Part shown: piece after piece, positions 1 through 28,422 of the stretch | Position numbering within the stretch: the stretch's first letter is position 1 | Layout of the letters: each line of letters opens with the position of its first letter | DNA from: a virus | Direction: 5' to 3' (one strand) | Length of the DNA: 28,422 nucleotides | IMG/VR virus record: IMGVR_UViG_3300044858_000190 | Coordinates: 1-28,422 of that record | Position numbers and translations under genes: made by a program | The notes under the pieces: model-generated | Databases searched by the model: none | What the model was told of the DNA's origin: nothing | Seen by the model: only the letters and a program-made list of their open reading frames with translations

Positions 1-792
1 GCGGTCTTTACCGCGTCCATTTCTGGCACGACCATGACGGTTACGGCGGTGAGCTCAGGGACTATTCAGGTCGGCTCGGCGCTTAACTCGACGTTCATCC
101 TCCCCAACACCACGATCACCGCCCTCGGCACCGGGTCGGGCAGTACGGGGACTTATACCGTCAGTGTTTCACAGCAGATGGACAGTGCGACGGTTAACGC
201 GTGGGGTGCGTTTGCGAACGAAGTAACGGGTGGCCCTGTGGGGGCCATACAGGGTGCGACCCCGAGCTTCTCGACCATCGGCTCCCGCGAGGGCATGAAC
301 TTCTCTAACGCGGCTAACCAAAGCATCCTCGACGAGATGTGGGCGCAACGCGAGCTCACCGTCATAGCCATCGGCACGACAACGGCGTCGTCGATTATGT
401 CCGGCATTGGCACCGCCAACCCTAGCGCGTTTGGGTGGGAACTGGGGACGCAGTCGACCGGACGGAAAATTTACGGTTGGACGCCGAGCCTGAGCTCGGG
501 CGGGACCGCCGACACCATTACGAGCGGCGTGCCCGCCGTGCTGTCAATGGGCCTTTCGCCAGAGGCGCGTCGCATGTACGCGCAGCTTAACACCGGTGCG
601 GGCGTCAGCGGGCTCTCAGGTTCGTCGCTGGCCATCCCGTCAGTTGACTACTGGAACCTTGGCATCGGGCGTAACCGCAACAGCTATTGGACCGGCTGGT
701 TCTCGGAAGTGTACTTCTTCTCGCGGTGCCTACAGGCGCGCGACCCGTCTGGTTTCAGCGCCCTCATGACTGACTTGACGGCGGGCCTATAG
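1..792 (+). CDS. LamG-like (concanavalin A-like) virion protein, 5' partial
   Basis: The frame is open to base 1, so the gene starts outside the window; 263 residues are visible. The first ~50 residues are Thr/Ser/Gly-rich beta sequence of a kind common in phage head and tail surface proteins (ISGTTMTVTAVSSGTIQVG). From about residue 75 onward the pattern suits a LamG/concanavalin A-like beta-sandwich: a GWELGTQSTG strand, LSMGLSPEARRMYAQLNTG, and a C-terminal WNLGIGRN...GWFSEVYFFSRCL block that is typical of the last strands of this fold. Such domains bind carbohydrate or decorate virions. Its position at the head of the late cluster fits a structural or receptor-contacting protein. Seen: frame, composition and motif. 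Inferred: the fold and role. An internal ATG at 34 could be mistaken for the start, but the upstream codons continue the same beta-rich pattern. Confidence 0.7.
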   Translation, partial: AVFTASISGTTMTVTAVSSGTIQVGSALNSTFILPNTTITALGTGSGSTGTYTVSVSQQMDSATVNAWGAFANEVTGGPVGAIQGATPSFSTIGSREGMNFSNAANQSILDEMWAQRELTVIAIGTTTASSIMSGIGTANPSAFGWELGTQSTGRKIYGWTPSLSSGGTADTITSGVPAVLSMGLSPEARRMYAQLNTGAGVSGLSGSSLAIPSVDYWNLGIGRNRNSYWTGWFSEVYFFSRCLQARDPSGFSALMTDLTAGL

Positions 793-802
793 GGGAAACG
801 AC

Positions 803-976
803 ATGAACCTTCTGACAACGCTTGTAAACGCTGCGGACGACTACGATGCGCAACTGCAGACGCTCCTCGCCGGGCAAACCGACGACGTTGTGATCTATGC
901 CCTGAACAACGTCGGGCGTGCTTTGGCGACGCTCAAAGCTGCGGCGCAAACCGCCCTGACCGACTTGGAGCTGTAG
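803..976 (+). CDS. Small hypothetical phage protein, 57 aa
   Basis: A short reading frame begins with ATG 10 bases after the previous stop, behind an AGGGGA ribosome-binding site, and ends with TAG at 974-976. The product starts MNLLTTLVNAADDYDAQLQ and is predicted to be almost entirely helical (Ala/Leu-rich, acidic), ending TALTDLEL. It fills the gap between two better supported genes with normal spacing, and it is followed 10 bases later by the next start with its own GGAGA site. No family is recognised. It could be a small virion or chaperone-like helical protein; nothing in the sequence decides this. Confidence 0.6.
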   Translation: MNLLTTLVNAADDYDAQLQTLLAGQTDDVVIYALNNVGRALATLKAAAQTALTDLEL

Positions 977-986
977 GAGATAACCG

Positions 987-1259
987 ATGCGATCCAGTAG
1001 GGGTATGGGCGACATCTCCCCGTCCAAGATGCCCAAGGGTAAGATTACCCAGCGCAAAGACAAGCCCGAGGACGTCACGATGTACGCCAAGGGCGACTGG
1101 ATCAAAGGTGCTGTGAAGAAGCCCGGAGCCTTGCGCAAGCAGCTCGGAGCCAAGCCGGGTAAACCCATCCCTGCCAAGAAACTGGCTGCCGCCGCCAAGG
1201 CCCCGGGTAAACTCGGACAACGCGCCAGACTGGCGCAGACGCTGAAGACGTTTAAGTAG
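987..1259 (+). CDS. Basic Lys-rich phage protein, 90 aa
   Basis: ATG at 987 follows a TAGGAGA ribosome-binding site at a spacing of about 7. The 90-aa product is strongly basic. It begins MRSSRGMGDISPSKMPKGK, a start I recognise from hypothetical proteins in late clusters of environmental phages, and ends with a repeating Lys/Pro/Ala segment (KPGALRKQLGAKPGKPIPAK and AAKAPGKLGQRARLAQTLK). The charge suggests nucleic-acid binding, either in the virion or during packaging, but this is inference. Its stop codon directly abuts the ATG of the next basic gene at 1260, so the two are probably translated together and may act on the same target. Confidence 0.75.
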   Translation: MRSSRGMGDISPSKMPKGKITQRKDKPEDVTMYAKGDWIKGAVKKPGALRKQLGAKPGKPIPAKKLAAAAKAPGKLGQRARLAQTLKTFK

Positions 1260-1655
1260 ATGGCGCGCACGGACGAAGCCAAGTGGAAGCGCACCGTCGC
1301 GGCGGTGAAAGCTGGGGACAAGGGCGGCAAGTCGGGCCAGTGGTCGGGGCGTAAGGCACAGCTCGCTACCCAGCGCTACAAGAAATCCGGTGGGGGTTAC
1401 AGCGGACCTAAAACCGAAGCGCAGAAGTCTCTGTCGAAGTGGAGTGACGCTGATTGGGGAACTAAGTCGGGCAAGCCCTCCACACAGGGGCCTAAAGCTA
1501 CAGGCGAGCGCTACCTGCCTAAAGCAGCGCGGCAAGCACTGACGGCTTCCGAGTATAGTGCTACAAGCAAGGCGAAACGCGAAGGCACCAAGGCGGGCAA
1601 ACAATTCGTGAAGCAGCCAGCGGCTATTGCGAAGAAAACGGCGAGACACCGATGA
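1260..1655 (+). CDS. DUF5872-like basic protein
   Basis: This 131-aa Lys/Arg-rich protein begins right after the preceding TAG. Its C-terminal half carries the signature I associate with DUF5872: a W-W segment followed by KSGKPS, ATGERYLPKAA, EYSATSKAKREGTKAGKQFV and a final IAKKTARHR. The N-terminal part (KWKRTVAAVKAGDKGGKSGQ, then WSGRKAQLATQRYKKSGGGY) is also recurrent in proteins of this family. DUF5872 proteins occur in phages and in some large DNA viruses; no biochemical function is established to my knowledge. The charge and the neighbouring basic gene suggest DNA binding or condensation, which is inference. The stop overlaps the next start as ATGA at 1652. Confidence 0.78.
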   Translation: MARTDEAKWKRTVAAVKAGDKGGKSGQWSGRKAQLATQRYKKSGGGYSGPKTEAQKSLSKWSDADWGTKSGKPSTQGPKATGERYLPKAARQALTASEYSATSKAKREGTKAGKQFVKQPAAIAKKTARHR

Positions 1656-2359
1656 CCACTTCCGGCACCAGCAACTTCAACCTAAGTATAATCGACGTCG
1701 TGGAAGAAAGTTTTGAGAGGTGCGGGGCGGAAGTGCGCTCGGGTTATGATCTTCGTACGGCGCGCCGCAGTCTTAACCTTATGTTTGCTGAGTGGGCGAA
1801 CAAGGGGTACAACCTCTGGACTGTCGAGCAAGGCTCCATCCCGCTTACTCAGGGTACGATTACTTATAATCTTCCCGTCGATACTGTGGACCTTGTTGAC
1901 CAAGTGATCCGGACTCAGACCGGCACTAACCAGACCGACATCAATATCTCGCGGATCAGCCTCGACACCTATGCCACGATACCAAACAAGAATACTCAAG
2001 GTAGACCGATACAGGTGTGGATTAACAGGCGCTCGGGGGCCACGGAACCTGTTACCGGCGTTGCTTATCCAACGATCAACGTCTGGCCTGCGCCGGATCA
2101 GAGCAACTACTACACCTTCGTCTACTGGCGGCTGCGCCGTATTCAGGACGGCGGCAACGGGGCCGATACTCAAGACATCCCCTTCCGGTTCCTCCCGGCG
2201 CTGGTGGCGGGGCTGGCCTATCACCTCGCGCTAAAAATCCCCGATGCCCTCCCGCGCGTGGAGATGCTGAAGGTCATGTACGAAGAGCAGTTCCAGCTGG
2301 CGGCGGACGAAGACCGCGAGAAGGCCCCGCTGCGCATCTCTCCGCGTATCAGCTACTAG
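1652..2359 (+). CDS. Head-completion / tail accessory protein, P22 gp4-like (probable)
   Basis: A 235-aa protein starting at the ATGA overlap with the previous gene. The N-terminal half is helical: an opening IIDVVEESFERCG helix, then RTARRSLNLMFAEWANKGYN, followed by a beta segment starting LWTVEQGSIPLTQGTITYNL. This order (helix, RR-L-L--EWAN-G-NLW, then beta) recurs in phage head-tail connector proteins related to P22 gp4 (packaged-DNA stabilisation protein). The C-terminal half has beta strands with aromatic residues (INVWPAPD, YYTFVYWRLRRIQD) and a terminal helix. It would sit below the portal and close the filled head. The family call rests on pattern memory, not on alignment. The second adaptor-like gene at 2939 supports placement in a connector cluster. 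Confidence 0.6.
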   Translation: MTTSGTSNFNLSIIDVVEESFERCGAEVRSGYDLRTARRSLNLMFAEWANKGYNLWTVEQGSIPLTQGTITYNLPVDTVDLVDQVIRTQTGTNQTDINISRISLDTYATIPNKNTQGRPIQVWINRRSGATEPVTGVAYPTINVWPAPDQSNYYTFVYWRLRRIQDGGNGADTQDIPFRFLPALVAGLAYHLALKIPDALPRVEMLKVMYEEQFQLAADEDREKAPLRISPRISY

Positions 2360-2368
2360 GGGCGCGCG

Positions 2369-2773
2369 ATGCCGAGTAAATTTGCCTCCGGCAAGCGGGC
2401 CTTCGGGTATTGTGATTATTGTAGTTTCCGTTACCCGCTAAAGGCGCTTAAGCCTCTTGTAATCAAGACCAAGCCCACGAACATTCTTGTTTGTCCTTCT
2501 TGCTGGGTGGAAGACCAGCCACAGCTCCAGATCGGCATGTACCCGGTCAACGACCCCCAAGCCCTGCGTAACCCCCGTCCGGACAATACTTTCTGGCAAT
2601 CAGGGCTTGGTGGGCTGCAGCTTACTACGACGGACTACGGGACTCCCGGTGAAGGCAGTAGAGTGATACAGTGGGGGTGGGCCCCGGTAGGTCTTAACGA
2701 CCCCTTGGATTTGTCCGGTCTTACGAATACACTGGTTGCTGTAGGTGCGGTCGGGACGGTAACTGTCTCGTAA
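2369..2773 (+). CDS. Four-Cys zinc-ribbon-like phage protein
   Basis: A 134-aa protein with a GGGG ribosome-binding site about 8 bases before ATG 2369. The N-terminal third contains two CxxC pairs (C15/C18 in YCDYC and C42/C45 in VCPSC) separated by 23 residues, the layout of a zinc ribbon. After this come a DDPQALRNPRPD-like element (here NDPQALRNPRPDN) and a beta-rich C-terminus ending AVGTVTVS. The combination of an FGYCD-C-FRYPL start and a QALRNPRPD block is familiar from hypothetical proteins beside phage adaptor genes. The function is unknown; zinc binding is inferred from the cysteines. It probably belongs to the connector or virion assembly set because of its neighbours. Confidence 0.72.
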   Translation: MPSKFASGKRAFGYCDYCSFRYPLKALKPLVIKTKPTNILVCPSCWVEDQPQLQIGMYPVNDPQALRNPRPDNTFWQSGLGGLQLTTTDYGTPGEGSRVIQWGWAPVGLNDPLDLSGLTNTLVAVGAVGTVTVS

Positions 2774-2785
2774 AGGAGAAACCCC

Positions 2786-2932
2786 GTGGTCAAGAACGAA
2801 AACAAGGTCAAGTCGGTCCCGGTGCCTAACACCTCGGGCTACCCCAACACGACCGCCAACACCCAGACGCTGCGCACCCGTGGGACCAAGAACACCCAGC
2901 GCGGTAACAGCTCCAGCACCAAGATGGGTTAA
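2786..2932 (+). CDS. Small hypothetical protein, 48 aa, GTG start
   Basis: A GTG at 2786 lies behind a good AAGGAGA site, and the frame ends at TAA 2930-2932. The 48-residue product is basic, with almost no hydrophobic residues, and is Asn/Thr/Ser-rich (MVKNENKVKSVPVPNTSGYP at the start, NSSSTKMG at the end). It is probably disordered. It exactly fills the space between the zinc-ribbon gene and the adaptor gene, and its ribosome-binding site is the best in this part of the window, so I regard it as a real gene. The role is unknown; a small virion decoration or nucleic-acid-contacting peptide is possible. Confidence 0.6.
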   Translation: MVKNENKVKSVPVPNTSGYPNTTANTQTLRTRGTKNTQRGNSSSTKMG

Positions 2933-2938
2933 GGACTC

Positions 2939-3604
2939 GTGTCCACATACGCGGAACTTTCCAGCGCACTTCAGGCGACGCTAGAGAACGATTTCCCAAC
3001 GTCTGTGGGCACTGCTCCCTTGACGTCGGCGGAGCAGATCGCGCTGTTCTTCAGGAACGCTGAACTTCGGATACAGAACGCGGTCCAGCTCCCGGTGTCC
3101 CGGAAGACCGGGACTGTTACGACTGTGGCCAACACCTCTACGGTAGCGACACCTGCGGACTGGTTGGCGAGCTACTCCGTCGCCCTGATCACACCCGTGA
3201 CCCTCGCCTACAACTTCCTGCTCAACAAGGACGTTGAGTATATCCGGGAGGCTTTTCCAGCCGTGCTGTCCACCGGGACGCCGCTGTATTACGCTCTGCA
3301 AGACAACGAGACTTTCCTTCTCGGCCCTACGCCGGACGCCACCTACACGCTGTCGCTGAACTACTATTATTACCCTGAGTCAATCACGACGGCTGGCTCG
3401 TCTTGGCTCGGTGATACTTTCCCGAACGTCCTGCTCTACGCCGCTCTGGTCGAGGGCTACACCTTCATGAAGGGCGAAGCTGACCTTATCGCTCAGTATG
3501 AAAAACTCTACAGCGATGGTTTGAGCGAGCTGAAGCAGTTCGCTGAAGGCATGAATAGGCAGGACGTCTATCGCACGCAGCAAGTTAGGTATCCGGTGCG
3601 ATGA
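2939..3604 (+). CDS. Head-tail adaptor protein (SU10/T7 gp11-type, probable)
   Basis: A 221-aa protein with a GTG start at 2939. The architecture is helical at both ends around a beta-rich centre. The first helices include EQIALFFRNAELRIQNAVQL, a pattern recurrent in the adaptor family typified by phage SU10. Then come PADWLASYSV, a Tyr-rich strand (LSLNYYYYPE), LGDTFPNVLLYAALVEGYTF and a long C-terminal helix with YEKLYSDGLSELKQFAEG. The TFPN-LLYAAL-EGY--MKGE motif is characteristic of podovirus adaptor proteins that join portal and nozzle. Length is close to T7 gp11 (about 196 aa). Its stop overlaps the next ATG (ATGA at 3601). The specific SU10-type assignment is from pattern memory. Confidence 0.7.
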   Translation: MSTYAELSSALQATLENDFPTSVGTAPLTSAEQIALFFRNAELRIQNAVQLPVSRKTGTVTTVANTSTVATPADWLASYSVALITPVTLAYNFLLNKDVEYIREAFPAVLSTGTPLYYALQDNETFLLGPTPDATYTLSLNYYYYPESITTAGSSWLGDTFPNVLLYAALVEGYTFMKGEADLIAQYEKLYSDGLSELKQFAEGMNRQDVYRTQQVRYPVR

Positions 3605-4074
3605 GTATCTTTCAAGGTCTTACCAGCTCGTTCAAGGCAGAAGTACTGCTCGGGGTCCACGACTTCCGGGCAACGGGGGGCGATACATTCAAGATCGCGC
3701 TCTACGACTCTACTGCTGATCTCAACGCCAACACGACTGCGTATACCGCCACAGGCGAGGTTACGGGGGCTAACTATACCGCTGGCGGTATTACTCTTAC
3801 TAACCTTGGGGTAACGACTGGCAGCACTTCGACGACTTCGGGCGTAGGCTTCACGTCCTTTTCGCCTGTAGTTTTCGCCAACGTCACCGTCGTGGCGCGC
3901 GGGGCGCTTATCTACAACACAACGCCTTCGGCTACGGACGCCAACAACACCGTGCTGGTTAACCCTGCGGTCTGCGTGCTGGACTTCGGTGCGGACAAGA
4001 CGAAGACTAACGCTGACCTGACGATTACCTTCCCTACCAACACGGCGGACGACGCCATTATCCGGATCGCGTAG
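3601..4074 (+). CDS. Small beta-rich virion protein (conserved phage hypothetical)
   Basis: A 157-aa protein translated from an ATGA overlap. It starts MSIFQGLTSSFKAEVLLGVH, then DTFKIALYDSTADLNANTTA, YTATGEVTGANYTAGGITLT, then alternating Thr/Val/Gly strands, a VARGALIYN strand and a Leu-Asp-Phe-Gly near the end. The combination of SFK-E-L-GVHDF, TFKIALY and RGALIYN is widespread in phage structural clusters and is usually left as hypothetical or virion structural protein. It is probably a small beta-barrel in the virion. It directly precedes the lysis cassette, with its TAG touching the ATG of the holin candidate. Confidence 0.72.
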   Translation: MSIFQGLTSSFKAEVLLGVHDFRATGGDTFKIALYDSTADLNANTTAYTATGEVTGANYTAGGITLTNLGVTTGSTSTTSGVGFTSFSPVVFANVTVVARGALIYNTTPSATDANNTVLVNPAVCVLDFGADKTKTNADLTITFPTNTADDAIIRIA

Positions 4075-4404
4075 ATGGTTAGGGACGACGATACTCCTGC
4101 CGAACGCGGTTGGCTCTGGCGGCGTTCCTACACCTTCGCGGCGACGACAGCGAACCTCGTGCTGGTCGGTATTGGCCTGTGGCGGCTTAGCGACCCTGTT
4201 TCGCTGAAGTGGGTCTGTCTGGCGCTTATTGCCAACAACATCGTGCTGGCAGGCTTCTATCTAGGTGGGGCTTCGGTTCTGGACTGGGCTCGGCTTGCAG
4301 CTGCATGGAAGAGCGGCAAGTCTGAAAAGGTCACGGTCGAGACCCCGTCTGGGACAGTGACGCAAACAACCACCGAAACGAAACCCACGGAGATCGACCG
4401 ATGA
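4075..4404 (+). CDS. Holin candidate, two transmembrane segments
   Basis: A 109-aa membrane protein. A charged N-terminus (MVRDDDTPAERGWLWRRS) is followed by two hydrophobic segments at about residues 20-38 (TFAATTANLVLVGIGLW) and 45-67 (KWVCLALIANNIVLAGFYLG), then a hydrophilic, charged, Thr-rich tail. Size, topology and position immediately before the endolysin match a class II-type phage holin, which would form inner-membrane lesions and release the endolysin. No holin sequence signature is visible, so the call depends on context. The gene starts right after the previous TAG, and its last codons overlap the endolysin ATG at 4401 (ATGA). Confidence 0.65.
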   Translation: MVRDDDTPAERGWLWRRSYTFAATTANLVLVGIGLWRLSDPVSLKWVCLALIANNIVLAGFYLGGASVLDWARLAAAWKSGKSEKVTVETPSGTVTQTTTETKPTEIDR

Positions 4405-4826
4405 GCTTCGAGCTAGGGCCCAAGAGCCTAGAGCGCCTGTCCGGGGTAGACCCAAGGATGGTGAGAGTCGTCAAGCGCGCTATCGAGCTTACCACGCAGG
4501 ATTTTCTGGTTCTGGAAGGTGTCCGCACGCCCGCGCGGCAGGCTGAGCTCTATGCTCAAGGGCGGACTAAGCCGGGCAACATCGTGACGTGGACCCTGAA
4601 AAGCAACCACTTCAAGGACCCGGTGACGGGTTACGGGCGTGCAGTAGACCTGTGCCCCTATCCGGTGGACTGGAATACACCGTCGAAGTTTGCTGCTATC
4701 GCCAAGGCGATGTTCGCGGCGGAGAAAGAGCTTCAGATCAACATCCGTTGGGGCGCTGACTGGGACGACGATGGCGTGCCGCGCGAGCGCGGAGAAAGCG
4801 ATAGCCCTCATTTTGAGCTCGTGTAG
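4401..4826 (+). CDS. Endolysin, M15-family L-alanyl-D-glutamate-type peptidase
   Basis: A 141-aa single-domain peptidase that would cut the peptide cross-links of peptidoglycan. Early motifs are FLVLEGVRTPARQAELYAQG (the EG-RT--RQ-EL---G block of M15 enzymes). The zinc site is visible: S68-N-H70, D83 in GYGRAVDLCP, and H137 in the final SPHFELV. Compared with the canonical SxHxxGxAxD spacing there is a short insertion between H70 and D83. IRWGADWDDDG is the usual strand before the last His. The length equals the catalytic domain of T5-like endolysins, so there is no separate cell-wall-binding domain. No signal peptide or SAR segment is seen, so export depends on the upstream holin. The stop lies two bases before the Rz start. 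Confidence 0.9.
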   Translation: MSFELGPKSLERLSGVDPRMVRVVKRAIELTTQDFLVLEGVRTPARQAELYAQGRTKPGNIVTWTLKSNHFKDPVTGYGRAVDLCPYPVDWNTPSKFAAIAKAMFAAEKELQINIRWGADWDDDGVPRERGESDSPHFELV

Positions 4827-4828
4827 CC

Positions 4829-5221
4829 ATGCTTAACTTCCTCCGCCCCTACCTGATCTACATCGTTCTCGCCGGAGCGGTGCTCTCAGCGGGGGCCGGG
4901 TACAAGCTCCGTGACATACAGTGCAAAACAGACGCAGCCAAGCAGATCGCCAAGGCGGCTGAAGAGCGCCTCAAGCTGCAGGCCGTCATCGACACGAAGT
5001 CCGCTCTCTATGAGGCGGAGCGGGACAGGGCCAGCGTAGTTAACACCGAACGACACAACACAATCAGGGAGATTTTCCGCGATGCGCCTGCCGTTAGTCC
5101 TGACTGTGCTGCTCCCCCTGAGCTTGGGCGCGTGCTCGCACAAAGCGTTCTGGACGCCAACAGTGCCGCGACTGGCACCCAATCTGGCAGCTCCGTGCCC
5201 GCCGCTGAACACACCCCCTGA
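4829..5221 (+). CDS. Rz: Rz-like inner-membrane spanin
   Basis: A 130-aa protein with one N-terminal transmembrane anchor (about residues 7-25, PYLIYIVLAGAVLSAGAGY) and a periplasmic region rich in Ala, Lys, Glu and Arg (residues about 33-80), predicted to form the coiled coil used by i-spanins. It would pair with the lipoprotein encoded in another frame at 5082-5345 and fuse inner and outer membranes at lysis. Its C-terminal part (residues about 86-130) is encoded by DNA that also encodes the o-spanin signal peptide and mature N-terminus, which may explain the low-complexity Ser/Ala composition there. Position directly after the endolysin supports the call. Confidence 0.85.
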   Translation: MLNFLRPYLIYIVLAGAVLSAGAGYKLRDIQCKTDAAKQIAKAAEERLKLQAVIDTKSALYEAERDRASVVNTERHNTIREIFRDAPAVSPDCAAPPELGRVLAQSVLDANSAATGTQSGSSVPAAEHTP

Positions 5222-5345
5222 CCCCCTGCTGGACCCGGAGCGGGGGCTGTGGGAACAAGACACTATTGCCAAGTACGGCGACTGCGCGAGTAAGCACCGC
5301 AATACAGTAGAAGCGTGGCCCAAGCAGGGTAAAGATGGTAAGTAG
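5082..5345 (+). CDS. Rz1: Rz1-like outer-membrane spanin lipoprotein
   Basis: An 87-aa lipoprotein that begins inside Rz in a different frame, overlaps it by 140 bases and runs 124 bases beyond its stop. The signal peptide is MRLPLVLTVLLPLSLGACSH with a lipobox L15-G16-A17-C18, so processing would leave a lipid-modified Cys18. The mature part is short and Pro-rich (NLAAPCPPLNTPPDPLLDP), as usual for o-spanins. A GGGAG element lies about 11 bases upstream of ATG 5082. The family has little sequence conservation, so recognition depends on the lipobox, Pro content and out-of-frame overlap with Rz, all of which are seen here. It implies a host with an outer membrane. Confidence 0.88.
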   Translation: MRLPLVLTVLLPLSLGACSHKAFWTPTVPRLAPNLAAPCPPLNTPPDPLLDPERGLWEQDTIAKYGDCASKHRNTVEAWPKQGKDGK

Positions 5346-5379
5346 CCCCAACACGACTCATTTGCCGTAAGGACGCGTT

Positions 5380-7794
5380 ATGGCCAGTACGTACAGCAAC
5401 CTCAAAATCCAGTTGATGGCGACTGGCGAGAACCTCTCGACTTGGGGGGCTACGACCAACGTAAACCTCGGTACGGCTTTGGAAGAAGCCATTACCGGGA
5501 CGGCAGACGTGACGTTCGCCAGCGGGAACGTTACCCTTACGTTGACCAACGTAAACACCAGTCAGACGGCTCGAAATCTGCGTTTGAACCTGACGGGTAC
5601 GACGGGGGGCGCTAGGGACTTGATTGTCCCGGCTACCGAGAAACTCTACGCGGTCAACAACGGCTGCGCCGACGCTATTACGGTCAAGAACGCTACGGGC
5701 ACAGGCATCGCGGTCCCTGCGGGCAAGACCATGTGGGTCTTCAACAACGGCACGAACGTCCTCGACGTCGTGACTCACCTTACGTCCCTTACTCTTGGCT
5801 CAGCACTCCCGGTGGCCAGCGGGGGCACGGGCGTTACGACTTCCACCGGCTCTGGCAACACCGTCCTCTCCACCTCTCCGGTGCTCACCACCCCTAACAT
5901 CGGCGTGCCCAGCTTCGCTACGCTGACTAATGCCACTGGACTGCCGATCTCCACGGGCGTCTCTGGTCTGGGAACCAACGTCGCTACCTTCCTTGCAACC
6001 CCCAGCTCAGCCAACCTAGCCGCTGCCGTCACCAACGAGACGGGTAGTGGCCTACTGGTCTTTGCCACCTCTCCAGTGCTCACTACCCCCAACATCGGTG
6101 TGCCTTCGTTTGCCACGCTGACTAACGCCACTGGCCTGCCGCTCAGCACGGGTATTACCGGCACACTCCCTGTTGCCAACGGCGGCACGGGCCAAACGAC
6201 CTACACCGATGGACAACTGCTTGTCGGCAACACGACGGGTAATACGCTCGCTAAGGCTACGCTTACGGCGGGCTCCGGTGTCGCGATTACGAACGGTGCC
6301 GGGTCTATTACGATTTCGGCTACCGGCTCGGGCGGCTCGGTTACGAGCGTCAGCGGCTCGGGTGGAACCACGGGCCTCACCCTGACGGGCGGCCCTATTA
6401 CGACTTCCGGTACGCTCACGCTTGGGGGCACTCTGGCGGTTGCTAACGGTGGCACGGGCGTTACGGCTTCCACCGGCTCTGGCAATAACGTCCTCTCCAC
6501 CTCTCCGGTGCTCACCACCCCCAACATTGGCGTGCCCAGCTTCGCTACGCTGACTAATGCCACTGGCCTGCCGATCTCCACGGGTGTGTCCGGGCTAGGG
6601 ACCAACGTCGCTACCTTCCTTGCAACTCCGTCTTCGGCCAACCTAGCCGCTGCTGTCACCAACGAGACGGGTAGCGGCCTGCTGGTCTTCGGCACCTCTC
6701 CGGTGCTCACCACCCCCAACATCGGCGTCCCGAGCTTCGCTACGCTGACTAATGCCACAGGGCTGCCGATATCCACGGGTGTGTCCGGGCTGGGAACCAA
6801 CGTCGCTACGTTCCTTGCGACTCCGTCTTCGGCTAACCTCGCCGCTACCATCACCGACGAAACGGGTAGCGGCCTACTGGTTTTTGCCACCTCTCCGGTG
6901 CTCACTACCCCCAACATCGGCGTGCCCAGCTTCGCCACACTGACTAATGCTACTGGCCTCCCGCTCACTACGGGCGTTACAGGTACGCTGGCGGTTGCTA
7001 ACGGCGGCACGGGGGTCACGGCTTCTACCGGCTCTGGCAATAACGTCCTCTCCACCTCTCCGGTGCTCACTACCCCCAACATCGGCGTGCCCAGCTTCGC
7101 CACACTGACTAACGCTACTGGCTTGCCGCTCGGCACGGGTATTACCGGTACTCTTCTCGTCGTTAACGGCGGCACGGGGGTCACGACTTCCACCGGCTCC
7201 GGCAGCACCGTCCTGTCCACCTCTCCCGTGCTGACTACCCCCAACATTGGCGTGCCCAGCTTTGCTACGCTGACTAACGCTACTGGCCTCCCACTCACTA
7301 CGGGCGTGACAGGCGTTCTACCGGTCGCCAACGGCGGTACTGGAGGCACTCTACCGGTCGCCAACGGCGGTACCGGCAGCACAGATGCAGCTTCGGCTCG
7401 CACTGCGCTAAGCGCGGCTGTGTCGGGCACGAACAACGACATCACGAGTTTCAGCGCCCTGACTACGGCGGCTATGCAGGCTATCCTTTCAGGCGCGATA
7501 TCAGTCTCGCTGGCAACTGGGGGTTATATCCGTTTTGGTGCCTCTGGCTCGCTGGTGCTCCAATGGGACACGGTTTCGCTGGCGGACGACACGCAGGCTA
7601 CATTTACGCTGCCTCTAGCGTATGTAACGGCGCATCTGGGGGCCGTAGCCGTGGTCAACTCCACAAGCTCGCCCGGCGCTGGCTCTGCCCTGAGTGCATA
7701 TGTCGGCACTCGAGGACTCACAAACATTCAACTGGCGCAGGGCTCGGTTGTCACTAGCGGTTCCACAGTGACGTACTTCTCGTGGGGGTACTAA
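5380..7794 (+). CDS. Repeat-built tail fibre protein, 804 aa
   Basis: ATG 5380 follows a TAAGGA site. Residues 1-142 form an N-terminal virion-attachment-like domain starting MASTYSNLKIQLMATGENLS and including TWGATTNVNLGTALEEAITG, a start common in phage fibres. Residues 143-666 consist of two kinds of repeat: seven copies of a 24-residue block that starts SPVLTTPNIGVPSF and ends TNATGLP, and seven copies of an LPVANGGTG-type block. Residues about 714-804 (GGYIRFGASGSLVLQW to the final VTYFSWGY) resemble the gp53-like C-terminal knob of putative tail fibres, with LQW and a terminal aromatic strand. The protein presumably trimerises and binds the host surface. The DNA repeats make length changes by recombination likely. 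It lies between the lysis cassette and the nozzle gene. Confidence 0.85.
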   Translation: MASTYSNLKIQLMATGENLSTWGATTNVNLGTALEEAITGTADVTFASGNVTLTLTNVNTSQTARNLRLNLTGTTGGARDLIVPATEKLYAVNNGCADAITVKNATGTGIAVPAGKTMWVFNNGTNVLDVVTHLTSLTLGSALPVASGGTGVTTSTGSGNTVLSTSPVLTTPNIGVPSFATLTNATGLPISTGVSGLGTNVATFLATPSSANLAAAVTNETGSGLLVFATSPVLTTPNIGVPSFATLTNATGLPLSTGITGTLPVANGGTGQTTYTDGQLLVGNTTGNTLAKATLTAGSGVAITNGAGSITISATGSGGSVTSVSGSGGTTGLTLTGGPITTSGTLTLGGTLAVANGGTGVTASTGSGNNVLSTSPVLTTPNIGVPSFATLTNATGLPISTGVSGLGTNVATFLATPSSANLAAAVTNETGSGLLVFGTSPVLTTPNIGVPSFATLTNATGLPISTGVSGLGTNVATFLATPSSANLAATITDETGSGLLVFATSPVLTTPNIGVPSFATLTNATGLPLTTGVTGTLAVANGGTGVTASTGSGNNVLSTSPVLTTPNIGVPSFATLTNATGLPLGTGITGTLLVVNGGTGVTTSTGSGSTVLSTSPVLTTPNIGVPSFATLTNATGLPLTTGVTGVLPVANGGTGGTLPVANGGTGSTDAASARTALSAAVSGTNNDITSFSALTTAAMQAILSGAISVSLATGGYIRFGASGSLVLQWDTVSLADDTQATFTLPLAYVTAHLGAVAVVNSTSSPGAGSALSAYVGTRGLTNIQLAQGSVVTSGSTVTYFSWGY
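5806..7377 (+). repeat. Interspersed coding repeats of the tail fibre gene
   Basis: The 72-base unit (SPVLTT...NATGLP) starts at 5875, 6070, 6502, 6697, 6892, 7057 and 7222. The 27-base LPVANGGTG-type unit starts at 5806, 6166, 6433, 6988, 7153, 7318 and 7351. Two linker types separate the long units: a 41-codon linker with STGVSGLGTNVATFLATPSS (giving a 195-base period at 5875, 6502 and 6697) and a 31-codon linker containing the NGGTG block (165-base period at 6892 and 7057). One 120-codon unique insert lies between 6142 and 6501. All copies are in frame and nearly identical in protein, with mainly silent differences. Confidence 0.95.
7318..7373 (+). repeat. Short direct repeat, two identical 23-base copies
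   Basis: The 23-base segments 7318-7340 and 7351-7373 are identical (both begin CTACCGGTCGCC) and are offset by 33 bases, that is 11 codons, so each encodes LPVANGGT. It is the only immediate duplication of the NGGTG block in the fibre and looks more recent than the other copies, because the others differ at silent positions. Confidence 0.9.
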
Positions 7795-9708
7795 GTGTCG
7801 TTCCTGAAGCTCCAGTTCCGCCCCGGAGTTAACCGGGACCAAACCAACTACTCCAGCGAGGGTGGGTGGTATGAGTGCGACAAGATCAGGTTCCGCTCCG
7901 GCTACCCTGAGAAGCTCGGCGGCTGGGTTAAGTCCACGCCTACGGCGTTTTTCGGTGTGTGCCGCCAGCTATGGGACTGGGTTTCGTCCTATTCAGATAA
8001 CTTCCTGTCACTTGGCACCAACAACAAGGTCTACATCGAGTCCGGCGGTGTCTTTAACGACATCACGCCGCTGCGGGCGACTACCCCCACAATCACTACC
8101 CCAAACAGCAACGACTGCGTGGCTACGACTAATGGCTCGCGCGTGGTCACCATCAACCTCGGCGTGCCGCACGACGCGGAGACAGGGTCTTTCGTTACGA
8201 TTTCTGGGGTTACAGGTACTGTAGGCGGTATCCCGGACTCTGAGATCAACGCTAACCACCAGATCACGGTTATCGACTCGGACTCGTTCTCGTTCTCAGT
8301 TGCCACGGCGGCGTCTTCTACGGTTGCTGCGGGCGGCGGCCTGCTCATCACACTCAGTTTTGAAATCCTCCCCGGCTACGCTATCACGACGGCAGGCTAC
8401 GGTTGGGGCGCGGGCACTTGGGGGCGCGGTTACTGGGGTCTCGGGTCTACCGCCCCCGTGCTTTTTCCGCAGCGCGACTGGTGGTTCGACAACTTCGACA
8501 ACGACCTAGCCATGAACATCCGCAACGGGCCCGGTTACTGGTGGGTGCGCGGGACCGCCGCTGATCCCGGCTCCGCGCTCGCGACGCGGGCTATAGCGCT
8601 TTCCGCCTACGCCGACGACGAAGGTTTCACCGCCAACTCGGTCCCCGTGAAGATCATGCAGCTTCTGGTGTCCCAGAACGACAAGCATTTGATCGCTTTC
8701 GGCGCTGTGCCGTTTGGCAGCACTTCAGAGGCGGACTTCGACCCCCTGCTTATCCGTTGGGCGGACCAAAACACTCCGGGGGATTGGACTCCATCCACCA
8801 CCAACACCGCAGGAGACCTGCGCGTCTCCCGGGGCTCCAGCATCATTCGCGCTATGCCTACCCGGCAGGAAATCCTCGTCTGGACGGACACGCACCTTTA
8901 CGCGCTCCAGTTCCTCGGGACCTCGGACGTCTTCGGCCTGCAGGAGTACGCGGACAACATCTCTATCATTTCGTCTAGGGCGTGCATTTCGGCGGCCAAC
9001 GTCACCTACTGGATGGGGCAGGACAAGTTTTACGCCTACACCGGTCGGGTGGAGACCCTCCCCTGCACCTTGCGCAATCACGTCTTCAAGAACATCAACA
9101 CGGAACAAGCGGACCAGATTATCTGCGGCACGAACGAAGGGTGGAATGAAGTCTGGTGGTTCTATCCGAGCGCGCAGTCGAGTTGGAACGACAGTTACGT
9201 CGTGTTTAACTACCTCGAAAAAATCTGGTACTACGGCACCATCGAACGTACGGCGTGGCTGGACACCCCCCTGCGCCCGTACCCCCAAGCCTGTAACAGC
9301 GACTCGACCGCAACCTCGGGGTACCTCTACAGCCACGAAGCGGGGCTGGACGACGACGAAAGCGCAATGGAAGCCTATATCCAGTCGAACGACTTCGACC
9401 TCGGCGACGGCGACAAGTTCATGCTTACCCGCAGGGTCATTCCGGACGTAGGGTTTTCTGGGTCTACAGCAGACGAACCTACGGTAACGATGCAGCTGCG
9501 CCCGCGTAATTTTCCCGGCAGTGCGTACAGGGGTGACGCTCAAGACACCCGGAACGTCATCGAGTCTTCGGTGGACGTCTACACTGAGCAGGTCTTTATC
9601 CGCGCCCGTGCCCGGCAGATGGCGTTCAAGATCGCTTCTTCTGCGCTCGGAGTGAACTGGCAGGTTGGGTCCCCAAGACTGGACATGCGGGAAGACGGAC
9701 TCAAGTAG
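7795..9708 (+). CDS. Tail nozzle / stabilisation-like virion protein, 637 aa
   Basis: GTG 7795 immediately follows the fibre TAA, with a GGGGG element about 5 bases upstream. The N-terminus MSFLKLQFRPGVNRDQTNYS followed by EGGWYECDKIRFRSGYPEKL is a characteristic opening of phage stabilisation proteins related to P22 gp10 and of podovirus nozzle proteins. The long middle is beta-rich and Trp-rich (WGAGTWGRGYWGLG, NGPGYWWVRG), includes a TPGDWTPSTTNTAGDLRVSR block and blade-like repeats (ILVWTDTHLYALQFLG, YWMGQDKFYAYTGRVETLPC), which suits a beta-propeller. An Ig-like insert is likely at about residues 85-190 (Thr/Val-rich). It is longer than P22 gp10 (about 470 aa), partly because of this insert. 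It would form the tail tip channel below the adaptor. Confidence 0.75.
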   Translation: MSFLKLQFRPGVNRDQTNYSSEGGWYECDKIRFRSGYPEKLGGWVKSTPTAFFGVCRQLWDWVSSYSDNFLSLGTNNKVYIESGGVFNDITPLRATTPTITTPNSNDCVATTNGSRVVTINLGVPHDAETGSFVTISGVTGTVGGIPDSEINANHQITVIDSDSFSFSVATAASSTVAAGGGLLITLSFEILPGYAITTAGYGWGAGTWGRGYWGLGSTAPVLFPQRDWWFDNFDNDLAMNIRNGPGYWWVRGTAADPGSALATRAIALSAYADDEGFTANSVPVKIMQLLVSQNDKHLIAFGAVPFGSTSEADFDPLLIRWADQNTPGDWTPSTTNTAGDLRVSRGSSIIRAMPTRQEILVWTDTHLYALQFLGTSDVFGLQEYADNISIISSRACISAANVTYWMGQDKFYAYTGRVETLPCTLRNHVFKNINTEQADQIICGTNEGWNEVWWFYPSAQSSWNDSYVVFNYLEKIWYYGTIERTAWLDTPLRPYPQACNSDSTATSGYLYSHEAGLDDDESAMEAYIQSNDFDLGDGDKFMLTRRVIPDVGFSGSTADEPTVTMQLRPRNFPGSAYRGDAQDTRNVIESSVDVYTEQVFIRARARQMAFKIASSALGVNWQVGSPRLDMREDGLK

Positions 9709-10392
9709 ATGGCTCTTGAACGCTTCCGCGCACCACCGCTGCCCAACCCTCCGCAGGACTACGACCCCACCTACGTTCGGCAACTGATACGGACGCTGGA
9801 GCTGTATTTCTCCCAGCTCGACTCTTTTACCCCCAACCAAGCGCAGTCTTACCGGGCGGACAACTTCTACGGCGGCGCGTTCTTCGGCGACGGCAAGGGG
9901 CTCGATACGCCTTTTAACCAACTGCTGAGCAACACGAGCCAAACAGCCGCTGCGGTTGATATCGCCTACCCCCTTACGCTGGATACGTCTGAGTTCCCCG
10001 ACGGTATCTCCATCGTGAGTAGCTCTAGGATTACGTTTGCGTCGGCTGGGGCCTACGTCTTGTCTTTCAGCATACAGCTGGAGAGCACGTCATCTACAAC
10101 TGAGCACGCGGACATATGGCTGCGGAAAAACGGGACCGACATCCCGGCGTCCAACAGCCGGTTCGGTATCCCTGCACGGAAGGGCGCTAGCAACCCTGCT
10201 GCCCTTATCGCGACGACCCCGTTGACGATCACTGTGGCGGCCAACGACTACGTGCAAATCATGTGGTGTGTGTCCAGCACATCAGTCTCTGTAAAGTACT
10301 ACCCCGCTGTTGCGTATTCTGCGGGCGTCACCCCCGCTATCCCGGCCACACCCTCTGCTATTGTCGGGGTGAGTTTTGCTTCTTCTACGTAA
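9709..10392 (+). CDS. Virion protein with C1q/TNF-like jelly-roll domain
   Basis: ATG 9709 abuts the preceding TAG. Residues 1-45 form an attachment-type helix opening MALERFRAPPLPNPPQDYDP and containing YVRQLIRTLELYFSQLDS, recurrent in proteins next to phage nozzle genes. Residues about 75-227 fit a C1q/TNF-like jelly roll: ITFASAGAYVLSFSIQLEST, then HADIWLRKNGTDIPASNSRF, then TITVAANDYVQIMWCVSSTS, which reproduce the usual F--AG-Y-----Q, W---NG--I--S and ---GD-V---W strands. It probably trimerises on the tail as a short spike or appendage base. The final residues are Ala/Pro/Val-rich. Its stop lies inside the inverted repeat at 10385-10411. Confidence 0.75.
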   Translation: MALERFRAPPLPNPPQDYDPTYVRQLIRTLELYFSQLDSFTPNQAQSYRADNFYGGAFFGDGKGLDTPFNQLLSNTSQTAAAVDIAYPLTLDTSEFPDGISIVSSSRITFASAGAYVLSFSIQLESTSSTTEHADIWLRKNGTDIPASNSRFGIPARKGASNPAALIATTPLTITVAANDYVQIMWCVSSTSVSVKYYPAVAYSAGVTPAIPATPSAIVGVSFASST

Positions 10393-10411
10393 TCTGATAC
10401 TGTTTACGTAG
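10385..10411 (+). promoter_or_regulatory. 8-bp perfect inverted repeat around the end of the jelly-roll gene
   Basis: CTACGTAA (10385-10392) and TTACGTAG (10404-10411) are exact reverse complements separated by 11 bases. The left arm contains the TAA stop of the preceding gene. There is no T-tract after it, so it is not a standard terminator. It could be an operator for a dimeric protein, an mRNA processing or stabilising hairpin, or chance. It lies in the largest gap of the late cluster, immediately before the ejection genes. Confidence 0.5.
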
Positions 10412-10425
10412 CCCGCCACCTGTCG

Positions 10426-10444
10426 CTGGCCGTTGTGCGGCCAG
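10426..10444 (+). promoter_or_regulatory. GC-rich stem-loop before the ejection gene block
   Basis: CTGGCCG (10426-10432) pairs perfectly with CGGCCAG (10438-10444) around a 5-base TTGTG loop. No T-tract follows. It is 15 bases after the 8-bp inverted repeat and 36 bases before the next start codon. It may protect or process the downstream mRNA, or pause polymerase; no promoter consensus was recognised around it. Confidence 0.5.
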
Positions 10445-10480
10445 ACTTGCAACTGTCGTACCGCCGTAAAGGTCACCGCC

Positions 10481-12349
10481 ATGTTCAACGCCCCCTCGCC
10501 ATCCTTTACGAGCCCCCAAACGCTTCCGACGAGCCCCGGCGCCGCCGCGCCGCAGCCGTCCCCCTACCCCGCGCCCACTCCCCCCGCGCAGTTTACCGCT
10601 CCGCCCCCGCAACCTCTGCAGGGGGGTTTCTTTGGTGGCATGAACCAGCGCTCGACCCCGGGCGTCAGCCCACGTCTCCCGGGTATGATGTCTACACCTG
10701 CCAGTACAGCCCAGAGCATGCAAGGTTATGGCCGTGGTAACGACACCATGCTTATGCACGTCACCCCCGGTGAAGTGCAGGGACTCCAAGCACTGGCGCA
10801 GCGGCACGGCGGCTCGCTGACCACTAACCCCCATACGGGTCTGCCGGAGGCTGGGTTCCTCGAAGATATTCTCCCGATGCTCGCGGGCGGCTTGCTTACG
10901 ATGATCCCCGGTGTGGGTCCTCTTATGGCTGCAGGTCTCGTGGGCGGCGGCACTGGACTAGCTACGGGCAGCCTTGAGAAAGGGCTTATGGCGGGTCTCG
11001 GCGCGTTCGGCGGCGCGTCACTTGGTAGCGCGATTGGCGGTCTGGGCGCGGGTGCGAGCCAAGCGGCGGCTACTACAGCAGCTAATACCGCCGTTAATCC
11101 TGCGTTGACTGCGGCGGCTACTAACGCCGCTAGTCCCGCACTGACTGCAGCAACTACTAACGCCGCAGGTACCCTAGGTACACAAGGTCTCTCAGGTCTC
11201 GGGCAGGCCGCAGGCTCTACGGGGTCAGCTCTTGCGAGCGCTCCGTCGCCGAATATAGCTTCACTCGCTGCGCAAGGGGCTCAAAACGCGCTCCCCTCCG
11301 CTGTACAGCCCGGCATAATGCAGCAGTTGCTCGGGCAACAAACCGGCGACAAAGTCGCTGCGTTCGGTAAAGACTTCGCGCAGGCGGCGTCTGGCGGGGA
11401 TAAAATCAGCCCGATGCGCACAGGTCTCGCTGCGCTTGGCGCTTCGGCTCCCGTTCTGCAGGCCATGCAGCCGACCTACGAGCCCTACGAGAAAGACGAC
11501 GGGGGCTTCAACTACGAGGGTCCGTACACCCCGACCCAGCGCACGCCGCGCTTCCGGGGCCCCAACGCTAACCTCGGGGATAGCTCGGAGTTCAGCTACT
11601 TCGACAACGTCAACCCCTACCCGGGTTTCCAGCCCGCCCCCAAGGTCTTCGCTGAAGGTGGTGAAGTAGCCCGAACAGAAGACCGTGCGCTCCGCATGCC
11701 TACTGCGGGATATCAGGCCGGTATGGGCGCGGAACACAACTACAACTTCCGACCGGTGACCCCCGCTGCGAGCATGCAGATGGGGATGCCTACCCCTGTG
11801 CAGAGTGGTGGCCGCCAGAGCTTCGCGGAGATGATCGCGAGTTCTAGGAACAAGAAAACCCCCGACGACGTGACCAGCGCCCCCAACATGCGCAAGTACC
11901 GCTACGACCCGCGAACGCAGAGCGTCATGGAGGACGGCAACTACGGCGGTGCCATGGGTGGACTGGAGGGCTTGAATATCGGGCGCTTCGCCGCAGGCGG
12001 TAACGTGAACCTGCGCGACGGCTCCTTCGTTGTGGATGCACGCACGGTGTCTGAGCTGGGTAATGGTAGCAGCGGCGCGGGGCAGGAGCTTCTTGCTCGT
12101 CATGGAGGCCAGCCGATCCGGGGTCCGGGGGATGGCGTCAGCGACTCTATTCCGGCTAGTATCGGCGGACGCCAACGCGCGAAGGTCGCCCGTGACGAGG
12201 TTAAGTTCGACCCGGAAGCGGTGCGGCGGCTCGGTGGCGGTGATCTGCAGCGTGGGGCCAAGAAGCTCTACGCGCTCATGGAAAAAGCCCAGAAAGCCCG
12301 TAAGGCAGCGGGTCGGGGGCAAGACACGAAGCTGAGGAAGAAGCTGTGA
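10481..12349 (+). CDS. Internal virion (ejection) protein, 622 aa
   Basis: I place the start at ATG 10481, behind AAAGG at 10468-10472; the frame extends 5' to 10433 but those codons (MCGQTCNCRTAV) lie over the stem-loop. Residues 1-55 are Pro/Ser/Thr-rich. MLMHVTPGEVQGLQALAQRH (about residues 89-108) is a block I know from phage internal proteins. Two glycine-zipper-like hydrophobic segments follow, at about 129-163 (MIPGVGPLMAAGLVGGGTG) and 168-191, which could insert into a membrane. Ala/Thr/Asn repeats come next. The C-terminal part has SFVVDARTVSELGNGSSGAG and a GAKKLYALMEKAQKARK helix, another recurrent pair. It is probably the T7 gp14-like member of the ejectosome, but homology to gp14 is not visible in sequence. 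Confidence 0.65.
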   Translation: MFNAPSPSFTSPQTLPTSPGAAAPQPSPYPAPTPPAQFTAPPPQPLQGGFFGGMNQRSTPGVSPRLPGMMSTPASTAQSMQGYGRGNDTMLMHVTPGEVQGLQALAQRHGGSLTTNPHTGLPEAGFLEDILPMLAGGLLTMIPGVGPLMAAGLVGGGTGLATGSLEKGLMAGLGAFGGASLGSAIGGLGAGASQAAATTAANTAVNPALTAAATNAASPALTAATTNAAGTLGTQGLSGLGQAAGSTGSALASAPSPNIASLAAQGAQNALPSAVQPGIMQQLLGQQTGDKVAAFGKDFAQAASGGDKISPMRTGLAALGASAPVLQAMQPTYEPYEKDDGGFNYEGPYTPTQRTPRFRGPNANLGDSSEFSYFDNVNPYPGFQPAPKVFAEGGEVARTEDRALRMPTAGYQAGMGAEHNYNFRPVTPAASMQMGMPTPVQSGGRQSFAEMIASSRNKKTPDDVTSAPNMRKYRYDPRTQSVMEDGNYGGAMGGLEGLNIGRFAAGGNVNLRDGSFVVDARTVSELGNGSSGAGQELLARHGGQPIRGPGDGVSDSIPASIGGRQRAKVARDEVKFDPEAVRRLGGGDLQRGAKKLYALMEKAQKARKAAGRGQDTKLRKKL

Positions 12350-12825
12350 GAGAAATGCTAGAGTTCGATACTCCTGAATGGCAAGCACTTCGCAACGAGA
12401 AGCTCCAAGAGTGGATACAAGACCCTTACGCCATCCGGTTTATCGTAGACTTCGCTGACACCTGCGAACTGTTTGACGACATGATCGACCGGGATAAACC
12501 CCTCGAAGACGACCACATCGTGCGGGTGCTGTTCAAAGTCCTTACCGAAATCCCGCTGAACCCTTTTTTCGACCGGTTCAAGAGTCAGCTTATCCCTATC
12601 ATAATCACGGGGATTAACGCTTGGCTGGACTCCACTGAGCTGGAAAACGGGTCCGACAACGACAAGGTTTTCGCTTACGTGCTCCGAGACTGGTACATGG
12701 AGTTTGTGGCGTACGTCGTGTATCTTACCCGGGGCAGAGACTACATGCGGGATACGAGCATGGAAATCCGCCAGTTCTTTACTCACCACGAAACGCTCGA
12801 AGAGTATAAGGAAAAAATGGCATGA
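12346..12825 (+). CDS. Conserved phage hypothetical protein, helical, 159 aa
   Basis: The frame begins with GTG 12346, overlapping the previous TGA (GTGA); ATG 12355 is an alternative start, nine bases downstream. The protein is acidic and almost all helical: EWQALRNEKLQEWIQDPYAI, then DTCELFDDMIDRDKPLEDDH, LFKVLTEIPLNPFFDRFKSQ, then VFAYVLRDWYMEFVAYVVYL. The order (helix, --DDMID-DKP--D--I, L-EIP-NPF) recurs in phage hypothetical proteins located next to internal virion genes. The DDMID element resembles an acidic metal-binding motif, but this is not enough to propose an enzyme. It could be a chaperone or structural partner of the large proteins on both sides. Its stop overlaps the next ATG as ATGA. 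Confidence 0.65.
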   Translation: MREMLEFDTPEWQALRNEKLQEWIQDPYAIRFIVDFADTCELFDDMIDRDKPLEDDHIVRVLFKVLTEIPLNPFFDRFKSQLIPIIITGINAWLDSTELENGSDNDKVFAYVLRDWYMEFVAYVVYLTRGRDYMRDTSMEIRQFFTHHETLEEYKEKMA

Positions 12826-14843
12826 GTGGTGGGGGCGATAAAGCACAGCCGACCGAGCAACAGGTTACGACGACTACCAGCAACCTGCCCGAATACGCTC
12901 GTCCGTATTTCGAGAACCTCGTCAACCGGGCGCAGGCAGAGTCTTATCGCGAGTATACCCCCTACCAAGACCAGCGCATTGCTGGTTTTACCCCCGGACA
13001 AACTCAAGTCCAGCAGCAGACGATGGGGATGCAAGCCCCCGGGCAGTACGGCACGGCTTCTGGGCTAGCCACCGCTTCGGGTCTTGGGTCTATAGCTGCG
13101 GGTCAATACGCACCCGCGCAGGTGAACAACCAGCAGATCGGCCAACCCAACCTGCTGAGCTACCAGATGCGCAACCCGCAGAACGTCTATGGTATGGCGC
13201 AGGCTGCGCCCCAGATCGACGCTGCCCAGACCGGCTATAACCCCAACCTGCAGAACCTGCAGATGGGCCCGGCGGATCAAGTCTCTGCGCAGAACTACAA
13301 CTCGCCTCAGATGGGCGTTGCCCGGACGGACTACGCTCCGGGGCTCCAGCAGTACCTTATGAGTCAGGCGGGTCGGGTCTCAGGCTCGCAACTCTCCGCT
13401 GCGGACACACCGCAGATCACAGCTGCCCAGACCGGCTTCAACCCCAACCTGCAGCAGTACCAGATGGGTGCCCCTGACGAGTTCGGTCAGGCTCAGGCGT
13501 CCCAGTACATGTCCCCGTATATCCAGAGCGTGCTGGATGTGCAGAAGCGCGAAGCCGTCACTGACGCGCGCAAGGCGCAGATTAACCAAGACCTCGGCGC
13601 TGCCCGTCAGGGTACCTACGGGGGCTCTCGTCAGCTTCTGGCGGGCATGGAGCGCGAGCGAGCGCTGGGCCAACAACTCGGGGATATCCAAGCTCGCGGG
13701 CTCCAGTCTGCGTACGAAAATGCGCAGTCTCAGTTTGAGCGCGACCGCGCGGCGGGAATGAGCGCCGAAGGGCAAAACCTTCAAGCACGCCTCAGCGTGC
13801 AACAACTGGGGGCCCAGACTGGCGTCCAGACGGCGCTGGCTAATCTCTCTTCGGAGCAGCAGGCGCGGGTGCAGAACCAAGCGGCCCTGCTCCAGAACCA
13901 AGGGATGAACGCCGAGCAGGCGCTGCGCGCGGCGCTGGCCAACCAGCAAGCCGAGCTTACTGTGGGGCAGCAGAACCAGCAGGCTGGCCTCCAAACGCAA
14001 CAACTGGGGACTCAGACGGGCCTGCAGACGGCGCTGGCTAACCTGTCCTCGGAGCAGCAGGCTCAGGTCCAGAACCTCGCCGCCCAACTGCAAACGCAGG
14101 GGCTTAACGCTGAGCAGGCCATGCGCGCGGCGCTGGCTAACCAGCAAGCAAACCTGACGACGGGACAACAGAACCTGCAGGCGGGGCTGCAAACCCAGCA
14201 GCTCGGCGCTCAAACGGGTGTCCAGACGGCGCTGGCTAACCTGTCCTCGGAGCAGCAAGCGAACGTACAGAACCAAGCGGCCATCCTGCAAACGCAGGGG
14301 CTTAACGCTGAACAGGCCATGCGCGCGGCGCTGGCCAACCAGCAAGCTCGACTGACGACGGGGCAACAGAACCTGCAGGCTAACCTGCAGACGCAGCAGC
14401 TTGGCGCTCAAACCGGCCTGCAAGCTCTTTTGGCTAACCAGCAGACTAACCTCGAAGCCCAAAAGCTGGCCGAACAGTCGCGCCAGTTTGGGGGTAACCT
14501 CGGCCTGCAGGGTCTGGCGCAAGCCAACCAGAGTGCGCAGACGCTCAGCAACATCGGCTCGGCTCAGCAGCAAGCGGACCTGTCTCGTCTCGCCGCGCAA
14601 GGGAACGTGGCCGCGCAGCAGCAGCTTCTGCAGCAGCAGCAAATGGACATGGCGTACGCCGACTTCCTGCGCCAGCGCGACTACCCGATGGAACAGCTGG
14701 GTTATTACAGTAACCTGCTACGTGGTCTCCCGGTTGGTCTCGGTTCTACCGCGACGACGTATGGACAACCCCCGTCCGTTGCTGCACAGATCGGTGGTGT
14801 TGGGCTCGGCGCTACGGCGCTTTCTCAGATGGCACGAGGCTAA
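12822..14843 (+). CDS. Gln-rich internal virion (ejection) protein with 66-residue repeats
   Basis: The 673-aa protein starts at an ATGA overlap with an AAGGA site upstream. Residues 1-60 (TSNLPEYARPYFENLVNRAQ, YTPYQDQRIAGFTPGQTQ) form a start common in podovirus internal proteins. Residues about 60-225 contain two copies of a loose repeat (DAAQTGYNPNLQNLQMG and TAAQTGFNPNLQQYQMG). Residues about 226-310 carry the conserved block SQYMSPYIQSVLDVQKREAV, then LGAARQGTYGGSRQLLAG. Residues 327-524 are three 66-residue repeats rich in Gln, Ala and Leu, predicted coiled coil. The C-terminus has a helix with MDMAYADFLRQRDYPMEQL and a small Gly-rich end. It probably lies in the internal core and is ejected with DNA, comparable in position to T7 gp15; no alignment supports that equivalence. 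Confidence 0.7.
   Translation: MSGGGDKAQPTEQQVTTTTSNLPEYARPYFENLVNRAQAESYREYTPYQDQRIAGFTPGQTQVQQQTMGMQAPGQYGTASGLATASGLGSIAAGQYAPAQVNNQQIGQPNLLSYQMRNPQNVYGMAQAAPQIDAAQTGYNPNLQNLQMGPADQVSAQNYNSPQMGVARTDYAPGLQQYLMSQAGRVSGSQLSAADTPQITAAQTGFNPNLQQYQMGAPDEFGQAQASQYMSPYIQSVLDVQKREAVTDARKAQINQDLGAARQGTYGGSRQLLAGMERERALGQQLGDIQARGLQSAYENAQSQFERDRAAGMSAEGQNLQARLSVQQLGAQTGVQTALANLSSEQQARVQNQAALLQNQGMNAEQALRAALANQQAELTVGQQNQQAGLQTQQLGTQTGLQTALANLSSEQQAQVQNLAAQLQTQGLNAEQAMRAALANQQANLTTGQQNLQAGLQTQQLGAQTGVQTALANLSSEQQANVQNQAAILQTQGLNAEQAMRAALANQQARLTTGQQNLQANLQTQQLGAQTGLQALLANQQTNLEAQKLAEQSRQFGGNLGLQGLAQANQSAQTLSNIGSAQQQADLSRLAAQGNVAAQQQLLQQQQMDMAYADFLRQRDYPMEQLGYYSNLLRGLPVGLGSTATTYGQPPSVAAQIGGVGLGATALSQMARG
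13800..14393 (+). repeat. Three tandem 198-base coding repeats (plus partial fourth)
   Basis: Units start at 13800, 13998 and 14196, each exactly 198 bases (66 codons), and a partial fourth copy begins at 14394 and fades after about 10 codons. Each unit begins QQLGAQTGVQTALANLSSEQ (or with T/L changes) and contains AEQA-RAALANQQA. Copies 2 and 3 are most alike. Sixty-six residues equals six hendecads, which fits a long continuous helix or coiled coil. The unit length has been kept exactly. Confidence 0.93.
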
Positions 14844-14846
14844 ACG

Positions 14847-16760
14847 ATGCCTACTAAACCGTTCAGTCTTCAGTCGCCCGAGCAGATCGCCAAGGACTAC
14901 GGCGGTAACAAGCAGAAGATCGCCCAAGCTGCACAGTCTGGCCTTCTGGACCCCACTGCCGCCGTCATGGCGGGGATGTTCATCGACCGCATGCGCTCTG
15001 CACAAACGCAGGAGCAGGGGCCCCCGACTACCGTGGCCCAGCAGGTCTTCGCGCCTCCGCAACCGCCTCAGGGCGCTCCGCCTCCGATGATGGGCCAGCC
15101 GGGTATGGCTCCCCCGATGGCTCCCCCGATGGGTGCCCCTATGCCTCCGCCTCCCCCTGCGGCTCCCCCGATGGGTGCTCCGCCTGTTGGTATGGCTAGC
15201 GGCGGTCTAACGGCGCTCCCGCTTCCTGACAACATGTTCGACGAGCCTGACGGTATGGGCTACGCGGGTGGCGGCATCGTGGCTTTCGCGCGGGGCGGTG
15301 AGGCTGACGACGAACTTACGCTCGGAGACCGGCTGCGCGAGCAGTTCAGAGGTCCTGAAGACCCTACGTATTACGGTCGGCCTATGACGGCGGCGGATAT
15401 GCGCAAGACGTTCGGTATCCCTGACGACCCTTCGTACGTGCCGTTCCTCGGAGCGGAAACGGGTGTCGCCAAGCTCGCGGCTGCACCACTAATAGGCGCG
15501 GTAAGAGCCACTGCCGGGATGATGCGGAGAGGGGGGGACGAGTCCTTCGCGCGCCAGCAGTACGAAAAAGCCATGGCGCAATATCGCCGCGACCGCGCGG
15601 CATACGACGCTGCGGCTGCCACAAACATGCGCGTAGCTGCAATCGGCGGGGGCAAGCAGCAGCCTAAACCGCCTAAACCTGTCATGCCGAAGAGACAGGA
15701 CTTCGAAGCTGCCGACTTCGCTGCCCCCCGTGGTGCCCCTCCTGCGGCTAAACCCGCCGCCCCCGCCGCCAAACCTACCCCTGCTGCTCCAGCTTCTACG
15801 GCCAGACCCGCTCCTTCCGGGATGCAAGACCCTGCGTATAGAGGACCTCCGGTTACGGCAGACGCCATGCGCGCTATGCTAACCAAGCCTGCTCCTCCTG
15901 CCCCTGCTCCTCGTGCCGCTATGCCCACCCCTGCTCCTCGTGTCGGTGGTCCTGCCCCTGCTCCCCGTGTCGGTGGTCCTGCCCCCGCAGGTCCGGCTCT
16001 GTCTGCTTCTCCTGCCGCCGCTCCCGGCGCAGTGGGGGCTCCGTCCCCTACAGGTGCAGCCGCTGTTCTCGCAGAACTGCAGGGCCTCGCTCCGCAGGAC
16101 CGCACGATGCGGGACACTATGGCCAAGCGCTACGCGGAGATGTCGTCGCCCGAAGCGCTCGCTGCGCAAAAGAAGCAAGACTTCTGGGGCTCGCTGGCGC
16201 AGATCGGCTTTGGTATGGCCGGGTCTAACTCGCCGTACTTCCTCCAAGCTGCAGGCCAAGCTGCGTCCGCTGCGCTCCCCGGTATGCAACAAGCTACTCA
16301 AGCGCGTAAGGCACAAGAGATGGCTGGCCTGCAGGGGCAGCTTGGCATCGAGAACCTAACCAACCAAGAAGCGTCTGCGCTGGCGGCCCGTGCCGCCGAA
16401 CTGTCCGAAATGCGCAAGAAGGGCCAGATCGACCAACAGCAGTTTGAAGCGCAGATGGAGCTGAAGCGCGAAGAGCTCGCCGTGGATCGGGAGTACAAGC
16501 GCGGTATGGTGGCCGCCGCAGGGACGCGTGCTTCTAGTAGTGGGCGTGCGCAAGCTACCGGGGAGAAACCACTCACGATGGCCCAAGCTATGGCGGCGGT
16601 TACCCGAGAGATGGCCACAAGCCGAGACAAAAACGTGCGCAATATGACCGCCGAGCAGCAGATAGCGCGCGCTAGAGCAATTATAGCCGCTTCTAGTGGC
16701 CCCGCGCCCGCTGCGGGGGCCGTACGCGTTTACGACCCTAAAACAGGTACCTTTAAGTAG
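14847..16760 (+). CDS. Pro/Ala-rich internal virion (ejection) protein, 637 aa
   Basis: ATG 14847 follows TAA by three bases, with a GAGG site overlapping the previous stop. Residues 1-60 (MPTKPFSLQSPEQIAKDYGG, DPTAAVMAGMFIDRMRSAQ) and residues about 114-152 (GMASGGLTALPLPDNMF and GYAGGGIVAFARGGE) are blocks I recognise from large internal proteins of environmental podoviruses. Between and after them lie two low-complexity regions: Met/Pro/Ala (residues about 70-112) and Ala/Pro/Lys with PAPRVGGPAP repeats (about 290-400). The C-terminal third is helical, with DFWGSLAQIGFGMAGSNSPY, an EELAVDREYKRG coil and a final AVRVYDPKTGTF. The protein likely belongs with its neighbours to the ejectosome. 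No enzyme motif was found. Confidence 0.68.
   Translation: MPTKPFSLQSPEQIAKDYGGNKQKIAQAAQSGLLDPTAAVMAGMFIDRMRSAQTQEQGPPTTVAQQVFAPPQPPQGAPPPMMGQPGMAPPMAPPMGAPMPPPPPAAPPMGAPPVGMASGGLTALPLPDNMFDEPDGMGYAGGGIVAFARGGEADDELTLGDRLREQFRGPEDPTYYGRPMTAADMRKTFGIPDDPSYVPFLGAETGVAKLAAAPLIGAVRATAGMMRRGGDESFARQQYEKAMAQYRRDRAAYDAAAATNMRVAAIGGGKQQPKPPKPVMPKRQDFEAADFAAPRGAPPAAKPAAPAAKPTPAAPASTARPAPSGMQDPAYRGPPVTADAMRAMLTKPAPPAPAPRAAMPTPAPRVGGPAPAPRVGGPAPAGPALSASPAAAPGAVGAPSPTGAAAVLAELQGLAPQDRTMRDTMAKRYAEMSSPEALAAQKKQDFWGSLAQIGFGMAGSNSPYFLQAAGQAASAALPGMQQATQARKAQEMAGLQGQLGIENLTNQEASALAARAAELSEMRKKGQIDQQQFEAQMELKREELAVDREYKRGMVAAAGTRASSSGRAQATGEKPLTMAQAMAAVTREMATSRDKNVRNMTAEQQIARARAIIAASSGPAPAAGAVRVYDPKTGTFK
15931..15984 (+). 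repeat. 27-base tandem duplication encoding PAPRVGGPAP
   Basis: 15931-15957 and 15958-15984 are two adjacent 27-base copies with a single T/C difference, encoding two copies of a nine-residue Pro/Ala/Arg/Val/Gly unit. It is part of the Pro-rich linker and probably a slippage or unequal-crossover product. Confidence 0.85.
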
Positions 16761-16768
16761 GGCTACAA

Positions 16769-19700
16769 ATGCCGATCCGCGTATCCGGGCCTGACGGGCA
16801 GATTTACGAGTTTCCAGACGGGACCCCCGATACGGTCATGGCCGGGGCATTGGCACGCCAGTACCCTTCGCCAACGAAGAAGCCCGAAGGACGCCGTAGT
16901 CCGTTCAAGGCTGGCTGGGAAGGAGCGAAGACGCAGCTCACGGTGGGTCTCCCCTACGCGCTTGAGCGAGTGACGAACACGCTGACTCCACAGGAGGAAG
17001 CCGACTATAGCCGACGCATGCAAGAGTCCGCTCGGAAGCAGGAAGAGCTGCTCCCCGGAGGCCCGGCCAGTGTGCAGGACTTGTTTGGTGGTAAGACTGG
17101 GTTCGGGACGTTCCTGACTGAGAACTTCGGGGTTAGCGCGCCGCAGATGGGCGCGACGATGCTTGGGGGTCTCGCAGGTGCTGCCGTGGGTACGGCGGTC
17201 GCTCCCGGCCCGGGTACGTTAGCCGGTGGTGTTGCCGGTGCAGCTCCCGGCGCTCTTATCGGTGGCGCGCTAGCTGGCGTGCCGATGTTTGTAGGGTCTA
17301 ACACTGAGCGCGCTACGGAGGGTGGGCAAGAAGCCCTTACGCAGGGCGAAGCCGTCCGAAGCATCGCCGTTGCTCCGCTACAAGCCCTAGCAGACTCCGC
17401 TGCAAACCTCCTCATGCCGGGTGTCGGCAGGGTTCTGGGACGCGCAGCGTCTACGGCTTCCAAGGGGATAGTGGGCGCCACTGTACGGGGTGTAGGCAAA
17501 GGCGCGCTGGCGGAAGCGATCACGGAGCCTGCGCAGCAATTAGGCGAACGGTTTGCAGCTGGTCTGCCTCTCGGTGACCGCGAAGCCTTCGGGGAGTATG
17601 GTACGGCTGCCGCGACTGCGGGTATTATGGGCGGCGTCATGGGTGGCGTCGGCGGCCCGCTAGAGTATACTTTCAGGGAGAAGCCTGCGGAAAGTACGGC
17701 GGGTGCGGGTTCTACCCCCACGCCGGGAGAGTTCACTCCTGACGAAGCACAAGTGTTCAACGCAGCGTATGCAGGTTACACACAAGGGGGCATGAGCCAG
17801 CAGGCGGCCACGAACGCTGCATCTGCCGACGTTGCGACTTTCAGGGAAACTACGGATGCTGGAGCTGACGCTGGAGGACTTGGGGGTGGCGTTCCAAGCC
17901 CTGATGGGGAACCTGTCAGAGGACAACCTGCCGGACAGACTGCAGACGCTGGACGCGGAGACGTGGGAGCAGCTGGCGGAGTTGATGGTACGCCTGCTCA
18001 GCGAGCGGAGTCTGTCGAGTCTGCACTAAAGAAACCACTCCCCGTCCACCGCCGGGAGGTGGTCGAGGCTTTCAAGTCCACCGCGCTGGACTACGAAGAA
18101 GACTACGGCCTCAAGTTTGCGCCTGCGGATATTAAGGAAGCGGCAACGATCCGTGCCAACGACCCGACTGTGGCCCCAGAAGATGCGGTTCGCACGGTAA
18201 TTGAAAGGCGTATTGAAGCCAAAGCGCTAGAGCTCCCTGAGACGATCAAGGGCCCGGACAACGTCACGGACGTGCCGGTTACACCCGAGCTCGTGCGCCC
18301 GGCTTCACAAGTCATAGCCCAGCAGTTGGTGACAGACCTCCCCCAGCTGCAGGAGACGTACAACATCACGGATATGTCTCCGGAAGAAACGTCGGCCCTC
18401 GTGGCTAAGGCCGTGGTCACGCAGCTCAAAAACACGTCGCTGACGCCGAGCGAAGCGCTAGAGCAGACGGTGGTGCGGGCACAGACCAAGAAGAAAAAAG
18501 CTGCGCCTGCTGCGGAGATTACCCCGCCTGCTCCCGCGCCTATTGCGGAGATTGCGGCCCCGGAAGTGCCACCGCTTGCAGTGCCTATGCCTACCCCGGA
18601 AGTGAGCGCTCAGGCTGCGCCTCCCCCGCTACCCGTCCCGTCCGCCGTGCAATACGCAGAAGACCCCAAGGCTTATGCCGAACGCACCTACGCTAACCCC
18701 AAGAGCCGGGCGGCTTTTATCACGGGTGTTAATGCTACCCTGAAGCCTGAGACAGCACTTGCAGGCGACGACTTGGCTGCGCTGGGGGCGTACACCTCTG
18801 CGTATGAGCAGGGTAAGTCTTTTGCGCTGGAAGCGCAGGGTGAAGGTCTGGAAATCCAAGCCAAGCGCGGGCGCGGCAGGCCGACGAAAGAAGCGCAGGC
18901 TGAAATCCTAGCGGAGCGCCAACTTGCAGAACCCGACGACACAGTAAGCGAAGAATTTACAGGGGAGCTGTCCCCGGTCCAGAAAGAACAGCAGCAAGTA
19001 ACGGCGTTGCTGAACGGGCTCAAGAACACAGGAAAGATCAGCCCGCAAGAGTTTACGCAACTGCGCGACTTGTCGGCGCAAGGTATGCGCCGTGGGCAAC
19101 TGGTGCCTGTTATCAACCGTGTCTTGAAGAAGAGCAGTGGCAACCCGCTAAGGGAAGACTACGGCGCGCAGTCTTTCCCCCTGCACCTTGATAGCCCGGG
19201 GCCGCGTGTGGAGACCGGCGACGTTACCGCTGTGAGCCCTGCAGAGCAGGTTGTTCTGGATCGCCTGACGGACGAAGACAAAACCGCGCTGGCGAAAGTG
19301 TACGGGCATAGAGTTTTTGACGACGAGTCGCAGTTCAACCTCCTGCAGGACTACCAAGCCCTTGAAGCAGGTGTCAGCCGACTAGTGGACCCCGAAGTGA
19401 AGAAGGTCTTGCGCGAGCGAGGCCCTGAAACTTTTGCCACCCCCAAGCAGTATGAGGTTACTCGGCGCGGACTGCTGGCCGGTATCGCAAGTGGTGCTGT
19501 GGCGGCGGCTACCAGTGCTGAAGCAATCACACTCCCCCGCACCAGCGTCGACTCAATGGCGGGGGTCAAGGCTGCGCTCAAGACAGGTGATCTTGGGCAG
19601 GTTGTGCGGGCGCTGCAGGCGCAGCTGACTGATCCGAATATGAAAGAAGTTGCCCGCCTGATGCTACTGGGCGGCTTCGGCGACGTGCGTGTTGACGTGG

Positions 19701-22700
19701 TGGACTACGGGGACACCGAGCTAGATGTGCTGGGGGAGACCGACAGCACTACCGGCAACGTAACCCTGTTTAAGACGACTAACGGCCCGTCGGGGGACAC
19801 GGTAGAAACCATCCTGCACGAGGCGATGCACTCGTGGCTCGTGCGGCGTATCCGCAGCATCAGTATGTATAACGCGAACAACGCGCGGCTGGCAGGGTTC
19901 GACAAAACCCAGAACATCGATCCGTTCGTAAAAGAGTTCAAAGACCTGTGGCGGTCGTTCTCCACGGCGATGAAAACCGAGTACCCCGCGCTTGTAGAGA
20001 ACGAAGTATGGGCTTCGGAAGCGTACCGCTCACCGGACGAAATGTTCGTGCGCGTCTTCACCGACCCAGACCTGCAGGCTTTTCTGAAGACGATTGATAT
20101 CAACGGCGACACGCTCAAGTCGCCTGCGACAAAGTCCTTCTGGGGTAAGATTGTCGATGCGTTCAGCAAGCTGTTCGGCATTACCCGCGCACCTGTGAAG
20201 AGCGCCTTCGAAACCATCATGAACGCGGGTTACGGCGTCCTGAAAGCCGGTGCACTGGATACGCCTACTGGTGAGTTTACCGAGAAGGTGACGAAGTTCG
20301 GTAACGAAAACGAGCGCGTGCAATACGCCAAGACGAAGCGCCAGTCGAAGATCGAAAACACCCAAGCCGGGCTAGAACTCTCGCACCGCGCGATGGACAT
20401 CGTGCGGAATACCTCGGACATGATCCCGATGGCGCGTAACCCGAAGCGGGCGATAAGTGTGATCCAGTCTCTCGGAGACGCGCTTAAACCTGCGGCACTG
20501 CGTAGGCTGCTACCCACGATGAGCTCGAACGATATCATCCGTTGGGTAGCTAACCGCCTGCCCGGCCTTAGCCGCGTGCGCGACGCCGTAGACGACATGG
20601 GGCGGTTCCGTACCCAGCTCATAACAGACTTGGCCGAAAAGGTGCCGGAGTGGGCGGCCTACAACAAGAAGGTCAAGGGCACCAAGGAAGAGTACGCGCT
20701 GGCGGACACCATGCACTTTGCGACCCTGCACGGTGTGGACCCGTCCGTAGGCACTCTTCGGGGCGCACTGACTAACGACGAAACGCTGACCAACCTCGGC
20801 AACGCTATCGACCCTAAGGCTAACTCCCAGCGCAAAACCCGCACTGCCGAGATCGCTGAAGCCTTCAAATACTATAACTCGCTGTCGCCGGAGGGGCAGG
20901 CGATCTTCCGTATGGCCAAGAAAGCCTACCAAGATACGTTCGAGCTGCACATGAAGCTGCTCCTTGAGAAAATCGAGTCCTCGGGTCTGGACGCCGACAA
21001 GAAAAAGCGGACTGTCTCGTATATCACGCAGCAGTTCCAAGACGCGAAGAAGCTCGGTCTGTACTTCCCCCTGATGCGCTACGGCCAGCACTGGGCGCGC
21101 TTTGGTACGCGCGAAAAAACCGAGTTTTACATGTTCGAGAGCGCGCTGGAGCGAAACGAGTTCGTCAAGGACCGCGTGCAAACCCTGAATGCTGCGGGAG
21201 ACACCCGCAGTGCGGAAAAGATGATCGAAGAAGGTTATCTGGATCGCGGCGACACGCTGGACAAAGTCAGGGCCGAGTTCACCGGGGGTGAGCAGGCCAG
21301 CGATGTGCTCAAGACCATCTACAGCGCACTGGATGCAGGCGTCGCGGACAGTACGGACCTCAAAGACCTCGTGTACCAGATGTATCTGCGTACGCTGCCC
21401 GATGCGGATATCCGTAAGAAGTTCATGCACCGGAAAGGCACCAAGGGCTACGGCTCGGACGTCCTCCGCAACTTCATCTCGTCGCAGTACTCCGAGGCTA
21501 ACCGCCTTGCGCGGCTTAAGTACGGTGAACAAATCCGCCTACGTGTCGGGGAGGCGTACGCTAGCCTCCAAGGCAACCCTGACAAGATCAACCTTGCTCC
21601 GTTCGTTGACGAAATCTCCCGCCGGGCGTTCACGGAGGTTATGCCTGTTCAACCCCAAGAAGGCGGGATCGACTGGGACAAAGCCGCGACAATCGGCAAC
21701 AAGATCGTCTTCTTCTGGTTCCTGACGTCACCGAAGTCCGCGATTATTCAGTTCACTCAGCTGCCTATGGTGGGCCTGCCTGTCCTTACGGCTAAGTACG
21801 GAGCGGGGAAAACGCTGGCTACCGCTGCGCGGTACATGAACCTTCTGAACAAGCTCGGCATCCCGACGCAGGCGCGCAACGGCGTTACCCTTAAGTTCGA
21901 AGGGCTCAACGTCTCCGACTCCGCGTACATCCGGAACATGAAAAATACCGCGCGCAAGGACGCGCTGCTGTTCGCTGATAAGTTCGCCCGAGAGCGTGAG
22001 CTGTACCTGTCTACCTACGCTGCAGATATGTCGGAGCGCAGCTCAGCCCCTTCGGAGGCTTACGAGAGCCTGCCAAGTCGGGTGACACGCAACACGCTGG
22101 ACACCATCTCTGGCCTGTTCCACCACATGGAACGCATAAACCGGCAGATCATGTACATGTCGGCATTCGAGCTGGCTTACGATGCACGGATGAAAGAAAC
22201 GGGCGCGACGTCCCAGTCCGCAGCAGAGCTCGCTGCACAGGACGCGTTCGACCTCACTGAAGAGGCTATGTTCGACTACTCCGCGTTCAACAAGCCTTCG
22301 GTGTTCAAGTCTCCGGGCGGGAAAATCGCTTTCCAGTTCATGACCTACCCGATCCAGATGACTTCGTACGTCGTGCGTAATGCGTACAATATGTTCAAGG
22401 CTACGGAGCCGGGCGAGCGCAAGGCGGCGGCCATCAAGTTTTTCGGTACGATGGGTATGTCCGCGATGTTCTCCGGCGCGACGGGTATCCTCGGCTATCA
22501 CTTCATGATGGGCCTGCTAGAGGGCCTGCGCGACATGCTGCGCCCCGACAAGGACGACGAGGACGCTGACGAGTACTACGACGACGCAGAGGACAACCCG
22601 CTGGGTAAGCGCAGCCTCGACCTGTGGTTCCGCTCGTGGTTCCTCCCGCACTACTTCGGGGCTGGCAGTGGGATTGCAGAGGCGCTTAACCTCACCCCCG

Positions 22701-23452
22701 AGCAGGCTAACCTGCTTCAACGGTCTATAGAGTTCGGACCAATATCGGCCCTGACAGACCTGAACGTCAGCGGTTCGACCGCGCTGGACGGGATGTGGTT
22801 CCAAGACGACACACCTGCGGAGAGCAACGAGGAAGCGGCAAAGAACGCCATGCTGTCCCTGTTCGGCCCGTTGGGCAGCCTCATTATCCAAGGCGGGCAG
22901 GCTGCAGATGCGTTCGGGCGGGGGGACGGTATTCGTGCACTCGAAAAGCTACTCCCGGCTTTCTTCCGGGGCTCGGCCACCGCTGTGCGGTTGGGTAGCG
23001 AGGGTCTGACGACGCGCGATGGCGCGGAGCTAGTGGCGGCGGAGGAGTACACCTTCGGTAAACTGGCGGCGCAAACTGCAGGCTTCGCTAGCACTGAAGC
23101 GGGGGAAATCCAGAAGCGGAACCTTCTGGCGAAGCGCATGGTCATGGGTATCGAGAAGGACAGAACGAAGCTCCTAGATACACTGGACAAGGCGTACCGC
23201 CGCTACGCCGCCAACCCTTCCGACGAGAATGACGCGCGCATTGATAGCGTCCTCGATGACATCGACGAGTTTAACTACAAGAACAACGTCTACCCGATCA
23301 CGGGGGACACCATCTCGCGATCCCTGACGGGCCAAGAACGTCGGCGCGGGGAAGCGATCCAAGGGCTTACAGTCGGCAAGCCTTTCAGAGGGGGTCTCGA
23401 AGGTCTGTTCGAGAACGAAATGCTCGAAGAGGAAATGCTCGAAGAGGAATAA
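16769..23452 (+). CDS. Giant polyvalent internal virion protein with HExxH peptidase-like domain, 2227 aa
   Basis: ATG 16769 has a weak AGGG site and lies 8 bases after the previous stop. Residues 1-33 (MPIRVSGPDGQIYEFPDGTP) match the short N-terminal domain shared by many phage ejection proteins. Residues about 119-182 and 240-300 contain Gly/Ala hydrophobic stretches (LGGLAGAAVGTAVAPGPGTL; AATAGIMGGVMGGVGG) that could cross a membrane. A disordered Pro/Ala linker region follows. Residues 898-920 look like a Tat signal (TRRGLLAGIASGAVAAATSA). A zinc-peptidase-like domain follows, with H1017-E-A-M-H1021 and a possible third ligand E1091 in SPDEMFVRVF. The rest is mostly helical, with blocks such as KIVFFWFLTSPKSAIIQFTQ, AFQFMTYPIQMTSYVVRNAY and an acidic stretch near 1928-1943, typical of large polyvalent (LPD-type) phage proteins. 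It is larger than T7 gp16 (1318 aa). I see no lysozyme or RNA polymerase motif. Confidence 0.78.
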   Translation: MPIRVSGPDGQIYEFPDGTPDTVMAGALARQYPSPTKKPEGRRSPFKAGWEGAKTQLTVGLPYALERVTNTLTPQEEADYSRRMQESARKQEELLPGGPASVQDLFGGKTGFGTFLTENFGVSAPQMGATMLGGLAGAAVGTAVAPGPGTLAGGVAGAAPGALIGGALAGVPMFVGSNTERATEGGQEALTQGEAVRSIAVAPLQALADSAANLLMPGVGRVLGRAASTASKGIVGATVRGVGKGALAEAITEPAQQLGERFAAGLPLGDREAFGEYGTAAATAGIMGGVMGGVGGPLEYTFREKPAESTAGAGSTPTPGEFTPDEAQVFNAAYAGYTQGGMSQQAATNAASADVATFRETTDAGADAGGLGGGVPSPDGEPVRGQPAGQTADAGRGDVGAAGGVDGTPAQRAESVESALKKPLPVHRREVVEAFKSTALDYEEDYGLKFAPADIKEAATIRANDPTVAPEDAVRTVIERRIEAKALELPETIKGPDNVTDVPVTPELVRPASQVIAQQLVTDLPQLQETYNITDMSPEETSALVAKAVVTQLKNTSLTPSEALEQTVVRAQTKKKKAAPAAEITPPAPAPIAEIAAPEVPPLAVPMPTPEVSAQAAPPPLPVPSAVQYAEDPKAYAERTYANPKSRAAFITGVNATLKPETALAGDDLAALGAYTSAYEQGKSFALEAQGEGLEIQAKRGRGRPTKEAQAEILAERQLAEPDDTVSEEFTGELSPVQKEQQQVTALLNGLKNTGKISPQEFTQLRDLSAQGMRRGQLVPVINRVLKKSSGNPLREDYGAQSFPLHLDSPGPRVETGDVTAVSPAEQVVLDRLTDEDKTALAKVYGHRVFDDESQFNLLQDYQALEAGVSRLVDPEVKKVLRERGPETFATPKQYEVTRRGLLAGIASGAVAAATSAEAITLPRTSVDSMAGVKAALKTGDLGQVVRALQAQLTDPNMKEVARLMLLGGFGDVRVDVVDYGDTELDVLGETDSTTGNVTLFKTTNGPSGDTVETILHEAMHSWLVRRIRSISMYNANNARLAGFDKTQNIDPFVKEFKDLWRSFSTAMKTEYPALVENEVWASEAYRSPDEMFVRVFTDPDLQAFLKTIDINGDTLKSPATKSFWGKIVDAFSKLFGITRAPVKSAFETIMNAGYGVLKAGALDTPTGEFTEKVTKFGNENERVQYAKTKRQSKIENTQAGLELSHRAMDIVRNTSDMIPMARNPKRAISVIQSLGDALKPAALRRLLPTMSSNDIIRWVANRLPGLSRVRDAVDDMGRFRTQLITDLAEKVPEWAAYNKKVKGTKEEYALADTMHFATLHGVDPSVGTLRGALTNDETLTNLGNAIDPKANSQRKTRTAEIAEAFKYYNSLSPEGQAIFRMAKKAYQDTFELHMKLLLEKIESSGLDADKKKRTVSYITQQFQDAKKLGLYFPLMRYGQHWARFGTREKTEFYMFESALERNEFVKDRVQTLNAAGDTRSAEKMIEEGYLDRGDTLDKVRAEFTGGEQASDVLKTIYSALDAGVADSTDLKDLVYQMYLRTLPDADIRKKFMHRKGTKGYGSDVLRNFISSQYSEANRLARLKYGEQIRLRVGEAYASLQGNPDKINLAPFVDEISRRAFTEVMPVQPQEGGIDWDKAATIGNKIVFFWFLTSPKSAIIQFTQLPMVGLPVLTAKYGAGKTLATAARYMNLLNKLGIPTQARNGVTLKFEGLNVSDSAYIRNMKNTARKDALLFADKFARERELYLSTYAADMSERSSAPSEAYESLPSRVTRNTLDTISGLFHHMERINRQIMYMSAFELAYDARMKETGATSQSAAELAAQDAFDLTEEAMFDYSAFNKPSVFKSPGGKIAFQFMTYPIQMTSYVVRNAYNMFKATEPGERKAAAIKFFGTMGMSAMFSGATGILGYHFMMGLLEGLRDMLRPDKDDEDADEYYDDAEDNPLGKRSLDLWFRSWFLPHYFGAGSGIAEALNLTPEQANLLQRSIEFGPISALTDLNVSGSTALDGMWFQDDTPAESNEEAAKNAMLSLFGPLGSLIIQGGQAADAFGRGDGIRALEKLLPAFFRGSATAVRLGSEGLTTRDGAELVAAEEYTFGKLAAQTAGFASTEAGEIQKRNLLAKRMVMGIEKDRTKLLDTLDKAYRRYAANPSDENDARIDSVLDDIDEFNYKNNVYPITGDTISRSLTGQERRRGEAIQGLTVGKPFRGGLEGLFENEMLEEEMLEEE
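23417..23446 (+). repeat. 15-base tandem repeat at the end of the giant gene
   Basis: 23417-23431 and 23432-23446 are identical 15-base units (GAAATGCTCGAAGAG) giving a C-terminal tail with two MLEEE elements. The acidic tail is then cut by TAA at 23450. Copy-number change here would alter the tail without affecting the frame. Confidence 0.9.
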
Positions 23453-23484
23453 AAAAGACCCCCGTGTCGGCAGGACACGGGGGC
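23450..23484 (-). terminator. Intrinsic terminator of the - strand replication operon
   Basis: CCCCCGTGTC (23459-23468) pairs perfectly with GACACGGGGG (23474-23483) around a 5-base loop. Read on the - strand, the stem is followed by TC and then six Ts (complement of 23451-23456) and ATT, the classic Rho-independent layout. It lies 63 bases beyond the stop of the last - strand gene. In the + direction the same stem directly follows the giant gene's TAA but has no T-tract, so it may block convergent transcription or stabilise the late mRNA 3' end rather than terminate efficiently. Confidence 0.9.
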
Positions 23485-23495
23485 CAGTCAGGGAG

Positions 23496-23513
23496 GCGCG
23501 AGAGACATCGCGC
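23496..23513. other. Second stem-loop in the convergent gap
   Basis: GCGCGA (23496-23501) pairs with TCGCGC (23508-23513) around a 6-base loop. It lies 12 bases from the terminator stem and between the two convergent transcription units. It has no U-tract in either direction; it may assist termination or be incidental. The whole gap 23453-23547 holds nothing else that I can recognise. Confidence 0.4.
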
Positions 23514-23547
23514 AGGAGGGGAGCAACCACCCTCGAAGCGGACTCTA

Positions 23548-23742
23548 TCAAGTTCTCCAGATACGTAAACCCTGCACGCTGTCCTCGACTACTATTTTGA
23601 TGAAGACGTATATTTTACGCCGCGTGAGTAAATCCCTAATCTTCGCGCGGGCGGCTACGCAGTTTACACACGGGATAAAGATAGATTGCCCCGGCTTAAA
23701 CTCCGTCCAGTTTACCCGATACTCAACCTGCTCCACCCGCAT
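23548..23742 (-). CDS. Small conserved phage hypothetical protein, 64 aa
   Basis: The frame is open from 23832, but the start that fits is ATG at 23742-23740, preceded by TGAGGA with a 5-base spacing; this start overlaps the end of the primase-helicase gene by 20 bases. The product begins MRVEQVEYRVNWTEFKPGQS and continues with IFIPCVNCVAARAKIRD, then a KIVVEDSVQGLRIWRT end. The pattern E-EY-VNW--FK-G-S-F-PC and a C-terminal EGV-GLR-WR is one I have seen in small phage proteins downstream of replication genes. Alternating beta/alpha pattern; two cysteines (CVNC). The function is unknown. It is the last gene before the terminator. Confidence 0.75.
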   Translation of the reverse strand: MRVEQVEYRVNWTEFKPGQSIFIPCVNCVAARAKIRDLLTRRKIYVFIKIVVEDSVQGLRIWRT

Positions 23743-26605
23743 CGGCGTCCTCAGTTGCGGCCATGCTGCGCATATCCATAAAACCCTGCGCGGCGGTGTT
23801 AAAGACCAGCACATGGGACGGTGCTGAGGCAAGCTTCATGCCGGACGAAAGCCGCTTGGTCGCGGTGCCGATGAACACCCCCATAGAGGTAAGGGTCTTC
23901 AAGGTGTCCCGGTAATTGATCTGGTACTTGACGCAGTCCGTCTTGAACGCACCCGCTGTGAAGTAGAGCCGCTGCACGTCCGGCTCGAACCGGATCAAGA
24001 GCTCCCCCTTGGGCTCCCGGCTAGGGAGCGTAGCCATGTTGGACTTGGGGTCCTTCTCGGCGTTGACCACCAGAATGTTCTGCAGGTTGCGGTTCATGTA
24101 CTCCGCGAGGACAGACACCGGGTCGCTGAGCGCGGGCGGGAGGGTCACTTGCTCCCGCATAGACAGAAACGCCTTACAGGCAAACGCGTAGATCGCGCGG
24201 ATATCCCAGTCGAGCAGGCCGAGCTCCTTGGCGATCAGACCCCCGGCGATATTGCATGCAACCTCTGCCGCCCAGAACCGTTCACTCTTTGTGACTCGCA
24301 GCTCTTTAGCCAGCCGCTCCTGCATCCCGGTCAGTGTAGCGATGGCGCTTTCTTTGTTGTTAACGAGGAAGTCAACGTAGATGGGACCCGCAACCCCGTA
24401 GTTATCCAGCAGCTGGTGGTCGAACATCTCCCTGCCGAGCTCTGCGTCGATGGCGTCGACGGGGCCGATCTTGTACTCAAAAATACGCATGAGCTCCCCG
24501 GAGGGGTTGGTCTTGATCGAATAGAGCTTCTCTACAAAAGACGCGTTGGAGCTGCACAGGCCGATGGTCTGCCACGTCGTGGTGTTGGTGCGCATCTCGT
24601 TCACAGACTGCTTCATGCGGTCCTTGCCGCGCCCCTGCGTCAGCCCGTAGAGGAAGTCTGAAAACTCCTGCGCCGTGGTGTTGGTGATCTCGTCGAACGT
24701 ACAGGGCAGGTTGTTGTTCATACCCATGCGCTGCACTTTAGCGTTCATGGTGTCGGCCTGTGTCAGGCACAAACCTATGGGGGAGCCGTAGACGCTGTTG
24801 CACATAAGCAACGTGGTCGTCTTGCCAGTACCCGACTCCGGGTGCACTACGTTGATAGCCGCGCCACTAAGGCCAGTGAACTTGAAGAGCGGAGCGCCAA
24901 ACGCAGTAAGCGCGGCGAAGGCGTGGGGTTCGAGCCCCTTGCGCCCGTAGAGGTTAAAGACCTCCTTCCACTTCTCCAGTGTGCCTTTGGCCTGCATCTT
25001 CGCTGCGAGGTTCTCGGTGACTGATGACGGTGGGCTCGAGAAGGTGCCGTCCGTTGTGTACTCTTTGTCGCCCAGAACGAAACCTTTGTCGTCCTCGGTC
25101 CAACCCATTTGTTGCCGCATTTTCTCTACCTTCTGTGTGGTTTGCAGTTCTCTAACGGAGTTCATGACGTAGTCCGTGATCAAGTCGAAGCGCTTCTTGG
25201 TCGTCATCACACCGTAGGAAGCCAGTACTTTCCGGAGTTCGTTACCATCCATGACCTCTGCGTTCGAAAGGGTGAACTCCTTCAAGCCGTCCAGCGGCAT
25301 GTGGATATGTAGGATGACAACGTCACGCTTGACCGGATCGTTCATGCGCTTCAGGACGTAGATCGGGTACTCATAGACGAGTGCAGGTTCTTCTTCGTCC
25401 TTCGATGCCATCCGCCACAGGCTGTAGTCTTTGCCCCACTGGTACGGAAAAGGGGGTTTAGGGTATCTCCCCGGCAGCGGTGCGGAGTCTTCGCTCTCGT
25501 CTTCATCCAGCTCGAACTCTGGGTCGGCTTCGGGTTCCTCGGGTTCTGCCACCACCCGACCTAGCGCCAAGGGGTTAGTGATTTTGCCCCAGTGTGGGCA
25601 GCCTTCGCAGCCGCCGGGGTTGGTGTTCGCAAACACCGCACAAGAGTGCGGCCCCCCGATATGCTGGATTTTCCGCTCGGTGTTGTCGGGGTCGTAGCCG
25701 GGGTAGCCCTCGGACATCTTGTGGATCGCGCTATCGCAATCAGCGCAGAACTTAGCAATAGAAAGCGCATTGAACCAACGAGGCTCTTCCAGCGTAGCGC
25801 GGTTCTCGTAGCAGTCCCGGAGCTGATTGCACCCTGTGCCCGACATGCTGCGCCGCATGATCTTGGCGAAGCTGGTGTCGCTGCTATCCCGTAGCAGTTT
25901 TGCGAGGGGAGTTAGTTCGTTACCGCCTTCTCTCTTTGCCAGCGCCATGCGCGGTGCAACGTAAGGGGTTGTCGGTTCCCCCAGAAGCTCCTTGAACTCT
26001 GCTAGGTCTACGGCCTTGGAGTAGGCGATGACTTCCACGGGTAGTGGCTCGTCGCCCTTGTGGTTGAAGGTGCCGGGCACACGCAATATGCGAGACACTT
26101 CGAAGATCGCCGGGTCGACGTAGAACTCACGCTCTACGCAGAGCTCCCGCAGGCGGGCGGCGACGGGCTCCCACTCTTCACGGGTCACGGCCTCAGTGAG
26201 CGGCCAGTATGCGTGTACCCCGCGCCCAGAGTTAACCAAGGTCGGGCGGGGCAGGTGCAAGTCGGTGCAGAAACCGCGCAGGGCAGCGATAGCGGCGGTC
26301 TGGTCTTCGTAGCCTGCAGGGCGGCCTGTCTTGGGGTTGGGCGCGGCTTTGCTAGGACCGCAGTCGATATCGAGCCACAGCGCCTGCAGGCTGTGAACAT
26401 TTTCCTTGGTGCGGTTCTCGTTGGTCTTGAACTTCGCCACGCCGAAGAAGACGTCGCGGTTAGCGGCTACGTGCTTTTTAACAAGGGCGTCTACAGCTTC
26501 TCGCGTCTCGACGAAGTCCTGACGTACAGCGCCGTTCTTGATGCCGACGACCGCAAACCACCCGCCGGGTGGCTGTACTGTGCTGAGGAGGTCTTTGTCG
26601 GTCAT
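23723..26605 (-). CDS. AEP-type primase fused to DUF927-like helicase, 960 aa
   Basis: The main replication protein in the window. The N-terminal ~200 residues show the archaeo-eukaryotic primase pattern: catalytic hhhDhD in LWLDIDCG (D79, D81), SGRGVH (S126-H131), and SRILRVPGTFNHKG (R175, K183). A Cys-rich segment with C322, C333 and C336 (PGGCEGCPHWG) probably binds zinc. An acidic linker follows (FELDEDESEDSA). From about residue 470 a DUF927-like helicase domain appears, with Walker A at about 588-597 (HPESGTGKTTTLL) and Walker B CTFDEITN (D638-E639). It would make primers and unwind the fork. The start at 26605 lacks a Shine-Dalgarno sequence but has a complex palindrome five bases upstream. 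The C-terminal tail (ATEDADAGGAG) is acidic and flexible. Confidence 0.88.
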   Translation of the reverse strand: MTDKDLLSTVQPPGGWFAVVGIKNGAVRQDFVETREAVDALVKKHVAANRDVFFGVAKFKTNENRTKENVHSLQALWLDIDCGPSKAAPNPKTGRPAGYEDQTAAIAALRGFCTDLHLPRPTLVNSGRGVHAYWPLTEAVTREEWEPVAARLRELCVEREFYVDPAIFEVSRILRVPGTFNHKGDEPLPVEVIAYSKAVDLAEFKELLGEPTTPYVAPRMALAKREGGNELTPLAKLLRDSSDTSFAKIMRRSMSGTGCNQLRDCYENRATLEEPRWFNALSIAKFCADCDSAIHKMSEGYPGYDPDNTERKIQHIGGPHSCAVFANTNPGGCEGCPHWGKITNPLALGRVVAEPEEPEADPEFELDEDESEDSAPLPGRYPKPPFPYQWGKDYSLWRMASKDEEEPALVYEYPIYVLKRMNDPVKRDVVILHIHMPLDGLKEFTLSNAEVMDGNELRKVLASYGVMTTKKRFDLITDYVMNSVRELQTTQKVEKMRQQMGWTEDDKGFVLGDKEYTTDGTFSSPPSSVTENLAAKMQAKGTLEKWKEVFNLYGRKGLEPHAFAALTAFGAPLFKFTGLSGAAINVVHPESGTGKTTTLLMCNSVYGSPIGLCLTQADTMNAKVQRMGMNNNLPCTFDEITNTTAQEFSDFLYGLTQGRGKDRMKQSVNEMRTNTTTWQTIGLCSSNASFVEKLYSIKTNPSGELMRIFEYKIGPVDAIDAELGREMFDHQLLDNYGVAGPIYVDFLVNNKESAIATLTGMQERLAKELRVTKSERFWAAEVACNIAGGLIAKELGLLDWDIRAIYAFACKAFLSMREQVTLPPALSDPVSVLAEYMNRNLQNILVVNAEKDPKSNMATLPSREPKGELLIRFEPDVQRLYFTAGAFKTDCVKYQINYRDTLKTLTSMGVFIGTATKRLSSGMKLASAPSHVLVFNTAAQGFMDMRSMAATEDADAGGAG

Positions 26606-26610
26606 GGCTG

Positions 26611-26634
26611 CCCGCGTACGCGGGAGACCCCGCG
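26611..26634 (-). promoter_or_regulatory. Three-part alternative hairpin before the primase-helicase start
   Basis: On the mRNA (- strand) the order is CGCGGG (26634-26629), GUCU, CCCGCG (26624-26619), UA, CGCGGG (26616-26611), then CAGCC and the AUG at 26605. The middle arm can pair with either outer arm, so two hairpins exclude each other. The DNA contains a 14-base perfect palindrome (26611-26624). No AGGAGG-like site is present. The arrangement suggests translational control or a DNA-binding site, but no ligand or protein is known. Confidence 0.5.
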
Positions 26635-26659
26635 CATTTACACTGAATGGAGTGAAAAG

Positions 26660-26677
26660 CTTGCGCCTTAGCGCAAG
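26660..26677 (-). terminator. Weak intrinsic terminator or attenuator after the HTH gene
   Basis: On the - strand, CTTGCGC (26677-26671) and GCGCAAG (26666-26660) form a perfect 7-bp stem with a TAAG loop, followed by CTTTTCACT. The loop contains the TAA stop of the HTH gene. The T-tract is short (four), so this may be a partial terminator that lowers primase-helicase expression relative to the upstream genes. Confidence 0.5.
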
Positions 26678-26916
26678 GAGGCGAGGTAAGCCTCAACGTC
26701 AGGGAGGAACCGCTTCTGCGGAGAAGTGACCCCGCAGAACCAGTTGTATAACGTCTGCCTACTCACCCCAATCCGGCGTGCAACGTCGGTTACCGGCACA
26801 TCATGTGCGATGCACAGTTGGCCTAGTTGCACGCCGAGGCTCTCAGGGTCTGCAGCCGCGTTACAGGTATAGAGGCGCAGGCTATACCCCCGAAAGCCAG
26901 TTGGGCTAGTCATCAT
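26668..26916 (-). CDS. Small helix-turn-helix DNA-binding protein, 82 aa
   Basis: Starts with tandem ATGs at 26916 and 26913, overlapping the end of the SSB-like gene by 11 bases; a GUGGGG stretch just upstream is a weak site. Residues 1-30 open MMTSPTGFRGYSLRLYTCNA, a start shared with small HTH proteins beside phage primases. Residues 41-62 are the HTH: PVTDVARRIGVSRQTLYNWF, with the VA--IGVSR-T-Y-W order of a transposase/XRE-type recognition helix. A following PQKRF and a helix end the protein. It may regulate the early operon or help load the replication machinery. It lacks a ligand-binding or dimerisation domain, so operator choice cannot be predicted. Confidence 0.78.
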   Translation of the reverse strand: MMTSPTGFRGYSLRLYTCNAAADPESLGVQLGQLCIAHDVPVTDVARRIGVSRQTLYNWFCGVTSPQKRFLPDVEAYLASLR

Positions 26917-27817
26917 CGCCCCACGCAGAGATCACCGACTGCAGCTTCGACTTGGTCGGAACTTCGTCCGTGTCTTCAGCCGCACGCTTGCGCTTGATCG
27001 GCGGGGCCACTTCCTCTTCTTCGTCCGGCTCGTCCGTGAACACCGGCTTCGCCTTGGCCTTGGGGGCTTCGGCTTCCACCTTGGGCTTGCGGCCCGCGAC
27101 ATCCACTTCGAACGCGGTAATCACCGTGTAGCTGGTGGCTTCCGGGCGCTGACGCGCCTCCGCGACAAGGTCAATCTCCTCGTCGGTCAGTTCCCGCGCA
27201 GGAGAGAACTGCAGCTCCAGCGTTTCAGCTTCGTCGTTGTAGGCAACCTTGGTCACGACGGCGTCGAGCGAGAAGCCGTTGGCGGCGAGATACTTGTAGT
27301 AGCTCTCGAAGGGATGGACGTTGCCCACACCCTTGCCGAACAGAGACTTGGCCGGGATGTTGAACTGATAGAGATCGCCAGCCGGATCACCGGGCACGAC
27401 GATAGCCAGACGCCGTTGGTAGCGGCAAGCGCGACCCTTACCCTTAGCGCCCGACCCAACCACGTTCTGCGGGCAGGTAGCGCAAGAGGTAGACTGCTTA
27501 CCCTTCGCACCTTCTTCCGGCACGTCACCGGCATTAGACCAGCAGTCTGGAGCGGCAGGTGCCGCGTCCGGGTCATATTCCTTGGCGTAGAACACGCGCG
27601 AGACTTTCTCCAGCGTGTTGACCACGATGATCTCCATCTCGCCCTTGAGGGGCTTACCAACGACTTCGCCGTTGATGATGCGCTTGAACGTACCGTTGGT
27701 GTTCAGCTGGATACGCCGGTTGGTGGTAGCCGACACCAGAGACTTGGCGAGCGGGCTGAGCTCGCGCTTGCGGTTCGAAGGGACAGAACCGTTGTTGAAG
27801 ATCGTAACTGCACCCAT
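26906..27817 (-). CDS. ssDNA-binding-protein-like replication protein, 303 aa
   Basis: ATG 27817 is preceded by AAGAGG at a spacing of about 10, overlapping the previous stop. Residues 22-75 form a beta-rich segment (RRIQLNTNGTFKRIINGEVV, then MEIIVVNTLEKVSRVFYAKE). A four-Cys cluster follows (C92, C112, C115, C131; CATCPQN between), then RYQRRLAIVVPG, YQFNIPAKSLFGKG and a TKVAYN...LELQFSPARELT end of the fold. The C-terminal ~65 residues are charged and disordered and end SAWGDDD, an acidic tip like those used by SSB proteins to recruit partners. The family occurs in many phages beside primase genes and is often labelled SSB-like; direct proof of DNA binding is not available from sequence. 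It is transcribed before the HTH and primase genes. Confidence 0.7.
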   Translation of the reverse strand: MGAVTIFNNGSVPSNRKRELSPLAKSLVSATTNRRIQLNTNGTFKRIINGEVVGKPLKGEMEIIVVNTLEKVSRVFYAKEYDPDAAPAAPDCWSNAGDVPEEGAKGKQSTSCATCPQNVVGSGAKGKGRACRYQRRLAIVVPGDPAGDLYQFNIPAKSLFGKGVGNVHPFESYYKYLAANGFSLDAVVTKVAYNDEAETLELQFSPARELTDEEIDLVAEARQRPEATSYTVITAFEVDVAGRKPKVEAEAPKAKAKPVFTDEPDEEEEVAPPIKRKRAAEDTDEVPTKSKLQSVISAWGDDD

Positions 27818-27831
27818 TGTGCTAGTACCTC

Positions 27832-28236
27832 TTATCGGGCCGAAGGACGGCGGACGGAAATGATAAACTTACGGTCGGCCTGCAAGCCGGGCGGGGTAAG
27901 ATCGGGCATGTCCCCTAAGAACTGTTGCATCAGGTTGTTGTTGATGCGCTTTTCGAGGAGCCACGGAACCTTGTTCTCGTTGATGAACTGATACATGGCC
28001 TCCCAATCGCTAGTCCAGTACCTAGAAAGCACGCGGCGGGACGCCGTCCCCGCTGGGGTACGCATACTGTCGATGTTCTGCTCGGCACACACTTCGAGCA
28101 AGGCTGCGGCGAGCTCTTCAAGTTGAGCCCTGAGGACCGCGATCTCCTCTTTGTGCTTCTCTTCTTTCTCGCTGATGGTATCCCGCAGGGTCACGTACTC
28201 CGCAACGATGCGTTCAACGGGTGTTTCTGTGGTCAT
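27832..28236 (-). CDS. Conserved phage hypothetical protein with N-terminal coiled coil, 134 aa
   Basis: The frame is open to 28287, but ATG 28236 has an excellent GGAGGAAGGAG site 7 bases upstream and is the chosen start. Residues 1-60 form a charged coiled coil (RDTISEKEEKHKEEIAVLRA). The rest has TPAGTASRRVLSRYWTSDWE, FINENKVPWLLEKRINNNLM and a C-terminal LTPPGLQADRKFIISVRRP. This helix, then TP-GTA, then W---YQFI-EN, LLEKR, PPGL, -I-VRR order is common in phage early regions, beside SSB- or helicase-like genes. I cannot assign a function. Its stop is 14 bases before the SSB-like start. Confidence 0.75.
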   Translation of the reverse strand: MTTETPVERIVAEYVTLRDTISEKEEKHKEEIAVLRAQLEELAAALLEVCAEQNIDSMRTPAGTASRRVLSRYWTSDWEAMYQFINENKVPWLLEKRINNNLMQQFLGDMPDLTPPGLQADRKFIISVRRPSAR

Positions 28237-28273
28237 AGGGTTGCTCCTTCCTCCGTCAGTAGTCTGCCTGTTT

Positions 28274-28288
28274 CTTGACAAAGTCAAG
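28274..28288. promoter_or_regulatory. Perfect 6-bp inverted repeat overlapping the helicase stop
   Basis: CTTGAC (28274-28279) and GTCAAG (28283-28288) flank AAA. On the - strand the right half gives TTGACT, which resembles a -35 element, but no good -10 hexamer was seen 16-18 bases downstream. It overlaps the TGA of the helicase fragment and lies about 40 bases before the next start. Operator, hairpin or chance are all possible. Confidence 0.35.
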
Positions 28289-28422
28289 CCTGAGCCACGA
28301 GCTCGCGGTACAAATCCACAATTTTGTTGTGGTTGAGGATGTTCCCCCGGAGCATGGCGTAAAGCCGTTCTTCGACGGGACTTCCCTGTATGTGAACAAC
28401 GGTCATAGCATTGCGTTGGCCC
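28284..28422 (-). CDS. SNF2-family (SF2) helicase, C-terminal end, partial
   Basis: On the - strand the frame is open from the right edge to a TGA at 28286-28284, leaving 45 codons plus a partial one. The visible end reads GQRNAMTVVHIQGSPVEERL, then YAMLRGNILNHNKIVDLYRE and LVAQA. This is the characteristic end of SNF2-type helicases: GQ from motif VI (R-GQ), then -VTV-H----S-VEER----L followed by a short C-terminal helix. Catalytic parts lie outside the window. Such helicases are frequent in phage replication clusters. Confidence is limited by the short visible length; an internal ATG (28407) could start a short ORF, but the match to the SF2 end begins before it. Confidence 0.72.
   Translation of the reverse strand, partial: GQRNAMTVVHIQGSPVEERLYAMLRGNILNHNKIVDLYRELVAQA

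Follow-up and report, generated by a model that had tools for sequence, protein, structure and literature searches.

A giant phage polyvalent protein with a zincin-like metallopeptidase domain and a Tat-like segment

The window analysed here, a whole virus record of 28,422 bases, encodes a giant protein of 2227 aa that closes the structural operon (16769..23452, + strand). We consider it, with a probability of about 0.75, to be an ordinary phage polyvalent protein carrying a metallopeptidase, in which the twin-arginine (RR) segment ahead of the peptidase is a private linker helix and not a Tat signal. This assigns the peptidase of a giant, so far uncharacterised phage protein to a widespread family with invariant predicted zinc ligands. 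The eye-catching export-signal look-alike appears to be a lineage-private feature and not a part of this system.

Domain organization and relatives of the giant protein

Features by which polyvalent proteins are recognized are present, namely, large size, several domains, LPD39 together with tail-700, and a location in a phage structural operon. The proposed layout is a long variable N-terminal part followed by a zincin-like metallopeptidase (MPTase), LPD39 and the tail-700/PLxRFG core, with all features encoded on the + strand. An Ala/Gly-rich hydrophobic stretch (residues 127-175, 17147..17293) is found in the N-terminal region that aligns with the IMG/VR relatives L061 and L103. The MPTase domain, delineated by profiles, alignment and a structural model, covers residues ~924-1165 (19538..20263). 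Downstream are LPD39 (PF18858, Pfam E 1.8e-19; residues 1242-1434, 20492..21070) and tail-700/PLxRFG (NF032893, NCBIfam E 1.6e-85), the best-matched stretch of which spans residues 1430-1934 (21056..22570); likeness to relatives extends past this match, to residue ~2207. The order MPTase, LPD39, tail-700/PLxRFG is common to relatives of similar size. In PHROGs, the giant protein matches DarB-like antirestriction proteins (E 7e-55). Judging from its family and gene position, it is probably present in the virion and delivered with the DNA.

The C-terminal core was found by tblastn in 34 phage records, among them phages of Klebsiella, Vibrio, Ochrobactrum and Rhizobium, mostly within giant genes of 5-15 kb, several of which, among the ten looked at, are the last large gene of a one-strand run. 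HExxH is present upstream of the core in six out of ten giant core proteins examined. A scan of genomes with the core alignment returned no match. Among the core relatives, the nearest five, with 36-38% identity across ~1000 residues, have neither the RR segment nor the peptidase, and their similarity to the window starts only at residue 1205-1229; the MPTase region is thus an exchangeable cassette.

Several other parts of the window are worth recording. A probable lysis cassette is located within the structural operon (4075-5345). It consists of a small hydrophobic holin-like ORF (4075-4404) with no PHROG match, an endolysin (phrog_465, E 1e-47), an Rz-like spanin (4829-5221) and a lipoprotein-like Rz1 ORF (5082-5345) overlapping the latter out of frame. 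The 804-aa tail-fibre-like protein (5380-7794) is largely made of repeats (SPVLTTPNIGVPSFATLTNATGLP...) and has a gp53-like C-terminus, and a 673-aa protein (12822-14843) contains long Gln/Ala-rich internal repeats (QQLGAQTGVQTALANLSSEQQA...). The replication module starts on the − strand with a 960-aa DUF927 primase/helicase-like protein (23723-26605).

A widespread family of phage metallopeptidases

The sequence-only reading had guessed at a metallopeptidase from the HEAMH motif, and profile comparisons bear this out. A profile of 63 phage relatives, from which the window was left out, matches residues 924-1212 with 62.6 bits (E 5e-18), versus a maximum of 6.6 bits among 2000 shuffles. A second profile, likewise built without the window and made of five independent phage MPTases (Rhizobium, Planktothrix and crAss-like phages), gives 32 bits, versus 4.6 for the best shuffle. 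HEAMH (residues 1017-1021, 19817..19831) and E1091 (20039..20041) lie exactly where they had been placed, and H1017, E1018, H1021 and E1091 are invariant in the alignment of 64 proteins. The proposal that E1091 is a glutamate ligand also agrees with the structural model, where this residue is on a helix following that of HExxH. Thus, H1017, H1021 and E1091, the last being the probable third ligand, would bind zinc, and E1018 would act as the general base.

The family is large. A DNA scan with the motif EF[IV]AEAF[ST]NP found at least 120 stretches, from which 80 loci were taken; HExxH is present at the expected upstream distance in 77 of these 80 loci (of at least 120), and the other three end at a contig or locus edge. 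As seen on inspection of the alignment, the window copy has two insertions between HExxH and E1091 and reads EMFVRVFTDP where the family has EFVAEAFSNP, making it a divergent member. Yet, as judged from its sequence, its set of predicted metal ligands is complete. Exact peptides of the window's own domain had no match in viral and genome collections, tblastn of the MPTase cassette against phages and plasmids produced nothing or noise at E about 2-6, and pairwise single-sequence hhalign was too weak. An unannotated frame of crAss-like phage cr10_1 (L035) carries two tandem copies of the MPTase family, with HEIVH and HEIAH.

An AlphaFold2 model was built from the 64-sequence alignment; a single-sequence version (pLDDT 44.6) was discarded. 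A structure prediction had been suggested as a check for a zinc-peptidase fold, and the model displays the element order of zincins, strand-strand-HExxH helix-Glu helix (model helices 143-169 and 220-229), with a pLDDT of about 85-98 in the peptidase core. A fold search in BFVD with this model retrieved phage polyvalent, crAss-like, internal-core and virion RNA polymerase proteins (best E 5.6e-7), including proteins named large polyvalent protein (E 4.6e-5), and the corresponding search in PDB gave no significant match. The predicted peptidase would most likely cut its own polyprotein, either inside the head or once it has entered the cell, or act on host proteins. In polyvalent proteins, the zincin-like MPTase is the commonest domain, and self-processing has been proposed as one function (Iyer et al. 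2017, PMC5512222).

The Tat-like segment and its interpretation

The RR segment starts with T898-R-R in one continuous frame of 2227 aa, away from the N-terminus, and reads TRRGLLAGIASGAVAAATSA (19460..19519). Its position is as originally described; its length is 20 residues (898-917) and not 23. The twin-Arg part is T-R-R-G-L-L-A, versus the consensus S/T-R-R-x-F-L-K, followed by an uncharged Ala-rich core and an A-E-A end. The Tat model TIGR01409 matches a 57-aa piece with 18.3 bits (cut-off 16.7), with none of nine shuffles matching, and the six-frame scan of the record with 17.9 bits (E 1.6e-4 for this record). On a 202-aa piece, only 15.2 bits are reached, below the 16.7 cut-off, and the model is absent from the match list of the whole protein. 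When the protein is shuffled 20000 times, a comparable arrangement of RRx(hydrophobic) and an uncharged core arises in 44 of the resulting sequences (0.2%), and among 102 phage records the window segment is the only match of the Tat model over the cut-off. By sequence, the likeness is borderline, modestly above chance, and the segment appears to be a better-than-average look-alike. That pure chance is the source of this likeness is not certain. In the AlphaFold2 model, residues 892-915 are drawn as a helix with low confidence (pLDDT of the block about 38-68), outside the confident fold.

In the alignment, the RR segment is outside the conserved block, in the variable linker. A strict regex scan found it in none of 77 relatives (loci from 80 of at least 120), and it is absent at -160 to -80 from all 72 relatives with enough upstream sequence (again from 80 of at least 120 loci). 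In two looser RR matches, those of L060 and L093, charged residues are present within or beside the core, and these matches are not Tat-like. The Tat model finds nothing above the cut-off in the 80 family-carrying records (of at least 120), and the same holds for another 21 phage records. Searching DNA for the pattern TRRGLLAG[IVM]A retrieved just two chance 27-aa frames, and no near relative covering the segment was found. Among the relatives listed, the Tat-like segment is therefore not conserved together with the peptidase domain. Homologues with an intact HExxH and no RR segment had been named beforehand as evidence against the claims made for the segment; all 72 informative relatives listed are of this kind.

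These observations bear directly on the suggestion that a metallopeptidase, once separate and exported by Tat, became part of the phage protein, leaving the RR segment as a relict signal. The twin Arg, the hydrophobic core and the A-E-A end directly before the peptidase domain, as well as the 17.9-18.3 bits obtained on the short piece and in the six-frame scan, are what such a fusion would leave. However, the peptidase belongs to a large phage polyvalent family, found at the same place in giant proteins without the RR segment and collinear with LPD39 and tail-700 in these signal-less relatives, and an exact-peptide scan of 84,980 species genomes, of low sensitivity, found no cellular relative of the domain. 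Since the relatives lack the segment and the nearest core relatives lack the cassette, the fusion is not supported, and we regard it as barely credible. Fusion of an exported peptidase is largely contradicted by phage-family membership and the signal-less relatives.

It is very unlikely that an internal start, for example at GTG 873 or 877, or self-cleavage after entry turns the segment into a true N-terminal Tat signal. A start at in-frame GTG 873 would provide an n-region of about 25 residues, and its anti-SD pairing is -6.1 kcal/mol. However, this pairing is unremarkable, ranking 8 among 122 start-like codons, some 11 nt separate the SD-like AGGTG from the GTG, no outstanding Shine-Dalgarno sequence was found for an internal start, and the segment is not conserved. 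Equally far-fetched is a working Tat signal, exposed by self-cleavage or an internal start, through which the host Tat pathway would handle the peptidase together with the LPD39/tail-700 part, post-ejection or before assembly. If such a signal worked, this would be the first virion protein to make use of the host's Tat pathway through an internal signal; we know of no earlier one, and a literature search on Tat and phage virion proteins returned phage-display papers only. A membrane-inserting helix, used while the giant protein crosses the envelope during ejection, is also doubtful. Giant ejected proteins must cross membranes, and, when the linker regions of the window and its relatives are compared, 16-residue hydropathy is highest in this segment (1.61). 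However, its Kyte-Doolittle value over 19 residues (1.51) is marginal, nothing comparable is present at this place in relatives sharing the architecture, and the other Ala/Gly-rich hydrophobic stretch, at residues 127-175, is in a region aligning with relatives. The latter stretch is the likelier membrane-active element. We thus favor a private helix, rich in Ala and Gly and located in the variable linker immediately ahead of the peptidase, that looks like a Tat signal but is not one and may at most act as a flexible, cleavable or membrane-touching linker.

Comparison with known systems

The RR segment shares with Tat signal peptides (TIGR01409) the twin Arg, the uncharged Ala-rich core and the A-x-A end, but it is internal (residue 898), borderline in score and not conserved. 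Relatives L103 and L061 have the same architecture of MPTase, LPD39 and tail-700 in proteins of similar size, and L104 and L080 share MPTase and tail-700 with the window. In L103, L061, L087, L097 and L080, three of which are 2107-2227 aa long, the region from MPTase to tail-700 is collinear over up to ~1300 residues; unlike in the window, the EFVAEAFSNP block is intact and the RR segment is absent. The PLxRFG/tail-700 giants of Klebsiella phage SopranoGao, Ochrobactrum phage POI1126 and Rhizobium phage RHph_TM29 resemble the window protein in the C-terminal core (23-25% identity, tblastn E down to 1e-46). They carry HExxH upstream of the core, as in the window, but lack the RR segment and differ in their N-terminal parts. 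Like the polyvalent proteins described by Iyer et al. 2017 (PMC5512222), the window protein is a multidomain giant with an HExxH helix followed by a Glu helix, an in-chain LPD39 and DarB-like core kin; unlike them, it has a private Tat-like hydrophobic segment ahead of the MPTase.
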